From positions 62,001 through 126,000 of the forward strand of contig NZ_CP107880.1 in NCBI RefSeq assembly GCF_036013745.1: a stretch of DNA of 64,000 nt, in the 5' to 3' direction. Of this stretch, positions 1 through 64,000 are shown piece after piece (positions within the stretch are counted from its first letter, which is position 1; each line of letters begins with the position of its first letter). A program made the position numbers and the translations under genes. The notes under the pieces were generated by a model. It worked only from the letters and a program-made list of their open reading frames with translations. It did no database searches and was not told the DNA's origin. The DNA is from Streptomyces sp. NBC_00483. GTDB taxonomy: Bacteria; Actinomycetota; Actinomycetes; Streptomycetales; Streptomycetaceae.

Positions 1-980
1 GCCAGGGTCGCAGGGGACCAGCGGGGGTCGCGGTCCTTGTCGATGATCTGGGCGCGGATGCCCTCGGGCAGGTCGTGGGTGTCCAGGGCCGCGCTGATCA
101 CCCGGTATTCCTGGTCGAGTACCTGCTCCAGCGTGTCGAGGCGGGCCGCGCGGCGCAGGGACTCAAGGGTCGCCTTTACGGCCATGGGCGACCGGGAGAG
201 GATCAGGTCCGCCGCCTCCTTGGCGGCGACGTCGCCGGTGGCGAAGAGCCGCTCGACGATCTCCTCGACCGTGTCCGCGGCGTAGCAGTCGTCGATCCAG
301 GACCGCTGCTCGGCGAGGTCTCCGGGCGGTGCCTGCTGCGTGTGGCGTGCGACGACCTCGCCCGGCTGCTCCGCCCCGGCCAGCTCGCGCAGCAGCTGGG
401 GCAGGGCCTCGGACGGTACGTAGTGGTCGGCGAGGCCGCACAGCAGCGCGTCGGCCGCGCCGACCGCCATGCCTGTGAGCGCCAGGTGGGTGCCGAGGTG
501 TCCGGGCGCGCGTGTGAACAGGTACGTGCCGCCGACGTCGGGGACCAGGCCGATGCCGACCTCGGGCATCGCGACCTTCGAGCGTTCGGTGACGATCCGG
601 ATGCTTCCGTGCGCGGACAGGCCGACGCCGCCGCCCATGACGATGCCGTCCATGACGGCGACGTAGGGCTTCGGGTAGTGCGCGATAAGGGAGTTGAGCC
701 GGTACTCGTCGCGCAGGAAGGCCGCCGACGCCCGGTGGTCACCGCTGCGCGCGTCGTCGTGGAAGAGCCGGATGTCGGCGCCCGCGCACAGGCCCCGCTC
801 CCCCGCGCCCTGGAGCACGACGGTCCCGACGGCGGGGTCGTCCGCCCAGGTGTCGAGTGCCTCCGCGAGGGATCGCAGCATGGCGTGGGTGAGCGAGTTC
901 AGGGCCCGGGGCCGGTTCAGGGTGAGGTACGCGGCGCGTCCCTCCACGGCCCGCAGGACGGGGGCGTCGTCGGAGCTCAA
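1..980 (-). CDS. 3-hydroxyisobutyryl-CoA hydrolase (enoyl-CoA hydratase/isomerase family), 3' end cut by window edge
   Basis: Crotonase-fold hydrolase that would release free 3-hydroxyisobutyrate from its CoA ester in valine breakdown, in the cytosol. About 326 residues are visible. The oxyanion-hole segment ERGLCAGADIRLF lies near residues 61-73 and MDGIVMGGGVGLS near 110-122. AMPEVGIGLVPDVGG (residues 137-151) holds the conserved Glu140 and Asp148 that separate this family from ordinary enoyl-CoA hydratases. The start is TTG at 980, chosen because GGAAGGA lies about 9 bases upstream and no ATG or GTG fits the N-terminus. It is divergent from the RpiR gene. The neighbouring 3-hydroxyisobutyrate dehydrogenase-like gene would use its product. 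Confidence 0.88.
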   Translation of the reverse strand, partial: MSSDDAPVLRAVEGRAAYLTLNRPRALNSLTHAMLRSLAEALDTWADDPAVGTVVLQGAGERGLCAGADIRLFHDDARSGDHRASAAFLRDEYRLNSLIAHYPKPYVAVMDGIVMGGGVGLSAHGSIRIVTERSKVAMPEVGIGLVPDVGGTYLFTRAPGHLGTHLALTGMAVGAADALLCGLADHYVPSEALPQLLRELAGAEQPGEVVARHTQQAPPGDLAEQRSWIDDCYAADTVEEIVERLFATGDVAAKEAADLILSRSPMAVKATLESLRRAARLDTLEQVLDQEYRVISAALDTHDLPEGIRAQIIDKDRDPRWSPATL

Positions 981-1065
981 CGGTGGTTCCTTCCGGTGAA
1001 GATCACGGCAGGACCATCTCTATCACCTGCGGCGGCGTGGACGACGGGCCGAGCGAGGGGTTCCC

Positions 1066-1113
1066 GCAATTGGAATTGCGAGGTACGTTTATGCAATCGC
1101 ACTTGCAGATTGC
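1066..1113. promoter_or_regulatory. Two inverted repeats, candidate RpiR operator
   Basis: GCAATT-GG-AATTGC (1066-1079) is a perfect inverted repeat. GCAATC (1093-1098) and GATTGC (1108-1113) form a second one with a 9-base spacer. Both lie between the divergent hydrolase and RpiR genes, within 75 bases of the RpiR start. They are the most A/T-rich spot in the interval. Control by the adjacent RpiR protein is inferred from position. Confidence 0.5.
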
Positions 1114-1136
1114 CTCTCTCTCAGAAAGCAACGCCC

Positions 1137-2009
1137 GTGCCTTCACCTCGCACCCCCAAGAACCCCGGCCAGGCCGACTGGCTGGGCGACGCCCTGCCCG
1201 ACGTGCCCCTGTCCAAGGCCCAGACCCGCGTCGTCGACGTCATCGTGCGCAATCCGCAGCTCGCCTCGTACGCCGAGATCGCGCAGATCGCCGAGCGGGC
1301 GGACGTGAACAGCTCCACGGTCGTCCGGGCCGCGCAGACCCTGGGCTACCAGGGCTGGCCCGACCTGCAGCGGGAGCTGCGCGCACGGTACCTGGTGCAG
1401 ATCTCCACCGAGGACACGCTCACCGAGCACGGCGAGCACCGCAGCCCGCTGCACGACGCGCTGTCGCACGACCTCGAGAACCTGCGGCAGACCCTCGAGA
1501 GCAATTCCGCGGCGGAGGCCGAGGCCGCCATCGCGGCGCTGGCCGGGGCCCGGTCGATCCTCGTCATCGGCGTCGGTTCCTTCGCGGGTCCCGCCACCGT
1601 GATGGCACACCTCGGCTCCACCATGGGCTACCCGATCACGCTGGAGAACCGGGCCGGTGTGCACCTGGCCTCGGCGGTGAACAACGTCGGGCCGGGTGAT
1701 GTGCTCCTGGTCGTCAACATGTGGCGCTCCACGAAGCAGGTCATCGCCGCCGCGGAGTCCGCCCACGAGGCCGGGGCCACCGTCGTCGCGATCACCGATA
1801 TGCGCCGCGGGCGGCTCGCCACCGCCATCGCCGACCACCTGCTGATCGTGCCGTCCGAAGGCATCTCGTTCTTCCAGTCCGTCACCGCCGCCACGTCGGT
1901 GGTCTACGGGCTGCTCGCCGGCATGCAGGAGGCGCAGCCCGAGCGCAGCCGCGCCGCGATCCGCCGCACCCAGCAGCTGTGGCGGGACCTGGACATCTAT
2001 CTCGACTGA
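1137..2009 (+). CDS. RpiR-family transcriptional regulator (HTH + SIS)
   Basis: A 290-residue DNA-binding regulator. The N-terminal HTH_6 domain (about 20-95) contains SYAEIAQIAERADVNSSTVVRAA. A C-terminal SIS domain (about 135-260), with GARSILVIGVGSFAGPATV, senses phosphosugar-like ligands in known family members. The frame is open far upstream because of high G+C. GTG at 1137 was chosen because AGAAAG precedes it and the protein then has the usual family length. It reads towards the dehydrogenase, aldehyde dehydrogenase, amidohydrolase and DUF3100 genes, with 59 bases to the next start, so it is probably their local regulator. The ligand is unknown. Confidence 0.85.
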   Translation: MPSPRTPKNPGQADWLGDALPDVPLSKAQTRVVDVIVRNPQLASYAEIAQIAERADVNSSTVVRAAQTLGYQGWPDLQRELRARYLVQISTEDTLTEHGEHRSPLHDALSHDLENLRQTLESNSAAEAEAAIAALAGARSILVIGVGSFAGPATVMAHLGSTMGYPITLENRAGVHLASAVNNVGPGDVLLVVNMWRSTKQVIAAAESAHEAGATVVAITDMRRGRLATAIADHLLIVPSEGISFFQSVTAATSVVYGLLAGMQEAQPERSRAAIRRTQQLWRDLDIYLD

Positions 2010-2068
2010 CACCCCGAGCGGCGGGGGCTCCACGCCTGATTGCCCCCTCCCTCCCGCAAGGAGCACAG

Positions 2069-2938
2069 ATGAGCAAGCACATCGCCGTCGTCGGCCTCGG
2101 TTCGATGGGCGGCGCCATGGCCACCGCTCTGGTCGCCGCCGGCTGGCAGGTCCGGGGGTACGACCCCTCTCCCGCGGCGCGGGCCACCGCGCAGGAAGCC
2201 GGGGTCGACGCCGTCGACACACTCGAGGAGCTCGCCGGCACCCCGTACGTGGTGCTGTCCCTGCCCTCGGCCCAGGTCGTCGAGGCGAGCCTGCCCACCC
2301 TGCTGGACCGCCCGGGCTCGGTGGCGGTGGTCGACACCACGACGTCGCAGCCCGACACCTCGGCCGCGTGTGCGGCGCTCGCGGCGGAGCGGGGTGTGTC
2401 GTTCGTCGACGCGCCCGTCTCAGGTGGCCGCACCGGCGCCGTCGCCGGTCGGCTGACCGCGTTCGTGGGCGCCGAGCCGGACGCCCTCGATGCCGCGCGA
2501 CCGGTCCTCGATGCCCTCACCGGCGGCCAGTTCCGGCACCTCGGCGGGCCCGGCTCGGGCAACGTGGTCAAGCTGCTCAACAACATGCTGGCCGCGGTCA
2601 ACCTGGTGGCGGTCGGCGAGGCGCTGGCCGTCGCGAAGTCCTACGGCGTCGACCCGGCCGCCTCCGCCGCCGGAATCAGTGGCGCGTCCGGTGCCAGCAA
2701 GGCGTCCGCCGCCATGTATCCGGACTGGGTGCTCAGCGGCACGTACGACTCCGGGTTCTCGCTCGGACTGATGGCGCGCGATGCCGCCCTCGCCGTCGAG
2801 ACCGCGAAGCAGCGTGGTGAGACACCTCAGTTGCTGGCCGCCGCGAGCGAGCGGTGGCAGGAGGCCCTGGCCGAACTGGGCCCGGCCGCCGACTTCTCCG
2901 AGATAGCCCGCACCGTCGCACCGACCCTCACGCGTTAA
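2069..2938 (+). CDS. 3-hydroxyisobutyrate dehydrogenase-like NAD(P)-dependent oxidoreductase
   Basis: A 289-residue beta-hydroxyacid dehydrogenase. It has GLGSMG (9-14) for NAD(P) binding, VDAPVSGG (113-120) for substrate binding, and GSGNVVKLLNN with catalytic Lys168. It would oxidise a 3-hydroxy acid to a semialdehyde. The ATG at 2069 follows AAGGAG with 5 bases between. It is the second gene of the RpiR cassette, and the aldehyde dehydrogenase starts 13 bases downstream, so the pair could run a hydroxy acid to semialdehyde to acid sequence. The family also covers tartronate semialdehyde reductases and 6-phosphogluconate-type enzymes, so 3-hydroxyisobutyrate is a likely substrate, not a proven one. 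Confidence 0.85.
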   Translation: MSKHIAVVGLGSMGGAMATALVAAGWQVRGYDPSPAARATAQEAGVDAVDTLEELAGTPYVVLSLPSAQVVEASLPTLLDRPGSVAVVDTTTSQPDTSAACAALAAERGVSFVDAPVSGGRTGAVAGRLTAFVGAEPDALDAARPVLDALTGGQFRHLGGPGSGNVVKLLNNMLAAVNLVAVGEALAVAKSYGVDPAASAAGISGASGASKASAAMYPDWVLSGTYDSGFSLGLMARDAALAVETAKQRGETPQLLAAASERWQEALAELGPAADFSEIARTVAPTLTR

Positions 2939-2951
2939 GGACCGACGCACC

Positions 2952-4508
2952 ATGAACAGCACGATTTTCTCGATCGGCTCCGCGACCTCCGGTGCCGCCA
3001 CCGCCCGCGCGGCGCTGGACGCCCACTTCCCGCAGGGACTCGGCTCGTATCTCGACGGCCAGGTCGTCCCCGGCCGCGGCGAGGCCGTCCGTCTCACGTC
3101 CGCCGCCACCTCGGAGTGGGTGGCCGACTACGCGGACGCCGGTACGGAGGGCGCCGACGCCGTCCTCGCGAGCGCGGTCCGCGGCGCCGAGGTGTGGGCC
3201 GCCACCGACCCCTTCGAGCGCGCGGCGATCCTGCGCGAGGTCTCCCGCACCGTCGCCGAGCACGTCGAGGAACTCGCGGCGCTGGAGTCCGCCACCACCG
3301 GCAAGCCGATCCGCGACACCCGCGGCGAGGCCGCCAAGGTCGCCGAGATGTTCGGCTACTACGCGGGCTGGGCGGACAAGCTGCTCGGACACACCATCCC
3401 GGTCCCCGGCAACTGGCACACGTACACCGAGCGGGTCCCGTGGGGTGTCGTCGTGGCGATCACTCCGTGGAACGCGCCGCTGTTCACCGGGGGCTGGAAC
3501 TCGGCGGCGCCGCTCGCCGCGGGCAACGCGGTCGTCGTCAAGCCCAGCGAGTTCACGCCCGCCTCCACTGTGCGCCTGGCGCAGCTGGCACACGAGGCCG
3601 GGCTGCCGGACGGTGTGTTCAACGTCGCCACGGGTCTGGGTTCCACGGTCGGTGCCACCCTCACCAGTGACGCGCGGGTCGGGAAGGTGTCCTTCATCGG
3701 CTCGGTGGGCACGGGGCGGCGGGTGGCCGTCGCGGCGGCGGCCACGGGCATCCCGACGGTCCTTGAACTCGGCGGCAAGAGCGCCAACATCGTGTTCGCC
3801 GACGCCGATCTGGACCGGGCGGCGGACGGCGCCGTGTCCGCGATCTTCTCCGGGGCCGGACAGTCGTGTGTGGCCGGTTCGCGGCTGCTGGTGGAGCGGT
3901 CGGTGCACGCCGAGTTCGTGGCGCGCGTCGCGGAGCGGGCGGCCCGGCTGCGGGTCGGCGATCCGCTGGACCCGGGGACCGAGGTCGGCCCGATCATCAC
4001 GGAGTCACAGTTCGCCACGGTCACCTCGCTCGTCGAGGCGGGCATCACGGGCGGCGCCCGCCGCGCCACGGCGGCGAGCCTCCCCACCCAGGTCACCAAC
4101 TCACCGCTCGCGGACGGCCGTTGGGTCCTGCCCACCGTGCTGGACGGAGTCAGCCCCGCCAATGTGCTGGAGACCACCGAGGTGTTCGGCCCGGTCGTCG
4201 GGGTCGACTCCTTCTTCACCGAGGCCGAGGCCATCGAGCGCGCCAACGCCACCACCTTCGGGCTCGCGGGCGCGGTGTGGACCCAGGACGTCGCGCGGGC
4301 CCACCATGTGGCTCGCTCGGTGAAGGCAGGTACCTTCTGGATCAACTCGTACAAGACGATCCACGTGGCCGTGCCCTTCGGTGGCTTCGGCGACTCCGGG
4401 CACGGCCGGTCCTCCGGCCCCGGCGTGCTGGACGAGTACACCCAGACCAAGGCCGTGTGGACGCCCACGCGTGCCGCCGGTTCCCCGTTCCCGTCGCTGA
4501 GCTACTGA
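2952..4508 (+). CDS. NAD(P)-dependent aldehyde dehydrogenase
   Basis: A 518-residue member of the aldehyde dehydrogenase superfamily that oxidises an aldehyde to its acid. The sequence shows TPWNAP (171-176), the cofactor-binding FIGSVGTGRRV (249-258), the general base in LELGGKSANIVF (Glu272), and the catalytic cysteine in GAGQSCVAGSRL (Cys306). The start is ATG 2952 with AAGGA about 10 bases upstream, overlapping the end of the previous gene. It resembles betaine-aldehyde or muconate-semialdehyde dehydrogenases more than the CoA-acylating methylmalonate semialdehyde enzyme. It may therefore not complete classical valine catabolism despite the neighbouring hydrolase and dehydrogenase. Confidence 0.88.
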   Translation: MNSTIFSIGSATSGAATARAALDAHFPQGLGSYLDGQVVPGRGEAVRLTSAATSEWVADYADAGTEGADAVLASAVRGAEVWAATDPFERAAILREVSRTVAEHVEELAALESATTGKPIRDTRGEAAKVAEMFGYYAGWADKLLGHTIPVPGNWHTYTERVPWGVVVAITPWNAPLFTGGWNSAAPLAAGNAVVVKPSEFTPASTVRLAQLAHEAGLPDGVFNVATGLGSTVGATLTSDARVGKVSFIGSVGTGRRVAVAAAATGIPTVLELGGKSANIVFADADLDRAADGAVSAIFSGAGQSCVAGSRLLVERSVHAEFVARVAERAARLRVGDPLDPGTEVGPIITESQFATVTSLVEAGITGGARRATAASLPTQVTNSPLADGRWVLPTVLDGVSPANVLETTEVFGPVVGVDSFFTEAEAIERANATTFGLAGAVWTQDVARAHHVARSVKAGTFWINSYKTIHVAVPFGGFGDSGHGRSSGPGVLDEYTQTKAVWTPTRAAGSPFPSLSY

Positions 4509-4518
4509 GGAGTCCTCC

Positions 4519-5736
4519 ATGAGCCAGACACACACCGTCGCCGAAGGCGACCGACTCAAGAAGGACACCTCCGCCGGTGTCTCCACATGGGAGGGACAGG
4601 TACTGTCCCTGGCCCGCTCCCTGCACGCCCGTCCCGAGCTCTCCTTCGAGGAGACCGAGTCAGCGGCGGCGATCACCGCGCTGCTCGCCGAGGGCGGGCT
4701 CGCGGTCGAGCACGGCACCGGCGGCCTGCCCACCGCGTTCACGGCGACGGCGGGCAGCGGCGACCTGACGGTGGCGCTGTGTGTCGAGTACGACGCGCTG
4801 CCTGGGGTCGGCCATGCCTGTGGGCACAATCTCATCGCCGGTGCGTCGGTGGCCGCGGCGCTGGCCCTGGCCCCGTACGCCGACGAGTTGGGCATCACGC
4901 TCAAGGCGATCGGCACCCCGGCCGAGGAGCACGGTGGCGGCAAGTCGCTACTCCTGGAGGCGGGCGCGTTCGACGGGGTGGGTCTGGCCCTGATGGTGCA
5001 CCCGGTGCAGGACGGTGTCTCGTACAACCCGGCGGGGACCACCGCGCAGGCGGTCGGCCGCTACCGTGCCGTGTTCTCCGGCCGTGCCGCGCACGCGGCG
5101 GCCGCGCCCCACCAGGGTGTGAACGCCGCGGACGGCGCCACCATCGCCCAGGTCGCCATCGGGCTGCTGCGTCAGCAGATCCCCGGTGACCATCGTGTGG
5201 CCCTGTTCGTGTCCGAGGCGGGCGTGGCCACGAACATCATCCCCGAGCGGGCGGTCGTCGACTTCGAGTGCCGGGCGTTCACCCTGCCCGAGTACGAGGC
5301 GCTCCTCGCCCGCGTGCGGCGCTGCTTCGAAGGGGCCGCCCTGGCGAGCGGCACCGAGGTGGTGATCGAGGCGACCGAGCCGCTGTACGAACCGCTTGTC
5401 CAGGACGACGCGTTGGCCGGGTACTGGACGGCCGCGATGGAGTCGTTCGGCCGTGACACCACGTCCACTGGCCGGCTCGGCGGCGGGTCGACCGACATGG
5501 GCAATGTCAGTCAGGTCATCCCGAGTCTGCACCCCTGGCTGAGCATCCCCGGGGCCGAAGTGCCCATCCACTCCCACGGGTTCACCGAGGTCGCCGACAC
5601 CGACGCGGCGTACGAGCTGATGCTCGAAGCGGCCCTCGCGCTCGCCTGGACCGTCGTCGACGCGGCGGGCGATCCCGAGCAGCGTGCCCGGTTCGAGGGC
5701 GCCGCCTACCACCGTGACATCAGAAGGGCCGGGTGA
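4519..5736 (+). CDS. M20-family metallo-amidohydrolase (AbgB-like)
   Basis: A 405-residue zinc-dependent amidohydrolase that splits an amide bond to an acyl group or amino acid. The metal-binding HACGHN is at 99-104, and TPAEEHGGGK (133-142) supplies the catalytic Glu and a metal ligand. A second histidine pair lies near the C-terminus in IPIHSHGF-like sequence. ATG 4519 follows GAGGAG with 6 bases between and is 10 bases after the aldehyde dehydrogenase stop. The closest familiar group is the p-aminobenzoyl-glutamate hydrolase/amidohydrolase set. Its position in front of a DUF3100 membrane protein suggests that an imported amide is cleaved here and its aldehyde or hydroxy acid part oxidised by the upstream enzymes. 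Confidence 0.87.
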   Translation: MSQTHTVAEGDRLKKDTSAGVSTWEGQVLSLARSLHARPELSFEETESAAAITALLAEGGLAVEHGTGGLPTAFTATAGSGDLTVALCVEYDALPGVGHACGHNLIAGASVAAALALAPYADELGITLKAIGTPAEEHGGGKSLLLEAGAFDGVGLALMVHPVQDGVSYNPAGTTAQAVGRYRAVFSGRAAHAAAAPHQGVNAADGATIAQVAIGLLRQQIPGDHRVALFVSEAGVATNIIPERAVVDFECRAFTLPEYEALLARVRRCFEGAALASGTEVVIEATEPLYEPLVQDDALAGYWTAAMESFGRDTTSTGRLGGGSTDMGNVSQVIPSLHPWLSIPGAEVPIHSHGFTEVADTDAAYELMLEAALALAWTVVDAAGDPEQRARFEGAAYHRDIRRAG

Positions 5737-5740
5737 CGAC

Positions 5741-7087
5741 ATGTCCACCCTCGTCAAGCCGAACGACCGCGGCACGCGGACCCGTCAGACGCTGCCGATC
5801 GCCGGGCTCGCCCTGGTGATCGCGCTGGTCGTGCAGTTCATCGGTGAACTCGACATCGACCTGGGCATCGGCTCCATCATCATCTTCCCCATGGTGTGGG
5901 GCCTGTTGCTGGGCCTGTTGGTGTCGATCCAGAAGTTCCGGCCGCTGGGCATCGATCTGCAGAAGGTGGCGGCCGCGCTCGTCGGCGTCGCGGTGATGAT
6001 CCTGGTCGCCCGGCTGGCGTTCAACATCGGTCCCAGCCTGCCGACGCTCGCCGACGCCGGTCCCGCGCTGCTGCTCCAGGAGATCGGGCATCTGCTCGGC
6101 ACGGTCGCGATCGCGCTGCCGCTCGCCGTGCTGCTGCGCATGGGCAAGGCGACGGTGGGCGCCACGTTCTCCCTGGACCGCGAGCCGTCGTTCGCGATGG
6201 TCTCGGAGAAGTACGGCCCCGATTCGGATCAGTACCGCGGTGTGCTCGCCATGTATGTGTTCGGCACGATGTTCGGAGCGGTGTTCATCACGCTCCTGAC
6301 CTCGCTGATCTCGAACTGGAACATCTTCGACCCGCTGGCCCTGGCGATGGGCGCCGGTGTCGGCTCGGGATCGATGATGGCCGCGTCCTCCGCGAGTATC
6401 GTGGCCGCCTATCCCGGCGACGAGCAGGCCATCCTGGGCATGGCCGCGGTCTCGAACCTGATCACGACGATCCTCGGTGTGTACGTCGGCATCTATCTGG
6501 CGCTGCCGCTGGCCGACCGCTTCTACCGTTTCCTGACACGTCGTGGGCGTGAGGAGGCGACAGAGGCCGCACCGACCGAGCCGCACGAGGCGGAGCAGAG
6601 CGCTGCGGAGAACCGGGCCTTCCGGGAGCAAGTGGCCTCGGCGGCGGGCGAGATCAAGCTGCCGCTCTGGCTGTCGCTCGGCGTGCTGACGGTGCTCGGC
6701 ATCGGCACCGCCTCCGTCGCTGCGGGGCACATCAGCCTGGACATCATCGGCGGTTACGCCGTGCTGCTGGCCCTGGTGCTGGTCGGGCTCATCCTGGCCA
6801 AGGTCAGCCGGAAGATCTCGGCGATCGTGTGGATCACCACCGTCGGCGCGTACGTGTCCAGCCCGTGGTTCTTCGCCTCGGACACGCTGAACCGCCTTGT
6901 GTCGTCGGTGGACTTCCTGTCCATCGCGACGATCATGCTGACGCTGGCGGGGCTCTCCCTCGGAAAGGATCTGCCGCTGCTGCGCCGCATCGGTTGGAAG
7001 ATCGTCCCGGTCGGACTCGTGGCCATCACCGCGTCGTTCCTGCTCTCGGTGGTCATCGCCGAGTTCACGCTCGGGGCGTGGGGATAG
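5741..7087 (+). CDS. DUF3100-type polytopic membrane protein, putative transporter
   Basis: A 448-residue integral membrane protein with roughly ten hydrophobic segments. A charged, Glu-rich cytoplasmic loop (near 270-310, REEATEAAPTEPHEAEQ) splits it into two halves. The segment GAGVGSGSMMAASSASIVAAYPGDEQ in the first half is the most conserved-looking part and resembles a transport core. I recognise it as DUF3100, a family of unknown function often found beside M20 peptidases. ATG 5741 lies 4 bases after the amidohydrolase stop, so the two are probably coupled. Uptake of the amidohydrolase substrate, or export of a product, is inference. Confidence 0.75.
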   Translation: MSTLVKPNDRGTRTRQTLPIAGLALVIALVVQFIGELDIDLGIGSIIIFPMVWGLLLGLLVSIQKFRPLGIDLQKVAAALVGVAVMILVARLAFNIGPSLPTLADAGPALLLQEIGHLLGTVAIALPLAVLLRMGKATVGATFSLDREPSFAMVSEKYGPDSDQYRGVLAMYVFGTMFGAVFITLLTSLISNWNIFDPLALAMGAGVGSGSMMAASSASIVAAYPGDEQAILGMAAVSNLITTILGVYVGIYLALPLADRFYRFLTRRGREEATEAAPTEPHEAEQSAAENRAFREQVASAAGEIKLPLWLSLGVLTVLGIGTASVAAGHISLDIIGGYAVLLALVLVGLILAKVSRKISAIVWITTVGAYVSSPWFFASDTLNRLVSSVDFLSIATIMLTLAGLSLGKDLPLLRRIGWKIVPVGLVAITASFLLSVVIAEFTLGAWG

Positions 7088-7090
7088 GGT

Positions 7091-7145
7091 CCTTCTGACT
7101 GATCAGGGGCCTTCTGACGGATCAGGGTCCGTCGTTCGGATCAGG
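7091..7145. repeat. Short imperfect direct repeats after the DUF3100 stop
   Basis: CCTTCTGACTGATCAGGG (7091-7108) is repeated with one change at 7110-7127. A partial third copy, TTCGGATCAGG, ends near 7145. The repeats fill the 74-base gap between the convergent DUF3100 and WhiB genes. GATCAGG/CCTGA elements could also form a weak terminator hairpin. Confidence 0.6.
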
Positions 7146-7161
7146 CCCTGAGGACACCCCC

Positions 7162-7473
7162 TCACGAAACCCCCGCGTGCTCCGCTCGGACAGGCCGCTC
7201 GTGCTCGGCGCGGGCGGCCTCGAGCAGTTGCCGCCACGAGGTGACGGTCGGCCGTCGGCGCAGCAGGGCGCGACGCTCGCGCTCGGTCATCCCGCCCCAG
7301 ACCCCGTGCTGGATCCGCTGATCCAGCGCGTGGGCCAGGCATTCGGTCTTGATCACGCATCCGCCGCAGATGCGCTTGGCGCTGCTCTGCGCGGCCCCCT
7401 CGACGAACAACTCGTCCGGGTCCGTTGTGCGGCATGCCGCCTGATCCCACCTGGAAATCTGATCGTCGCGCAC
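7162..7473 (-). CDS. WhiB-family iron-sulfur transcriptional regulator
   Basis: A 103-residue WhiB-like protein. Four cysteines (Cys14, Cys36, Cys39, Cys45) are spaced to bind a [4Fe-4S] cluster. GVWGGMTERERRALLRRRP (57-75) is the conserved turn followed by the basic DNA/sigma-contact helix. WhiB proteins bind the sigma-70 family factor and regulate differentiation or redox responses in actinomycetes. The opening pattern AACRTTDPDELFV and the ERERRALLRRRPTVTSWRQLLE tail look most like WblA/WhiB4-type proteins. With no surrounding synteny I treat it as a paralogue and assign no symbol. It is monocistronic and convergent with DUF3100. Confidence 0.93.
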   Translation of the reverse strand: MRDDQISRWDQAACRTTDPDELFVEGAAQSSAKRICGGCVIKTECLAHALDQRIQHGVWGGMTERERRALLRRRPTVTSWRQLLEAARAEHERPVRAEHAGVS

Positions 7474-7677
7474 TTCTCCCGCCCCCTTCTCCGTATCGCC
7501 TCTCAGCGTAGCCGAGTCGTCACTTTAGGCCATACGTGCAGCTCGCGCACCCCACCCCCTCTGAACACACGGTCAATTGACGATCCGAAACGGACAAATG
7601 GCGTGCCGTTACGGGCAGTTCGAGGGGGTGTGGTGACGCACACATGACGGGGCAGGGGCCGGGCGCGACCGTGCAGC
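7474..7677. other. Intergenic region upstream of WhiB gene
   Basis: This 204-base gap lies between the WhiB start and the adenine deaminase stop. It is lower in G+C than its surroundings around 7500-7640, as expected for the WhiB promoter on the minus strand. I see no convincing ORF or strong hairpin in it. Confidence 0.4.
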
Positions 7678-9396
7678 TCAGGCTCCCGTCGTCGCCCCCA
7701 CGGCCTCGCGGCGCACGACGTCGACCAGGGAACGGTCGGTGATCTTGAGGGCGGGTGAGACGGCGAGGGTCAGGGTCGACACGCTCATGAACGGGTTGAG
7801 GTGGCGCCAGCCCCAGCTCTCCAGTGCCGCCCGCACCGCGGCCGCCTGGTCGGCGACGTCCCCGGCCGGGCGGGCGGACAGCACGCCGCCCACGGGCAGC
7901 GGCATCCGCGCCGCGATCGACTCGCCCTCGGGTCCGCCGACCACGGCGACGCCTCCCCCGTCCGCGACGACGGTCGCCGCGGCAGCGGCCATGGCGGCGC
8001 GGGAGGTCCCGATGGTCAGGAGGTTGTGACTGTCGTGGGCGTACGTCGACGCCACGGCGCCGTCGGAAAGTTCGCGGCCGAGGAGGGGTGCGAAGACCGC
8101 GCCCTCGCGTCCGTAGCGGTTGCGCACGCGGACGAGGGTGGTGCGGCCCTCCCACTGCACCTCACCACCGTGGACCGGGAGTCGGATCTCCGCCGCCTCG
8201 GTGTAGGTGTCCCGCTCGTTGACCCGCATGGCGCGGAAGGTGTGCACACCGTCGGGCAGGTCGACGGTCCAGCGGAACGTGTCCGCGCCCTGCGGTTCGA
8301 CGTCGACGCGGCTGCCGAGCGGCGCGACGGCCGGAGCCTGCGCGCCCGCCTCCGAGCGCGCGGGCGCGCCGTCCCGGCCCACCACCCGGCCGCCGGACAG
8401 CACCAACGCCGGGTCGAACGAGGCAAGTTCACCGCGCAGCAGCACCAGATCGGCGCGCTTGCCCGGCGAGACGACGCCGCGGTCGTGGAGGCGGAGGCGC
8501 TGGGCCGGCGTCCACGTCAGGGCCTTCAGGACGACGTGCGCGGGGAATCCGGCGGCCACGGCGACCCGCGCGATGTGGTCGAGGTGTCCCTTGTCGACGA
8601 TGTGGTCGGCGGCGAGGTCGTCCGTCACCAGGCACAGCGGCGGGAGCTGCGGCAGCGCGAGGAGGGCCTCGGCCACCTCCTCGCTGAGGCACTTCTCCTG
8701 GAGCATCATCGTCATGCCGAGGCGCGCCTTCTCCAGGACCACCTCGGTGCGGTTCTTGGTGTGGTCGGAGTCCACGCCGGTGGCCAGGTAGGCGCTGAGC
8801 TCGGCACCGGTCAGGTTCGGGCAGTGGCCGTCGAGGACGACGTCCTGCGCGCGGGCGGCGGCGGTGATCTCGTGCATGCGCCGGTCGCCCGCGACCACGG
8901 CCCGGTAGTCCATGACCTCGCCGAGCGCGATCACTCCGGGCCAGCGCAGCATCTCCGCGATGTCGTCCGCGGACAGCGCGGCGCCGGCGTGCTCCAGGCC
9001 CTCCAGGGCGGGCACGCACGACGGGACGCCCCACAGCTGGGTCTGGGCGGTCTCCCGGCCGGCGTCGATCATCCAGCGCATGGCGTCGCGCCCGGCGACG
9101 TTGACGATCTCGTGCGGGTCGGCGAGCACGGTCGTCGTGCCGCGCGCGAGCGTCACCGCGGCGAACTCCTGCGGCGTCAGGAACGCGCTCTCGATGTGCA
9201 TGTGCGCGTCGACGAAGCCGGGGACGACCAGCATGCCCCTCGCGTCGATCTCCTCGCGGGCGTCGGCCGGGGTGCCCGGGGGCAGCACCGCGCTGATCGT
9301 CTCGCCTCGCACGAGGACGTCCGCGGCGAACTCCTCGCCGGTGAAGGTGGACACCACGCGCCCGCCGCTGATCCGGAGGTCGTGCTGCTCACTCAT
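7678..9396 (-). CDS. ade: Adenine deaminase
   Basis: A 572-residue amidohydrolase-superfamily enzyme converting adenine to hypoxanthine and ammonia. FVDAHMHIES (61-70) carries the metal-binding His65 and His67. LADPHEIVNVAG and DGHCPNL are hallmark adenine deaminase segments, and YAHDSHNLLTIG near the C-terminus is diagnostic for the Ade family. The length matches bacterial Ade. ATG 9396 was chosen because AAGGAG sits 11 bases upstream; the frame stays open beyond it only through G+C bias. It lies 47 bases after the AzgA-type permease on the same strand, so adenine uptake and deamination probably form one operon controlled by the divergent LacI regulator. Confidence 0.92.
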   Translation of the reverse strand: MSEQHDLRISGGRVVSTFTGEEFAADVLVRGETISAVLPPGTPADAREEIDARGMLVVPGFVDAHMHIESAFLTPQEFAAVTLARGTTTVLADPHEIVNVAGRDAMRWMIDAGRETAQTQLWGVPSCVPALEGLEHAGAALSADDIAEMLRWPGVIALGEVMDYRAVVAGDRRMHEITAAARAQDVVLDGHCPNLTGAELSAYLATGVDSDHTKNRTEVVLEKARLGMTMMLQEKCLSEEVAEALLALPQLPPLCLVTDDLAADHIVDKGHLDHIARVAVAAGFPAHVVLKALTWTPAQRLRLHDRGVVSPGKRADLVLLRGELASFDPALVLSGGRVVGRDGAPARSEAGAQAPAVAPLGSRVDVEPQGADTFRWTVDLPDGVHTFRAMRVNERDTYTEAAEIRLPVHGGEVQWEGRTTLVRVRNRYGREGAVFAPLLGRELSDGAVASTYAHDSHNLLTIGTSRAAMAAAAATVVADGGGVAVVGGPEGESIAARMPLPVGGVLSARPAGDVADQAAAVRAALESWGWRHLNPFMSVSTLTLAVSPALKITDRSLVDVVRREAVGATTGA

Positions 9397-9443
9397 GGGG
9401 TCGTGCTCCTTCAGAAGGGTGTCGTCACAGGGGCGGGGCGCCG

Positions 9444-10805
9444 TCACGGGACGAGTGTGTAGAAGTAGTAGCCCAGCGGGACCATGACGATCCACAGCGG
9501 CCAGGGCACTTCGCGGACCCGGCCGCTGACGGTCTTGACCAGGACGTGGGCCGCGAGCCCGACCGCGATGCCGGTGCCGAAGTTGCCGAAGAACAGCGTG
9601 GTCGCGACGGTGAGGGCCGCCGGGATCGCGTTGGTCGGGTCCTTGAAGTCGACGTTCTTGAGGGCACCGAGCATGTTCAGGCCGATATAGATCAGCACGG
9701 GCGCGGTGGCCGCCGAGGGGATCAGCGTCGCGAACGGCGTGACGAGCAGCAGCAGTCCGAAGCCGCAGGCCGCCCACACGGAGGCGAGGCCGGTCTTGCC
9801 GCCCGCGTCGGCCGCGGCCGACGACTCCAGGTAGGCCGTCATCGACGGGGCGCCGACGGCCGAACCGCCCATCACGGAGACCGAGTCGACGAGGAAGGGG
9901 CGGCGGGAGCCGGGGATGTTGCCGTCCTTGTCGAGCAGCCCGGCGCGCCCCGAGACGGCGAGGAGGGTGCCGGTCATGGAGAAGAACTCGGACACAAAGA
10001 AGGCGAAGATGTACGGGAAGTACTCCGGCTTGAGCGCCCCGAGGATGTCGATGTGGAAGAGCAGTGGCCCGGGCGAGGCGGGGGCGGCGAAGAGGCTGTC
10101 GGGGACGTCCGTGACCCCGAGGGGGATGCCGACGACCGTGACGGCCGCGATGGTGATGAGGAACGCGCCGGGCACCTTGCGCGCGGCGAGCGCGGTGAGC
10201 AGCAGCAGGCCGCCCAGCGCGAGCAGCCCGGCGGGCTTCGACAGGTCGCCGACGGCGAGGGCGGCCTTGTCGGCGTTGCCGACGACGAGGTCGGCGTCGC
10301 GGAAGCCGATGAGGGCGATGTAGAGGCCGAGACCGCCGCTGATGGCGTACTTGAGGTTCATCGGCATCAGGCGCGTGACGAGGTCACGGATGCCGAGCAG
10401 GGTCAGCACCAGGAAAGCGACGCCGGACCAGAACACCATGCCGAGCGCCGTGTCCCACGGGACGTGGTCCTGGCCGACGATGGTGAAGGCGATCAGCGCC
10501 ACCCCGCCGAGGCCCGGCGCGACGACGAACGGCAGGTTGGCGATGAGGCCCATGGCCAGGGTCGCCAGCGCGATGGCGATGATGACGGCGGTGGTCGCGG
10601 CGCCGTGCGGCACGCCCGCGCCCGCCAGTTGGCCGGGAACCACGACGACGGCGTAGGCGGCGGCCATGAACATCGAGGCGCCGGCGACGAGTTCCGTGCG
10701 CGGGGTGCTCCCGCGACCGCGGACGCGGAAGAGCCGCTCGACGAGCGACGCGGACTCGGGGGCGGTGTCGGCCTGCTCGCCGGACGGCGGAGCGGTGGTG
10801 GACAT
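9444..10805 (-). CDS. NCS2/AzgA-family purine (adenine/hypoxanthine/guanine) permease
   Basis: A 453-residue polytopic transporter with about 12 membrane spans. Family signatures include TELVAGASMFMAAAYAVVV near the N-terminus, MPMNLKYAISGGLGLYIALIGF in the middle, FFSMTGTLLAVSGRAGLLDKDGN and STTSYLESSAG-like SMTAYLESSAAADAGGKTG. It is a proton-driven purine importer. The start at 10805 (MSTTAPPSGEQ) was chosen because the longer open frame runs into the LacI gene. It is the first gene of a two-gene purine operon with adenine deaminase, divergent from LacI across the 42-bp palindrome. Confidence 0.88.
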   Translation of the reverse strand: MSTTAPPSGEQADTAPESASLVERLFRVRGRGSTPRTELVAGASMFMAAAYAVVVVPGQLAGAGVPHGAATTAVIIAIALATLAMGLIANLPFVVAPGLGGVALIAFTIVGQDHVPWDTALGMVFWSGVAFLVLTLLGIRDLVTRLMPMNLKYAISGGLGLYIALIGFRDADLVVGNADKAALAVGDLSKPAGLLALGGLLLLTALAARKVPGAFLITIAAVTVVGIPLGVTDVPDSLFAAPASPGPLLFHIDILGALKPEYFPYIFAFFVSEFFSMTGTLLAVSGRAGLLDKDGNIPGSRRPFLVDSVSVMGGSAVGAPSMTAYLESSAAADAGGKTGLASVWAACGFGLLLLVTPFATLIPSAATAPVLIYIGLNMLGALKNVDFKDPTNAIPAALTVATTLFFGNFGTGIAVGLAAHVLVKTVSGRVREVPWPLWIVMVPLGYYFYTLVP

Positions 10806-10902
10806 GGGGACCTCGGCGGGATGAGGGGTGGGCAGGGCGGTCTGCGGCGACGTCGGCGCGAGGAGTGCGCGGGGCGTGCGGGCACCCGGCTGGGTACGGT
10901 CT

Positions 10903-10944
10903 CTGCAACCGGTCTCTGCAACCGGTTGCAGAGACCGGTTGCAG
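10903..10944. promoter_or_regulatory. Perfect 42-bp palindrome, composite LacI-type operator
   Basis: Positions 10903-10944 are exactly self-complementary, with two 21-base arms meeting between 10923 and 10924. The centre is CTGCAACCGGTTGCAG (10916-10931), a typical LacI-family operator. Half-sites CTGCAACC (10903-10910) and GGTTGCAG (10937-10944) repeat at both ends. The element sits between the divergent permease (start 10805) and LacI (start 11059) genes. It is therefore placed to repress both. TATCAT (10946-10951) directly beside it could be a -10 element for LacI. Confidence 0.85.
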
Positions 10945-11058
10945 GTATCATGACACGGCATAAAGGGAAAGTGAACAGCGGCCCGGAGAGAACCTCGTGA
11001 CACCGGGCCGGACACCTCGGTCGGGGCTACCGGTCGGGACGGCGAGCAGGGGGCAGCA

Positions 11059-12036
11059 GTGGCGACGCTCATGGACGTGGCGCACGCGGCGGGGGTGTCG
11101 AAGGCCACCGCCTCGCGGGCGTTGCAACGCCCCGACATGGTCGCGGAGGGGACGCGGCTGCGGGTGCGGGAGGCCGCGGACCGGCTCGGCTTCCAGCCCA
11201 ACGCCGCGGCCCGCGCCCTGACCACCGGCCGCACGGGACTGATCGGCCTCATCGTGCCGACGCTCTCCAACCCCTTCTTCGCTCCCCTGGTCATCGGCGC
11301 GCAGCAGGCGGCGGAGGACACCGAGAGCCATCTGCTCATCGCGGTGTCCGAGTACGACGCGGAGCGCGAGGCCGCGCTCGCCGACCGGCTGTCCGAGCAG
11401 GCCGACGGGCTGATCATGGTGACTCCGGTGGGCACGGACGCGGCGCTGCGCGAGCGGTTCAAGCGCAGGCCGCTGGTGCTCGTCGACCGTCAGGTGGGGC
11501 GGCTGCCCGCCGTCGTCGCCGACACCGCGGCGGGCCTGGCCGAACTCCTCGGCCATCTGCTGGACCTCGGCCACCGCGAGATCGCCTACGTGTCCGGGCC
11601 CGCGGGCTCCTGGGCGGACGAGCAGCGGCGCGCGGCGCTCACCGCGCAGGCTTCAGAGGCGGGCGCCCGCGTGCATGTGCTGGGCCCGCTGCCGCCCACG
11701 TTCGACGCGGGCATCGAGGCCTCGCGCGCTCTGCCCGGAGCGGCCACGGCCGTTCTCGCGTACAACAGCTATCTCGCGCTGGGCCTGCTGCACGGGCTCG
11801 GCACGACAGGGCGGCGCGTCCCCGAGGACATCAGCCTGGCGGCGGCCGACGACCTGAGCACGCTCGGGGCGACGACTCCGCCGGTGACCGCGCTGGACGT
11901 GCCGTTGCGGGAGGTCGGCACGCTCGCCGTCACCCGCCTCCACGAACTGATCGGCGGGCAGCGGCGCACGGTGACGTCCCGGGTGCCCGCGTCGCCGGTG
12001 CTCCGCGCGTCGACGGCGGCGCCGCGGGTGTCCTGA
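11059..12036 (+). CDS. LacI-family transcriptional regulator of the purine operon
   Basis: A 325-residue repressor. The N-terminal HTH (3-22, LMDVAHAAGVSKATASRAL) and hinge helix lead into a periplasmic-binding-protein-like ligand domain (about 60-325), with GLIVPTLSNPFFAPLV and VLVDRQVG strands. GTG 11059 follows AGGGGG with 5 bases between. It is divergent from the purine permease-adenine deaminase operon and next to the 42-bp operator, so negative autoregulation and control by a purine or related ligand are likely. The last codons and stop lie inside a 25-bp tandem repeat. Confidence 0.9.
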   Translation: MATLMDVAHAAGVSKATASRALQRPDMVAEGTRLRVREAADRLGFQPNAAARALTTGRTGLIGLIVPTLSNPFFAPLVIGAQQAAEDTESHLLIAVSEYDAEREAALADRLSEQADGLIMVTPVGTDAALRERFKRRPLVLVDRQVGRLPAVVADTAAGLAELLGHLLDLGHREIAYVSGPAGSWADEQRRAALTAQASEAGARVHVLGPLPPTFDAGIEASRALPGAATAVLAYNSYLALGLLHGLGTTGRRVPEDISLAAADDLSTLGATTPPVTALDVPLREVGTLAVTRLHELIGGQRRTVTSRVPASPVLRASTAAPRVS

Positions 12037-12110
12037 GGGGCGCTGCCGCGGGTGCCCTGAGAGGGCGTCGCCGCGGGTGTCCTGAGAGGTCGGCGCCGCA
12101 GGGTCCTGAA
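12021..12110. repeat. Four-copy 24-25 bp tandem repeat over the lacI-type stop codon
   Basis: GCCGCGGGTGTCCTGAG occurs at 12021-12037 and 12070-12086. Variants are at 12045-12061 (T to C) and 12095-12110 (degenerate). The period is 24 to 25 bases. The first copy contains the end of the LacI reading frame, including its TGA. The repeats fill most of the gap to the convergent MOSC gene. Confidence 0.8.
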
Positions 12111-12132
12111 GGCGCGGCGTCAGCGAGCCGGC

Positions 12133-12945
12133 TCAGTGGCTCAGCGCCGCCGGGGCCGCCGCCAGCTCCAGTGTGTCGCCGACCGCGATCCGGCCCGGTG
12201 TCACCACGTCCGCGTACACACCGAACAACACGCCCCGGCCCAAGGTGCTCTGGCCGAGCCCCCGGTAGCCCTTGATCAGGGACAGTGCCCGCACTCCCCC
12301 GGAGCCGTCGACCGGGTCGCGGTTCACCGCGCCGCACCGCTTCACCGGGCCCTCGACGCGCAGCTCCGCCCCGCCGACGCGCACCGTCCGCCCCTCCCAG
12401 GTGTCCTCGGCGTGGGGTTCGCCGCCGGAGAAGCCGAGCGTCATGCGGAAGCGCCGTTTGTCGACAGCGTCGAGGTCGGACCTGCGGGTCAGTTCGTCCA
12501 CGGAGGCGTCGCCGAGGAGCGTGACGGGCCGCAGGTCCACTCCGCCGTTGTCGGCGTCGGGGTGCACCAGCCGCACCGGCTGTCCCACACGGTCCGAGAA
12601 GAGCTCGGCCCACGGCCCCTCGACCACACGTCCGGGCACCGTGTGATGCCGGAAGAAGTCGACCTCCAGGGCGTCACCGAGGCGCACCTCGCCGGTGACC
12701 GCCGTGCCGTCCGGGCAGGTCACGGTCAGGACGCCGGACTCCGCCGCGTAGTGGGCGGTGTATTCGGCCCAGGCTCCCGTGCGGGTCATGGACAGCAGGT
12801 TGCCCTCGGCGTCCACCATGAGAAAGGACCGGTCGCCCGCGACCCCCGTTCTCGTCAGCTCGACCTCGTCGCGCCGCACGACCCCAAGTCCCTTGATGGC
12901 GGTGGTCGTCAGCGAAGTGACCTGGAGTGCTGGAACGGGTGTCAT
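12133..12945 (-). CDS. MOSC-domain protein
   Basis: A 270-residue protein with an N-terminal MOSC beta-barrel domain (1-120, with IKGLGVVRRDEVELTRTGVAGDRSFLMVD) and a C-terminal MOSC domain. The conserved cysteine in GPVKRCGAVNRDP (Cys204) is the residue that binds molybdenum cofactor sulfur in this family. Relatives are the YcbX and mARC-type reductases that reduce N-hydroxylated compounds. The start ATG 12945 is 15 bases after the stop of the substrate-binding protein, with GGGGAG overlapping that gene's end. It is probably the last gene of the ROK-ABC operon; a link to the imported substrate is inference. Confidence 0.85.
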   Translation of the reverse strand: MTPVPALQVTSLTTTAIKGLGVVRRDEVELTRTGVAGDRSFLMVDAEGNLLSMTRTGAWAEYTAHYAAESGVLTVTCPDGTAVTGEVRLGDALEVDFFRHHTVPGRVVEGPWAELFSDRVGQPVRLVHPDADNGGVDLRPVTLLGDASVDELTRRSDLDAVDKRRFRMTLGFSGGEPHAEDTWEGRTVRVGGAELRVEGPVKRCGAVNRDPVDGSGGVRALSLIKGYRGLGQSTLGRGVLFGVYADVVTPGRIAVGDTLELAAAPAALSH

Positions 12946-12959
12946 GCGTCGGTGCTCCC

Positions 12960-13946
12960 CTACTTGGCGTACGTCTCCGAGTACAGATCGGCCACGTAAT
13001 ACTTCCCCGGGTCGGTGTTGTCGTCCAGTTGCTTGTTGCGGACGAAGAAGTCGCCGAGATCCTTCAGCCAGGTGTCCACCTCACCGCTCTTGGTCTTGGC
13101 GACCAGGTCCTTCGTGGAGAGCGTTTCCACGTGGGAGGCGTCGGCCTTGGCCTGGGCCTTGGTGACCTGGAGCATCTTGGCGGTGAGCTTGATGGTCTCC
13201 TCGGGGTGTTCCTGGCGCCAGTCGTTGGCCTGCTGGAGCACCTTGATGACCTTCTTGTTCTTGGCCTCCGGCACCTTGTTGCCGGCGACGAACGCCGTGG
13301 GGAAGGAGTCCTTGGTGTCCTTGGTGCTCGCTATCTCGTGCAGGCCAGGGACCTTCTTCCTGATGGTGTCGATGGCGGGGTAGAAGAAGCCGGCGCCGTC
13401 GATCTTTCCGGAGGAGAAGGCGGAGACGATGGTGGACGGGTCCATGTTGACCTTGGTGATGTCCTTCGTGGTCATCCCGGCCTTCGCCAGCGCGATGTTG
13501 AGGATCATGTCCCCGGAGGTGCCTTCGGGCACGCCGACCCGCTTGCCCTTGAGGTCCTTCATGGACTTCATGCCGGGCTGGCCGATGACACGGTCCGCGT
13601 AGGTGAGGGTGTCGATGGCGATGACCTTGGACTTGCCCGACGCGGGCAGCCACATGGCACCGGGACCGATGTAGCCGTAGTCGAGGCTGTCGGCGCTGAG
13701 CGCCTGGATCTGCACCGGACCGTTGTTGAACGCCCTCACCTTCGCGGTGAGGTCCGCCTTCTTCCACAGGCCCTGCTTCTCGGCGATCGCGAGCAGGCTG
13801 GCGCCGTTGTAGTCGGCGATGTAGCCGAAGCGGACCGTGTTGTCGTCTCCAGAGCCGCTGCCCGAGCAGGCGGTGACGGAGAGCGAGAGCATCAGGGCGG
13901 CGGGGAGCGCCGTGAGCGTGGTGCGCCTGATCCTGCTTCTGGGCAT
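12960..13946 (-). CDS. ABC transporter substrate-binding lipoprotein (SsuA/TauA/NMT1-like)
   Basis: A 328-residue extracellular lipoprotein. A basic N-terminus and hydrophobic stretch end in the lipobox LSVTAC (Cys27), followed by an SGSGSGD linker. The mature part begins RFGYIADYNGASLLAIAEKQGLWKK, characteristic of NitT/TauT-type binding proteins for sulfonates, nitrate, bicarbonate or thiamine precursors. It would deliver its ligand to the adjacent permease and ATPase. It lies 63 bases downstream of the ATPase gene on the same strand. The ligand cannot be read from the sequence. Confidence 0.9.
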   Translation of the reverse strand: MPRSRIRRTTLTALPAALMLSLSVTACSGSGSGDDNTVRFGYIADYNGASLLAIAEKQGLWKKADLTAKVRAFNNGPVQIQALSADSLDYGYIGPGAMWLPASGKSKVIAIDTLTYADRVIGQPGMKSMKDLKGKRVGVPEGTSGDMILNIALAKAGMTTKDITKVNMDPSTIVSAFSSGKIDGAGFFYPAIDTIRKKVPGLHEIASTKDTKDSFPTAFVAGNKVPEAKNKKVIKVLQQANDWRQEHPEETIKLTAKMLQVTKAQAKADASHVETLSTKDLVAKTKSGEVDTWLKDLGDFFVRNKQLDDNTDPGKYYVADLYSETYAK

Positions 13947-14009
13947 GCTGGAAGTCCTCTCGGGTGGTGCACGTCATCTACGGGGCGGGAGAGCGCGGGT
14001 GATGGTGTG

Positions 14010-14849
14010 TCAGGAGGCGCCGGCCGGTGCGTCCTGGTGGTAGACCGAGGTCCACACCTCGTTGCGGATGCGCCGGAACTCGGGCGACAGCCGGATCTGT
14101 TCGGTGCGCGGGTAGGGCAGGTCGACCTCGACGACGCGGTGGATGCGGCCGGGCCTCGCGGCCATCACCACGACGCGGCTGGCGAGGTAGACCGCCTCGT
14201 CCACGTCGTGGGTGATGAACAGGACGGTGCGCTTCTCCTGGCTCCAGGTCGCGAGGAGCTGGTCCTGCAGCTGCACCCGGGTCAGGGCGTCGAGAGCGCC
14301 GAACGGCTCGTCCATCAGCAGGACTTGAGGGTCCACCGCGTAGGCGCGGGCGATGGCGCAGCGCTGCTTCATTCCGCCGGACAGCGTCTTGGGCAGGGCG
14401 TCGGCGAACTCGTCGAGTCCTACGAGGGCGATGGCCGCCGCGGCGCGGCGGCGGCGCTCCGCTGTGGGCACGGAGGCCAACTTCAGCCCGAACTCGACGT
14501 TCTGGCGGACCGTCAGCCACGGGAACAGTGCGTACTGCTGGAAGATCACGCCCCGGTCGGGTCCCGGTCCCGACACGGGCGTGCCGTCGACCAGGACGGC
14601 GCCCGAGTCGGGTTCCTGGAGTCCGGCGGCCATGCTCATCAGGGTGGACTTTCCGCATCCTGAAGGGCCGACGACCGTGACGAACTCCTGGTCGGCGATG
14701 TCCAGATCGATCCCGTCCAGCGCGGTGAAGGTGGTCCCCTTGAGCGGGAAGGTCTTCACCACGTCCCGAAAACTGATCTTGCTGTCCATCGTTCCTTCGT
14801 GCGCCGCCCTGCCGTGCATCGTTCCGTCGTGCACTGCCTTGCCGTTCAT
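14010..14849 (-). CDS. ABC transporter ATP-binding protein (SsuB/TauB-like)
   Basis: A 279-residue ATPase energising the importer. Walker [10 protein letters not shown] is at 61-69, the Q-loop is in [13 protein letters not shown], the signature is TLSGGMKQR, Walker B is [12 protein letters not shown], and the switch histidine is in FITHDVDEA. The permease stop overlaps the ATG at 14849 (ATGA), supporting coupled translation. Oddly, the first 20 residues are a tandem duplication: ATG codons at 14849, 14819 and 14789 are spaced 30 bases apart. The third ATG has GAAGGA before it and a normal family N-terminus ([10 protein letters not shown]), so it may be the ancestral start. Confidence 0.88.
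14787..14849 (-). repeat. 30-bp tandem duplication of the ABC ATPase start region
   Basis: Two adjacent 30-base units (14820-14849 and 14790-14819) encode [10 protein letters not shown] and [10 protein letters not shown]. Each begins with ATG and ends with a purine-rich GACGGAACG or GAAGGAACG that precedes the next ATG. The result is three nested in-frame start sites at the junction with the permease stop codon. Confidence 0.85.
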
Positions 14850-15658
14850 CGACGCTCCTGCCAGCCGGTGAGCCGCCGTTCGGCCAGCAGCAGTAGCCGG
14901 TCCATGACGAGCCCGAGCACACCGATAGTGATCAGGGACACGAAGATCGTGTCCATTTCGAACCAGGTGGACGCCTTCTGCATCCGGTAGCCCAACCCCT
15001 CCTGCGCGCCGATGAGTTCGGCGGCGACCACGGTCGCCCAGGACGCGCCGAGACCGATGCGCATGCCGACGAGGATGAACGGGGTGGAGGCGGGGACGAC
15101 CACCTTGGCGAAGATGGTCCGGTCCGAGGCGCCGAGCACCCGGGCCGCGTTGATCAGTGTCTTGTCGACGTCGACGACCCCTTGGAAGGAGGAGACGACG
15201 CAGGCCATGAATGACGCCAGGAAGATCACGGCGATCTTCGGCACCTCTCCGATGCCGAGGAGCACCACGGCCAGCGGGATCAGCGCGAGCGGCGGGATGG
15301 TGCGGAAGAACTGGATGTACGGCTCGACCAGGGCGCGCACCGTCGGGTACCAGCCCATGAGGAAGCCGACCGGCACCGCCGCGAGCACGCCGAGGGCGTA
15401 GCCGGACAGGACCCGGCGCAGGCTGGCGAGGGTGTCGTCGGCCAGGGTGCCGTCGGAGATCATGGTGCCGGCCTTCTCGGCCACGGCCGCCGGTGTGGGC
15501 AGGTTCTCGACCCAGCCGAGGGCGGCCACGACGGCCCATACGGCGATTCCTGCCGCCACGGCCACGACGTTCAGGATCAGGGGTCGGCCGCGGCCGCGGT
15601 GCGGTTGCTGCCGCCGGGTCTCGGCGGTGGTCTTCTGAGCGGGGGTGATCACAGCCAT
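14846..15658 (-). CDS. ABC transporter permease (SsuC/TauC-like)
   Basis: A 270-residue inner-membrane permease with about six spans. A cytoplasmic N-terminus precedes the first helix (29-47). The binding-protein-dependent transport signature occurs around 175-205 ([35 protein letters not shown]). ATG 15658 follows GAGGAA. It starts 19 bases after the ROK regulator stop and shares an ATGA overlap with the ATPase gene, giving the operon order ROK, permease, ATPase, binding protein, MOSC. Confidence 0.92.
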
Positions 15659-15677
15659 GGATTCCTCGCTGATGGCT

Positions 15678-16916
15678 TCACGCGTGCTCCTCGGAGACAG
15701 GCTGCGGGTACTGGGTGAGCAGGGGGGATTCGTGGAGGACGAGGGCGATGCCGCCGAGAGCGCTACCGGCCTCGCCGAGCGTCGCGCGGCGCAGGTCCAC
15801 GTGGTGCTGGGCCATCGGCATCAGGTGTCGGCGCAGGGCCCGTTCGACCGGGTCGAGGAGCGCGGGGCCCGCCTCGGCGAGTTCGCCGCCGACGACGATG
15901 ACGCCCGCGCCGACGACGTGACAGACCGCGGCCAGCACGCCGCCGACATCGCTGCCGACGTGCTCGAGGACCGCCAGGGCCGTCGGTTCGGAGGCGGCGA
16001 CCGCTTCGAGGAACCCGGCGAGATCCTCGGCCGGGCCACCGGATTCGCGGTAGCGGCTCAGTACGGCGTCGAGCGAGGCGCGGGTCTCCAGGCAGCCGGT
16101 GCCGCCGCACTCGCAGGTGCGGCCGCCCACCGGGTCCACGGTGATGTGTCCGAACTCGCCGGACAGGCCGTAGCGGCCGCGGTGCAGCGCGCCGCCCACG
16201 ACCAGGCCGCCGCCGACACCGTGCGAAAGGCGCAGGTAGAGCACGTCGCTGCTGTCGGCCGCCGCGCCCCAGACGGCTTCGGCGAGGGCGGCGAGCCGGG
16301 TGTTGTTGTCCAGCAGGACCGGCACACCGAACCGTTTGCGCAGCAGGTCGGGCAGGCCGTCGATGCCCTGGGCGTGGGCGTGTTCGCTGCCGGGGTCGGC
16401 GATCGGCCCGACGACACCGACCCCGATCGCGGTGAGTGCGTCGAGGTGCACGCCGGAGGACCGGCCCTGACCACCGGCCTCGCCCTCATCGGCATCGGGC
16501 GGGCCGGTGGCCAGGGCGTCGAGGAGCCGTTCCGCGTGCTCGACGCGTTCGGGCCAGGAGAGGTCCGGTGCGTGCGACTCGCTCGCCGAACCGACCACTT
16601 CATGGGCGAAGTTGACGGCCGCGACGTGTACGGCGCGGCGCGCGAAGTCGATGCCGACCGCCTCGCCCGCGGCCGGGTTGAGGCTGAGCTTCTCCACCGG
16701 GCGGCCGCGCTTGCGCGCCTCCACCTGCGGAGTGCTCGCGACCACGGCGCCACTGCCCACCAGGGCGGCGACGATGTCGTGGAGCGTGGTGCGGGAGAGC
16801 CCGCTGCGGATGCTCAACTCGGCGCGGCTCAGCGGGCCCTGCTTGCGCAGCAGCTCGAGGACGGACTGCTCGTGGCCGCGCCGGAGCCGCGTCAGCGGGC
16901 CGTCGTGTTCGTGCAT
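15678..16916 (-). CDS. ROK-family transcriptional regulator
   Basis: About 412 residues. An N-terminal MarR-like winged helix (about 15-75, [24 protein letters not shown]) is followed by a ROK sugar-kinase-like domain. That domain has [21 protein letters not shown], the zinc-binding [10 protein letters not shown] and a C-terminal GGELAEAGP segment. ATG 16916 (MHEHDGP) gives a normal family length; ATG 16928 (MLCGM) in frame is an alternative, and neither has a good ribosome site. ROK repressors usually answer to sugars, which is unusual beside an SsuABC/TauABC-type importer. It is the first gene of that operon. Confidence 0.85.
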
Positions 16917-17229
16917 GCCGCACAGCATGTGAGGGCCGACGATTTTCGTCAATGAGTCGGAACGAAATACTCGCGACGCCCCGTTCCGCAACACCACTCC
17001 CCCGCACTGGACTTGACCTGCGACGACGCAGGAAGACGCCGCGGGCGGGCAGGTCACGTCACGTTCGAGGAACGCCATACGACTGCAACATTCGCCGCTG
17101 ACCAGCGCCCTCGTCACCGTCGGATCGCCACTCGCGTACCCATTTATGTAGGTGCTCTTGACTTAAATCGTGACCCCGCTGAAGCATGCTGCACACACCC
17201 GAGACCGACCAGCCGAGGAGCCACGCCTG
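16917..17229. promoter_or_regulatory. Divergent intergenic region between ROK and GH43 genes
   Basis: About 310 bases without a convincing full gene. It must hold both promoters. The part near 16935-17000 and the stretch around 17138-17170 (CATTTATGTAGG and TTGACTTAAATCG) are the A/T-richest and the best promoter candidates. A 14-codon leader frame (17186-17230, MLHTPETDQPRSHA) ends in a TGA that overlaps the GH43 ATG. Confidence 0.4.
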
Positions 17230-18561
17230 ATGACCCGGGACGAGACGAACGCAGCGCACATCGGCCGCCGCGGAGTGCTGGCCGGCATCGCCGGAACCAT
17301 GGGGGCGGTGGCGCTCCCCGCGGGCTCCGCGCTCGCACAACCCGTCCAGCCCCCGCGGCCCGCGGCGGGGCGGAAGTATCCGCCCAACTGGCCCGCCCTC
17401 GAACCGTACGGGCTCGCGGACACCCGCAAGGACCTCTGGCCGCGCGAGGACAACTCCTTCGTCCTGCCGCTCGAACTGCGCCCGCGCGACAAGGAGTTGG
17501 GGCGCGTCTGGATGCGCGACACCTACGTCAACTGCTTCGTCGTCGACGGCCGTCCGCTCTACGTGGCCACCGGCACCACCCGGGTGCCAGGGCTCTCGGC
17601 GGCCGGTCCCTGGAACGACGGCATCTTCGTGTGGACCGCCCCGTCGCTGCACGGCCCGTGGCGCCTCGCCGACACCACCGGCATCCGACCCGGTGCCGAG
17701 CGCGGCAAGGTCTGGTCGCCGGAGTTCGTGGACGAGAACCGGCCGGGGCGCACGGTGGTCGCACCGTGGCAGGAGTACTGGCACGACGAGCAGTTCGGCA
17801 AGCGCGCCAACGCCTGGGCGCCCGAGCTGCACCGCTTCCGCGGCAAGTGGTACATCGTCGCGTGCATGGGCGACCACTCCAAGCTGGTCGGCTCCTTCAT
17901 GCTGGTGAGCGACGGCGGGGTCGAGGGTCCCTACCGGCTCGTCGACGGCAATCTCGACAAGCCGTTCGGCGACTCGTTCATCGGCGGCCCCTCGTTCATC
18001 AAGCCGGGTGCGTACCACCACATCGACGGCGGCCTCTACACGGAGGGCGACGACGCGTGGCTGGTCCTGCACAACAACCTGTACGCCAAGTTCCGTCCGG
18101 ACATGGAGGACATCGTCCCGACGACGAACCTCCCGGCGTTCCAGCAGACCCCGTACTCGCCCGAGCCGTACCTGGAGGGCGCGTACGTCTTCAAGTACGG
18201 CGGCAAGTACTTCCTGGTGCACGCGGCGTGGGACCGCACCTCAGAGGGCACGGACGGGAGTACGCGTTACGCCTACGATCCGGCCGGCACCGGCCGCACG
18301 CAGTACCAGTACGACGCCGTCGTCGCCGTGGCCGACCGTCTGGAGGGCCCGTACTCCAAGCGCTGGACCGCGGGCGTCGGCGCCGGGCACAACAACTTCT
18401 TCGAGGACCACCACGGCGGCCTGTGGGCGACGTTCTTCCGCAACCCCGCCTTCGGCTACTGGGCCGACCCGTCCAGGTCGGGCGACGCCGCGGTGGCCGG
18501 TGTCGTACGCCTGGAGTGGACCGGACCGCAGGGCAATCGCCTGTACGTGAAGCGGACCTAA
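17230..18561 (+). CDS. Secreted glycoside hydrolase family 43 protein
   Basis: A 443-residue exported protein. A Tat-type signal (twin arginine in IGRRGVLAGIAG, near residues 15-27) ends at ALA, near residue 37. The rest is a five-bladed beta-propeller with GH43-style blade segments: GPWNDGIFVWTAPSLHGPWRL, NAWAPELHRFRGKWYIVAC, GPSFIKPGAYHHIDGGLY and EGAYVFKYGGKYFLVHAAWD. GH43 enzymes are arabinofuranosidases, xylosidases or galactanases acting on plant polysaccharides. ATG 17230 was chosen over the in-frame GTG 17170 because GAGGAG lies 9 bases upstream and the signal peptide then has a normal length. Confidence 0.85.
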   Translation: MTRDETNAAHIGRRGVLAGIAGTMGAVALPAGSALAQPVQPPRPAAGRKYPPNWPALEPYGLADTRKDLWPREDNSFVLPLELRPRDKELGRVWMRDTYVNCFVVDGRPLYVATGTTRVPGLSAAGPWNDGIFVWTAPSLHGPWRLADTTGIRPGAERGKVWSPEFVDENRPGRTVVAPWQEYWHDEQFGKRANAWAPELHRFRGKWYIVACMGDHSKLVGSFMLVSDGGVEGPYRLVDGNLDKPFGDSFIGGPSFIKPGAYHHIDGGLYTEGDDAWLVLHNNLYAKFRPDMEDIVPTTNLPAFQQTPYSPEPYLEGAYVFKYGGKYFLVHAAWDRTSEGTDGSTRYAYDPAGTGRTQYQYDAVVAVADRLEGPYSKRWTAGVGAGHNNFFEDHHGGLWATFFRNPAFGYWADPSRSGDAAVAGVVRLEWTGPQGNRLYVKRT

Positions 18562-18562
18562 A

Positions 18563-18609
18563 TTGGACTCGATCCAAACTGGGACGTACCTTAGAAGAAG
18601 CCGAGGTAC
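18563..18609. promoter_or_regulatory. Inverted repeats upstream of the DUF2180-Fur operon
   Basis: TTGGA-CTCGA-TCCAA (18563-18577) is a perfect 5-5-5 inverted repeat two bases after the GH43 stop. GTACCT (18586-18591) and AGGTAC (18604-18609) form a second, looser one. The first resembles actinomycete Fur-type TTGACTC boxes and lies about 100 bases upstream of a gene pair that encodes a Fur protein. Autoregulation is inferred. Confidence 0.45.
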
Positions 18610-18670
18610 ATATCAGCGCAGCCAGTGACGCCTGCCACCTCCGGTAACAAATCACCACGGAGGCCCCCAC

Positions 18671-18877
18671 ATGGCTTGCTACGACTGCATGCAGGAAAAC
18701 CGTCCCGACTCGACCGGCATCGGCATCTGCACCCGCTGCGGCCTGGCCACCTGCCACGACCACTCGCGCGTGCTCGCCACGCACGTCCAGCGGGCCAACG
18801 GCATGAGCCGCTCGACCAGCCGCCTCGCCGGGCGGCGCGTCGTCTGCCGCACCTGCCTGGCCGCAGAGGCCGCGTAA
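18671..18877 (+). CDS. DUF2180-family small cysteine-rich protein
   Basis: A 68-residue protein with zinc-finger-like cysteine pairs: CYDC near the N-terminus, CTRCG in the middle with a CHDH pair, and CRTC at the C-terminus. I recognise DUF2180, a small actinomycete family of unknown function. ATG 18671 follows CGGAGG with a good spacing. Its TAA overlaps the ATG of the Fur gene (TAATG), so the two are translationally coupled. A role as metal-binding partner or target of Fur regulation is plausible but unproven. Confidence 0.8.
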   Translation: MACYDCMQENRPDSTGIGICTRCGLATCHDHSRVLATHVQRANGMSRSTSRLAGRRVVCRTCLAAEAA

Positions 18878-19326
18878 TGACGGGCCAGGACGCGAGCGAG
18901 CTCCTCAGGCGCAGGGGTCTGCGCAGCACGGCGCAGCGGCGCGCCGTGCTGGCCGCGCTCCAGGGCCTGCCGCACGCGTCCGCGGCCGACCTGGAGGAGC
19001 GGATCGGGCCGTCCGGGCCGGAGGGATCCGCCGCGGTCCTGTCGCGTCAGGGGCTCTACAACATCCTGGAGGACCTCACCCGGGTCCACCTCGTGCGCTG
19101 CATCGAGCCGGCGGGCTCCCCCGCCCGGTTCGAACTGCGCGTGGGCGACAACCACCATCATCTGGTCTGCCGCTCCTGCGGCCGGATCGAGGACGTGGAC
19201 TGTGCCGTCGGCGCGGCCCCCTGCCTCGACCCGGTCCGGGACAGCGGCTTCACCGTTGACGAGGCCGAGGTCACCTGGTGGGGTCGATGCGCTGACTGCA
19301 GCCGGGCGTCGGAACGGCTCGCCTGA
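18877..19326 (+). CDS. Fur-family metalloregulator
   Basis: A 149-residue repressor. It has an N-terminal winged helix (about 1-85, LLRRRGLRSTAQRRAVLAAL and SRQGLYNILEDLTRVHLVR) and a C-terminal dimerisation/metal domain. That domain has DNHHHLVCRSCGRIEDVDC and a second CxxC in GRCADCSR, consistent with a structural zinc and a regulatory metal or peroxide site. The layout is FurA/PerR-like. The start at 18877 overlaps the DUF2180 stop. No catalase gene lies nearby, so whether it senses peroxide, iron or another metal is open. Confidence 0.88.
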   Translation: MTGQDASELLRRRGLRSTAQRRAVLAALQGLPHASAADLEERIGPSGPEGSAAVLSRQGLYNILEDLTRVHLVRCIEPAGSPARFELRVGDNHHHLVCRSCGRIEDVDCAVGAAPCLDPVRDSGFTVDEAEVTWWGRCADCSRASERLA

Positions 19327-19352
19327 CAGCCGGGACCCGGCGCGCGGGCCTT

Positions 19353-19942
19353 GTGCACGCACCCGAGCCGGCGCCACGATCTTGCAGGTCCGTCGTCGAC
19401 CTCGCGTGCGGCACCGGTTTCTACAGCCGCCTGTTCAAGCGGCGCGGCGCCACCGACGTGTGGGGCATCGACGTCTCGGGCGAGATGGTCGACGTCGCCC
19501 GCCGGGCTACGACATCGCCACCGCCGTCAACCTGCTCAACTATTCCGAGACGGTCGACGCGATGACGGCCATGTGCCGCACCATCCACGCCGCCGTCCGC
19601 CCCGGCGGCACCTTGTACGCCCTGAACCAGAGCCCCGACTACGACTTCGACGGGCCGAGCCCGCGGCCGTACGGCTTCCACTGCGAGTTGGAGGGCAGCC
19701 GCGTGGAGGTGGGCCCGCGGGTGCGTGTCACCGCGTTCCTGGAGCCCGAGCCCGTCTCCTTCGTCGCCAATCTCCCGCGCCGCGAGGTCTACGCCGAGGC
19801 CCTGACCCGGGCCGGTTTCACCGACGTCGCCTGGTCGCCGCTGGCCGTCTCGGACGAGGGCCGCGCCGCGTTCCCGGCCGGTTTCTGGGACGCCTACGAG
19901 GCCAATCCGCCCTTCGAGCTGCTCACCGCCCGGCGTCCCTGA
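19353..19942 (+). pseudogene. Decayed class I SAM-dependent methyltransferase
   Basis: Two methyltransferase pieces sit in different frames. The first (19353 to about 19510) carries SVVDLACGTGFYSRLFKRRG and VWGIDVSGEMVDVARR, which are motif I and the acidic loop. The second (about 19510-19942, another frame) resumes with YDIATAVNLLNYSETVDAM, RPGGTLYALNQSPDYDF and a normal C-terminus ending FELLTARRP. The roughly 40 residues normally between them are absent, so an internal deletion also shifted the frame. The usual N-terminal region before motif I is missing too. A sequencing error cannot explain the lost codons. Confidence 0.78.
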
Positions 19943-19949
19943 GCAGGGC

Positions 19950-21035
19950 TCATCCGTCGGGGGCATCGGGCGGGCGTCTGCCCGAGGACTCCGTCGGGTC
20001 CTCCCCCGCGGCGAGGTGTTCCAGCAGTTCGGCGAGTTCGTTGCAGGCGTTCTGCACCGAGTGCCGGGTGGCGCGCTGTTCCGTGACGAGCGCGGACAGC
20101 AGGAGCGCCGTCAGAGCGGCGGCTCCGTTGAAGGCCTGGAGCTTGGTCATGACCTCGATGTTGGACAGGTCGAAGAACGTGCCCCGGTCCTGGTGCGCCG
20201 CGTACGTGGTGAGCACGGACGCGAACAGCGCACAGAGCATGCTTCCGGCCAGCTCGAACCGGAGAGCCGCCCAGATCAGCAGCGGAAAGATCAGGAAGAG
20301 CATGCTCGGCGAGCTGAACACGGCGAACGGCACGAGCAGCAGGGCCACGGCCACCAGACACCCGGCCTCCACCCAGCGCCCTACGGGCATGCGCCCGATC
20401 CGCTGCCGGCTCGGCAGGAGTGTGCCCCGGCACAGCACGAGCAGCAGCGGGGTCACCAGCAGCACACCCATGGCGTCGCCCACCCACCAGGCCAGCCACA
20501 CGGGCAGGAAGTCCTCCGGGGCCAGCGACCCCGTCCACACCTGTGGCGCGGCGCCGGCCGTCGCGCTGATCAGCATGGCGCCGAGCCCGCCGAGGAAGAC
20601 CAGGCTGGTCCCGTCGCGCAGCCGTGACACATCGGGCCGGAAACCGACCCCTCGAAGCAGCAGAAAGGCGCAGATCGGCGCCGCGGTGTTGCCCGCGACC
20701 GTGACGATCGAGGTGAGGTCCGGGGTGGTGAGAGAGGTGATCACGAGGAAGGAGCCGAGCGCGATACCGGGCCACACCCACACGCCGAACACCAGTAAGG
20801 AGGCGACGGCGACCCCGGTCGGCGGCCAGATGGGGGTGACCACCACGCCCTCGACGCCGACCCGGCCCAGCAGGCCGAGGCGCCCTGCCGCGTAATAGCA
20901 GGCAGCCACGGCAAGTGCCTTCAGGGCCATCTCCATGACCGGCCGGAACCGCCGAGAAACCACCACAGCAGCCATCAGACACCGAGCGGGTCTCCTCGGC
21001 CACGCGAGACCCCCCGCTCGTGTGCGGGCGCGCAC
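19950..21035 (-). CDS. MASE1-domain membrane sensor without a catalytic output domain
   Basis: About 361 residues with eight to ten membrane helices. The MASE1 hallmark TPIWPPTGVAVASLLVFG and WPGIALGSFLV occur near residues 65-105, and WLAWWVGDAMGVLLVTPLLL near 180-200. The protein ends in a short cytoplasmic helix (EQRATRHSVQNACNELAELLEHL) with no GGDEF, kinase or phosphatase domain. Its start (GTG 21035, or ATG 20975 in frame) follows the PP2C gene stop by 3 bases in the longer version. The two may work as a split receptor and phosphatase. The start is uncertain. Confidence 0.75.
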   Translation of the reverse strand: MRARTRAGGLAWPRRPARCLMAAVVVSRRFRPVMEMALKALAVAACYYAAGRLGLLGRVGVEGVVVTPIWPPTGVAVASLLVFGVWVWPGIALGSFLVITSLTTPDLTSIVTVAGNTAAPICAFLLLRGVGFRPDVSRLRDGTSLVFLGGLGAMLISATAGAAPQVWTGSLAPEDFLPVWLAWWVGDAMGVLLVTPLLLVLCRGTLLPSRQRIGRMPVGRWVEAGCLVAVALLLVPFAVFSSPSMLFLIFPLLIWAALRFELAGSMLCALFASVLTTYAAHQDRGTFFDLSNIEVMTKLQAFNGAAALTALLLSALVTEQRATRHSVQNACNELAELLEHLAAGEDPTESSGRRPPDAPDG

Positions 21036-21038
21036 CCT

Positions 21039-21884
21039 TCAGGCGGTCGGCGGGCGCCGCCCCGCGGTGCCGACGTCGTGGCCGACGACGAGGACGGCGG
21101 CGTCGTCCTCGTGGCCCACCGAATCCGCCAGCTTCATCACGCCGCCGGCGAGTGTGTCGACGCCGAGGCCGGCCGCGGCGGTGACCTCGGCGAGCCGCCG
21201 CACCTGTTCGAGACCGTCGTCGAGGTCGAGGGATGGGCCCTCGACCACGCCGTCGGTGGGCAGGACGAAGACACCACCTGTGCTCAGCCGGTGGCACGCG
21301 ACGGGGAAGGAGGCGCCCTCCAGGACACCGAGCGGTGGCCCGCCCTCCTCCTCGTCGATGCCGGATCTGCCGTCGGCGGTGGCCCAGATGTGCGGGATGT
21401 GACCGGCCCGCGCGCACTCCAGGGTGCCGCTGGCCGGGTCGAGCCGCAGGAACGTGCAGGTGGCGAACAGGTCGGTGTCCAGGGAGACCAGGAGGTCGTT
21501 CGTGCGGCCGAGCAACTCCCCCGGGTCTCCGGTGACGGAGGCCAGCGCACGCAGCACAACACGGACCTGCCCCATGTACGCGGCCGCCTGGATGTTGTGC
21601 CCCTGAACGTCGCCGATGGACAGGCCGATGCAGCCGTCGGCCATGGTGAAGGCGTCGTACCAGTCGCCGCCGACGTTGAGTCCGTGGTTGGCGGGCATGT
21701 AGCCCACGGCGAGGCGGACGCCCTCGGGGTGGGGCAGGTCACGGGGCAGCATGCCCCGCTGCAGCGCCACCGCCAGTTCGACCCGCGAGCGCTGCAACTG
21801 CGCCAGCTCCCGCGCCCGGGCGGTGAGCGCACCGAGCTTGGTCAGCAGTTCCTGACCGTCCTCGAGGGACTCGCTGCGGAACAT
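21039..21884 (-). CDS. SpoIIE/RsbU-type PP2C serine phosphatase
   Basis: A 281-residue protein phosphatase. A short N-terminal coiled coil (about 1-45) precedes the catalytic domain, with VGGDWYDA and GDVQGHNIQAAAYMGQ (metal-binding aspartates), ARAGHIPHIW, LPTDGVVE and DDAAVLVV. Such enzymes dephosphorylate anti-sigma-factor antagonists in partner-switching pathways. There is no PAS, GAF or membrane domain of its own. The MASE1 gene immediately downstream, in the same operon, may supply the sensing part. ATG 21884 gives the start. Confidence 0.9.
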   Translation of the reverse strand: MFRSESLEDGQELLTKLGALTARARELAQLQRSRVELAVALQRGMLPRDLPHPEGVRLAVGYMPANHGLNVGGDWYDAFTMADGCIGLSIGDVQGHNIQAAAYMGQVRVVLRALASVTGDPGELLGRTNDLLVSLDTDLFATCTFLRLDPASGTLECARAGHIPHIWATADGRSGIDEEEGGPPLGVLEGASFPVACHRLSTGGVFVLPTDGVVEGPSLDLDDGLEQVRRLAEVTAAAGLGVDTLAGGVMKLADSVGHEDDAAVLVVGHDVGTAGRRPPTA

Positions 21885-21990
21885 CGTTCGCCCCGTTCCA
21901 GGAGATTTTCCCCCACTGTGCCCGCGGACCGGCCCGGTCGCATGTCAACGGCCCGCGCGAGCGGTACCACGTCTCCCCCTGCCTGCGGTG

Positions 21991-23427
21991 TTATTCGGTG
22001 CGCCGTGGGCGGGCGAGCACCGCCGTGCCGAGCGCGGTCAGGAGCAGGCCGGCCAGCGGCCAGCGCACCGCCGTGGTGAAACCGTGCAGCAGCGCGGTGC
22101 GGTGCGGGGCCGCGAAGGCGGCGGCCGCACCCGCGGCCACCGTGTTGAAGACGGCGGAGCCGATCGAGCCGCCGACTTGTTGGGCCGAGTTGAGGGCGGC
22201 CGAGGCGATGCCGGAGTCCTCGGGCGGGAGGTGGGACGTGGCCGTGGTCATCAGGGCCAGGAAGGTGGCGCCCATGCCGATGCCGAACAGGGCGAGTCCG
22301 GGCAGGATGCCGGTCGCGTAGTCCGCGTTCACCGTCAGGCGGCTGAGCCACCACAGGCCCGACGCGGCGACGCACAGGCCGCTCACCATCATCACGCGCG
22401 CGCCGAGCCGGGGCAGCAGCCGGGTGCCGAGCTGTGTCGCGGTCAGCGTGGTGATCAGGCTCAGCGGCAGGAAGCCGAGGCCGGTGCGGGCCGCCGACCA
22501 GCCGAGGACGGTCTGCAGGTGGAAGGTGAGGAAGAGCGAGAGGGACAGTTGCGCCGCCATCAGGCAGGCCCCCGCCACGAGGGCCGCCACCCGGGCCGGA
22601 TCGCGCAGCAGGCGCGGCGGCAGCAGCGGGGTGCGGGCCCTGCGCAGCCAGGCGGCGAAGAGCAGGAGCAGCACCACGCCCGCCGACAGCGCCGTCACCA
22701 CGGGGCGGCCGGTCCAGCCGCTGTGCTCCGCCGCGCTGAACCCGTAGACGAGCAGGGTCAGTCCGCCGCAGGCGAGCAGCGCCCCGGGCACATCAAGGCG
22801 ACCGCGGGTGCGCGGCGCCGTGTCGGGTGGCATGAGCGCACTGCAGGCGAGGGCCGCCCCGGCGAAGAGGACATTGACGTAGAGGCACCAGCGCCAGCCC
22901 GCGGTCTCGGTCAGCACGCCGCCGAGGGTGACACCGAGGGCGCCGCCCGCGCCGCCGAGCGCGCCGAAGATCGCGATGGCGCGGCGGCGTTCGCGCAGGT
23001 CCGGGAAGGTCGTCGTGATCAGGGCGAGGGCGCTCGCGGCCAGCAGCGCGGCGAACACTCCCTGCAGGGCGCGCGCCGCGAACAGCGTCCCGGACCCCGG
23101 GGCCGCGCCGCCGGCCGCGGAGGCGACGGCGAAGCCGGCCAGGCCGGTCAGGAAGACCCGCTTGCGTCCGACGAGGTCGGCGATCCGGCCCGCCAGCAGG
23201 AGCAGTCCGCCGAAGGCGAGGGTGTACGAGGTGATGGCCCAGGGACGGGCCGCGTCGCTCATGGCGAGGTCGCGCTGCATGGAGGGCAGCGCGACGTTCA
23301 CGATGGTCGCGTCCAGCAGGATCATCAGCTGGGCGAGCCCGAGCACCGCCAGGCCCCACCAACGGCGTGGTGGGGCGGGCGGTGACGAGGCTCCGGTCAT
23401 CGTGACCGGGGCGCAGTCCTGTGTCAT
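21991..23427 (-). CDS. MFS drug transporter, EmrB/QacA (DHA2) type
   Basis: A 478-residue major facilitator with about 14 predicted spans. The first helix holds LAQLMILLDATIVNVALPSMQRDL, the DHA2 motif D1. GRIADLVGRKRVFL is motif A, and GALGGAGGALGVTLGGVL is motif C of exporters. It probably exports a drug or metabolite by proton antiport. It lies 83 bases downstream of the deaminase gene on the same strand and could be cotranscribed with it. The substrate is unknown. Confidence 0.88.
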   Translation of the reverse strand: MTQDCAPVTMTGASSPPAPPRRWWGLAVLGLAQLMILLDATIVNVALPSMQRDLAMSDAARPWAITSYTLAFGGLLLLAGRIADLVGRKRVFLTGLAGFAVASAAGGAAPGSGTLFAARALQGVFAALLAASALALITTTFPDLRERRRAIAIFGALGGAGGALGVTLGGVLTETAGWRWCLYVNVLFAGAALACSALMPPDTAPRTRGRLDVPGALLACGGLTLLVYGFSAAEHSGWTGRPVVTALSAGVVLLLLFAAWLRRARTPLLPPRLLRDPARVAALVAGACLMAAQLSLSLFLTFHLQTVLGWSAARTGLGFLPLSLITTLTATQLGTRLLPRLGARVMMVSGLCVAASGLWWLSRLTVNADYATGILPGLALFGIGMGATFLALMTTATSHLPPEDSGIASAALNSAQQVGGSIGSAVFNTVAAGAAAAFAAPHRTALLHGFTTAVRWPLAGLLLTALGTAVLARPRRTE

Positions 23428-23510
23428 CGAGTGTGGTGGTCCGTGGTGTTCGGTCGGGAGCGGGCGCTGTTCCGTCGGGAAGTGGGCGGCGGGCGCGCCC
23501 CTTCAGGGCT

Positions 23511-24020
23511 TCAGGCGCCGGTGGGGGCGCCGGGGACGCGGCGCTCGCCGCCGTTGCGCCGCTGCCACTCGCGGTAGACGTCGACGGCGTCGGCGTGCGG
23601 CTCGTAGGTCATCGGCAGCCGGCGCTCGTCCCAGTTCTTGGCGAACTCGCCGTAAAACGTGTCGAGTTCGAAGTACTTGCGGTCGTCCACGTAGTGCGGG
23701 GCGTACTCCTCGCGGGTCGTGACGAAGACGACCTCGGCGGGGCTGCAGTAGTAGAGCGCGGCCAGGCACATCGGGCACGGGTGGGCGAGGACGTAGATCG
23801 TGGCGTCGGTGAGGTGCTCGGTGCCCAGCTTGGTGCAGGCCTCGCGGATGGCGAGGATCTCGGCGTGCGCGGTGGGGTCGTTGGTCTGCGCGACCTGGTT
23901 GGGGCTCTCCGCGATGATCTCGCCGCCCTGGACGATGACCGTGGCGAAGGGGCGTCCTCCGTCGGCGACATTGGCGCGGGCGATGTCGATGGTGCGCTGG
24001 GCGAAGTCCTTGACGTCCAT
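23511..24020 (-). CDS. Nucleoside/guanine deaminase-type zinc enzyme
   Basis: A 169-residue CMP/dCMP deaminase-fold protein. HAEILAIREA (His52, Glu54) and PCPMCLAALYYCSP (Cys82, Cys85) form the zinc site. DDRKYFELDTFYGEFA in the C-terminal part resembles guanine deaminases. It would hydrolytically deaminate a purine base or a related heterocycle. ATG 24020 was chosen because GAAGGAGCT lies at the correct distance. The frame stays open upstream through the 11-bp repeat, encoding a GSPPEALRKPS-like repeat that is probably not translated. It is divergent from the LysR gene. Confidence 0.85.
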   Translation of the reverse strand: MDVKDFAQRTIDIARANVADGGRPFATVIVQGGEIIAESPNQVAQTNDPTAHAEILAIREACTKLGTEHLTDATIYVLAHPCPMCLAALYYCSPAEVVFVTTREEYAPHYVDDRKYFELDTFYGEFAKNWDERRLPMTYEPHADAVDVYREWQRRNGGERRVPGAPTGA

Positions 24021-24067
24021 GGAGAGCTCCTTCTCTTGCTGTTCCGAACCGGTCTCGCTCCCCGAAG

Positions 24068-24166
24068 ACTCCCGGAGGACTTCCGGAGGACTTCCGGAGG
24101 GCTTCCGGAGGGCTTCCGGAGGGCTTCCGGAGGGCTTCCGGAGGGCTTCCGGAGGGCTTCCGGAGG
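24068..24166. repeat. 11-bp tandem repeat (nine units) in a divergent promoter region
   Basis: Nine contiguous 11-base units run from 24068 to 24166. Six identical GCTTCCGGAGG units (24101-24166) follow two ACTTCCGGAGG units (24079-24100) and one ACTCCCGGAGG (24068-24078). Each unit holds the palindrome TCCGGA. The array lies between the divergent deaminase (start 24020) and LysR (start 24272) genes. Confidence 0.95.
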
Positions 24167-24271
24167 AGCGGGCCGATGGGTTCACGGTGCATCGGCTGGA
24201 CCTATAGCGTCAAAGACTCGATGGGCATGGGTTGTATTGGTGTTCTCTATACCTGCTTCTACGCTGGGAGT

Positions 24272-25213
24272 ATGTCCGTCGAGCTGCGTCAGGTGCGCTA
24301 CTTCATGGCCGTGGTCGAGCACGCGGGGTTCACCCGCGCCGCCGAGGCACTGCGGATCTCCCAGCCGACCCTGTCCCAGCAGGTCAGACAGCTGGAGCGG
24401 AATCTGGGCGTGCAGCTCCTCGATCGCAGCGGGCGCACGGTGCGGCCGACCGACGCGGGGCGCGCGTATCTGGGCCACGCGCGGCGCGCGCTGCGGGATC
24501 TGGCCGCCGGGGAGCGTGCGCTGCACGACGTACGGGATCTGTCGCGCGGGCATCTGCGCCTGGGGGTGACGCCGACGTTCACCTCGTATCTGGTCGGCCC
24601 GCTCATCGCCGCGCTGCGGGAGAGGCATCCGGGGATCACGGTCGCCGTGCGGGAGCTGACGCAGGACCTGCTGGAGGCCGAGCTGCTCGCGGACGCGTGC
24701 GACCTGGGTATCGCCTTTCGGGGCGGCCAGTTGCCCGGGATCGCGGTGGAGCCGCTGTTCACGGAGAACCTCAGCCTGGTCACGGGCGACGGGGCCGACT
24801 CGGCCCGCGCGGCGGCCGGACCGTGGGCCGCCGCGGACCTGGACCGGCTGCATCTCGCGCTGCTCAGCCGGGACTTCGCCACCCGCGGCCGGATCGACGC
24901 GTACTTCGCCGAGCACCAGGTACGGCCCCTGATCGCGGTCGAGGCCAATTCCCTGCAAACGCTGATCGACATCGTGCAGCGCACCGGCCTGGCCACCGTC
25001 CTCCCCGACCCGGTCACCCACGGCCATCCGCACCTGACCCCGCTCCCGGTCGACCCTCCCCTGCCCACGCGTACGGCCGCCCTCCTCAGCCGCGCGGACG
25101 GCTACCGGAGCGCGGCGGCGCAGGCCTTCGCCGGGCTCGTCCGCGAGCACATCGAGGCTCGTCCGTTCCGGCCTCCCGAGCCCCAAACCCATGTGACCCA
25201 GAACACACATTAG
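24272..25213 (+). CDS. LysR-family transcriptional regulator
   Basis: A 313-residue activator/repressor. The N-terminal HTH (about 1-60) has LRQVRYFMAVVEHAGFTRAAEALRIS and TLSQQVRQLE. The C-terminal effector domain (about 90-295) has GHLRLGVTPTFTSYLVGPLI. The sequence is CynR/CbbR-like. ATG 24272 (MSVELRQ) was chosen over the upstream in-frame start because it gives the standard LysR N-terminus. It faces away from the deaminase-MFS genes across the 11-bp array and is the obvious candidate for their regulation. Confidence 0.88.
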   Translation: MSVELRQVRYFMAVVEHAGFTRAAEALRISQPTLSQQVRQLERNLGVQLLDRSGRTVRPTDAGRAYLGHARRALRDLAAGERALHDVRDLSRGHLRLGVTPTFTSYLVGPLIAALRERHPGITVAVRELTQDLLEAELLADACDLGIAFRGGQLPGIAVEPLFTENLSLVTGDGADSARAAAGPWAAADLDRLHLALLSRDFATRGRIDAYFAEHQVRPLIAVEANSLQTLIDIVQRTGLATVLPDPVTHGHPHLTPLPVDPPLPTRTAALLSRADGYRSAAAQAFAGLVREHIEARPFRPPEPQTHVTQNTH

Positions 25214-25300
25214 GCACGCATGATCACGGGTATGAGCCCGGGCGCTGCCTGGACAGATCCAGGGAGAACGACAAGAAACACCACACCCTGGGAGGTATCG

Positions 25301-25378
25301 ATGTCCTCGAAGCGACGCCGTAAGAAGAAGGCCCGCCGCAAGAACGGCGCCAACCACGGCAGCCGTCCGCAGTCCTAA
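25301..25378 (+). CDS. bL37-type small ribosomal large-subunit protein
   Basis: A 25-residue, very basic peptide (MSSKRRRKKKARRK then NGANHGSRPQS). The ANHG.RP ending after a run of Lys/Arg is the pattern I recall for the actinobacterial ribosomal protein bL37. A strong GGGAGGT lies 5 bases before the ATG, and a clear terminator follows the TAA, so it looks like an independent expressed gene. It stands alone between LysR and GNAT, far from ribosomal operons. The family call rests on recall of the pattern; very small size limits certainty. Confidence 0.75.
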   Translation: MSSKRRRKKKARRKNGANHGSRPQS

Positions 25379-25399
25379 GGACTGACGGCAGCAAGAGAG

Positions 25400-25431
25400 A
25401 GCGGGGCGGCGGAGCTTTCTGCCGCCCCGCT
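25400..25431. terminator. Bidirectional intrinsic-type terminator
   Basis: AGCGGGGCGGC (25400-25410) pairs perfectly with GCCGCCCCGCT (25421-25431) around a 10-base loop, followed by TTTCGCG. It lies between the bL37 stop (25378) and the convergent GNAT stop (25440). Confidence 0.85.
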
Positions 25432-25439
25432 TTCGCGTC

Positions 25440-26087
25440 TCACGCGGACGGTCCGTCCGCATGTCCCTCCGCGTGGCCGGCGACGCGCTCGGCCAGCCGG
25501 GCCTTGACCCGCGGCCACTCCGCGGCGACCACGGAGTACATGGCCGAGTCCCGCAGCCGCCCCTCCTCCCCCGGGGCCCATGACATCGACCAGTTGCGCA
25601 GTACGCCCTCGAAGGTGGCGCCAAGAGCCAACAAGGCATGGCGGGAACGCTCATTGCGGGCATCGGTCTTGAGGTCGACGCGTGCCACCCCGAGCTCCTC
25701 GAAGGCGTGAGCCATCAGGAGGAACTTGGCCTCGGCGTTGATTCCGGTCCCCTGTGCGGACGCGCCGAGCCAGGTGAAGCCGATCTCGACGGCGCGCGGC
25801 TTTCTCTCCCGACCTGGCCAGAATCGCGGGTCCCAGTACGCCGTGCACCCCACCGCGCGTCCGTCGCCGCGCCGGATCTGAGCGAATGGGACGAGCCCCT
25901 GCTCGATACGGGCGAACTGCCCCTCGATGTAGGAGCCGACCTGGTCCGCGCGGGGAACGAGCGTGAAGTCGTAGCGGCCGCGGTCCTCCTCGGCCGCACG
26001 TGCCAGATCGTCGGTGTGCGCGGCCGACAGCGGCTCGAGCACGACCAGGTCCCCCTTGAGTACGGGCACCTCCAACCAGGGACGCAT
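25440..26087 (-). CDS. GNAT-family N-acetyltransferase (RimJ/RimL-like)
   Basis: A 215-residue acetyltransferase. It begins [84 protein letters not shown] is the acetyl-CoA-binding A and B motif region (about 110-170), the pattern of protein N-terminal or small-molecule acetyltransferases. ATG 26087 was picked because GAGGAG is 9 bases upstream; the longer frame has no ribosome site. It stands alone and is convergent with the bL37 gene. Confidence 0.87.
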
Positions 26088-26272
26088 GGCACCAAGCTCC
26101 TCTCGACTGCGCGGCGTTGAGGCGGTGACGCTATCGGGATCTTCGCCGTCGCTCACCTCCTTTCCGTCGCCGCCGTGTCCCGCGGAGGCTGAACGGGCCC
26201 ACCGGGGCGCTCGTATCTCTCTGCGACGCACTGCTGGCTACGCGCTGTAAGGCGTGGAGGAGGACCGTAGAG

Positions 26273-26596
26273 ATGTCGGAATCCGGCCAACCACCGCTGC
26301 ACGCACTGCCGGACGGTGAGGCGGAACTCGCCGTGGTGTTGCGGCTGACGTGGGAGGACGTCGCCGCGATCGGGCAGGAGGCGAGCAGGCTCGCCGCGCG
26401 GGCGCAGCGGGCCGTGACGCTGGACGAGGCGGTGAGCCACCGGCTGCGCTCCCGTCCGCCCGCCTCCCATGCGAAGCCGCCCCAGACCGGCGCCACGGCC
26501 CTCCCGGTGTCCGTGCCGAACGGGCGTGCCCCGGGCGAGCAGGCCCGCCAGGCCATCGACAAGATCAACGGAAGGTCGGGGCCGGAAGCGGTGTGA
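26273..26596 (+). CDS. Conserved-looking hypothetical protein
   Basis: A 107-residue soluble protein that I do not recognise. The N-terminal half (20-60) is a helical, Ala/Arg-rich segment (LTWEDVAAIGQEASRLAARAQRAVTLDEAVSHRLR) that looks folded. The middle is Pro-rich and the end short and polar. GGAGGAGG lies well placed before ATG 26273, and codon use is normal, so it is a real gene. It is divergent from GNAT and its stop is 12 bases from the convergent dioxygenase stop. Confidence 0.7.
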   Translation: MSESGQPPLHALPDGEAELAVVLRLTWEDVAAIGQEASRLAARAQRAVTLDEAVSHRLRSRPPASHAKPPQTGATALPVSVPNGRAPGEQARQAIDKINGRSGPEAV

Positions 26597-26608
26597 CCCG
26601 TTGGGAGG

Positions 26609-27427
26609 CTAGTGCGGGGCCGGGGCGAACTCGGTTCCGCACGGGCCGCCGCCGGTGCTCTCCTGCGCCTCCACCGCCTGCCCGTCCATCGTCCGCAGGC
26701 CGTAGTAGCCGGCGATGCGCTCGGTGGACCGGCCGACGTAGTGGCAGATGAACGAGCGGCGGAAGCGGTCCGCCGTGCGGTTGGGTCCGGAGCCGTGAAC
26801 CAGGGTGCCGTTGAAGAACAGGACGTCGCCGGGCGCCATGTCGACGGGCTCGGCGACGAGGCCTGCGGGCGGCGGCACGTACTCGCGCGCGAAGGACACG
26901 CTCGCGTCCGCCTCCTCCGGGCAGAACAGGTCCATCAGGTGGGTACCGGGGACGACTTCGAGACCGCCGTTGTCCCGGTCGATGTGGTCGAGGGCGACCC
27001 AGGCGGCGATGCACGTACCTGGTTCGACCCGCAGGTAGAAGTTGTCCTGGTGCAGGGCCTGGCCGCGGGCGCCGGGCGGCTTGAAGTAGAACATGCTCTG
27101 CGCGGCCAGTGGTTCCTCGCCGAAGAGGCCCGTCAGGATGCCCGCGAGGCGCGGGTCGAGCAGTCGGCGTCGCGCCAGGTCGTTGAAGTGGTGCGGCTGC
27201 ATCACGCGGGGGTAGGCGAGGAGCGGGTCGATGGCGGCGTCGGCCGGCTGCGGCTTGGGTTCGAAGTGGCCGGGCACGGGCCCCGTGGCCTGCACGCGCA
27301 TGAACTCGTCGGTGAGTTCGCGTGTTTCGGCGGCGTCGAAGAGGGCGGGGGCGATCGCGTAACCACGGGTGCGGAACTGTTCCTGGAAGGCGACTGAGTC
27401 GGGGGCGGCGAACTCGTGGGTCTGCAC
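26609..27427 (-). CDS. Phytanoyl-CoA dioxygenase (PhyH)-family Fe(II)/2-oxoglutarate oxygenase
   Basis: A 272-residue non-haem iron oxygenase. The facial triad is visible as HQD (His126, Asp128) and the distal histidine in TLVHGSGPNRT (His211); the following Arg region fits 2-oxoglutarate binding. EVVPGTHLMDLF is another typical PhyH segment. The start is GTG 27427, chosen because GAGGAA is about 6 bases upstream; the ATG further up would place the N-terminus in the AraC promoter. It is divergent from an AraC regulator that probably controls it. The hydroxylated substrate is unknown; small alkaloid, ectoine-like or aliphatic substrates are all possible in this family. Confidence 0.87.
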   Translation of the reverse strand: MQTHEFAAPDSVAFQEQFRTRGYAIAPALFDAAETRELTDEFMRVQATGPVPGHFEPKPQPADAAIDPLLAYPRVMQPHHFNDLARRRLLDPRLAGILTGLFGEEPLAAQSMFYFKPPGARGQALHQDNFYLRVEPGTCIAAWVALDHIDRDNGGLEVVPGTHLMDLFCPEEADASVSFAREYVPPPAGLVAEPVDMAPGDVLFFNGTLVHGSGPNRTADRFRRSFICHYVGRSTERIAGYYGLRTMDGQAVEAQESTGGGPCGTEFAPAPH

Positions 27428-27553
27428 GGGGTGTTCCTCTCGGCCGTCGGGCATCTCTTGAGCGCACACGGACCGTGTGCTGGACTGCTGCGGACTCGCG
27501 GTCCGCGCGGAAGCGGACTGCTCCGAAACTACGGCCGGGGCGGCGGACACCGA

Positions 27554-28474
27554 ATGACAGGCACCAGCGCGCACCTGCCTGAAACTGCTGCCGACACTCC
27601 TTCGCCTCCGGCGCAGCTGCTCGTCGCCTCGCCGTTCTCACAGCCCGCCGACTACCGGGTGACCCGCGCCGCGGGCGCCGCCAACTGGCTGCTCATGTGG
27701 ACCGCCGAGGGGCGTGGCCAGGTACGGGGAAGCGGCCCCTGGGTCGCCCAGCGGCCCGGTGACCTCGCCGTGCTGCCCGCCCACCGTCGACATGCCTACC
27801 GCACCGACCCTTCCGTACGTTCCTGGGGTGGCTGGTGGGTGCACTTCCAGCCGCGCGCGGCCTGGCCGGCCTGGCTGCGCGACCACGGCCGGGACGGTGG
27901 GGTGTACTGCGTCGCGGGCGTGCCCGAGGCGGCGCGCGGCCGGGTCGACGCGGCCTTCCGGCGGCTGCACGCCGACGCGCGCTGGTCCGACGGGGAGGCG
28001 CCGCCCGCCCAGGACCCGGCGGGCATCGCGATCGCCTCCGCCGGGCCCGGCCGGGAACTGGCGCTCGGCGCGATCGAGGAGGTGCTGCTCCTGGCCACCG
28101 CATCCACCGCCGCCGTGGGCCGGGCCGCCTCAGCCTCGTACGATCCGCGCATGGGGCAGGCCGACGCGATCATCGCCGCGGACCCGGGCGGCCCGCACAC
28201 GGTCCGCTCCCTGGCGCGCCAAGTCGCCCTGTCCCCCTCACGGTTCGCGCATCTCTACGCCGAGCAGACCGGCCGTACGCCGATGCAGGCCGTGCGCGCC
28301 GCGCGCCTCGGTCACGCGCAGCGGCTCCTGGACGCCACCGGCCTGAACATCGGCCAGGTCGCACGGTCCTCGGGCTTCGCGAGCCCCTTCCACTTCAGCC
28401 GCGCCTTCCGGGAACGCTTCGGGGTGCCGCCGAGTGTGTACCGGGCGGGGCCCTCCGAGGGGCGGGGACAGTAG
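27554..28474 (+). CDS. AraC-family transcriptional regulator
   Basis: A 306-residue regulator. It has an N-terminal cupin-like ligand domain (about 20-110, with WLLMWTAEGRGQVRG and RPGDLAVLPAHRRHAY) and a C-terminal double HTH (about 205-300), TVRSLARQVALSPSRFAHLYAEQTGRTPMQAV and NIGQVARSSGFASPFHFSRAFRERFGVPPSVYR. ATG 27554 is used because the longer frame overlaps the divergent dioxygenase start. It faces the PhyH-type dioxygenase across a 126-base gap, a common regulator-target pairing. Confidence 0.9.
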   Translation: MTGTSAHLPETAADTPSPPAQLLVASPFSQPADYRVTRAAGAANWLLMWTAEGRGQVRGSGPWVAQRPGDLAVLPAHRRHAYRTDPSVRSWGGWWVHFQPRAAWPAWLRDHGRDGGVYCVAGVPEAARGRVDAAFRRLHADARWSDGEAPPAQDPAGIAIASAGPGRELALGAIEEVLLLATASTAAVGRAASASYDPRMGQADAIIAADPGGPHTVRSLARQVALSPSRFAHLYAEQTGRTPMQAVRAARLGHAQRLLDATGLNIGQVARSSGFASPFHFSRAFRERFGVPPSVYRAGPSEGRGQ

Positions 28475-28547
28475 CGGTGGGCCGGATGACGAGGCCGCCT
28501 CTGTCACCCGGCGGCCGTCGTCGTACCGGCGCGCCGCCCCCTCCTCC

Positions 28548-30512
28548 TCACACCGAAGCTCCCGCCCGCAGTCCCTCGAGGACCGCTTCCTCCACCGACC
28601 GGGGGCTCACGCAGTCGCCGATCGATACGGCGCCGGGGTGGTCCATGAGGTCCGTGACGGGCGTGTGGCCCTGGGCCAGGACGACGGCCGCGATGTCGTC
28701 GAGGATCACGGGCTCCTCCGTCAGTGTGTGCTGGAGGTAGGCCGTGTCGTTGTCGGCGCCGTAGAGGCGGACGTTGGGGAGTACCTCGATCTTCGCGCGC
28801 ACCGCAGCCGTCAGCATGGCCGCGCGCACGTACTGCTGCAGGTGCTCGCCCGCGGCGAAGCCCGTGACGCCCAGGGTCACGCGGAGGCCCTGCTGGGCGA
28901 GGAGGAGTGCGACGCCCAGGCCGACCCAGTCACCGCGCCAGTCCGCGACGAGGACGCGGCCGCGCGGCGTGCGGGCGCCCTGGATGACCTGCCAGGCGTC
29001 GAGGACGACCGGGTCGTCCAGGCGCTCCAGTTCTGGGCGCAGCGGCTGCGCGCCGGTGGCCAGGATCACCGCGTCCGGCGCGGCGTCGGCGAGCAGGGCG
29101 TGGTCGACGCGGGTGTCGGTGACGATGCGGGCCCCGGCGCGCCGTGCCTCGCCTTCCAGGTTGGTGGCCGCTCCCCCGAACTCGGCCCGGCCGGGCAGCT
29201 CTTGGGCGAGCAGGACCTGGCCGCCGGGGCGTCGGCCGGCCTCGTACAGGGTCACGTCGTGTCCGCGGCCCGCCGCGACCGCCGCCGCCTTCAGTCCTGC
29301 CGGGCCGCCTCCGACGACCACGACGCGCTTGCGTCGTGTGATCAGCGGCAGGGTGCCGAAGCGCAACTCGCGTCCGGTCTCCGGGTGTTGGATGCAGGAG
29401 ATGGGGTGGCCCGACTGGAAGTGGCCGATGCAGGCCTGGTTGCAGCCGATGCAGGCGCGGATCGCCTCGGTGTCACCGCGCTCGGCCTTGCCCGGCATGC
29501 GGGGGTCGCAGATCAGGGCGCGGGTCATGGCACAGGCGTCGGCCTGACCCTTGGCGATGATGGTGTCCGCTTCTTGGGGTTGGTTGATGCGGCCCGCGAC
29601 CATGACCGGCACGTTCACCACGTCTCGTACGCGGGCGGCCATCGGCGCGGTGTAGCCGGCCGGGTGGGCCATCGGCGGTGCGATGTGCTGGGCCGCCGAC
29701 AGGGTGGCCGAGCTCCCTGCACACACGGACACGTAGTCGACGAGACCTTCGGCGTCGAGCCGGGCGGCGACGTCGCACACAAGGTCCGGGGTGAGTCCGT
29801 CGTGGGCGAGTTCGTCGCCGGAGATGCGCAGGCCGATGACGAAGTCGTCGGCGGCGTGTCGGCGTGCGGCCGCGAGGGATTCGCGCAGAAAACGCAGCCG
29901 GGCGTCCGCGCTGCCGCCGTAGCCGTCGGTGCGGTGGTTGACCTCCGGGTTGAGGAACTGGGCGGGCAAGTAGCCGTGGCTCGCGACGACTTCGACGCCG
30001 TCGAGGCCCGCGGCGCGCAGCCTCCGGGCCGCCTCTCCGTAGCCCTCGATCACCTCGGTGATCTCCTCGCCGGTCATCGCGCGGGGCATCACGTGGAAGC
30101 GTTCGCTGGGGACGGCCGAGGGCGCCCAGGCGACGGGGGCGCTGCCGTCGGGGGACTCCAGGATCTCGCGGCCCGGGTGGAAGATCTGGCCGAAGACGGC
30201 GGCGCCGTGCCGGTGCGCGGCCTCGGCGAGGCGGGCGTAGCCCTCGACGCACGAGTCGTCGTCGGCCATGAGGACGTGCGAGGTGTAGTGCGCGCTCTCG
30301 TGCACGCCGCCGACCTGGACGACGATCAGGCCGACGCCGCCCTCGGCGCGCGCCGCGTGGTAGGCGACGAGCTCGTCGGTGACCTTGCCGTCGCGCACCA
30401 GGACGGTGTCGTGCCCGGACGACACGACACGGTTCTTCACCCGCACGCCTCCGATCCGCAGCGGGCTGAACAGATGCGGGAACTGCGACTGGGATTGCGA
30501 CTGCGGCTCCAT
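28548..30512 (-). CDS. Old-yellow-enzyme/FAD fusion oxidoreductase (N-methylproline demethylase StcD-like)
   Basis: A 654-residue multidomain flavoprotein. An N-terminal TIM-barrel FMN domain (1-350) has an HxxN-like active region in SHGYLPAQFLNP. A [4Fe-4S] cluster site follows (Cys354, Cys357, Cys361, Cys373, in CIGCNQACIG). A C-terminal FAD/NAD-binding region starts at VVVVGGGPAGLKAA (397-410). This layout is shared by 2,4-dienoyl-CoA reductase, trimethylamine dehydrogenase, DgcA and StcD. The pattern looks closest to N-demethylases of methylated amines such as N-methylproline, which is an inference. It lies downstream of a TetR gene on the same strand. Confidence 0.83.
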   Translation of the reverse strand: MEPQSQSQSQFPHLFSPLRIGGVRVKNRVVSSGHDTVLVRDGKVTDELVAYHAARAEGGVGLIVVQVGGVHESAHYTSHVLMADDDSCVEGYARLAEAAHRHGAAVFGQIFHPGREILESPDGSAPVAWAPSAVPSERFHVMPRAMTGEEITEVIEGYGEAARRLRAAGLDGVEVVASHGYLPAQFLNPEVNHRTDGYGGSADARLRFLRESLAAARRHAADDFVIGLRISGDELAHDGLTPDLVCDVAARLDAEGLVDYVSVCAGSSATLSAAQHIAPPMAHPAGYTAPMAARVRDVVNVPVMVAGRINQPQEADTIIAKGQADACAMTRALICDPRMPGKAERGDTEAIRACIGCNQACIGHFQSGHPISCIQHPETGRELRFGTLPLITRRKRVVVVGGGPAGLKAAAVAAGRGHDVTLYEAGRRPGGQVLLAQELPGRAEFGGAATNLEGEARRAGARIVTDTRVDHALLADAAPDAVILATGAQPLRPELERLDDPVVLDAWQVIQGARTPRGRVLVADWRGDWVGLGVALLLAQQGLRVTLGVTGFAAGEHLQQYVRAAMLTAAVRAKIEVLPNVRLYGADNDTAYLQHTLTEEPVILDDIAAVVLAQGHTPVTDLMDHPGAVSIGDCVSPRSVEEAVLEGLRAGASV

Positions 30513-30580
30513 GCGTCTTCTCCGTCCCGGCGCGCCGCGGCGCGCTTCAACTACCGTGCACTTCTGGCCTGTTCACACAC

Positions 30581-31159
30581 TCATCGCGCTCGGACGCCGA
30601 ACATCGCGCGGGCCGTGCCGAGCAGCAGATCCGCATACCGTTCCGGTGTCATGCCACCCCCTGCCGCCACCGCCATGTCGCAGCCGTCGACCAGCGCCGC
30701 GACGGAGGCGATCGCCGTGTCCACGGGGAGCACGGGTACGAAGTCCCCCTGGATGACGCCGTCTTCGACGATGCCGGTGAGCAGCGTGAGCCACTCCTCG
30801 TGGACGGACCGCACGCCGTCGCGCAGCCCGGGGTGGCGGGCGGCGCTCGCGCAGAACTCCGTCCACGTGGCACACCGGCGCTCCAACTCCGGGTCTCCGG
30901 TGAGGGCTTGGACGAGCAGCTCGAAGCGGTGCCATGGATCCGGTTCGTCCGCCGCCGAGGCCCGCCAGCGGGCGATCAGCTGCTCGATGGACCACTCGAA
31001 GGCCTCACGGAACAGGTCGTCACGTGTCTCGAAGTGGTGCTGCAGCGCGCCGATGGACACTCCGGCGGCGCGGGCGACATCCCGCAGCCGGGCGGCGTCC
31101 AGGCCGCGCTCGGCCAGCACGCGGGCCGCCGCCCGCAATACGTCCTCACGGTCGACCAC
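30581..31159 (-). CDS. TetR-family transcriptional regulator
   Basis: A 192-residue regulator. The N-terminal HTH (about 3-50, DREDVLRAAARVLAERGLDAARLRDVARAAGVSIGALQHHF) is followed by a helical ligand domain with a C-terminal TetR_C-type region. GTG 31159 follows GGGAGG with 4 bases between; the ATG further upstream (31240) has no ribosome site. It is the first gene before the StcD-like flavoprotein (68-base gap). An A/T-rich palindrome upstream is its likely operator. Confidence 0.87.
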   Translation of the reverse strand: MVDREDVLRAAARVLAERGLDAARLRDVARAAGVSIGALQHHFETRDDLFREAFEWSIEQLIARWRASAADEPDPWHRFELLVQALTGDPELERRCATWTEFCASAARHPGLRDGVRSVHEEWLTLLTGIVEDGVIQGDFVPVLPVDTAIASVAALVDGCDMAVAAGGGMTPERYADLLLGTARAMFGVRAR

Positions 31160-31587
31160 AAGCCCTCCCCGGCGTTGGCGAACGCCTACGCGCCCCCAAG
31201 TAGCCGGGAAATAATAACGCATTATTGTGAGCTGACACACAGGGCTCCTCTACCCGTGTGACACATCCCTCGCTCGCGGAGTGCGGCGGAATCGGCGGCG
31301 CATCGACCACCGTCGCCAACCTCCTCATTTCCGTGAGGCTGTACGGATATTGCCGCCCGATACAGGAACGGCGCCCCACCGCTTGACGCATCGAAACGTC
31401 CGACATGCCGGTGCCGCACACAGACGGGACGATTCGCACCAAGTGACCCGACACGTCGCGCATGCCGAGTCGGGTAACTCACACTAGGAAGCGGCGAGTT
31501 GTGCCCGGCACGCACTGGGCAGGCACAAGTCGAACACAGCGCCTACGATGTGCCGCCGTGCCCCGCACTCGATCGTGAAGGACCCGC
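31160..31587. promoter_or_regulatory. Gene-free divergent region with TetR-type operator and a long inverted repeat
   Basis: About 430 bases without a supported gene. AATAAT-AACGC-ATTATT (31210-31226) is an A/T-only palindrome in a G/C-rich setting, about 50 bases before the TetR start. CGAGTTGTGCC (31496-31506) and GGCACAAGTCG (31523-31533) pair with one mismatch upstream of the GH18 gene and may form a hairpin or operator. I see nothing in 31240-31490. Confidence 0.65.
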
Positions 31588-32814
31588 ATGGCGCCCCCGT
31601 CCCGAGGCCCCGCCGGAAAGCGGCGCAAGCCGCGCACCTCGCCCGCCGCATGGCTGTCCGCGCGCGCCTCCGACGGCACGGAGCGCACGCGGGCCGCCCG
31701 TGCTGGACGCCGCACCGGTGCGTTCGTGGCCGGCGGCGCCGTGCTGGTTGCGGCCACGGTGGGCGGGGTCCTGCTGGCCACGGGCGGCTCGACGCCCACC
31801 CCGAGCCCCGGCAAGAGCACCTCGCCGTCACCGAAGCCCTCCCACTCCCCGCCGAAGAAGCACACACCAAAGCCGAAGCCGAAGCCGACACACTCCAGTG
31901 CCCCTCCCGAGCCCGTCTCGTTCGCCCCGTACGTCGACACCTCCCTCTCCCCCGCCTTCGACCTGACCCGGGCCGCCCGCGGCACGGGCGTGAAGACCTA
32001 CACCTTGGCCTTTGTGAAGCCCAAGGGTGACTGCACCCCGCAGTGGGGCAGGTCGACGCTCGACGGCAACCCGGTCGCCGCCAAGATCGGCGCACTGCGC
32101 TCCGCGGGCGGCGACGTACGTGTCTCCTTCGGTGGGCAGAGCGGCAACGAACTCGCCCGCACCTGTACGTCGGTGTCACGGCTCACCTCCGCGTACGAGG
32201 ACGTGATCGACCACTACAAACTCACCAAGGTCGACTTCGACATCGAGGGCGACGCGTTGACCGACCGTGCGAGCGTGGACCGGCGCAACCGTGTCGTCGC
32301 CGCGCTTCAACGCCAACGCCCGGGCCTGGACGTGTCGTTCACGCTGCCCGCGCTGCCGCGTGGCATCACCGCGGACGGGCTCTCGCTGCTGCGCAACGCC
32401 AAGCGGCACGGTGTCGACATCGGCTCCGTCAACGCCATGGCCATGAACTTCGGCGCCTCCCCCGCGCCGCACCCGCGCGGCCGGATGGGCAAGTACGCCA
32501 TCGACACCGCCGAGGCCACGCACGCACAGCTCAAGGACATCGTCGGCGGCTCGGACCGCGCGGTGTGGAATCGTGTCGCCCTCACCCCGATGATCGGTGT
32601 CAACGACATCGACGAAGAGGTCTTCACGCTCTCCGACGCCGCCGAACTCGGCGCGTTCGCCAAGTCCAAGGGCATGGCCTGGATCTCCCTGTGGTCGGCG
32701 ACCCGCGACCGGGCGTGCCCCGACGGCCCGGGCGGCCCCGCGGCGGCGACGTGCAGCGGCGTGAGCCAGTCGACCGACGCGTTCATGAAGGCGTTCTTGT
32801 CACACATGCGTTGA
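31588..32814 (+). CDS. Membrane-anchored or secreted GH18 (chitinase-like) protein
   Basis: A 408-residue protein. A basic cytoplasmic N-terminus (1-45) precedes one transmembrane or uncleaved signal segment (46-67, AFVAGGAVLVAATVGGVLLA). A Pro/Ser/Lys-rich linker (68-110) leads to a GH18 TIM barrel (about 110-400), with KTYTLAFVKPKGDCTPQW, GGDVRVSFGGQSG and KVDFDIEG. The last carries the DxDxE motif with the catalytic Glu. It probably acts outside the cell on N-acetylglucosamine polymers. ATG 31588 is the first good start in the frame. It is monocistronic. Confidence 0.85.
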   Translation: MAPPSRGPAGKRRKPRTSPAAWLSARASDGTERTRAARAGRRTGAFVAGGAVLVAATVGGVLLATGGSTPTPSPGKSTSPSPKPSHSPPKKHTPKPKPKPTHSSAPPEPVSFAPYVDTSLSPAFDLTRAARGTGVKTYTLAFVKPKGDCTPQWGRSTLDGNPVAAKIGALRSAGGDVRVSFGGQSGNELARTCTSVSRLTSAYEDVIDHYKLTKVDFDIEGDALTDRASVDRRNRVVAALQRQRPGLDVSFTLPALPRGITADGLSLLRNAKRHGVDIGSVNAMAMNFGASPAPHPRGRMGKYAIDTAEATHAQLKDIVGGSDRAVWNRVALTPMIGVNDIDEEVFTLSDAAELGAFAKSKGMAWISLWSATRDRACPDGPGGPAAATCSGVSQSTDAFMKAFLSHMR

Positions 32815-32931
32815 CGTGGGACGACGCACCAACCATCCCTGAACATTTGGCCATTGCCAGCCTCTTGACTCGACTCTGGCCGTGGTCTTCATAATTGGCG
32901 TCACGAAATACGGGATGGTGTCCTACATTTT

Positions 32932-33696
32932 ATGACGACCAATGAAGCCAACAACACGACCAAGCCCATGAGTTCCGCCCTCAAACTGCTGCGTCTCCTC
33001 GACGTGGTGGGCGAGACCACCGACCCCGTGCGGGTGGCGGAGCTGGCCCGAGCCGTCGGTGCCACCCGCTCCGAGGTGCACCGCCAGCTGGTCACGCTCG
33101 TGGCCGCCGGCTGGATGGAGCAGCTCCCCGACGGCGCCTACCAACTCACCGTGAAGGCCGCCCACTTGGGCAACGCGGCGCTGCAGCACGCCGGGTTCGG
33201 TGAGCGGGTCTCCCGGGTCCTCGCCGATCTCGCCGAGCGCATCGGCCAGTCGGTGTGTCTCGCGGTCCTCGACGACGACGCGACCCGCGTGGTCAAGCGC
33301 GCGGAGCCCGGTACCGCCGCTCATGTGACGCTCGCGCTGGGCCGCCGGATGTCGCTGCGGGGCGGCGCGACGGGGCGGGTGCTGATCGCCCACGCCGACG
33401 ACGCCACCCTGGCGGCGCTGCGCGAACGCGGCGTCCCGCTCCCGGACGACGAGGAGCTCGTCGAGATCCGGGAGGCGGGCTACGCACTGATCCCCGAGTA
33501 CGCCGACGAGGGCCTCGCCGCCATCGCCTTCCCGCTCGTCGGCCGCACCGGCCGGCCGACCGTGACACTCTGCGCGGTCGGCCCCGCGACCCGCTTCGAC
33601 CCGCTGTCCGCCAAGGACGTGCTCGCGGACGGCGCCACCGACCTGGCCCGGCTCACCGCCGGCCTCGGCGACGGCCACACGTCCTGGACGGCCTGA
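32932..33696 (+). CDS. IclR-family transcriptional regulator
   Basis: A 254-residue regulator with an N-terminal winged helix (about 12-70, SSALKLLRLLDVVGE and RVAELARAVGATRSEVHRQLVTL). The C-terminal IclR effector domain (85-245) has LRGGATGRVLIA and FPLVGRTGRPTVTLCAVGP. The start is either ATG 32932 or ATG 32968. Neither has a clear ribosome site and the upstream TCCTACATTTT suggests a leaderless transcript. It heads a co-directional cassette of two unknown proteins, an M19 dipeptidase and an MFS transporter and is their probable regulator. Confidence 0.9.
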   Translation: MTTNEANNTTKPMSSALKLLRLLDVVGETTDPVRVAELARAVGATRSEVHRQLVTLVAAGWMEQLPDGAYQLTVKAAHLGNAALQHAGFGERVSRVLADLAERIGQSVCLAVLDDDATRVVKRAEPGTAAHVTLALGRRMSLRGGATGRVLIAHADDATLAALRERGVPLPDDEELVEIREAGYALIPEYADEGLAAIAFPLVGRTGRPTVTLCAVGPATRFDPLSAKDVLADGATDLARLTAGLGDGHTSWTA

Positions 33697-33742
33697 CCCA
33701 GCCACCGCGCATCGCGCGGTCATCCCCTCCGAAGGGAGTCAC

Positions 33743-35437
33743 ATGACCACCCGGAGCGAACTCCGGCCCCCCGAGGACCACCCCGAACCCGCCGCGGCCT
33801 TCATGCGCCCCGAACGGCTCGCCACCCTCGCCCCGAGCAGACTCAGCGCCAGCCGCTCGCTCATGCACCTGATGACGCGGGAGCGGTGGACGGTCGACCT
33901 CGTCCGCTTCGACATCGACGAGCGCGCCAGGGGCGAGGCGGTGTACCGGGTGCGCACTCCCGGTGCCGTCTTCGACTTCATGGTGTTCTCCTTCGAGCCG
34001 AAGCTCGAGGGGCGTACAGGACGCATCATCGGCACCGACTGGGACATGATGGGCGCGCTCGTCGAGGGCGAGACCACCGACGAGGACCTGCGGGGAACCC
34101 GCGAGGAGATGCCGAAGCTGTACGCGGGGCGGGCCACGCCCGGCAGTCTCGTGTGGTGCCGCTCCAACCGCAGCCTGCGCCTGTTCGACCATGTCATCGA
34201 GCACCTCGTGGCCGGCCGCCAGCCGCGCGTCGCGGAGCTGTGGCCGGTCGGCTATCTGATGCGCAACACCGGCCTGGACGGCAACGGCACCTTCGGCACC
34301 CGCTCCTACGGGGCCCTGGAGGCCGACCATCCGCTGCGTCTGCCGTACCACGCGCAGATGCTCGCCGCGTATCTGATGCGCGAGTTCTCCGTGGACCTCG
34401 TCGAGCACCTGGCCCGCTGCCGCAACCCGCGCGCCGCGCGACTCGACCCGGAACTGCGCCGCTTCCTGGGTCTGGGCAACGGCTCCGCGCTCGGCCTCGT
34501 CTTCTTCGCCAACAACCATCCGGTGCTGCTCGACCGCTGGCTCACCCTGCGCCGCACGGCGGTCGCCGAGGCCCGCCGGATCCCGGTGGTGCCGGGCTCG
34601 GCGGAGGCGGACCGGGCCGCCGAACTCCTGGCGCGCGCGGTCGACTTCCACGACCAGGACCCGCTCACGTACCACGACTTCACGGCCTCGTCCGTGGTGG
34701 CGGACGGGCTGCGCGTCCTCGTCGAGCGGCTGGCGGGCGCCGGGTCCGACGCCGTCTTCGGTGATCTGCTCGGCGGGCTTCCGGACGACCTGGTGTGTCA
34801 GGAGGCCGTGGAGGTGTTCGACGCCGTCCTGCTCGAACTGCGCCCGGAGCACACCGACGCCCTGCTGCGCCATCAGCCCGCGGACGAGACGCTGCGCCAC
34901 CGTCCGCAGGACACCGTCACGGAACTGCGGGACCTGCTCACCCGCGAGTACGCCTGGGCCCTCGCCCACGACCTGGACGACCCTGACCAGCGGCACTTCC
35001 GCTGGTACAAGTCGCGGGATGCCGAGGAGCCGCGCCGCGGTCCTGTCGAGGAGGTGCCCGGCGGCTTCGAGTGGGCGCTGGATCTGCCCGGTGACATCCA
35101 GCGGCTCGCCGCGGCCCTCGACGCGGTGCCTGGTGACACGCTCGTCGGCGAATTCCTCGCCGAACATCCCGAGGAGCGCTGGACGGTGACCCGGGCACAG
35201 GGACTTGCGGGCCGTCACCACCACTCGCCGCACATGAACATGCTGGCCAAGGACTTCGTCCCGGTGCACGTCGTGCGATTGATGAACGCCGCGTTCCACG
35301 GCCTGGACAAGACCGTGGACGCCTTCGGTCGCAGCGTGCTCGGCCTCCTCTTCCACGGCGCGCCGACCCGCGCGGATCTGGCCGAGGGGCGCGCCTTCGA
35401 CTGGATCTACCCCCGCCGCCCCGAGGAGCGTGACTGA
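33743..35437 (+). CDS. Unrecognised 564-residue protein of the IclR/M19 cassette
   Basis: I do not recognise a family. The protein is soluble, without signal peptide or membrane segments. It has a run of dense charged and hydrophobic alternation. Possible conserved points are FDFMVFSFEPKLEGRTGRIIGTDWDMMGAL (near 75-110), MRNTGLDGNGTFGTRSY (near 170-190) and a His-rich GRHHHSPHMNMLAKDFVPVHVVRLMNAAFHGLD near 488-520, which could bind a metal or contribute to a catalytic site. AAGGGAG precedes ATG 33743. It lies 46 bases after IclR and 2 bases before the next gene, so it belongs to this operon. An enzyme in the same pathway as the dipeptidase is my best inference. Confidence 0.75.
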   Translation: MTTRSELRPPEDHPEPAAAFMRPERLATLAPSRLSASRSLMHLMTRERWTVDLVRFDIDERARGEAVYRVRTPGAVFDFMVFSFEPKLEGRTGRIIGTDWDMMGALVEGETTDEDLRGTREEMPKLYAGRATPGSLVWCRSNRSLRLFDHVIEHLVAGRQPRVAELWPVGYLMRNTGLDGNGTFGTRSYGALEADHPLRLPYHAQMLAAYLMREFSVDLVEHLARCRNPRAARLDPELRRFLGLGNGSALGLVFFANNHPVLLDRWLTLRRTAVAEARRIPVVPGSAEADRAAELLARAVDFHDQDPLTYHDFTASSVVADGLRVLVERLAGAGSDAVFGDLLGGLPDDLVCQEAVEVFDAVLLELRPEHTDALLRHQPADETLRHRPQDTVTELRDLLTREYAWALAHDLDDPDQRHFRWYKSRDAEEPRRGPVEEVPGGFEWALDLPGDIQRLAAALDAVPGDTLVGEFLAEHPEERWTVTRAQGLAGRHHHSPHMNMLAKDFVPVHVVRLMNAAFHGLDKTVDAFGRSVLGLLFHGAPTRADLAEGRAFDWIYPRRPEERD

Positions 35438-35439
35438 TC

Positions 35440-36177
35440 GTGACCTCAACTCCCCATACGCGTAAGCCCACTTCGACGGTCAATGTCTCGCTGCGCGAGT
35501 GCCGTCTGGTGACCGGCCGCGTGCTGCGCACACTCGGTGTGCCGCGCGGCGCGGTGCCCGCCGCCCGCGACACGACCGTCGTCGCGCAGGCCCTCGGCCT
35601 CGACGCGCTGCGCCGGCTGCACGACGACACGGACGTTCTCCGCGCGACCGCCGCACTGCGGAGCCACCGGCGCGCGGACGGCCCCGACACCGCCGTCGAC
35701 GCCCGCGGCCGCCACGCGCTGGTCGCCGCGCCCGACCTCCTCGACCTGGCCGTGGCGCTGACCCACCGCCACGTGAAGGCCCGCATCACCGTGACGGATG
35801 TCGCGCGACCGGAGCTGCTCGACGTACTGCCCGTGCAGGCAGCCGAGTTCGGTGTGGCGCTCACGGTCAGCGGTGGCGGCCTGGTGCTGGACTGCGCCCC
35901 GCTGCAGGACCCGGCACCCGCCCCGGAGTCCCCCTTGGACCACGTGCTGCACCACGGCCTCGACGTGTCCGCCGACCTGTGGTGGAGCCTGTTCCACCTC
36001 GGCAACGAGGCCCTGACCCCGGACTCGGACCTGTCGCGGCAGCACACCGGACGCTCGGTGTTCGACGAGAGCGGCCGGATCGTCGGCGAGGTCGGCGAGG
36101 ACTGGGCCGCCAAGCCGGCGGGCCAGGCACAGACCCAGGCCCAGGCGCAGGACCCCATACTCAGCGACGGAAGGTGA
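35440..36177 (+). CDS. Unrecognised 245-residue protein (possible DUF3726-like)
   Basis: GTG 35440 lies 2 bases after the preceding stop, so translation is probably coupled. The protein has an N-terminal helical segment (15-50, VNVSLRECRLVTGRVLRTLGVPRGAVPAARDTTVVAQALGL). That segment faintly recalls DUF3726 or the N-terminus of Ldh2-type dehydrogenases. A middle alpha/beta part follows, and the tail is Gln/Ala-rich (QAQTQAQAQ). No catalytic motif is obvious. It may be a partner subunit of the 564-residue protein. The family suggestion is weak. Confidence 0.65.
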   Translation: MTSTPHTRKPTSTVNVSLRECRLVTGRVLRTLGVPRGAVPAARDTTVVAQALGLDALRRLHDDTDVLRATAALRSHRRADGPDTAVDARGRHALVAAPDLLDLAVALTHRHVKARITVTDVARPELLDVLPVQAAEFGVALTVSGGGLVLDCAPLQDPAPAPESPLDHVLHHGLDVSADLWWSLFHLGNEALTPDSDLSRQHTGRSVFDESGRIVGEVGEDWAAKPAGQAQTQAQAQDPILSDGR

Positions 36178-36181
36178 CGGC

Positions 36182-37156
36182 GTGCTCTACATCGACGGCC
36201 TCGAATGCAGCCTCTACGACCGCGAGGTCTTCCAGGAGCTCCGCGCGGGTCAACTCGCCTGCGTGACACCCACGTTGGCGTTCTGGGAGAACGCCACGGA
36301 AACGATGGACGAGATCGGCCGCTGGCGCGACCTGGAGCGCGAGAACACCGACCTGATCCGCATCGCCCGCACCGCCGACGACATCGAGCAGGCCCACCGC
36401 GACGGTCGCACCGCCGTCCTCCTCGGCACCCAGAACTCCTCGCCGATCGAGGACCGCATCCGCTTCCTGGAACTGTTCCACGACATGGGCCTGCGGGTCA
36501 TGCAGCTCACGTACAACAACCAGAACGCCATCGGCGGTTCCTGCTACGAGCCCGAGGACAGCGGCCTGTCCCGGTTCGGGCGCGAGGTCGTCCAGGAGAT
36601 GAACCGGCTGGGCATGGTCGTGGACCTCTCCCACGTCGGCGAGCGCACCGGGCTCGACGCCATCAGGGTCTCAGAGCGGCCGGTCGCCGTCACGCACGCC
36701 AACCCTCGCTCCCTGTACGACCACCCGCGCAACAAGGGCGACGAGCTGCTCAAGGCGCTCGCGGCCGGCGGCGGCATGCTCGGCCTCGCCACGTACCGCA
36801 ACATCAGCGGGCCGTGGGCGGGCAGCCGCGAGGAGTGGTGCGACATGGTGCGCCGCACCGTCGACCTGATCGGCATCGACCACGTCGGCATCGGCACCGA
36901 CCTGAGCCGCAAGAGCGGCGAACCGGAACTCCAGTGGATGCGCAAGGGCCGCTGGACCCGCACCGAGCAGCGCGGCGCCTCCCTCTCCGGCACCCAGACC
37001 AAGGCCCCGCCGATCACCTGGATGGAGTCCACCGCCGACTTCCCGGCCCTGGCCCAATGCCTGTCGGAGCACGCCGGGTTCGACGAGGACGAGGTCGCCA
37101 AGATCATGGGCGGCAACTGGCTGCGCTTCTACCGGCAGGTCCTCAAGCCGGCCTGA
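36182..37156 (+). CDS. Membrane (renal) dipeptidase, peptidase family M19
   Basis: A 324-residue metallopeptidase. Recognisable M19 segments are LLGTQNSSPIEDRIRFLELFHDMGLRVMQLTYNNQNAIGGSCYEP (zinc-ligand Glu and the family NxxN region), MGMVVDLSHVGERT-like LGMVVDLSHVGERTG, VAVTHANPRSLYDHPRNKGDELL and HVGIGTDLS. The N-terminal metal motif normally written DGHxD is replaced by DGLECS, so the first zinc site may be altered. GTG 36182 follows GGAAGGTGA. M19 enzymes also cleave dehydropeptides and occur in betaine and methylamine catabolic clusters. Substrate unknown. Confidence 0.86.
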   Translation: MLYIDGLECSLYDREVFQELRAGQLACVTPTLAFWENATETMDEIGRWRDLERENTDLIRIARTADDIEQAHRDGRTAVLLGTQNSSPIEDRIRFLELFHDMGLRVMQLTYNNQNAIGGSCYEPEDSGLSRFGREVVQEMNRLGMVVDLSHVGERTGLDAIRVSERPVAVTHANPRSLYDHPRNKGDELLKALAAGGGMLGLATYRNISGPWAGSREEWCDMVRRTVDLIGIDHVGIGTDLSRKSGEPELQWMRKGRWTRTEQRGASLSGTQTKAPPITWMESTADFPALAQCLSEHAGFDEDEVAKIMGGNWLRFYRQVLKPA

Positions 37157-37295
37157 CCCCTCCCCCTGTAGTACCCACCGCCCCACCCGCCGGGGCGTGG
37201 TCCGCCATGCCCCGGCGTCCCCGCACCACCTCAAGGAGCCCCCTCTCCCCGACCCCACCACGTCACCCCCGGCGTGGCCCCGAAGGGCGGTCATC

Positions 37296-38702
37296 GTGAC
37301 CCCACAGACCTCCACCCCACCCCACCAACTGACCGGCGCCGCCCGCGAGGTGGCGGCCCGGCTCGACCGGCTGCCGTTCACCCGCGTCCAGCGCGGCATC
37401 CTCCTCAAGGGCGGCCTGAGCACCACCTTCGACGGCATGGACAACGGGATCGTCTCGTTCCTGCTGCCCATCGTGGCCGGTGTCTTCGCGCTCTCCGGCC
37501 TGGAACAGGGGCTGCTCGGCAGCTCCTCCCTCATCGGCGCCGTGCTCGGCGCGCTGCTCGTCGGCTTCATCGGCGACCGCACCGGCCGGCGCAATCTCCT
37601 CGTCTGGTCGATGACCGTCTACAGCGCGGCGATGATCCTCGGCGCGTTCTCCCCCGACGCCTTCGTGCTGGTCGCCACCCGCATCGTCGGCGGCGTCGCC
37701 ATCGGCATCAACGCCAACATCGTGATGCCGTACCTGGCGGAGTTCTCGCCGCCGTCCCGGCGCGGTCACTTCGTCGGCTCGCTCGCCGGGTTCTTCGCGT
37801 TCGGCTATGTACTGGCCGCGCTGATCGGCTACTTCATCATCCAGGCCTTCGACGGCGGCTGGCGCATCGCGCAGATCGTCGTCGGCCTCCCGATCATCCT
37901 GGCCGTGTTCTGGCGGCGCAGTCTGCCCGAGTCACCGCGCTATCTGGTCTCGCGCGGGCGGGTGGACGAGGCCCTCGCCGAGGTGGAGCGCCTGGAGGCC
38001 AAGGTCCGCAAGGCCACCGACGCCCCGTTGCCCGAGCCGGCGCCCACAGGGCACGCGGCGACTTCGGCCCCGCCGACCGACCAACCGACGGGCCTCGCCC
38101 GCTTCCTGGCCCTGTGGCGTCCGCCGCTGCTGCGGCAGACCGGACTCGTCTGGGTGCTCTGGTTCTGCTTCAGCTTCGTCTACTACGGCTTCCTGGTCTT
38201 CCTTCCGACGCTCCTGGTCGACCGGGGCTTCTCCATCAGCGAGAGCTTCGGCTACTCCATCCTCATCGAGGTCGCCCAGGTCGCCGGCTACTACCCGGCG
38301 GCCGTCCTGTCCGAGCGCCTCGACCGCAAGTGGAGCATCGTCATCTTCCTGCTGGCGGGCGCCCTGGCCGCGCTCGGTGCCGCGACGACCCACAGCGACG
38401 CGGTCGTGATCGTGTGCAGCGTGGCGCTCGCGTTCTTCCTCAACGGCGCCTACGCGCCCCTGTACACGTACACGCCCGAGGTCTACCCGACGTGGATCCG
38501 CGGCACGGGCGTCGGCGCGTCCGCCGTCTTCAGCCGTATCGGCGCGGCCCTGGCCCCGATCGTCCTCGGCGCCGCCTACACCTCGCTCACGTTCGTCGGC
38601 GTGTTCCTGCTGCTGTGCGCCGTGATCGTGATCGCGGTGGTGGCGGTCGCCGTGTTCGGTACATCGACGCGGGACCGGAGCCTGGAGGACATCACCGCCT
38701 GA
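37296..38702 (+). CDS. MFS transporter, sugar/metabolite:proton symporter type
   Basis: A 468-residue 12-helix transporter. Signature pieces are FDGMDNGIVSFLLPIV in helix 1, GDRTGRRN between helices 2 and 3, PYLAEFSPPSRRGHFVG, and PESPRYLVSRGR before a charged central loop. The C-terminal half has YTYTPEVYPTWIRGTGVGASAVFSRIGA. It resembles 4-hydroxybenzoate/niacin or sugar porter-type importers. GTG 37296 was picked because GAAGGG lies 8 bases upstream; the longer frame begins in the M19 downstream region. It is the last gene of the IclR cassette and likely imports the dipeptidase substrate. Confidence 0.85.
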   Translation: MTPQTSTPPHQLTGAAREVAARLDRLPFTRVQRGILLKGGLSTTFDGMDNGIVSFLLPIVAGVFALSGLEQGLLGSSSLIGAVLGALLVGFIGDRTGRRNLLVWSMTVYSAAMILGAFSPDAFVLVATRIVGGVAIGINANIVMPYLAEFSPPSRRGHFVGSLAGFFAFGYVLAALIGYFIIQAFDGGWRIAQIVVGLPIILAVFWRRSLPESPRYLVSRGRVDEALAEVERLEAKVRKATDAPLPEPAPTGHAATSAPPTDQPTGLARFLALWRPPLLRQTGLVWVLWFCFSFVYYGFLVFLPTLLVDRGFSISESFGYSILIEVAQVAGYYPAAVLSERLDRKWSIVIFLLAGALAALGAATTHSDAVVIVCSVALAFFLNGAYAPLYTYTPEVYPTWIRGTGVGASAVFSRIGAALAPIVLGAAYTSLTFVGVFLLLCAVIVIAVVAVAVFGTSTRDRSLEDITA

Positions 38703-38703
38703 A

Positions 38704-38742
38704 GCCCGGTGCGCAGGCGTCAGCCCCGGTGCGCAGCGATCA
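38704..38742. repeat. Two-copy tandem duplication over the GH1 stop codon
   Basis: CCCGGTGCGCAG occurs at 38705-38716 and 38725-38736 (period 20). Both copies are followed by a TCA. The second copy is the C-terminal codons of the beta-glucosidase, and the first lies just past its TGA (38720-38722). Confidence 0.8.
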
Positions 38743-40099
38743 GCTTCCGGTACCAGTGGTAGCTGTCCTTCGGCGTGCGCTCCTGGGTGTCGTAGTCGAC
38801 GCGGACGATGCCGAACCGCTTCGCGTACCCGAGGGCCCACTCGAAGTTGTCGAGCAGCGACCACACGTAGTAGCCGCGCACGTCGACGCCCGCGTCCATC
38901 GCCGCGCGCAGCGCCGTGAGGTGGCTGTGCAGGTAGGTGACGCGGTCGGTGTCGTGCACGGCGCCGTCGGCGGCCGGTTCGTCGTGTTCGGCGGTGCCGT
39001 TCTCGGTGATGTGGATCGGCGGGAGGGCGCTGCCGTACCGGGCCTTCAGCGTGGTCAGCAGGTCGGTGAAGGACTCGGGGACGACGGGCCAGCCCATCGC
39101 CGTGCGCCGCACGCCGGGGTAGGGGCGCTCCTCGTACCGGTTGTCGGTGGCGACGCGCCGCGTCGGGTCCGGCTCCCGGTACGGGGCGTCGGCGACCACG
39201 ATCGGCCGGTAGTAGTTGACGCCGAGGAAGTCGAGCGGCTGCCCGATGAGGTCGAGGTCGCCTGCGCGGCGGAAGTCCTGGCGGGCGATGAGTTCGCCCC
39301 AGGTGTCGTCCTCCGTCGTCGGGTAGCGGCCTGCGAGGATCGGCTCCGTCCAGACGAGGTTGTGCTGGGTGTCGGCGCGGACGGCGGCCGCGCGGTCGGC
39401 GTCCGTGTCGGCGGCGGGGACGTTGCGGTCGAGGTTGAGGGTGATGCCCGCCTCGCGCACGCCCGCGGCCCGCAGCGCCTTCATCGCCAGGCCGTGGCCG
39501 ACGAGCAGGTGGTGTGCCGCTGCCAGGGCGCCGGTGCCTTCCTGGGCTCCGGGCGCGTGGCGGCCCACCGAGTAGCCGAGGAAGGCGCTGCACCAGGGCT
39601 CGTTGAGGGTGATCCAGCGCGGGACGCGGTCGGCGAGGTGCTCGGCGACGATCGCCGCGTATTCGCCGAACCGCTCGGCGGTCTCGCGGACCCGCCAGCC
39701 TCCGCGGTCCTCCAGTGCCTGCGGAAGGTCCCAGTGGTAGAGCGTGGCGGCCGGCTCGATGCCCGCCTCCAGCAGTTCGTCGACGAGCCGCGAGTAGAAG
39801 TCGAGGCCCTTCGGGTTGGCGGGGCCCTCCCCCGTCGGCTGGATGCGCGGCCAGGCGATCGAGAAGCGGTACGAGTCGACGCCGAGGTCGCGCAGCAGTG
39901 CCACGTCCTCGGGGTAGCGGTGGTAGTGGTCGCAGGCCACGTCGCCGGTGTCGCCCTCGTGCGTGCGGCCGGGGGTGTGACTGTAAGTGTCCCAGATGGA
40001 GGGGCCGCGGCCGTCCTCCTTCGCGGCTCCCTCGATCTGGTACGAGGCGGTGGCCGCGCCGAAGACGAAGCGTTCCGGGAACACGGGCAGGTCGTTCAT
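38720..40099 (-). CDS. GH1 beta-glucosidase
   Basis: A 459-residue cytosolic glycosidase that hydrolyses beta-glucosides. Family 1 signatures: FVFGAATASYQIEGA near the N-terminus, acid/base Glu167 in TLNEPW, nucleophile Glu366 in ITENGT, and GYYVWSLLDNFEW near the C-terminus. The length is standard. It is the last gene of the sugar ABC operon, 78 bases after the MalG-type permease. It is well placed to release glucose from an oligosaccharide brought in by that importer, with the divergent alpha-xylosidase removing xylosyl branches. Confidence 0.93.
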   Translation of the reverse strand: MNDLPVFPERFVFGAATASYQIEGAAKEDGRGPSIWDTYSHTPGRTHEGDTGDVACDHYHRYPEDVALLRDLGVDSYRFSIAWPRIQPTGEGPANPKGLDFYSRLVDELLEAGIEPAATLYHWDLPQALEDRGGWRVRETAERFGEYAAIVAEHLADRVPRWITLNEPWCSAFLGYSVGRHAPGAQEGTGALAAAHHLLVGHGLAMKALRAAGVREAGITLNLDRNVPAADTDADRAAAVRADTQHNLVWTEPILAGRYPTTEDDTWGELIARQDFRRAGDLDLIGQPLDFLGVNYYRPIVVADAPYREPDPTRRVATDNRYEERPYPGVRRTAMGWPVVPESFTDLLTTLKARYGSALPPIHITENGTAEHDEPAADGAVHDTDRVTYLHSHLTALRAAMDAGVDVRGYYVWSLLDNFEWALGYAKRFGIVRVDYDTQERTPKDSYHWYRKLIAAHRG

Positions 40100-40106
40100 G
40101 AACAGC

Positions 40107-40182
40107 CTTACTTGAAGTGACTTACTTGAACTGACTTACTCACGGAGACCGACTCGCGGAGACCGACTCGCGGAGACCTACT
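40107..40182. repeat. 14-bp-period tandem repeats around the MalG-type permease stop
   Basis: CTTACTTGAAGTGA (40107-40120) and CTTACTTGAACTGA (40121-40134) are a near-identical pair. After CTTACT, three 14-base units follow: CACGGAGACCGACT, CGCGGAGACCGACT and CGCGGAGACCTACT (40141-40182). The last covers the permease TAG (40178-40180). Confidence 0.85.
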
Positions 40183-41002
40183 TGATGGATCCGCCGGTGA
40201 TCCCGGCGGCGATGTACTTCTGGGCGAGGACGAGCAGCACGGCGGCGGGGATCGCCGACAGGACGGACGCGGCCATGACGGACCCCCAGTCCCCGACGTG
40301 CGCGCCGATGTACTGGTAGATGCCGAGCGTGACGGGCTTGACGTCGTCGGTGGTGTTCAGCGTGAGCGCGAACATGAAGTCGCTCCACGCGTACAGGAAG
40401 GAGAAGAGGCCCGCGGTGATCAGGGAGTTGCGGCTCATCGGCAGGACGACCTGGACGAAGGTGCGCAGCTTGCCCGCGCCGTCGGCCTCGGCCGCCTCGA
40501 TGACCTCCTTCGGGATCGCCACCATGAAGGAGCGCATGAGGACGATGGCGAAGGGGATGCCGAGCGAGGCGTCGGCGAGCATCAGGCCGAAGTAGGAGTT
40601 GACCAGGCCCATATCGACGTACGCGCTGTAGAGGGCGTTGGCGATGACGATGCCCGGCACCATCTGCGTGATGAGTGTGCCGAAGACGATGGTGCGGCTG
40701 CCGCGCAGCCGGAACTGGGCGAGCCCGTACGCGGCGGGCGCAGCAATCGCCAGGCAGATGACGACGGCGCCGAGCGCGACGGCGAGCGAGGTGAGCAGGT
40801 GGCCGCCCTGCTCGGTGATGGCCGATGTGAAGCCGGACAGATCGAGCGAGTGCGGTACGGGCGAGACCTCGAGCAGTCCCGACTCCGGTTGCAGCGCCGT
40901 GTTGATCATCCAGTACAGCGGGAACAGCATCACGCCGAGGATGACGATCCCGGCGACGGTGGCGCCCCAGCGCCGCCCGGACGTGGTGGTGGCGTTCGCC
41001 AT
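40178..41002 (-). CDS. Sugar ABC transporter permease, MalG/CUT1 type
   Basis: A 274-residue inner-membrane permease with six spans. The first is near 14-34 and the EAA signature is in the fourth loop (KEVIEAAEADGAGKLRTFVQVVLPMSRNSLI, about 185-215). ATG 41002 (MANATTTSG) lies 5 bases after the preceding gene's stop. A GTG 9 bases earlier is an alternative. It pairs with the MalF-type permease and the binding lipoprotein. As in other Streptomyces CUT1 importers, there is no ATPase gene in the operon, so a shared MsiK-like ATPase elsewhere is likely. Confidence 0.92.
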   Translation of the reverse strand: MANATTTSGRRWGATVAGIVILGVMLFPLYWMINTALQPESGLLEVSPVPHSLDLSGFTSAITEQGGHLLTSLAVALGAVVICLAIAAPAAYGLAQFRLRGSRTIVFGTLITQMVPGIVIANALYSAYVDMGLVNSYFGLMLADASLGIPFAIVLMRSFMVAIPKEVIEAAEADGAGKLRTFVQVVLPMSRNSLITAGLFSFLYAWSDFMFALTLNTTDDVKPVTLGIYQYIGAHVGDWGSVMAASVLSAIPAAVLLVLAQKYIAAGITGGSIK

Positions 41003-41007
41003 GCCGG

Positions 41008-41958
41008 TCACTTCCCCTCGGAGCGGTTGGCCCGCAGGTAGAACACCGCGAAGACGGCGGAGATGAGGATGAGGACGTTGCCGACGACGGCGCCCGCGCC
41101 GAAGTCGAGCTGGACGAAGGAGTTCTGGTACGTGAGGGTGCCGAGCGTCTGGGTGGCGTCGGCGGGGCCGCCGTCGGTGAGGGCGAGGATCAGGTCGAGG
41201 ATCTTCACCGTCGACATGAAGCCGAGGACGAGCACGACCGTGATGACGGGCTTGAGCAGCGGCAGCGTGATCGAGCGGAAGGTGCGCCAGGCGGACGCGC
41301 CGTCCAGGGAAGAGGCTTCGTACAGCTCCTTGGGGATCTCCTGGAGCCCGCCGTAGAGGATCACCATGTTGAACGGGATGCCGATCCAGATGTTCACCAT
41401 GACCACGGAGAACAGGGCCATGCCGGGGCTGGTCAGCCACGGCGTGGCGCCACCCAGGCCGATGGTCTCGGCGAAGGAGTTGAGGACGCCGGTGTCCTGG
41501 TCGAGGATCCGGCGCCACACGATGCCGGAGACGACCATCGGAACGAGCCAGGGCAGCAGGATCAGCGAGCGCAGGAAGCCGTTCAGCGGGAACCGCTTGG
41601 TGAAGAAGACGGCGAGCGCGAGGCCGATGCCGAACTGGCCGATCAGCGAGCCGATCGTGAAGACGATGGTGTGCCACAGCGCCTTGCCGAAGAGGTCGTC
41701 GTGGAAGACCTTGCTCCAGTTGTCGGTGCCGTTGAAGGGGGACTTGCCGTCGAAGAACGTGGACGGCGAGAAGTCCTGGAAGCTCATCACGACGTTGCGG
41801 ACGAGCGGGTAGCCGAAGAACAGAAGCATAAAGACGACGGCTGGGGCGATGAACCCCCACTGGCTCAGCCTGCGGCGGCGCCTCGCGCGCGCCGGGTCGG
41901 TCTTCTTCTGAACTGCCGTGCGCTGAACGGAGGGCGCGGTGGCCGTGGTGGTCGACAT
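41008..41958 (-). CDS. Sugar ABC transporter permease, MalF/CUT1 type
   Basis: A 316-residue permease. A basic N-terminus with ARARRRRRLSQW precedes the first span (36-55). The signature EAA loop is KELYEASSLDGASAWRTFRSITLPLLKP (about 210-240). ATG 41958 was chosen because GGGGGA lies upstream and the longer frame overlaps the binding-protein gene. It is the middle gene of the binding protein, MalF-type, MalG-type and GH1 operon. Confidence 0.92.
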   Translation of the reverse strand: MSTTTATAPSVQRTAVQKKTDPARARRRRRLSQWGFIAPAVVFMLLFFGYPLVRNVVMSFQDFSPSTFFDGKSPFNGTDNWSKVFHDDLFGKALWHTIVFTIGSLIGQFGIGLALAVFFTKRFPLNGFLRSLILLPWLVPMVVSGIVWRRILDQDTGVLNSFAETIGLGGATPWLTSPGMALFSVVMVNIWIGIPFNMVILYGGLQEIPKELYEASSLDGASAWRTFRSITLPLLKPVITVVLVLGFMSTVKILDLILALTDGGPADATQTLGTLTYQNSFVQLDFGAGAVVGNVLILISAVFAVFYLRANRSEGK

Positions 41959-41972
41959 GACGGTTGTCCCCC

Positions 41973-43238
41973 TCAGTTCCCGCTCGTGGCGCGGGTCTGC
42001 GCCTTCTTCAGCGCGGCCTCGCTGGACTGCCCGGTCAGCGCCGACTGGAAGGCGCTCTGCAGGGCGAGCGACACGGACGACCAGCGCGCCCCGACCTTCG
42101 CGGTGCGGGAGCGGGCGGTGGCCACCTGGTCGGCGAGCGCGTCGAGTTCGGGCACTTCCTTGCGCCAGGTCGCGGCGGCCTTCTCGTTGGCGGGGACCAT
42201 CCAGCTGTTGCGGGCGTAGGTGATCTGCTCGCGCTCGGACGACATACAGCGGATGATCTTCGCCGCGGTCTTCTGGCGGCCCGTGTCCCCGGTCTTCGGG
42301 ACGGTGAGGACGGCGCCGCCGAGCGGTCCCACGGACTTCTCGCCGCTGCTGGGGACCGGGATCCGGGCGATGCCCCAGTGCAGGTTCTTCTTGGTGTTCA
42401 GCGTCTCCACCTGCCAAGGGCCGTTGATCATCATCGCGGCGTTGCCGGCCATGAACTGGTCGTTGACGTCGGCCTGCGTCCAGTTGACGGTCGACCTGGA
42501 CAGCGAGCCGTCCTTGATGAGGCCCTTCCAGTAGTCGAGGGCGGCCGCGACCTTCGGCCCTGCGAGGTTGGTCTCGTCGCCGCCGTTGGACCACATGAAC
42601 GGTGCGAACTGGAAGACTCCGTCCTCAGCCCCGCCCGCGCTCAGCGCGATCCCGTACTGGCTGCCCTGGGTGAGCTTCTTCGAGGTCTCCCTCATCTCGT
42701 CCCAGGTAGTGGGCACTTCGAGCCCGGCCTTCTTCAGGATGTCCTTGTTGTAGAAGAGGGCGAGGGTGTTCACCGTGCGCGCGGCCCCGTAGTACGTCCC
42801 CTTGTACGAGCCGAAGTCGACGATGCCCTTCGGGATGTCCTTCGTGGACAGGCCGAGGGAACGCAGGTCGACGAGGCCACCCGCCTCCGCGAACGTCGGC
42901 GTCTCGGAGGCGTCGAACTGGATGACGTCCGGGAGCGACTTCGACGACGCCATGCGCAGCGACTTCTGCATGACCTGCGCTGCGGGCACGCTCTGCTGCT
43001 CGATGGTGAGGCCCAGCTTTGTGCTGCAACGCTTCAGCGTGGCGGCGTCCCAGCCGTGGTACGAGGCGTCGGTCGAGGAGTTGAGAACGGTGAACACACC
43101 GGGGTCGCGCCCCGCGCCGCAGCCGGTGAGCGCCGCGCCTGCGACGAGTGCGGAACAGGCGGTGAGTGCCGCGGTGGTGCTTCGGCCGCGGCGGCCGCGC
43201 CGGGGGCGCGGCACGTCCGGTGGAAGTGCTGCTGTCAC
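41973..43238 (-). CDS. Sugar ABC transporter substrate-binding lipoprotein (CUT1)
   Basis: A 421-residue extracellular lipoprotein. An arginine-rich N-terminus and a hydrophobic stretch lead to the lipobox ALTGC (near Cys40). The mature protein has the solute-binding family 1 layout, with LPDVIQFDASETPTFAEAGGLVDL and FMAGNAAMMINGPWQVE. It would capture an oligosaccharide for the two permeases. The start GTG 43238 fits the lipoprotein signal. The specificity is inferred from its GH1 and GH31 neighbours. Confidence 0.92.
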   Translation of the reverse strand: MTAALPPDVPRPRRGRRGRSTTAALTACSALVAGAALTGCGAGRDPGVFTVLNSSTDASYHGWDAATLKRCSTKLGLTIEQQSVPAAQVMQKSLRMASSKSLPDVIQFDASETPTFAEAGGLVDLRSLGLSTKDIPKGIVDFGSYKGTYYGAARTVNTLALFYNKDILKKAGLEVPTTWDEMRETSKKLTQGSQYGIALSAGGAEDGVFQFAPFMWSNGGDETNLAGPKVAAALDYWKGLIKDGSLSRSTVNWTQADVNDQFMAGNAAMMINGPWQVETLNTKKNLHWGIARIPVPSSGEKSVGPLGGAVLTVPKTGDTGRQKTAAKIIRCMSSEREQITYARNSWMVPANEKAAATWRKEVPELDALADQVATARSRTAKVGARWSSVSLALQSAFQSALTGQSSEAALKKAQTRATSGN

Positions 43239-43583
43239 GGTGGTTACCCAAGCCTTGAAGGGGTGGCCGGCCCCGACGGAACTCCCGTGTCCCGGCGAGG
43301 TGTTCGCATCGCGCGGTACGGCTCCGGCCCGCGCCGCACACGTAGAGCGCGTTTTTGTTTTCCGCCATGACTAATACGTCATCAAGCGCTTCGACACCAG
43401 ACCTTGCGACGGACTTCATCACTCGCGCACAGCCCGCTACACCCCGTTGCGAACCCCGATCGCGATCGAATCGAAGCGCTTCGACGATTCCTCGTACCGA
43501 CCTCTTGATCTTTCGATGCGCGTGAGCTCAAATGCGGTGTAGCGGCGCCCTGCCCACGCACATTGCCCACCCCGAGGAAGATG
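43239..43583. promoter_or_regulatory. Divergent sugar-operon control region with two AAGCGCTT operators
   Basis: TCGAAGCGCTTCGA (43471-43484) is a perfect 14-base palindrome. A second site with the same AAGCGCTT core (43384-43391, flanks ATC and CGA) lies 87 bases away. Both are typical of LacI-family operators controlling Streptomyces sugar genes. They lie between the divergent ABC/GH1 operon and alpha-xylosidase, so one repressor can silence both. No LacI gene is adjacent. The remainder of the 345 bases holds no ORF I can support. Confidence 0.75.
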
Positions 43584-45812
43584 ATGAAGTTCACCGACGG
43601 CTTCTGGCTGATGCGCGACGGGGTCGAGGCCTCGTACGCCACCGAGGTCCGCGACCTGCGCGTCGACGCCGACCGCTTCACCGCGTTCGCCGCGGACAAG
43701 CGGATCCAGCGGCGCGGCGACACCCTCAACTCCCCCTTGCTGACGGTCGATTGCTTCACCCCGGCCGAGGGCGTCATCGGGGTCCGCGTCACCCACCACG
43801 CGGGAAAGCGGCGCCCGGGGCCGGACTTCCGGCTGCCCGGCGAGGACGCCGGCACGGGTACGGTGCGCCGCGACGGCACGAGGGTCGAGCTGTCCAGCGG
43901 GCCGCTGTCCGTGCACCTCGACGAGGCGGCGCCCTGGCAGTTGTCCTTCCGTGACGCCGACGGCCGCGAGGTCACCTCCTCGGGCGGCAAGGGCACCGCC
44001 TTCTTCCGGACGGGCGACGGGGCGCACCACATGGCCGCGCAGCTGTCACTCGGCGTCGGGGAGCAGGTCTACGGCCTCGGCGAGCGCTTCACCCCGTTCG
44101 TCAGGAACGGCCAGGTCGTCGACATGTGGCAGGCCGACGGCGGCACGAGCAGCGAACAGGCGTACAAGAACGTCCCGTTCAGCCTGCACGTCTCCCCCGC
44201 GGGTGCCTACGGCGTGTTCGTCGCGCACCCCGGAAGGGTCAGTTACGAGATCGGCTCGGAGTCGGTCGGCCAGATGCAGTTCAGCGTCGAGGACCAGTCG
44301 CTCGAGTACTACGTCGTCGCAGGGCCCACCCCGAAGGACGTGCTGCGCCGCTACACCGCGCTCACCGGCCGCCCGGCGCTGCCGCCCGCGTGGTCGTTCG
44401 GCCTGTGGCTGACGACGTCGTTCACGACGCAGTACGACGAGGAGACGGTGACGTCGTTCGTCGACGGAATGGCGGAGCGCGACATCCCGCTGAGCGTCTT
44501 CCACTTCGACTGCTTCTGGATGCGCGAGTACCAGTGGTCGGACTTCGAGTGGGACCCCGCGGTCTTCCCCGATCCGGAGGGCATGCTGGCCCGCCTCAAG
44601 GCGCGCGGCCTGCGCATCTCCGTGTGGATCAACCCGTACATCGCGCAGAAGTCCGCCCTGTTCGAAGAGGCCGCGGCCCAGGGCTATTTGGTGAAGCGGC
44701 CGAACGGCGACATCTGGCAGTGGGACCTGTGGCAGGCGGGGATGGCGCTCGTCGACTTCACCAACCCGGAGGCCTGCGCCTGGTTCCGCTCCAAGCTCAA
44801 GGTGCTGCTCGACCAAGGTGTCGACTGCTTCAAGACGGACTTCGGCGAGCGCATCCCCACGGATGTCGTCTGGCACGACGGCTCCGACCCGGAGCGCATG
44901 CACAACTACTACACGCACCTGTACAACCAGGTCGTCTTCGATCTCCTGGAGAAGGAGCGCGGCCGCGGCGAGTCCGTCCTCTTCGCCCGTTCGGCGACGG
45001 CGGGCGGGCAGCAGTTCCCGGTGCACTGGGGCGGCGACTGCTGGTCCTCGTTCGGCGCGATGGCGGAGTCGCTGCGCGGCGGCCTGTCCCTCTCCCTGTC
45101 CGGCTTCGGCTTCTGGTCCCACGACATCGGCGGCTTCGAGGGCACCCCCGACGCGGCGGTCTTCAAGCGCTGGCTGGCCTTCGGTCTCCTCTCCTCCCAC
45201 AGCCGCCTGCACGGCTCGTCCTCGTACCGGGTACCGTGGGAGTTCGGCGACGAAGCGGTCGACGTGGCAGGCAAGTTCACGAAGCTCAAGCACCGCCTGA
45301 TGCCCTACCTGTACGGCGCGGCGGTCGAGGCGCACACGACGGGCGTGCCGCTGATGCGCCCGATGCTGCTCGACTTCCCCGACGACCCGACGGCGCGCGC
45401 CCTGGACCGCCAGTACATGCTCGGCCCCGACCTCCTGGTGGCGCCGGTGTTCTCCGCGGACGGCGACGTCGAGTTCTACGTCCCCGAGGGCACGTGGACC
45501 CATCTCCTCACCGGCGAGCGGGTCGAGGGCCCGGCCTGGCGGCGCGAGCAGCACGGCTTCGACAGCCTGCCGCTGTACGTGCGTCCCGGCGCGGTCCTGC
45601 CGATGGGCGCGGACGCGTCACGCCCGGACGGCGACTGGCTCACCGGGCTCACGCTGCTCGTCACCCCGGACACGGAGGACGTGACGGTGACGGTGCCCGA
45701 TCAGCACGGCGGTGTGGCGGCGACGTATCGGGTGGTGCGGGACGGTACGACCAGAGAGGCGGCGGTCGTGGAGGGGCACGGGGTCGACGAGGTGACGGTG
45801 AAGCGGCTCTGA
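43584..45812 (+). CDS. GH31 alpha-xylosidase
   Basis: A 742-residue cytosolic glycosidase similar to YicI. It opens MKFTDGFWLMRDGV, the typical alpha-xylosidase N-terminus. The nucleophile is Asp419 in KTDFGERIP and the acid/base region is in GGDCWSSFGAMAESLRGGLSLSLSGFGFWSHDIGGF. It removes alpha-xylosyl groups from the non-reducing end, for example of xyloglucan oligosaccharides or isoprimeverose. GAGGAAG lies just upstream of tandem ATGs (43581, 43584); the second gives the family N-terminus. It is divergent from the sugar importer/GH1 operon and shares its operators. Confidence 0.92.
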   Translation: MKFTDGFWLMRDGVEASYATEVRDLRVDADRFTAFAADKRIQRRGDTLNSPLLTVDCFTPAEGVIGVRVTHHAGKRRPGPDFRLPGEDAGTGTVRRDGTRVELSSGPLSVHLDEAAPWQLSFRDADGREVTSSGGKGTAFFRTGDGAHHMAAQLSLGVGEQVYGLGERFTPFVRNGQVVDMWQADGGTSSEQAYKNVPFSLHVSPAGAYGVFVAHPGRVSYEIGSESVGQMQFSVEDQSLEYYVVAGPTPKDVLRRYTALTGRPALPPAWSFGLWLTTSFTTQYDEETVTSFVDGMAERDIPLSVFHFDCFWMREYQWSDFEWDPAVFPDPEGMLARLKARGLRISVWINPYIAQKSALFEEAAAQGYLVKRPNGDIWQWDLWQAGMALVDFTNPEACAWFRSKLKVLLDQGVDCFKTDFGERIPTDVVWHDGSDPERMHNYYTHLYNQVVFDLLEKERGRGESVLFARSATAGGQQFPVHWGGDCWSSFGAMAESLRGGLSLSLSGFGFWSHDIGGFEGTPDAAVFKRWLAFGLLSSHSRLHGSSSYRVPWEFGDEAVDVAGKFTKLKHRLMPYLYGAAVEAHTTGVPLMRPMLLDFPDDPTARALDRQYMLGPDLLVAPVFSADGDVEFYVPEGTWTHLLTGERVEGPAWRREQHGFDSLPLYVRPGAVLPMGADASRPDGDWLTGLTLLVTPDTEDVTVTVPDQHGGVAATYRVVRDGTTREAAVVEGHGVDEVTVKRL

Positions 45813-45822
45813 CGCGCGGCGG

Positions 45823-45870
45823 GGCCTTGTTCAGTGCAGGGCAATAGGCCCTGTTCAGTGCAGGGCCAGG
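45823..45870. repeat. 24-bp tandem duplication over the TSUP stop codon
   Basis: Two 24-base units (45823-45846 and 45847-45870) share 19 of their first 20 bases around TTCAGTGCAGGGC. The second covers the TSUP TGA (45855-45857) and last codons; the first is the copy beyond the stop. Confidence 0.85.
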
Positions 45871-46616
45871 AACGGCGCCGACAGCAGGAGGAAGGCCACC
45901 ATCGCGTACTTCAGGCGTCGGGCCGGGATGGCGTGTGCGATGCGCCAGCCGATGAGCACGCCGACCAGTTCCGGGATGCCCACCAGGGCCGCGAGCCGCC
46001 AGTCGACGGATCCGTGCAGCACATACGCCACCGTGCCCACGCTCGCGATCACGATCGACTGGGCCTGGGCCGCGGCCAGCGACGACAGGACCGGCAGCCC
46101 GGCCACCACGAGCAGTGGCACGCTCAGCATGGGGCCGCCGAGCCCGAAGAGGCCCGCGACGACCGCGACGACGACGCCGATCAGGACCGTGCGGCCCATC
46201 GGGATGTGCGCCCGCTCGGCACCCTCCGGGGCGCGCCGGTCCCGCACCCACACCAGGATGCCGGTGACGACGACCGCGCAGGCCAGCAGGATCCCGAAGC
46301 CGCGTCCCGCGACCAGGGTGTTGCACAGCACGCCCAGCGGCGCCCCCACGAGTGCGGCTCCGGCGAGTGCGGCGGCGCAGCGCCGGGTTCCCGGGTCGCG
46401 GAGCTGTCCCGACCGGGCGTACGCCGCCGTGCCGAGCAGGCCCGTGGCGACGTGGGTGACGATCGCGGTGCCCGCCACGCCCGAGGGCGTGAGGCCGGAG
46501 AACAGGAACAGGCCGATGGTGGGCAGCACTCCGCCGGGTCCGATGGCGGTGATCCCGATGCCGCCGAGCAGCCCGGCCACCGCGAGGAGGACCAGGTGTG
46601 TGGTGTCCAGGGTCAT
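45855..46616 (-). CDS. TSUP-family (TauE/SafE) transporter
   Basis: A 253-residue membrane protein with seven or eight helices. The family repeat is visible twice, as GGIGITAIGPGGVLPTIGLFLFSGLTPSGVAGTA near the N-terminus and GLFGLGGPMLSVPLLVVAGLPVLSSLAAAQAQSIVIAS in the second half. The family moves sulfite, sulfoacetate or other organosulfonates or simple carboxylates, usually outward. It lies 70 bases downstream of a GntR regulator on the same strand. The substrate is not evident. Confidence 0.9.
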   Translation of the reverse strand: MTLDTTHLVLLAVAGLLGGIGITAIGPGGVLPTIGLFLFSGLTPSGVAGTAIVTHVATGLLGTAAYARSGQLRDPGTRRCAAALAGAALVGAPLGVLCNTLVAGRGFGILLACAVVVTGILVWVRDRRAPEGAERAHIPMGRTVLIGVVVAVVAGLFGLGGPMLSVPLLVVAGLPVLSSLAAAQAQSIVIASVGTVAYVLHGSVDWRLAALVGIPELVGVLIGWRIAHAIPARRLKYAMVAFLLLSAPFLALH

Positions 46617-46638
46617 GTGCGCTCCCGCCCGCTCTGTT

Positions 46639-46674
46639 GTTCGCTTCGTCGTTCGCTTTGTCGTTCGCTTCGCA
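46639..46674. repeat. 12-bp tandem repeat behind the GntR stop
   Basis: GTTCGCTTCGTC (46639-46650), GTTCGCTTTGTC (46651-46662) and GTTCGCTTCGCA (46663-46674) are contiguous. They lie in the 70-base gap between the GntR stop (46687) and the TSUP start (46616). Confidence 0.85.
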
Positions 46675-46686
46675 TAGTCGGCTCCG

Positions 46687-47412
46687 TCAGTCCCTCGGCA
46701 GGACGGCCCGCAGGGCGAAACGGTCCGCGCGCACCCGCAGTGACTCGGCGTCGACCGGGCGGCCGTTCGCGAGCCGGGTCAGCCGGTCGATGGTGAACAG
46801 CGCGGCGCCCTCCGCCACCCCCAGGAGGCGCGCGGTGTCCGGGTCCGCGGTGACGGCGTGCACGGTCACCTCGGCGCTGCCGAGCCGCGTGCCGCTGGTC
46901 TCCTCGATGAGCGCGAACAGATCGCGGCCCGCCAGGTGGCGGTCGAGCAGCGGGCGGCCGATGTCGGGGGCGAGCCAGGTCGAGTCCAGGGAGAGCGGAT
47001 CCGCGTCGAGTGATCTCAGGCGCTCGATGTAGACCGCCTCGGAGCGCTCCGGGAGGCAGAGGCGTTGCGTGATCGCGGGCGGGGCGTGCGACACGACGCG
47101 TGCCTCGCGCACCTCGTTGCTGACCGTGCCGTACGCGGTCAACTCCTCGGCGAGGCCGACCAGTCGGGCAAGTCCGTGGCCGGCCTTGTGGCCGGTCACG
47201 AGGGTGCCGATGCCACGCCGCCGAGTCACGACACCCTCGTCCCGCAACATGTTCAGCGCCTCGCGCACGGCGTTGCGGGTGGCTCCGAGGGACAGGCCGA
47301 GGGCGCGCTCGTCCGGCAGCACACCCTCGTACGCGCCGTCGACGATGCGCTGGCGCAGCACGTCGGCGACGCGGCGTGCCCGGTCGGCCCGCGATCCGTC
47401 ACGGTCTTCCAT
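46687..47412 (-). CDS. GntR-family (HutC/UTRA) transcriptional regulator
   Basis: A 241-residue regulator. An N-terminal winged helix (10-75, ARRVADVLRQRIVDGAYEG and GATRNAVREALNMLRDEGVVTRRRGIGTLV) is joined to a UTRA ligand domain (90-240, with RLCLPERSEAVYIERLRSLDADPLSLDSTWLA). ATG 47412 follows GAAGGG with 6 bases between. It is the upstream gene to the TSUP transporter and its likely regulator. Confidence 0.9.
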   Translation of the reverse strand: MEDRDGSRADRARRVADVLRQRIVDGAYEGVLPDERALGLSLGATRNAVREALNMLRDEGVVTRRRGIGTLVTGHKAGHGLARLVGLAEELTAYGTVSNEVREARVVSHAPPAITQRLCLPERSEAVYIERLRSLDADPLSLDSTWLAPDIGRPLLDRHLAGRDLFALIEETSGTRLGSAEVTVHAVTADPDTARLLGVAEGAALFTIDRLTRLANGRPVDAESLRVRADRFALRAVLPRD

Positions 47413-47699
47413 GCCCGTCCCTTCTCCGTGGTGCATGTGACGGCAGACCGTACGCCCTCTGATGTTTCGCGGGTGTTACGCCACCCCCTCCGACCTGCAC
47501 AAACGTCTGACCTGCGACGGAGCGGCAGCCGTAGGGGGCAACGCCGGTCACCGGCGTCACACCCACCCACGTACCGGCCACGCCGGCCACCACCTCGCAC
47601 ACCACGCAGCCCCACACCTCACCACCGCCTCAACTGCCGCATGGAATACCCTGGTTGACACGTGACCCACGGCGACCCATCGACCCTTCGGAGCGACTC
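47413..47699. other. Divergent intergenic region between GntR and methyltransferase
   Basis: This 287-base gap holds no supported gene. TTGACA (47655-47660), 40 bases before the methyltransferase start, is a good -35 match, though no -10 is convincing at the usual distance. Codon-like periodicity in the region 47500-47640 is poor. Confidence 0.4.
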
Positions 47700-48494
47700 G
47701 TGCCCCAGGACCGTCCGCTGATCGACAGTGACTCCCCGCATTCGGCCCGCATCTGGAACTACTGGCTCGGCGGCAAGGACTGCTACGAGGTCGACCGCCA
47801 GGTAGGCGATGCCATTCAGCAGGTCAACGCGGAGATCGTGCACGTGGCCCGCGCGCAGCGCGCCTTCCTCGCCCGTACCGTCTCCCACCTCGTACGGGAC
47901 GTGGGCATCGACCAGTTCCTCGACATCGGCACCGGGCTGCCCACCATCGACAACACCCACGACGTGGCACAGCGCCACGACCCCACGGCGCGCATCGTCT
48001 ACGTCGACCACGACCCGGTCGTTCTGCGGCACGCTGAGGCCCTGCTGACCAGCACTCCGCAGGGAGCCACCGACTACATCGAGGCCGATCTGACCGACCC
48101 CGCCGACATCCTCCGGCAGGCCGGGGACACGCTGGACTTCACCCGTCCCATCGCCCTGATGCTGCTCGGGGTCGTCGCCCATGTCACCGACGACCGCGCC
48201 TACACGATCGTCGAGGAACTCAAGAGCGCGCTGCCCAGCGGCAGTCACCTGGTTCTGTGCGACAGCACCGAGGCGTACCACCCCGAATCCACCCGCGCGA
48301 TGGTCGAACAGTGGAACAGCACCAGTGACAACCCGCGCACCAATCGCACCCCCGAGCAGATCGGTCGCTTCTTCGAGGGATTCGAGCTGGTCGAACCGGG
48401 TCTGACCTCGGTGTCCCAGTGGCGCCCCGATGACGTCGAGGGTGAACTCCCGGAGCCCGTCAGCAGCTTCGGCGGCATCGGACGCAAGCCCTGA
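47700..48494 (+). CDS. S-adenosyl methyltransferase, DUF574/Methyltransf_19 type
   Basis: A 264-residue SAM-dependent methyltransferase of the actinomycete DUF574 family. It begins with the hallmark SARIWNYWLGGKDCYEVDR (near 13-31). The SAM-binding FLDIGTGLPTIDNTHDVAQ is near 78-96, with the acidic VYVDHDP after it. IEADLTDP and LMLLGVVAHVTD are other family points. GTG 47700 follows GGAG with 6 bases between; the ORF is open further upstream without a ribosome site. Substrates of this large streptomycete family are mostly unknown. Confidence 0.88.
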   Translation: MPQDRPLIDSDSPHSARIWNYWLGGKDCYEVDRQVGDAIQQVNAEIVHVARAQRAFLARTVSHLVRDVGIDQFLDIGTGLPTIDNTHDVAQRHDPTARIVYVDHDPVVLRHAEALLTSTPQGATDYIEADLTDPADILRQAGDTLDFTRPIALMLLGVVAHVTDDRAYTIVEELKSALPSGSHLVLCDSTEAYHPESTRAMVEQWNSTSDNPRTNRTPEQIGRFFEGFELVEPGLTSVSQWRPDDVEGELPEPVSSFGGIGRKP

Positions 48495-48645
48495 TGCGCG
48501 TCAACACGCCAACTCCCGTACCGTAAAAGGAGACCGATCTGCGCTGACGTGCCACATGATGGGCACCCGGGTGAGTACCATCCGGCCCTACAGCACACAC
48601 GTGCACACACCGACAGATCACTCCTTTCCACGGAAGCGAGCCATC

Positions 48646-49380
48646 ATGGCGGACACCACGCACCAGACCGAGCTCAAGTCCCGTTACGCCGACCGGATCC
48701 AGGACGACATCGCCAACAACGAGAGCGAGTTGAAGCGGATCAGCGAGGAAATCTCCGCGCTGCAGGCCCAGTTGGGCACCCTCGAGGAGAACCGCACTCT
48801 GCTGGAGAGCATGCTGAAGTCCCTCGGCAGCGGGAATCTCCCGCCCCTTCCGGCGCCCCTCGCGGAGAAGCCGGCCGGCAAGGCCGCGGGTAAGGTTCCG
48901 CGCCAGAAGGCACGGGACACGACGGCGGCGAAGCCCGCGCAGGCCAAGAAGACGGCCGGAGCCCCCGCGAAGGCGGCCAAGACCGCGAAGCCCGCCAAGG
49001 CCGCGGCAGCCACCAAGCCCAGCGCACCCGCCGCGCCCGCCGCCGAGAAGACCGAGCCGCAGGGCTCCACGCTGGTCGAGCTCATCGTGTCCCAGCTGGG
49101 CGCCGAGACCAGCCCGCGTTCGGCCGCCGAGATCACCGCGACGCTGGAAAAGAAGCACCCCAAGCGGGAGTTCAGCACCAAGGTGGTCCGCAACACGCTG
49201 GAGGCCCTGGTCGCCAAGGCCCGCGCCGAGCGCACCCGGCAGCAGCGTTCGGTGTTCTACGTCGCCCTGCCCGCTACCGGCACGTCCGCGAAGGCCACGG
49301 ACAGCAAGGCCGGCGCGGACACCAAGGCCGGACAGGACAAGGCGGTGGAGAAGGCCGGGGCGAAGGACGGCGCCGCGTGA
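48646..49380 (+). CDS. Coiled-coil / Lys-Ala-Pro-rich / winged-helix protein, putative DNA-binding
   Basis: A 244-residue protein with three parts. Residues 8-60 form a strong coiled coil (YADRIQDDIANNESELKRISEEISALQAQLGTLEENRTLLESML). Residues 72-140 are a Lys/Ala/Pro-rich low-complexity tail like histone H1 or bacterial Hc1. Residues 148-205 are a compact domain (LVELIVSQLG, SAAEITATLEKKHPKREFSTKVVRNTLEALVAKA) that reads as a winged helix. A second Lys/Ala tail follows. ATG 48646 follows GGAAG. The layout suggests a nucleoid or chromatin-type protein, which is inference; I recognise no named family. Confidence 0.75.
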   Translation: MADTTHQTELKSRYADRIQDDIANNESELKRISEEISALQAQLGTLEENRTLLESMLKSLGSGNLPPLPAPLAEKPAGKAAGKVPRQKARDTTAAKPAQAKKTAGAPAKAAKTAKPAKAAAATKPSAPAAPAAEKTEPQGSTLVELIVSQLGAETSPRSAAEITATLEKKHPKREFSTKVVRNTLEALVAKARAERTRQQRSVFYVALPATGTSAKATDSKAGADTKAGQDKAVEKAGAKDGAA

Positions 49381-49458
49381 CACCCCGCTCGTCGCCTGCG
49401 CGATGAGTCTCGTTCGCCGTGGCAGTCTCACAGTTGTCGATCACGTAGGAGGAGCCCC

Positions 49459-50112
49459 GTGAAACAGCAACTGCTGAAGGTCCAGAATTTCAACGTGTCC
49501 GCGGACGGTTTCGGCGCCGGTCAGGGTCAGAGCCTTGAGCGGCCGTTCGGACACGCCGACCCGGGGAACATGTTCGCCTGGGCCGGGGCCACGGCGAGCT
49601 GGCCCAATCGCACGGAACCGGGGGGCTCCCGCGGCATCGACGACTATCTGACGCGGGACTTCCACCACAACATCGGCGCCGAGATCATGGGCCGGGGCAA
49701 GTTCGGGCCGCAGCACGGGCCCTGGCAGGACGACGAATGGCGCGGATGGTGGGGTGAGGAGCCGCCGTTCCACACTCCGGTGTTCGTGATGACCCACCAC
49801 ACGCGGCCGTCGATCACGCTCTCGGACACCACGTTCCACTTCGTCGACGCCGACCCTGGCACCGTCCTCAAGCAGGCCAGGGTGGCGGCGCAGGGCAAGG
49901 ACATCCGGCTGGGCGGTGGGGCCACCACCGTCCGCGAGTTCCTCGAGGCCGACCTCGTCGACACCCTGCACGTGGCGGTCGCGGACGGCATCAAGCTCGG
50001 CTCCGGCTCCAAGCTCTGGGACTCCCCCGACGATCTGCTCGACCGCTTCCACCTCGATGTCGTACCGAGCCCGACGGGCGCGGTGCGACACCATCTGTTC
50101 TGGCGGAAGTGA
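49459..50112 (+). CDS. Dihydrofolate reductase/RibD C-terminal-domain family reductase
   Basis: A 217-residue protein with the RibD_C fold. It has QNFNVSADGFGAG at the N-terminus (the family V(S/T)LDG segment), an EIMGRGKFG motif (about 74-84), FVMTHHTRPSITLSDTTFHFV, and GGGATTVREFLEADLVDTLHVAV near the C-terminus (NADPH-binding region). It is a stand-alone reductase with unknown substrate. AGGAGG lies 8 bases before GTG/ATG 49459. Confidence 0.87.
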   Translation: MKQQLLKVQNFNVSADGFGAGQGQSLERPFGHADPGNMFAWAGATASWPNRTEPGGSRGIDDYLTRDFHHNIGAEIMGRGKFGPQHGPWQDDEWRGWWGEEPPFHTPVFVMTHHTRPSITLSDTTFHFVDADPGTVLKQARVAAQGKDIRLGGGATTVREFLEADLVDTLHVAVADGIKLGSGSKLWDSPDDLLDRFHLDVVPSPTGAVRHHLFWRK

Positions 50113-50131
50113 CACCCGGCGCGCGTGGGGT

Positions 50132-50170
50132 CACGTACTCACTGGCCGTAAGCCACGTACTCAGTGGCCG
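50132..50170. repeat. 22-bp-period duplication over the OYE stop codon
   Basis: CACGTACTCACTGGCCG (50132-50148) is repeated with one change at 50154-50170. The second copy contains the stop (50161-50163) and the last codons of the old-yellow-enzyme gene; the first lies just beyond. Confidence 0.85.
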
Positions 50171-51399
50171 CGCGCGTGGAAGGGTTCCGGCTCGATCAGG
50201 ACACAGCGCGTACCGGTGTAGATGGTGGGCATGCAGCGGTTGCAGTGGATGCACAGCGAGTGCGTGGGCCGGTCCGCGGCGCGGTCCTCGGCGAAGCGGT
50301 TGATGAGGTCGGGTTCGCGCAGGAGCGCGCGGCCCATCGCCACGAACTCGAAGCCCTCGGTCATGGCCTGTTCGGCGGTCTCGCGGTCCGCGATGCCGCC
50401 GAGCAGGATCAACGGCAGTTTCAGCGCGGCCCGGAACTGGCGTGCCGAGGGGAGCAGGAACGCCTCCTCGTAGGGGTAGGCGCGGATGAACTTCTTTCCG
50501 ACGCGCTCGATGCCGAAGCGCTGGGGCTGGGGGAACGTCGCCGCGAACTGGCGCACGGGCGCGCCGCCGCGAAACAGGTACATGGGGTTCAGCAGGGAGC
50601 TGCCCGCGGTGAGTTCGAGGGCGTCGACGCTGCCGTCGGCCTCCAGCCAGGCGGCGGTGCGCAGGCTCTCGTCGAGCCAGATGCCGCCGGACACGCCGTC
50701 GTCCATGTTGAGCTTGGCGGTGATCGCGATCTCGTCGCCGACCTCGTCGCGGACCGCGCGGGCCACGCCCCGGGCGACCCTGGCCCGGTTCGCGAGGGTG
50801 CCGCCGTACTCGTCCTTGCGCTTGTTGAGCCTCGGGCTGAGGAAGGAGCTCGCGAAGTAGTTGTGGCCGAGGTGGATCTCCACCGCGTCGAATCCGGCCT
50901 CGACCGCGGTGCGGGCCGCGCGGGCGTGGGCGCGGGTGACGCGTGCGATGTCGTCGCGGGTGGCCGGGCGGGCGAAGCGGAAGGACTGCAGGTTCAGGAA
51001 GCGGCTGGGCGCGAGCGCGGGCAGCCCGTTGGATACGGGGTCGGCGACGGGTCCCGCGTGGCCGATCTGCGCCGAGATCGCGGCGCCCTCCGCGTGCACG
51101 GCCTCGGTGAGTCGGCGCAGGCCCGGAACAGCCTCCGGTCGCATGTGGATCTGGTCGCGTTCGGTACGTCCTTCGGGGGCGACGGCACAGTACGCGACGG
51201 TCGTCATGCCGACGCCGCCGGCAGCGGGTCGCCGGTGGTACTCGATGAGTCGGTCACTGACGAGCGCGTCGCGAGTGACCCCCTCGAAGGTGGCCGCCTT
51301 GATCACGCGGTTGCGGAGGGTCAGGGGGCCGAGGCGCGCGGGGGCGAGCAGGTCGGGCGTGGACCCGGTGGTGTCGCGGGTGGAGTCTGCTGTGCTCAT
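50161..51399 (-). CDS. NADH:flavin oxidoreductase (old yellow enzyme, single-domain)
   Basis: A 412-residue FMN TIM-barrel enzyme reducing activated alkenes or related substrates. It has APARLGPLTLRNRVIKAATFEG at the N-terminus, QIGHAGPVAD, the HLGHNYFASSFLSPRLNKRKDEYGG active-site segment and LPLILLGGIADRETAEQAM phosphate-binding strand. A cysteine cluster CIHCNRCMPTIYTGTRC near the C-terminus resembles the iron-sulfur site of 2,4-dienoyl-CoA reductase, but no FAD/NAD domain follows. ATG 51399 follows GAGGAG with 10 bases between. It lies 26 bases downstream of a TetR gene. Confidence 0.88.
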   Translation of the reverse strand: MSTADSTRDTTGSTPDLLAPARLGPLTLRNRVIKAATFEGVTRDALVSDRLIEYHRRPAAGGVGMTTVAYCAVAPEGRTERDQIHMRPEAVPGLRRLTEAVHAEGAAISAQIGHAGPVADPVSNGLPALAPSRFLNLQSFRFARPATRDDIARVTRAHARAARTAVEAGFDAVEIHLGHNYFASSFLSPRLNKRKDEYGGTLANRARVARGVARAVRDEVGDEIAITAKLNMDDGVSGGIWLDESLRTAAWLEADGSVDALELTAGSSLLNPMYLFRGGAPVRQFAATFPQPQRFGIERVGKKFIRAYPYEEAFLLPSARQFRAALKLPLILLGGIADRETAEQAMTEGFEFVAMGRALLREPDLINRFAEDRAADRPTHSLCIHCNRCMPTIYTGTRCVLIEPEPFHARGH

Positions 51400-51425
51400 G
51401 GCTGTGCAACTCCTCAACTGTCGGT

Positions 51426-52019
51426 TCACTGTGGGGCGTTCAGGCCCGCCGTGACGAAGGCAATGACCGCCTCCGCCGGAGGCCGGGGCGTGCCGCCCAA
51501 CTCGGCGGTGGCCAACTGTGGCTCCCCGTAGAGCTGGAGCAGCAGGTCGAACGTCATGCGCAGGCGGTGCCCGGCCTGCGCCCGGGAGAGGTCGGGCCGC
51601 GCGGCACACAGCAGCTGGCGCCACGGCCGGTGCCCGAACCACCGCTCGTCGAAGGGAAGTTCACGGCGGCTCAGCAGGACGCGGGCGAGCAGGTGCAGCA
51701 GCATGCGGCCGTGCGGGGTCCGGGTCAGCTCGTCGAGCGGACGCACGAGTACGTCGACGAAATCCTCGACGCGCGGCGTCTCTCTGTCGGCCGTCCTGCG
51801 CTCCACGTCAGCGAGCGGCTGCGCCCACAGCGGGCCGAGCCGGCTCTGCAGCAGCGCGGCGACCAGGTCTTCCTTGGTGCCGAAGTGGTAGTGGACCGCG
51901 GCCGGGTTCATGCCCGCCGCCGCGTTGACCGCACGGACCGACACCTGCTCGTATCCCTTGTCGAGGAAGAGCCGTTCGGCGGCGTCGAGCAGTGCCGCCC
52001 GCGTGGTGTCGGTGGGCAT
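51426..52019 (-). CDS. TetR-family transcriptional regulator
   Basis: A 197-residue regulator. It has an N-terminal HTH (about 5-50, TRAALLDAAERLFLDKGYEQVSVRAVNAAAGMNPAAVHYHFGTKEDLV) and a helical ligand domain with a CerR-type C-terminal region. ATG 52019 gives the normal family N-terminus. It probably controls itself and the old-yellow-enzyme gene directly downstream. Confidence 0.9.
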   Translation of the reverse strand: MPTDTTRAALLDAAERLFLDKGYEQVSVRAVNAAAGMNPAAVHYHFGTKEDLVAALLQSRLGPLWAQPLADVERRTADRETPRVEDFVDVLVRPLDELTRTPHGRMLLHLLARVLLSRRELPFDERWFGHRPWRQLLCAARPDLSRAQAGHRLRMTFDLLLQLYGEPQLATAELGGTPRPPAEAVIAFVTAGLNAPQ

Positions 52020-52355
52020 GGGGCACAGGACAGCACGGCGCGGCACACTTTTCAATCAGTGATGGAGATGATGCGGCGCAACATGGGCGCACGCATCGCC
52101 GCATCCTCGGAGGTGACGTTCAAGGACCAGGGCTGAGGTGACCTTCGAGCACCAGGGCTCACGGCGGGCGAGATTGGCCATAGACATGGCGCGACCTGCT
52201 GTGATCTCATCCGTCTCGGCGGATCGGACACCCTCGACGCCGCTCGACGGGCGATCCCTGTACGCGGCAGGTGACCGGCCGCTCCGGTCGGCTTGTGACC
52301 AGGTGGCCGACTTGTGCCAGCCTCCCGTCCAGGCCCGAAAGACGATAGACCCCCC
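52020..52355. promoter_or_regulatory. Divergent region between TetR and PTS genes
   Basis: This gap of 336 bases must hold both promoters. GAGGTGACGTTCAAGGACCA (start of a 25-base unit, 52110-52134) is repeated with three changes at 52135-52159. A small frame (52062-52136, 24 codons) ends inside the first copy, reading MEMMRRNMGARIAASSEV; it has no ribosome site and I do not call it. Confidence 0.5.
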
Positions 52356-53951
52356 ATGCAGAAGACCAAGGCCGCGCTCTGGGAGTTCCTCCAGAGCCTC
52401 GGCAAGACGTTCATGCTCCCCGTGGCGCTGCTCGCGTTCTGCGGCATCATGCTGGGCATCGGCTCCTCGCTCTCCAGCGACGCCGTCACCGGCAACCTGA
52501 CCTTCCTTCAGGGCCAGGGCTTCCACCTGGTCTTCACGTGGATGGCCAACACCGGCCAGGTCGCCTTCCAGTTCCTGCCCGTGATGTTCGCGATGGCCAT
52601 TCCCCTCGGGCTCGCCCGCGAGGACAAGGGCGTGGCCGCCTTCTCCGGCTTCGTCGGCTATGCCGCGATGAACCTGGCGGTGAACTTTTACCTCACCGCC
52701 AAGGGCGTGGACTTCGACGACGCGAAGGCGATCGCCCACTACGGCATCGCCGATGTCATCGGCATCCAGTCCATCGATACGGGGCTCCTCGGCGCGGTCG
52801 CCGTTGGCATCGTTGTCAGCCTGCTTCACCAGCGGTTCCGTACGCAGCGGATGCCCGACGCGCTGGCCTTCTTCGGTGGCCTTCGCTTCGTGCCGATCAT
52901 CTCCGCGCTCACGCTGAGCGTGCTCGGTCTGCTCATCCCGCTGGTGTGGCCGACGTTCAACGGCTGGATCACCGACCTGGGCCGCGCGATCGGTCATGCG
53001 GGGGTCTTCGGACCGTTCTTCTTCGGCATGGGCGAGGTGCTGCTGCGCCCGGTGGGCCTGCACCACATCCTCGTCGCGATGTTCCGCTTCACGGACGTCG
53101 GCGGCTCGGGCGCGGTGTGCGGGGACCATGTCTCCGGCGCCCTGAACATGTTCTACGCGCAGCTGAACTGCTCCAAGCCGCCCACGGCCGCCGTCACCGA
53201 CGCCACCCACTTCCTGTCGCAGGGCAAGATGGCGGCCTACCTCGGCGGTCTGCCGGGCGCCGCGCTCGCGATGTACCACTGCGCCCGCAAGAGCATGCGC
53301 CCCGAGATCAAGGCGCTCCTGGTCTCGGGTGTCGTGGCCTGTGTCGTCGGCGGCATCACCGAGCCGCTGGAGTTCCTGTTCCTGTTCATCGCGCCGTGGC
53401 TGTACCTCCTGCACGCCGTCCTCGTCGGTCTCGGCTTCCTCGCCGCCGCCGTCCTCGGGGTGTTCATCGGCAACACGGACGGCAATGTCATCGACTGGCT
53501 CGTCTTTGGTGTCCTTCAGGGCACGACCACCAAGTGGTATCTGGTGCCGGTCATCGCCGCCGTGTGGTTCGCCGTCTACTACTTCCTGTTCCGCTGGGCC
53601 ATCGTGCGCTTCGACCTCAAGACGCCGGGGCGCGAGGAGGAGGCGGAGGAGGCGGAGCCCGCGGAAGAAGCGGACGAGTCCGGGGCCCCGCGTGAGCTGG
53701 TCGCCGGGAAGTACGACGCGGTGGCGATCCTCGACGCGATCGGCGGCGCCGACAACATCACGTCCCTCGACAACTGCATCACCCGGCTCCGGCTGACGGT
53801 CGAGGACGCGGAGCGCGTGAACGAGCCGCGCCTGAAGAAGCTGGGCGCCGTCGGCGTCGTGAAGCTCGACGCGCACACCGTGCAGGTGGTCATCGGCCCG
53901 CAGGTGCAGTCCGTGAAGGACGCCATCGCCACGATGGTCCCGGTGGGCTGA
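52356..53951 (+). CDS. malX: PTS EIICB glucose/maltose-type transporter (MalX-like)
   Basis: A 531-residue sugar permease and phosphotransferase component. The EIIC domain (about 1-410) has ten or so spans, with FLQGQGFHLVFTWMANTGQ, GIIxxExxFLF-like VVGGITEPLEFLFLFIAPWLYLLH. A Glu-rich linker (about 418-440) leads to the EIIB domain (445-531), with phosphocysteine Cys474 in SLDNCITRLRLTVED. Order and neighbour (MalY-type aminotransferase 3 bases downstream) match E. coli malXY. ATG 52356 was chosen; an in-frame ATG lies 42 bases upstream. EIIA is absent and must be shared. The sugar is unknown. Confidence 0.82.
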   Translation: MQKTKAALWEFLQSLGKTFMLPVALLAFCGIMLGIGSSLSSDAVTGNLTFLQGQGFHLVFTWMANTGQVAFQFLPVMFAMAIPLGLAREDKGVAAFSGFVGYAAMNLAVNFYLTAKGVDFDDAKAIAHYGIADVIGIQSIDTGLLGAVAVGIVVSLLHQRFRTQRMPDALAFFGGLRFVPIISALTLSVLGLLIPLVWPTFNGWITDLGRAIGHAGVFGPFFFGMGEVLLRPVGLHHILVAMFRFTDVGGSGAVCGDHVSGALNMFYAQLNCSKPPTAAVTDATHFLSQGKMAAYLGGLPGAALAMYHCARKSMRPEIKALLVSGVVACVVGGITEPLEFLFLFIAPWLYLLHAVLVGLGFLAAAVLGVFIGNTDGNVIDWLVFGVLQGTTTKWYLVPVIAAVWFAVYYFLFRWAIVRFDLKTPGREEEAEEAEPAEEADESGAPRELVAGKYDAVAILDAIGGADNITSLDNCITRLRLTVEDAERVNEPRLKKLGAVGVVKLDAHTVQVVIGPQVQSVKDAIATMVPVG

Positions 53952-53954
53952 ACC

Positions 53955-55130
53955 GTGCGACACACCTCACCGGACTCCCCCGGCTACGAGTTCGACACCG
54001 TCGTCGACCGGCACGGCACCTGGTGCACGCAGTGGGACTACGTCGAGGACCGTTTCGGCGTGCCGGACCTGCTGCCGTTCACGATCTCCGACATGGACTT
54101 CGAGACGGCTCCCGAGGTCCTGGCGGCGCTGCGAGCCCGGCTCGACCACGGCGTGCTCGGCTACTCCCGCTGGCGCCACGACGACTTCCTGTCCGCGATC
54201 GTCGACTGGTACGCCACCCGGCACGACACCCCCGTGGACCCGCAGTCGATCGTCTACGGCCCCTCCGTGATCTACCAGGTCGGTCAGCTGCTGCGCCTGT
54301 GGTCACGTCCCGGCGACGGCGTCGTCGCGCACGCTCCGACGTACGACGCGTTCCCGAAGACCGTGGCCGCGCACGAACGGCGGCTGCTCACCTGCGCGGT
54401 GGACGACTGGGCGGAGCTTGAGCGGCTGCTGTCGCTGCCGGACACCTCGGTGCTGCTGCTGTGCTCCCCGCACAATCCCACCGGTCACGTGTGGACGGCG
54501 GCGGAGCTCGACCGCATGGCCGAGCTGTGCGCGCGCCACGACGTGGCGGTCATCAGCGACGAGATCCACTCGGACCTCGCCCACCCGCCCGCCGTCCACC
54601 GGCCGTGGGCGCTGCACGCAGGCTCCGGCACCCGCTGGGCGGTCGTCACGTCCGCGTCGAAGTCCTTCAACATCCCGGCGCTGACCGGCAGTTACGGCAT
54701 CGTCGGGGACCCCGACTCCCGGGACGCGTACCTGCGGCGGCTCAAGGAGGCCGACGGTCTGTCGTCCCCCGCGGTGCTGTCCGTGGTCGGCCATATCGCG
54801 GCCTACCGGGAGGGCGGCACCTGGCTGGACGCGCTCGGCACGTACCTGCGCGGCAATCTGTCCTACGTGGCGCAGCGCCTGGCAGAGGCGTTCCCCGAGC
54901 TGGGCTGGACGCCACCCGAAGCCGGCTATCTCGCCTGGATCGACCTGCGCCCCCTCGGTGTGGACGAGGAGGCGCTCCAGCGCGAGCTGGTCGAGCGGCA
55001 GCGGGTGGCGATCATGCCGGGTACGGCGTACGGCGCCGCCGGCCATGTGCGGCTCAATGTGGGCTGCCCGCGCTCCAAGGTGGAGCGCGGGGTGAGTGCC
55101 CTCATCGACGGTGTACGCGCGATCCGCTGA
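53955..55130 (+). CDS. malY: PatB/MalY-family PLP aminotransferase or C-S lyase
   Basis: A 391-residue fold-type I PLP enzyme. It has GVLGYSRWRHDDFLSAIVDWYATRH, LLCSPHNPTGHVWT (cofactor Asn), VISDEIHSDLAHP and the Schiff-base lysine Lys236 in SASKSFNIPALTGSY. MalY proteins are cystathionine beta-lyases; in E. coli MalY also represses MalT. GTG 53955 is 3 bases after the PTS stop, giving translational coupling. Coupling to a PTS protein points to the MalXY role, while the enzyme activity could simply be C-S lysis. Confidence 0.85.
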   Translation: MRHTSPDSPGYEFDTVVDRHGTWCTQWDYVEDRFGVPDLLPFTISDMDFETAPEVLAALRARLDHGVLGYSRWRHDDFLSAIVDWYATRHDTPVDPQSIVYGPSVIYQVGQLLRLWSRPGDGVVAHAPTYDAFPKTVAAHERRLLTCAVDDWAELERLLSLPDTSVLLLCSPHNPTGHVWTAAELDRMAELCARHDVAVISDEIHSDLAHPPAVHRPWALHAGSGTRWAVVTSASKSFNIPALTGSYGIVGDPDSRDAYLRRLKEADGLSSPAVLSVVGHIAAYREGGTWLDALGTYLRGNLSYVAQRLAEAFPELGWTPPEAGYLAWIDLRPLGVDEEALQRELVERQRVAIMPGTAYGAAGHVRLNVGCPRSKVERGVSALIDGVRAIR

Positions 55131-55138
55131 AGGTCAGG

Positions 55139-55324
55139 TCAGCGGACGAGGGCGTACACCAGCCAACCGAGGAGGAAAAGCACCACGATTCCTGTCAGGA
55201 TCGCGGTGCCCTTCCCCGGCTCCGTCGAGCGCTTCATCGAGCGCTCCATCTCCTTCTCCTTGATGAAGGCCTTGGTGTCTTCCTCGGTGCGTGTGCGCAC
55301 CCACCCGTTCCCAGGACCGAACAT
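55139..55324 (-). CDS. Small single-span membrane protein
   Basis: A 61-residue protein not recognised as a named family. An N-terminal charged, helical region (VRTRTEEDTKAFIKEKEMERSMKRS) precedes one transmembrane helix near the C-terminus (about 40-59, GTAILTGIVVLFLLGWLVYA). The initiator region has weak ribosome-site sequence. The codon pattern is normal, so I accept it. It is convergent with malY and separated by 8 bases. Confidence 0.6.
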   Translation of the reverse strand: MFGPGNGWVRTRTEEDTKAFIKEKEMERSMKRSTEPGKGTAILTGIVVLFLLGWLVYALVR

Positions 55325-55404
55325 TCCCCTGTACCTCCCCGTTTTGGACTGATCTTGCGCCTAACCGAATCGGGCCGGATCAAACGCGCACCCGTACGAG
55401 CGGT

Positions 55405-57147
55405 TCAGGCCCCTGCGCCCCGCAGTTCGGCCAGCGCGGCCGCGTTCAGCGGGCGCGGCGCGGAGTCCGTGCCGGTGCCGACGAGGACGACCGTGCACGC
55501 GCAGGCGTGGGTGAGGGCGGTGGTGAAGCTGCCGTCGGCGAACTGGGTGAGCGGGCCGCGCGGCGAGTGCCCGACGGCCACGACGCGGGCGCCGACGTCC
55601 GCCGCGTGCCGGGCCAGCGCGCGGCCGGCGGCGGCATGGTCCCCGACGCTGTTCAGCACCTGCCCCGTGGCGGCCACCCCCGCACCCGCGAGCCGGTCGA
55701 GGTGGTCCCGCACGGCGGCGCGGGCCTGCGCGAGGTCCTCGGCATCGGCGGCCTGGTCGTCGACGACGGCGGTCTGCCGGACGTGCACGACCTCCAGCGG
55801 GCTGCCGGTGTCCCGGGCGAGGCGTGCGGCCGCGTCGACGATGGCGGGCGCCCGGTCGTGGTCCCCGACGGCGACGACGACGCGCGGGTCGCTACTCGGA
55901 GCCACGGCTCCCACAGGCGTGAGTGACGGCTGCACCGGCTCGCCCCCGCCCAGGTTCGCCTCGGCCTGCCGCAGCAGCCGGTGCCCGCTGGCGAGGACCG
56001 GGATGGCGAGGACGAAGGTGAGCGCGGCCAGGTAGAAGGGCACGCTCAGGTCCATGGCGTCGGCCAGCTTGCCCGCGACGTACGGCGCGAGGCCGCCGCC
56101 GATGAATCGCAGGAAGCCGTACGCGGACGAGGCGACGGGGCGTTCCACCGGCGAGACCAGCATGACGGCCTGCGTGGTGAGTGTGTTGTTGATGCCGATG
56201 AAGGCACCGCTGACGATGACCGCGACGATCACGACGGTCGGCGTCGAGACCCCGGCGGCGATGACCGCCATCACGACACCGAGGCAGAAGAGATTCGCGT
56301 ACAGGACGGCCGCGGTGCCGTAGCGCGCCTGGAGGCGCGGCGCGAAGTACACGCTGAACAGGGCGACCAGAAGTCCCCAGCCGGTGAAGACGAGGCCGAG
56401 TTCGTGGGCGTCGAGCTCCATGGGGTACGGCGCGTACCCGAGCATCGTGAAGAAGCCCCAGTTGTAGAGCAGCGCCATGATGCCCATGGTCAGCAGGCCG
56501 CGGTGGCGCAGTGCCTTGAGCGGGGCGATCGGCGACGTGATCTTCTTCGGCCTGGGCAGATCGGGTACGAGGGCGATGGTGGCGACCAGTGCGACGGCCA
56601 TCAGGACGGCGACGCCGAAGAAGGGACCGCGCCAGCTGATCGCCCCCAACTCGCCGCCGAGCAGCGGCCCGACGGCGATCCCGAGGCCGAGCGCGGTCTC
56701 GTAGAGGATGATCGCGCCGCCGAATCCGCCGCTCGCCGAGGCGACGATGACGGCCAGGGAGGTGGCGATGAACAGCGCGTTGCCGAGCCCCCAGCCGGCC
56801 CGGAACCCCACGATGCCGTTGATGGAGCCGGTGGCTCCGGCGAGCGCCGAGAAGACGACGATGACGCTCAGGCCTATGACGAGGGTGCGCTTGGCGCCGA
56901 AGCGGCTGGAGAACCATCCGACGACGAGCATCGCGACCGCGGTGACGATGAGATAGCTGCTGAACAGCAGGGACACCTGGCTGGGCGTGGCATGCAGGCT
57001 GTCGGCCAGGGCGGGCAGGATCGGGTCCACGAGACCGATGCCCATGAACGAGATGACGCAGGCGAACGCGACGGCCCAGACGGCCTTCGGCTGCTTGAAG
57101 GGGCTCGCTTTCGTCGCTACCCGCTGCTGCATGCCGCCATCATGCAT
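55405..57147 (-). CDS. MFS transporter with C-terminal UspA domain (fusion)
   Basis: A 580-residue fusion. The N-terminal 12-helix MFS part (about 20-410) begins FACVISFMGIGLVDPILPALADSLHATPSQVSLLFSSYL and has VGWFSSRFGAKRTLVIG motif A. A linker (415-430) leads to a universal stress protein domain (430-570), with VVVAVGDHDRAPAIVDAAARLA, VVAVGHSPRG and PLTQFADGSFTTALTHACACTVVLVG. The last is the ATP-binding GxxG-like run. This joining could make transport answer to ATP or stress state. ATG 57147 or 57132 may be the start; neither has a clear ribosome site. Confidence 0.83.
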   Translation of the reverse strand: MHDGGMQQRVATKASPFKQPKAVWAVAFACVISFMGIGLVDPILPALADSLHATPSQVSLLFSSYLIVTAVAMLVVGWFSSRFGAKRTLVIGLSVIVVFSALAGATGSINGIVGFRAGWGLGNALFIATSLAVIVASASGGFGGAIILYETALGLGIAVGPLLGGELGAISWRGPFFGVAVLMAVALVATIALVPDLPRPKKITSPIAPLKALRHRGLLTMGIMALLYNWGFFTMLGYAPYPMELDAHELGLVFTGWGLLVALFSVYFAPRLQARYGTAAVLYANLFCLGVVMAVIAAGVSTPTVVIVAVIVSGAFIGINNTLTTQAVMLVSPVERPVASSAYGFLRFIGGGLAPYVAGKLADAMDLSVPFYLAALTFVLAIPVLASGHRLLRQAEANLGGGEPVQPSLTPVGAVAPSSDPRVVVAVGDHDRAPAIVDAAARLARDTGSPLEVVHVRQTAVVDDQAADAEDLAQARAAVRDHLDRLAGAGVAATGQVLNSVGDHAAAGRALARHAADVGARVVAVGHSPRGPLTQFADGSFTTALTHACACTVVLVGTGTDSAPRPLNAAALAELRGAGA

Positions 57148-57164
57148 TTACGTGTACATGGAAA
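57147..57164. promoter_or_regulatory. 18-bp imperfect palindrome upstream of the MFS-Usp gene
   Basis: TTTACGTGTACATGGAAA (57147-57164) is symmetrical around TGTACA with two mismatched base pairs. It lies directly at the predicted start and between the MFS-Usp and msrA genes, both on the minus strand. Its position suggests an operator overlapping the promoter. No dedicated regulator gene is adjacent. Confidence 0.35.
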
Positions 57165-57216
57165 CAAGATGCGTGCGGGTGCCGCTCTCCGCCGAGCGGC
57201 ACCCGGCCCGCCGAAA

Positions 57217-57726
57217 TCAGGCGGCGCGCTTCGGCAGCTTCCAGTTCGGTCGCGGGAAGTGGCAGGTGTAGCCCTCCGGGTAGCGCTCCAGGTAGTCCTG
57301 GTGCTCCGGCTCGGCCTCCCAGAAGTCGCCGACCGGCTCGACCTCGGTCACGACCTTCCCGGGCCACAGACCGCTCGCCTCGACGTCCGCGATGGTGTCG
57401 ACGGCGACCTGGCGCTGCGCGTCGTCCACGTAATAGATCGCGGACCGGTAGCTGCGCCCCAGGTCATTGCCCTGGCGGTCCTTCGTGGTCGGGTCGTGGA
57501 CCTGGAAGAAGAACTCCAGCAGGTCCCGGTAGGTGACCACGGACGGGTCATGGACGATCTCGATGGCCTCGGCGTGGTCGCCGTGGTTACGGTACGTGGC
57601 GTTGGGCGTGTCACCGCCGGAGTACCCCACACGCGTCGACAGCACGCCGGGCCGCTGGCGGATCAGGTCCTGCATGCCCCAGAAGCAGCCACCCGCCAGC
57701 ACTGCCCTCTCGGTTACCTCTGACAT
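57217..57726 (-). CDS. msrA: Peptide-methionine (S)-S-oxide reductase MsrA
   Basis: A 169-residue antioxidant enzyme reducing methionine-S-sulfoxide in proteins. GGCFWGMQD (12-20) carries the catalytic Cys14. [29 protein letters not shown] is the conserved substrate-binding region. The C-terminus lacks a typical resolving cysteine pair, so recycling may use an internal cysteine in YTCHFPRP. It is divergent from ferredoxin reductase across a region with repeated palindromes. Confidence 0.95.
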
Positions 57727-57803
57727 ACGCCACTCCCTGCACTACCTGACACGACGAACAGATCCAATGAGTGCAACAGAGCGCGACCCACAGATCTTCC
57801 AGC

Positions 57804-57913
57804 TTAGGCCGAGCCCCTAAAGCGAAGCTATCGACCCCCATAAGGCAGCCTTATGTGCCCATAGACCGGACCCGCCTACTTTCTAAGGCTTGCCTTACTT
57901 TAGGCTTCCCTAC
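57804..57913. promoter_or_regulatory. Cluster of TTAGG/TAAGGC inverted repeats between msrA and fpr
   Basis: Three inverted repeats and one further half-like site are spaced over 110 bases: TTAGG-N7-CCTAA (57804-57820), TAAGGC-A-GCCTTA (57841-57853), TAAGGC-TT-GCCTTA (57884-57897) and TTTAGGCTTCCCTA (57900-57913). They resemble IdeR/DmdR iron boxes in core (AGG...CCT) but the spacing is not the classical 19-mer. They lie in the divergent promoter region of msrA and the ferredoxin reductase. Confidence 0.6.
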
Positions 57914-57975
57914 AAGCACTCGTGGCCCGACCAGCACGTACGGACCGCGGGAACCACTCGAAGGGAACCTGAACC

Positions 57976-59340
57976 ATGCCTCGCCCCCTGAGGGTCGCCA
58001 TCGTCGGAGCCGGCCCCGCCGGCATCTACGCCGCCGACGCCCTGCTCAAGTCCGAAGCGGCCTCCGAGCCGGGGGTGTCCATCGACCTCTTCGAGCGCAT
58101 GCCGGCGCCGTTCGGCCTGATCCGCTACGGCGTCGCGCCGGACCACCCGCGCATCAAGGGCATCGTGAAGGCCCTCCACCAGGTGCTCGACAAGCCGCAG
58201 ATCCGACTGTTCGGCAACGTCGACTACCCGCGCGACATCGACCTCGACGACCTGCGCGCCTTCTACGACGCGATCGTCTTCTCCACCGGCGCGACTGCGG
58301 ACCGGGCGCTCGACATCCCGGGCATCGAGCTCGAGGGCTCGTACGGCGCCGCGGACTTCGTGTCCTGGTACGACGGTCACCCCGACGTCCCGCGCACCTG
58401 GCCGCTGGAGGCCGAGAAGGTCGCCGTCCTCGGCGTCGGCAACGTCGCGCTCGACGTCGCGCGCGTGCTCGCGAAGACGGCGGACGAGCTGCTGCCGACC
58501 GAGATCCCGGCCAACGTCCACGAGGGCCTGAAGGCGAACAAGGCCCTGGAGGTCCACGTCTTCGGCCGTCGTGGCCCCGCGCAGGCCAAGTTCAGCCCGC
58601 TGGAGCTGCGCGAGCTGGACCACTCCCCGTCCATCGAGGTCATCGTCAACCCCGAGGACATCGACTACGACGAGGGCTCGATCGCCGCCCGCCGCAGCGA
58701 GAAGCAGACCGACATGGTCGCCAAGACGCTGGAGAACTGGGCGATCCGCGACGAGGGCGACCGCCCGCACAAGCTGTTCCTGCACTTCTTCGAGTCGCCG
58801 ACCGAGATCCTCGGCGAGGACGGCCGCGTCGTCGGCCTGCGCACCGAGCGCACCGAGCTGGACGGCACGGGCAACGTCAAGGGCACCGGCAACTTCACCG
58901 ACTGGGACCTCGGCGCCGTCTACCGCGCGGTGGGCTACCTCTCCGACGAACTGCCCAAGCTCCCCTGGGACATCAAGTCCGGCACCGTCCCGGACGAGGG
59001 CGGCCGCGTCATCCAGGAGAACGGCGAGCACCTTCAGTCGACGTACGTGACAGGCTGGATCCGGCGTGGCCCCGTGGGCCTCATCGGGCACACCAAGGGC
59101 GACGCCAACGAGGCGGTCGCGAACCTGCTCGCCGACCACGCGGAGGGCCGCCTGCAGACGCCGGTCTCGCCCACCCCGGAGTCCGTCGAGGAGTTCCTCG
59201 GCGAGCGCGGCGTCCGGTACACGACCTGGGACGGCTGGTACAAGCTGGACGCCGCTGAGAAGGCGCTCGGCGAGCCGCACGGCCGTGAGCGCGTGAAGAT
59301 CGTGGAGCGCGCGGAGATGCTCGACGCCAGCGAGGCGTGA
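57976..59340 (+). CDS. Ferredoxin-NADP(+) reductase (FprA/adrenodoxin reductase type)
   Basis: A 454-residue FAD/NADPH enzyme shuttling electrons between NADPH and ferredoxin. VAIVGAGPAGIYAADAL (8-24) is the FAD site, and FGLIRYGVAPDHPRIKG the family hallmark. VAVLGVGNVALDVARVL (about 153-169) is the NADPH Rossmann site. GYLSDELP and GPVGLIGHTKGDANEAVANLLAD are C-terminal FAD contacts. ATG 57976 follows GAAGGGAAC. It is divergent from msrA and preceded by the repeated palindrome cluster. It probably serves cytochrome P450s or iron-sulfur assembly. Confidence 0.93.
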   Translation: MPRPLRVAIVGAGPAGIYAADALLKSEAASEPGVSIDLFERMPAPFGLIRYGVAPDHPRIKGIVKALHQVLDKPQIRLFGNVDYPRDIDLDDLRAFYDAIVFSTGATADRALDIPGIELEGSYGAADFVSWYDGHPDVPRTWPLEAEKVAVLGVGNVALDVARVLAKTADELLPTEIPANVHEGLKANKALEVHVFGRRGPAQAKFSPLELRELDHSPSIEVIVNPEDIDYDEGSIAARRSEKQTDMVAKTLENWAIRDEGDRPHKLFLHFFESPTEILGEDGRVVGLRTERTELDGTGNVKGTGNFTDWDLGAVYRAVGYLSDELPKLPWDIKSGTVPDEGGRVIQENGEHLQSTYVTGWIRRGPVGLIGHTKGDANEAVANLLADHAEGRLQTPVSPTPESVEEFLGERGVRYTTWDGWYKLDAAEKALGEPHGRERVKIVERAEMLDASEA

Positions 59341-59345
59341 CATGA

Positions 59346-59385
59346 CGGGTGAGGGCCCGGTCGAACTCGGCCGGGCCCTCACCCG
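59346..59385. terminator. Strong hairpin terminator after the ferredoxin reductase
   Basis: A 15-base stem, CGGGTGAGGGCCCGG (59346-59360) against CCGGGCCCTCACCCG (59371-59385), closes a 10-base loop immediately after the stop. There is no U-tract, as is usual in Streptomyces. Confidence 0.88.
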
Positions 59386-59421
59386 TACCCGCGCGTTCCC
59401 CTCAGCCGTACCCGCGCGTTC
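59383..59421. repeat. Direct repeat behind the ferredoxin reductase terminator
   Basis: CCGTACCCGCGCGTTC occurs exactly twice (59383-59398 and 59406-59421) with period 23. The first copy overlaps the end of the terminator stem. Confidence 0.9.
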
Positions 59422-59512
59422 AAGGCGTGACGTGCGACGGGATAAAGTGGTCGACAGGTAGATGTAAAACCCACCCACCTAGCCCACTCGCCTTGTCCGC
59501 CGCGGAGGCGCC

Positions 59513-59929
59513 GTGCCTCAGATCACCGTCGACTACTCGCCCCGACTCACCGACACCCTCGACCGGGCCGCCCTCGCCACCGCGTTGCACGCCCTGGTCG
59601 TCGAGGGATCCGGCTCGCGCGGCACCTGCAAGACGTTCTTCCGCGCCGCCACGGAGACGTACGTCGTCGGCAGCGAGCACGACGACGTGCCGGTCGTGCA
59701 CGTGGAGGTGGCGCTGCTCCCGGGGCGCAGCGAGCGGACCATGACGCGCCTGTCGCAGCGGATTCTGGCGCTGCTCCTGGAGCACGTGGGCGCGGGCGCC
59801 GGTGCCGACGTGGTGTGTTCGGCCGAGGTGCGCCCCCTCGCGGCGTACAGCCTGTATCCGACCCGCCGCGAGTTCAGCGCCACGACGGGGTCCCGTCCCG
59901 AGCGCCACGGGTGCACCCCCGCCGCCTAG
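59513..59929 (+). CDS. 5-carboxymethyl-2-hydroxymuconate isomerase (CHMI)-like tautomerase
   Basis: A 138-residue tautomerase-fold protein. It opens MPQITVDYSP, leaving Pro1 as the catalytic base after removal of Met. HALVVEGSGSRGTCKTFFRAATETYVVG and VVHVEVALLPGRSERTMTRLSQRILALL are typical of the CHMI family. In homoprotocatechuate catabolism it isomerises 5-carboxymethyl-2-hydroxymuconate; no other hpc gene lies nearby, so the role here is open. GTG 59513 follows GGAGG. The stop overlaps the convergent FG-GAP stop by 4 bases. Confidence 0.82.
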   Translation: MPQITVDYSPRLTDTLDRAALATALHALVVEGSGSRGTCKTFFRAATETYVVGSEHDDVPVVHVEVALLPGRSERTMTRLSQRILALLLEHVGAGAGADVVCSAEVRPLAAYSLYPTRREFSATTGSRPERHGCTPAA

Positions 59930-61299
59930 TTCAGCGGTCGCGCCACCTTTCGGACGTCGAAGGACTCCATCTCTTTCCCCGAGCCGTCGACCACCCGCCA
60001 GGTGTTGCCCGAGGCCAGGACGAGTTCGTCGCGGCCGTCGCCGTCGACATCGGCGGCGTCCTTGATCCGGCCCGAGGGCCGCGGCAGCGAGTGCCACGGC
60101 CCGGAGCCCAGGCCCGGCGAGGAGCCGCCCCGCAGGATGTCGATCCGGTCGTGCCCGCCCACCCGGTCGTCGTCGCTGCGGACGGCGAGGTCGTCGCAGC
60201 CGTCGCCGTTGACGTCCGCGGCCATCAGGTCGATACCGAAGCCGCCCTTGCGGGCGCCGCCGTCGATGATGACCGGGGCCTCGGGCGCCTTGCCGTAACG
60301 GATGGTCACCTTGCCCTTGCGGTCGCGCGGTGCGAACTCGTCGTCCATGGGGACGCCACTGTCACCGAGGGCGATGTCGGGCCGTCCGTCGCCGTCGAAG
60401 TCGCCGACGGCGACGTTCTCGCCGCGCGGCAGCGGTGCGGGCCGCGCGGCGAGCCCGCTCGCGGTGTCCGCTCCCCCGGCCAACACCCGAAGCGCGTCCG
60501 GCGCTCCGGGTTTGTACACCAGCAGGTCGGTGGCCCGGTCGCCGGTCACCTCCGCCGCGATCAGCCGAAGGCCGGTGACGGTGTCGGCCGAGCCGCTGTA
60601 GGGGTCGGCGCGTTCGGTGATCCTCGCCGGCTTGCCGGTTCGGGCGAACGGGCCCTGAAGCACCACGAGGTGACGCTCGTGCAGGCCGGTGCGGTAGGTG
60701 GCCAGGTCGACCCGGCCGTCGCCGTCGAAGTCCCCTGCCACCGGCGGGTCCTCGTAGACGTCGTTGCCCTTGCTGATCCGTACCGGCTGTCCCTTGCCCA
60801 TGTGCGGAAGCGGGATGCGCGCTGCCTTGTGGCCGGGGTCCGGGCCTTGTGCGCCGCCCCACTGCACATGGGCGCTGCCGCCCGCCACGAGGTCGAGGTG
60901 GCCGTCGCCGTCCAGGTCGGCGACGGTCGGACCGCTCTCCCCGTCGGTCATGGAGTCGTGCTCGGGCAGGTCGAAGTCCGTGGGCGTGAACACCGTGCGC
61001 TCGCCGGCCCGGGCACCGTGCAGCAGGGCGATGCGGCCGGTCTGGTAGACGTCACCGTTGCCGGCCGGGACACCGAGCGCCAGGTCCGGGCTGCCGCCGC
61101 CGTCGAAGTCGGGAGCGGGGGTGCCCGCGCTCTTCGCCTTCGCGGCCGACGCCGCGCAGGCGCTGTCCGGGACCTGCGGATAACCCTCCTGGTGGCGGGC
61201 GCCCGTGGCGGTGCCCAGGACCAGTGCGGTGGCGAGGAGGCCGATGCCCCGTCGCCACCATGGTCCGCGGCGCGGAGGTGCTGTCGGCTCGCATGTCAT
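59926..61299 (-). CDS. Secreted FG-GAP/VCBS-repeat protein
   Basis: A 457-residue exported beta-propeller. The N-terminus (RRGPWWRRGIGLLATALVLGTATG) is an export signal. At least seven FG-GAP/calcium-binding repeats follow with motifs like DFDGGGSPDLALG, DLDGDGHLDLVAGG, DFDGDGRVDLA, DFDGDGRPDIALGD, DVNGDGCDDLAV and DVDGDGRDELVLASG. Each DxDGDG loop likely binds calcium. It probably mediates extracellular binding, or acts as a surface scaffold; no catalytic domain is seen. It is monocistronic and convergent with CHMI. Confidence 0.88.
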   Translation of the reverse strand: MTCEPTAPPRRGPWWRRGIGLLATALVLGTATGARHQEGYPQVPDSACAASAAKAKSAGTPAPDFDGGGSPDLALGVPAGNGDVYQTGRIALLHGARAGERTVFTPTDFDLPEHDSMTDGESGPTVADLDGDGHLDLVAGGSAHVQWGGAQGPDPGHKAARIPLPHMGKGQPVRISKGNDVYEDPPVAGDFDGDGRVDLATYRTGLHERHLVVLQGPFARTGKPARITERADPYSGSADTVTGLRLIAAEVTGDRATDLLVYKPGAPDALRVLAGGADTASGLAARPAPLPRGENVAVGDFDGDGRPDIALGDSGVPMDDEFAPRDRKGKVTIRYGKAPEAPVIIDGGARKGGFGIDLMAADVNGDGCDDLAVRSDDDRVGGHDRIDILRGGSSPGLGSGPWHSLPRPSGRIKDAADVDGDGRDELVLASGNTWRVVDGSGKEMESFDVRKVARPLN

Positions 61300-61381
61300 G
61301 TGGCCACTACAACGGATGCACTCGCCCGGTTTCCAGTGCCGAGATCACTCCGTTATGCCCACCCGTGTGTCCGAACCCCCG

Positions 61382-62008
61382 TCAGCCGAGGCGCTCTTGC
61401 AGCCGGGCCACGTTGGCCGCCACGTCGCCGCGCGTGAGGTCGCTGCCGATGCTCACCGAGAAGGCGCCCGCGGCGAGCCACTTGTCGGCGTCGTCCACGC
61501 TCACACCGCCCGTCGCCATGATCCGGGCGCCGGGCAGCACGGAGAGCACGGACTTCAGGTAGGCGATGCCTCCGACGTGCGCGGGGAACAGCTTGGCGAC
61601 GCCCCGGTCCGCCGCGATGCGCAGCTCACTCGGGGTGAGACCGCCCTCGACGAGGAGCCGGCCCGCGGCATCGGCGACGGGACGCACCTCGGGCACCTGG
61701 AAAGGACTCACCAGGAAGTTCGCACCGGCCGCCAGGGCGCGTTCGGCGATCTCTGGCGAAGTGACGGTGCCGAGGCCGAGTGTCACCTCGGGGAACTCCT
61801 TCACCCAGGCCGCTACGAGGTCCTCCCAGCCGGGTGTGGTGGCGGTGAACTCGAAGGCGGTGAGGCCGCAGTTCACGAGGGTGCGGGCCACCGCGTCGGC
61901 GGTGTCGGCGTCGGCCTCGCGCACGGTCGGGGTGACGCGCGCGGCGCGCAGGGCGTCGATGACTTCGGCGTACATGGTGGACTCCGGTCGGGTACGGGCT
62001 GTGGTCAT
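61382..62008 (-). CDS. KDPG/KDGP-type aldolase (DgaF-like)
   Basis: A 208-residue class I aldolase that would split a 2-keto-3-deoxy-phosphosugar acid into pyruvate and a triose phosphate. The KDPG aldolase hallmarks are Glu53 in FEFTATTPG and the Schiff-base Lys139 in GVAKLFPAHVGG. ATG 62008 overlaps the TGA of the HPr gene (ATGA), so the start is fixed by coupling. It completes the DgaE-type ammonia lyase pathway encoded just upstream. It is the last gene of the operon. Confidence 0.86.
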   Translation of the reverse strand: MTTARTRPESTMYAEVIDALRAARVTPTVREADADTADAVARTLVNCGLTAFEFTATTPGWEDLVAAWVKEFPEVTLGLGTVTSPEIAERALAAGANFLVSPFQVPEVRPVADAAGRLLVEGGLTPSELRIAADRGVAKLFPAHVGGIAYLKSVLSVLPGARIMATGGVSVDDADKWLAAGAFSVSIGSDLTRGDVAANVARLQERLG

Positions 62009-62268
62009 GCCGGGGCCGCGATCTCGGCGAGGGCGTCCAGGGTCGACTCGGCGTCGGCCCCGCGGGCGCGCAGCACGATGGCGTCGCCGCAGCGGATGTT
62101 GAGTGTCATCAGCGACAGGACGCTGCGGGCGGGGACCTCGTGGCCGTCCTCCCGCGCGACGGTCACGTCGGAGGAGGCGCGGGAGGCGGTCTGGGCGAAG
62201 GCGGCGGCGGGGCGGGCGTGCAGGCCGGCCTCCTCGGTGACCACCAGGCGTCGTTCGACGACGGTCAT
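62005..62268 (-). CDS. HPr-type phosphocarrier protein
   Basis: An 87-residue PTS phosphocarrier. EEAGLHARPAAAF (12-24) carries the phosphorylated His17, and ARSVLSLMTLNI (47-58) carries the regulatory serine region (Ser49). The start ATG 62268 overlaps the stop of the DgaE-type gene, and its own stop overlaps the aldolase start: a double ATGA overlap. A dedicated HPr in a sugar-acid operon is unusual, since HPr is normally a general protein encoded alone. It implies that the operon's transporter is phosphotransferase-driven. Confidence 0.9.
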   Translation of the reverse strand: MTVVERRLVVTEEAGLHARPAAAFAQTASRASSDVTVAREDGHEVPARSVLSLMTLNIRCGDAIVLRARGADAESTLDALAEIAAPA

Positions 62269-63368
62269 CGGTTGTTCTCTCCGTCCAGCAGTGCGGTCAG
62301 CCGGTCCACCAGCTGTTCCTCTTCGTCGGGGTTCATGGGGCGCGGGTCGATCGCGAGGCGTCCCGTGACGGCGTGATGATCCCTCAAGTAGACGCCGACC
62401 GCGGCGAGTTCTGCGGCGAGAGTTGCCGCGTCGCGGCCCGCCGTCCCGGGGTCCACGGTGAGTTCGGTGCGGTGGATGTCGCGTCCCGCCTCGTCGCTGA
62501 CGACGCGGGTGGTGAGGCCCGGCAGGTCCGCGAGGCGCGCGGCGAGCTTCTCCATGCGCGGCCGGTGCCCGCCGCTCTGGGCGCTGCCGTACTCGCGCAG
62601 GGCCTGCACGAGGCCGAAGAGGGTCTCCTTGCCGACCTTCATCGGGCGGGCGATGCCGCCGTACTGGGCCCGGCACGCCGCCATGTGCGCGGCGCTGCCG
62701 CAGATCATCCCGGACGTCGGTCCGCCAACGGCCTTGCCGCCGCTGTAGATCACGAGGTCGGCGCCGGTGGCGGGCCAGCGGCGCAGTTCGCCCTCGGCCG
62801 CGGCGTCGACGATGACCGGGAGGTCGTGGGCGCGGGCCACCTCGATGGTCTCCGCCAGGGAGACCATGCCCTTCTGCACGGCGTGGTGGGACTGGACGTA
62901 CAGCAGGGCCGCGGTGCGCGGGCCGATCGCGCCGGCCAGGTGGCCGGCGCTCACCTTGTTCGCGGAACCCACCTCGACGGGGCGGCCACCGCCGAGCGCG
63001 ACCATCTGCCGTACGGGCGCGCCGAAGTGGACGGAGTGGCCGCGCGGCAGGATCACCTCGCAGGGGGCGTCGCCCGCGTCGGGCAGGGCTTCGATGCGGG
63101 ACAGGTCGGTGCCCGCGACGACGGCGGCGACCGCGATGGCGATGCCGGAGGCGGCGCCGGTGGTGGGACAGCCGTCCTCGGTGCCGGTGGCACGGCCGAT
63201 CTCGCGGCCGACGGCGGCCATCAGGTCGTCCATGACGACGTGATGGCGGGCGGCCTCGCCCATCGCGGCGACGACGCCGTCACTGAGGACACTGCCGCCG
63301 AGCGCCGTCATCTTGCCGCTGGCGTTGATGGCGGGGGGTGTGCCGAGGTCGTGGTGGAGAGATTGCAC
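62265..63368 (-). CDS. DgaE-family PLP-dependent ammonia lyase
   Basis: A 367-residue fold-type I PLP enzyme related to D-glucosaminate-6-phosphate ammonia-lyase (SelA-like). It has GCPTTGAASGIAIAVAAVVAG (67-87) for phosphate contact, VIVDAAAEGELRRW and the Schiff-base Lys212 in YSGGKAVGGPTSG. It would eliminate ammonia from an amino-sugar-acid phosphate to give the keto-deoxy acid for the aldolase. The start follows the membrane gene by 37 bases. It is translationally coupled to HPr. Confidence 0.86.
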   Translation of the reverse strand: MQSLHHDLGTPPAINASGKMTALGGSVLSDGVVAAMGEAARHHVVMDDLMAAVGREIGRATGTEDGCPTTGAASGIAIAVAAVVAGTDLSRIEALPDAGDAPCEVILPRGHSVHFGAPVRQMVALGGGRPVEVGSANKVSAGHLAGAIGPRTAALLYVQSHHAVQKGMVSLAETIEVARAHDLPVIVDAAAEGELRRWPATGADLVIYSGGKAVGGPTSGMICGSAAHMAACRAQYGGIARPMKVGKETLFGLVQALREYGSAQSGGHRPRMEKLAARLADLPGLTTRVVSDEAGRDIHRTELTVDPGTAGRDAATLAAELAAVGVYLRDHHAVTGRLAIDPRPMNPDEEEQLVDRLTALLDGENNR

Positions 63369-63405
63369 GGTGCTTCCTCAAGCTCTGAATGGCCCAGGAG
63401 GGCGG

Positions 63406-64000
63406 TCACTTGCCGGGGATCGGGAAGAAGAGGCCCGCGATCATCGCGCCGATGATGGCGCCACCGGTCAGCGGCTTCTGCCACTTGTAGAAGAGCGCGG
63501 CGCCGATGGTCGAGCCGATGCCGACGGGCAGCGACGCGGTGGCGGCGGAGATGATGACGAGCGGGCCCAGATAGCGTCCGGCGGAGTTGCCCGCGCCCAT
63601 CATCACGTCGGCGCCGAACGTGGAGGTGCCGCCCGTCGAGTTCACGGTGGCGCGCCGGATCGCGAGGATCGCGATGCCGATGAGGCCGCCGAGGAGGGCG
63701 CCCACCGGGATGGCGAGCCAGAAGTGTTCGAGCGGGGCGGTGAATCCGGCGCCGAGCAGCATGGCGGGGATGCCGATGCCGACGCCGGTCTGGAGGGAGC
63801 CGCCGATGTCGAGGATGCCGACCATGGGCCCCTCGATGATGCGGGCGAACAGGAAGCCGGCGCCGAAGGCGGCCGCGGCGCCGTAACTGCCGTTCTCCAT
63901 ACCGGCTTTCAGCATGGAGGCGACCGCGACGTCGCTGAACACGCCGGTCCCGTACGTGTAGTAGAGCTGTGTGCCGGTGAAGATGCCGGCGGCCAGGCAG
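63406..64000 (-). CDS. Probable DUF4310-family membrane protein, 5' end cut by window edge
   Basis: About 198 C-terminal residues are visible of a hydrophobic, glycine-rich membrane protein. It has GTQLYYTYGTGVFSDVAVASM at the left, GSYGAAAAFGAGFLFARIIEGPMVGILDIGGS, SLQTGVGIGIPAMLLGAGF and GADVMMGAGNSAGRYLGPLVIISAATASLPVGIGS. At least four spans are visible. I recognise the pattern as DUF4310, a member of the DUF4310/4311/4312 and Gly-rich SFCGS group that accompanies DgaE and KDGP aldolase in other bacteria. It is a probable component of a PTS-like transporter; the open frame reaches the edge with no start. Confidence 0.65.
   Translation of the reverse strand, partial: CLAAGIFTGTQLYYTYGTGVFSDVAVASMLKAGMENGSYGAAAAFGAGFLFARIIEGPMVGILDIGGSLQTGVGIGIPAMLLGAGFTAPLEHFWLAIPVGALLGGLIGIAILAIRRATVNSTGGTSTFGADVMMGAGNSAGRYLGPLVIISAATASLPVGIGSTIGAALFYKWQKPLTGGAIIGAMIAGLFFPIPGK

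Follow-up and report, generated by a model that had tools for sequence, protein, structure and literature searches.

The nine-gene operon at the right edge of the window (the whole 64,000-nt stretch analysed here, G000:C1:62001-126000 of the 10.24-Mb single-contig genome of Streptomyces sp. NBC_00483) would, in the reading that we hold with about even confidence, encode a PTS-coupled phosphorylating importer for an N-acylated 2-amino-2-deoxy-aldonate (N-acetyl-glucosaminate-like), together with the enzymes that break it down. The link to the PTS has good support, because related clusters carry varied and unrelated HPrs, DgaE-HPr fusions and, in two clusters, HPr-Enzyme I pairs, and because the histidines of their PRD protein are conserved. 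We further infer that phosphorylation occurs during transport, that the phosphoryl group passes via the PRD and SFCGS proteins, that the DUF proteins have a transport role, and that the substrate is of the kind named. The most likely mechanism, as yet unproven, is a PTS permease of new build. The preliminary description of this stretch had suggested phosphotransfer-driven uptake of an amino-sugar acid; the phosphotransfer part gained support from the features above, but no known EII family was found, the SFCGS protein proved to be RpiB-like, and the lyase falls below the cut-off for D-glucosaminate-6-phosphate lyase.

The end of the window falls within the operon, and the part past 64000 was read from L006 (G000:C1:120001-140000), with window numbering continued. 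All nine genes lie on the minus strand. In transcription order, five genes outside the window encode an EF_0837-like amidohydrolase (66128-67288), a lone PRD protein of 131 aa (65687-66082; TIGR03582, weak, 2.1e-5), the glycine-rich SFCGS protein (65294-65662; PF14272, 3e-47), DUF4312 (64962-65297; PF14189, 9.3e-22) and DUF4311 (64169-64957; PF14188, 5.4e-106). They are followed by the DUF4310 membrane protein of 249 aa (63406-64155, with its 3' part, 63406-64000, in the window; TIGR03579, 297.7 bits, cut-off 215.45), a DgaE-family PLP-dependent ammonia-lyase of 367 aa with a GTG start (62265-63368; TIGR01437, 404.8 bits, cut-off 385.3), an HPr phosphocarrier of 87 aa (62005-62268; PF00381, 7.2e-26) and, last, a KDPG/KHG-type aldolase of 208 aa (61382-62008; PF01081, 4e-30). 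From amidohydrolase to aldolase the intergenic gaps are 45, 24, -4, 4, 13, 37, -4 and -4 bases. Pfam and TIGR matches bear out the last four assignments, which had been made from the sequence alone, and an HMM search puts the membrane protein in the DUF4310 family (PF14187, 1.1e-90). The double ATGA overlaps described for these four genes exist at either end of HPr (DgaE/HPr at 62265-62268, HPr/aldolase at 62005-62008), but DUF4310 is 37 bases away from DgaE. Extension past 64000 had been advised as a search for DUF4311, DUF4312, SFCGS and EIIA/EIIB-like genes; the first three were indeed found there, along with the PRD protein and the amidohydrolase, but no EIIA, EIIB or EIIC of known family.

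An IclR regulator is encoded divergently from the operon on the plus strand (67467-68213, outside the window). The operon probably belongs to a chromosome arm, since one end of the 10.24-Mb contig is ~123-130 kb away. Judged by eye, the operon is followed on its own strand by a gene for an FG-GAP/VCBS-repeat-like protein (59926-61299), and a 580-aa frame at 55405-57147 resembles an MFS transporter that carries a universal-stress-protein-like domain at its C-terminus.

A DUF4311 scan of genome contigs gave 42 further loci, or 43 including the Streptomyces operon, and the DUF4310-4312/SFCGS cluster is present across Bacillota and some Actinomycetota. DUF4311 is encoded in all 43 loci, DUF4310 in 42, and PRD, SFCGS and DUF4312 in 40 each; amidohydrolase and DgaE occur in 38 each and HPr in 24, while a KDPG aldolase was found in 13, a PF07071-like KDGP aldolase in 23, and either aldolase in 36. 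Some of the absences may be unreal, because several loci (e.g. L016, L029, L038) are cut by contig ends. Order and strand of PRD-SFCGS-4312-4311-4310 are kept in 40/40 loci that have all five core genes. The system is rare by even sampling: DUF4311 exceeded its cut-off in one of 396 genomes of the phylum, that one being NBC_00483 itself, and SFCGS did so in 7 of 398 evenly sampled Bacillota, of which one, the centre genome, was known beforehand as a carrier. In the literature library searched, the cluster is without a reported function: no paper was found with DUF4310, nor with EF0831, EF0832, TIGR03580 or TIGR03577, and the query for DUF4311, DUF4312 and SFCGS matched only through the word SFCGS, in papers unrelated by title. 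Two sequences may be added as observations. A 265-aa frame in L138 (phylum-mate G580) has a partial, borderline DUF4311 match (E 0.001, below cut-off) and is a possible distant relative; and at L143:451-1173 (Bacillota) an in-frame TAG interrupts DUF4311 while a single open frame spans PRD and SFCGS, which may be decay, sequencing error or real.

The NBC_00483 genome holds two HPr genes in 10.24 Mb, and this scarcity, together with the recurrence of HPr in the cluster loci, argues that the operon HPr is not a chance neighbour. Within the stretches read, HPr occurs in 15/15 actinobacterial loci and in 9 of the 28 loci assigned by name to Bacillota; it was not found in the fetched stretch of the remaining 19, some of which are cut. 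It stands between DgaE and aldolase in Streptomyces, 3' of the aldolase in Microbacteriaceae and L046, ahead of the BglG-type regulator in Paenibacillus and Fusibacter, and after a HAD gene in L029 and L040. In a tree over 80 columns, built from 24 HPr rows of the cluster and 39 from elsewhere (the 39 being a subset of the HPrs of 17 genomes, with one NBC_00483 gene entered twice), the cluster label changes by seven gains or losses, at least four of them forced by well-supported branches; none of 500 label shuffles was as low as seven, and near-copies make such clustering easy. Judged by this tree, the cluster HPrs are several unrelated groups, not one. The phosphorylatable His (residue 17) is kept in 24/24 cluster HPrs and the regulatory Ser (49) in 23/24. 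Moreover, DgaE and HPr share a single open frame in L011, L015 and L025, and the combination of PF03841 and PF00381 was found in five database proteins, among which are those of L025 and L015.

Enzyme I was found within the cluster at one of the 43 loci, Desulfosporosinus L029, which reads 4311-4310-DgaE-KDGP aldolase-HAD-HPr-Enzyme I. Six further, evenly sampled Bacillota clusters were read for ~10 kb per side (less at contig ends and upstream in G200); one of them, L147 in G200, again has both genes, in the order amidohydrolase-PRD-SFCGS-4312-4311-4310-DgaE-KDGP aldolase-HAD-HPr-EI, and the other five have neither. Since the G200 and L029 genomes hold three EI genes each, the cluster HPr-EI pairs are extra copies. 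Downstream of the G200 cluster, a second frame of 681 aa (L147:589-2605) with a weak HPr match and an EI match is apparently a fused HPr-EI. NBC_00483 itself has Enzyme I in its genome and, in the operon, an HPr with the phosphorylatable His; genomes whose clusters are free of HPr may use a general HPr. Of the 41 cluster genomes searched, 40 have Enzyme I, the exception being the MAG G038, in which HPr is present; all six further SFCGS genomes have it too. This co-occurrence is weak evidence, because all 11 sampled same-genus genomes besides NBC_00483 have Enzyme I as well.

The operon PRD protein has no Pfam match and reaches 24.8 bits against TIGR03582 (cut-off 69.35). The profile of its family matches structure 3nuf (1.7e-22) and LicT (5.6e-10), with both histidines aligned to the PRD histidines of LicT, which we take to be phosphorylation sites. 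Both histidines, one Arg and one Glu are invariant over 40/40 loci, and in a 35-row alignment these invariant residues are His57, Arg64, Glu109 and His116. Thus, as far as alignment can tell, the protein keeps both histidines that PRDs use, which is a new finding here.

Structure prediction and profile comparison gave SFCGS the fold of ribose-5-phosphate isomerase B (RpiB). In common with RpiB/LacAB it has the fold and a Cys-Gly-Ser/Thr-Gly loop, the Cys loop being kept in 40/40, but its C-terminus is shorter and the catalytic residues differ: the column of the catalytic Asp holds Asp in 28/28 RpiB and Arg in 40/40 SFCGS, and that of the His holds His in 21/28 RpiB and in 0/40 SFCGS. On these models, the placement of SFCGS in the RpiB fold, with the Cys but without the catalytic Asp and His, is new here.

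In Pfam, no EIIA, EIIB or EIIC family was matched at E up to 0.1 by any of the nine operon products, HPr being scanned separately, or by the IclR regulator, and the membrane proteins matched only the DUFs themselves. DUF4310 has five strongly hydrophobic segments. The predicted DUF4311 model (pLDDT 82.2, pTM 0.60) is nearly all helical and gave no clear fold match to solved structures.

The catabolic enzymes bear on the source of phosphate. In DgaE the His pair and the PLP Lys are invariant (38/38), and so are Arg 300, 329 and 343, which align by count with the proposed phosphate-site arginines; in a model docked by hand, the substrate phosphate of the lyase lies near Arg-301, -332 and -346 (PMC9529869). 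The same source gives glucosaminate uptake in Salmonella as PTS-dependent. The operon aldolase matches KDPG aldolase structures (e.g. 1vlw, 1wa3, ~1e-20). KDPG aldolase, too, acts on a phosphorylated substrate. Pfam and TIGR scans found no kinase among the nine Streptomyces genes, and therefore phosphorylation on entry would be the simplest source of the phosphate; PfkB, the kinase family searched across loci, occurs in 3/43. Because the lyase scores 363 bits against the D-glucosaminate-6-phosphate lyase model (cut-off 600), the sugar acid need not be glucosaminate itself. The amidohydrolase matches structures 8wzy, 2ogj and 2ics; it exceeds the cut-off of NF006689 (386.9 vs 371) and is below that of TIGR03583, the EF_0837 model (326.2 vs 432.15), and from its family name it would take off an N-acyl group. 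In two Bacillota, N-acetylmuramate catabolism genes adjoin the cluster (L041:3680-5667, L046:2705-4767); these neighbours, presumably MurQ- and MupG/DUF871-like, match each other, hinting at cell-wall amino sugars as a substrate source.

In the pathway that we propose, phosphate would pass from PEP to Enzyme I, whose gene lies outside the operon, and on to HPr, then to the lone PRD (His57/His116) acting as EIIA, and from there to the RpiB-fold SFCGS protein (Cys56), which would act as EIIB and phosphorylate the substrate as it enters through DUF4311 and DUF4310, with DUF4312 as a putative accessory subunit. Inside the cell, the amidohydrolase would remove the N-acyl group, DgaE would deaminate the 6-phosphate to 2-keto-3-deoxy-gluconate-6-phosphate, and the aldolase would yield pyruvate and glyceraldehyde-3-phosphate. 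That this amounts to a PTS permease class which is new and arose independently, with a lone PRD in place of EIIA, an RpiB-fold protein, its isomerase Cys recruited as phosphoryl acceptor, in place of EIIB, a new two-subunit membrane part of DUF4311 and DUF4310, and E. coli YhfTUY as a sister system whose membrane part differs, is a somewhat more tentative proposal, to which we give slightly less than an even chance.

Several observations count against the importer reading: the lack of an EII family match and of a DUF4311 fold match, the 19/43 and 5/6 loci without HPr, G038 without Enzyme I, PfkB in 3/43 loci, and the missing second His of E. coli YhfY. HPr and PRD may have no more than a regulatory role, and DUF4310/DUF4311 could then form an ion-driven secondary transporter, with HPr and PRD governing inducer exclusion or expression and a kinase encoded elsewhere phosphorylating the substrate. 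PRD domains are classically regulatory, a BglG-type PRD regulator is found in 27/43 loci (Bacillota; domains read for five), similarity to EIIC was not found, PfkB does occur in those three loci, and five of the six Bacillota clusters from even sampling lack HPr. However, the PRD of the cluster stands alone, Pfam and TIGR scans having found no DNA- or RNA-binding part in it, the Streptomyces operon is without a kinase, and DgaE-HPr fusions, unrelated HPrs and HPr-EI pairs exceed the needs of a general regulator, and hence we regard the secondary transporter as rather unlikely.

The RpiB fold and the Cys loop would also suit SFCGS as a soluble RpiB-like catabolic enzyme, an amino-sugar acid isomerase or epimerase outside the transporter. 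Against this, the catalytic Asp is Arg in all 40 sequences and the His position is without His in all 40, the gene lies between PRD and DUF4312 in 40/40 loci, and its relative YhfU lies between PRD and membrane protein in 5/5 Bacillota loci; a catabolic role for SFCGS is thus improbable. It is less probable still, indeed very improbable, that HPr rides along in the operon by chance and plays no part in the system: its absence from the stretch read of many loci would fit, but its varied positions and unrelated groups, its in-frame joins with DgaE and the HPr-EI pairs in two clusters would not.

Among known systems, the conserved but uncharacterised cluster EF_0829-EF_0839 / AHA_3910-3914 (TIGR03577-TIGR03580, TIGR03582, TIGR03583, PF14187/14188/14189/14272), compared via family models, has SFCGS, DUF4312, DUF4311, DUF4310 and a DgaE-type lyase in common with the Streptomyces operon, and likewise a lone PRD and an amidohydrolase, which in the Streptomyces operon score below the cut-offs of TIGR03582 and TIGR03583. 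PF14187, PF14188, PF14189 and PF14272 are all above gathering cut-offs in the latter, and its DUF4312 is just under the cut-off of the narrower TIGR03578 (84.4 vs 89.65). Unlike that type, the Streptomyces operon has its own HPr inside, an IclR regulator where Bacillota have a BglG-type PRD regulator, and a KDPG (PF01081) in place of a KDGP (PF07071) aldolase. Salmonella dgaABCDEF, for D-glucosaminate, likewise joins a PTS-fed DgaE-type lyase, with phosphate-site Arg and His pair conserved, to an aldolase. Its permease is reportedly of the mannose family, going by a 2013 title of Miller and co-workers. According to PMC9529869, that permease is the PTS DgaABCD; in the Streptomyces operon, DgaABCD-like EII proteins were not found and a deacetylase-type amidohydrolase is added.

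An RpiB-fold SFCGS, invariant PRD histidines and varied cluster HPrs, twice with Enzyme I and several times fused to the lyase, provide a specific hypothesis for a DUF cluster so far opaque, namely a sugar-acid PTS made from parts that were not found described as EIIA or EIIB in the searches made. If right, it would also offer a starting point for understanding the E. coli yhf operon. The uncharacterised yhfS-yhfZ likewise has a lone PRD (YhfY), an SFCGS-like protein (YhfU/DUF2620), a membrane protein and a PLP enzyme, but its other catabolic genes differ and it has no annotated HPr; YhfT could not be related by sequence to DUF4311 or DUF4310. Profile comparison gave P 1e-4 and a probability of 57% for SFCGS-YhfU and 96.6% for PRD-YhfY, and the DUF2620 protein of L057 matched the SFCGS model over its full length (0.001, below cut-off), with weak RpiB cross-matches (0.065-0.79). 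By these profiles, YhfU and YhfY are remote relatives of SFCGS and PRD. The five Bacillota loci with YhfU between PRD and membrane protein have a YhfY-type PRD and YhfT on its two sides, and in E. coli php, yhfW and yhfX separate yhfU from yhfY.
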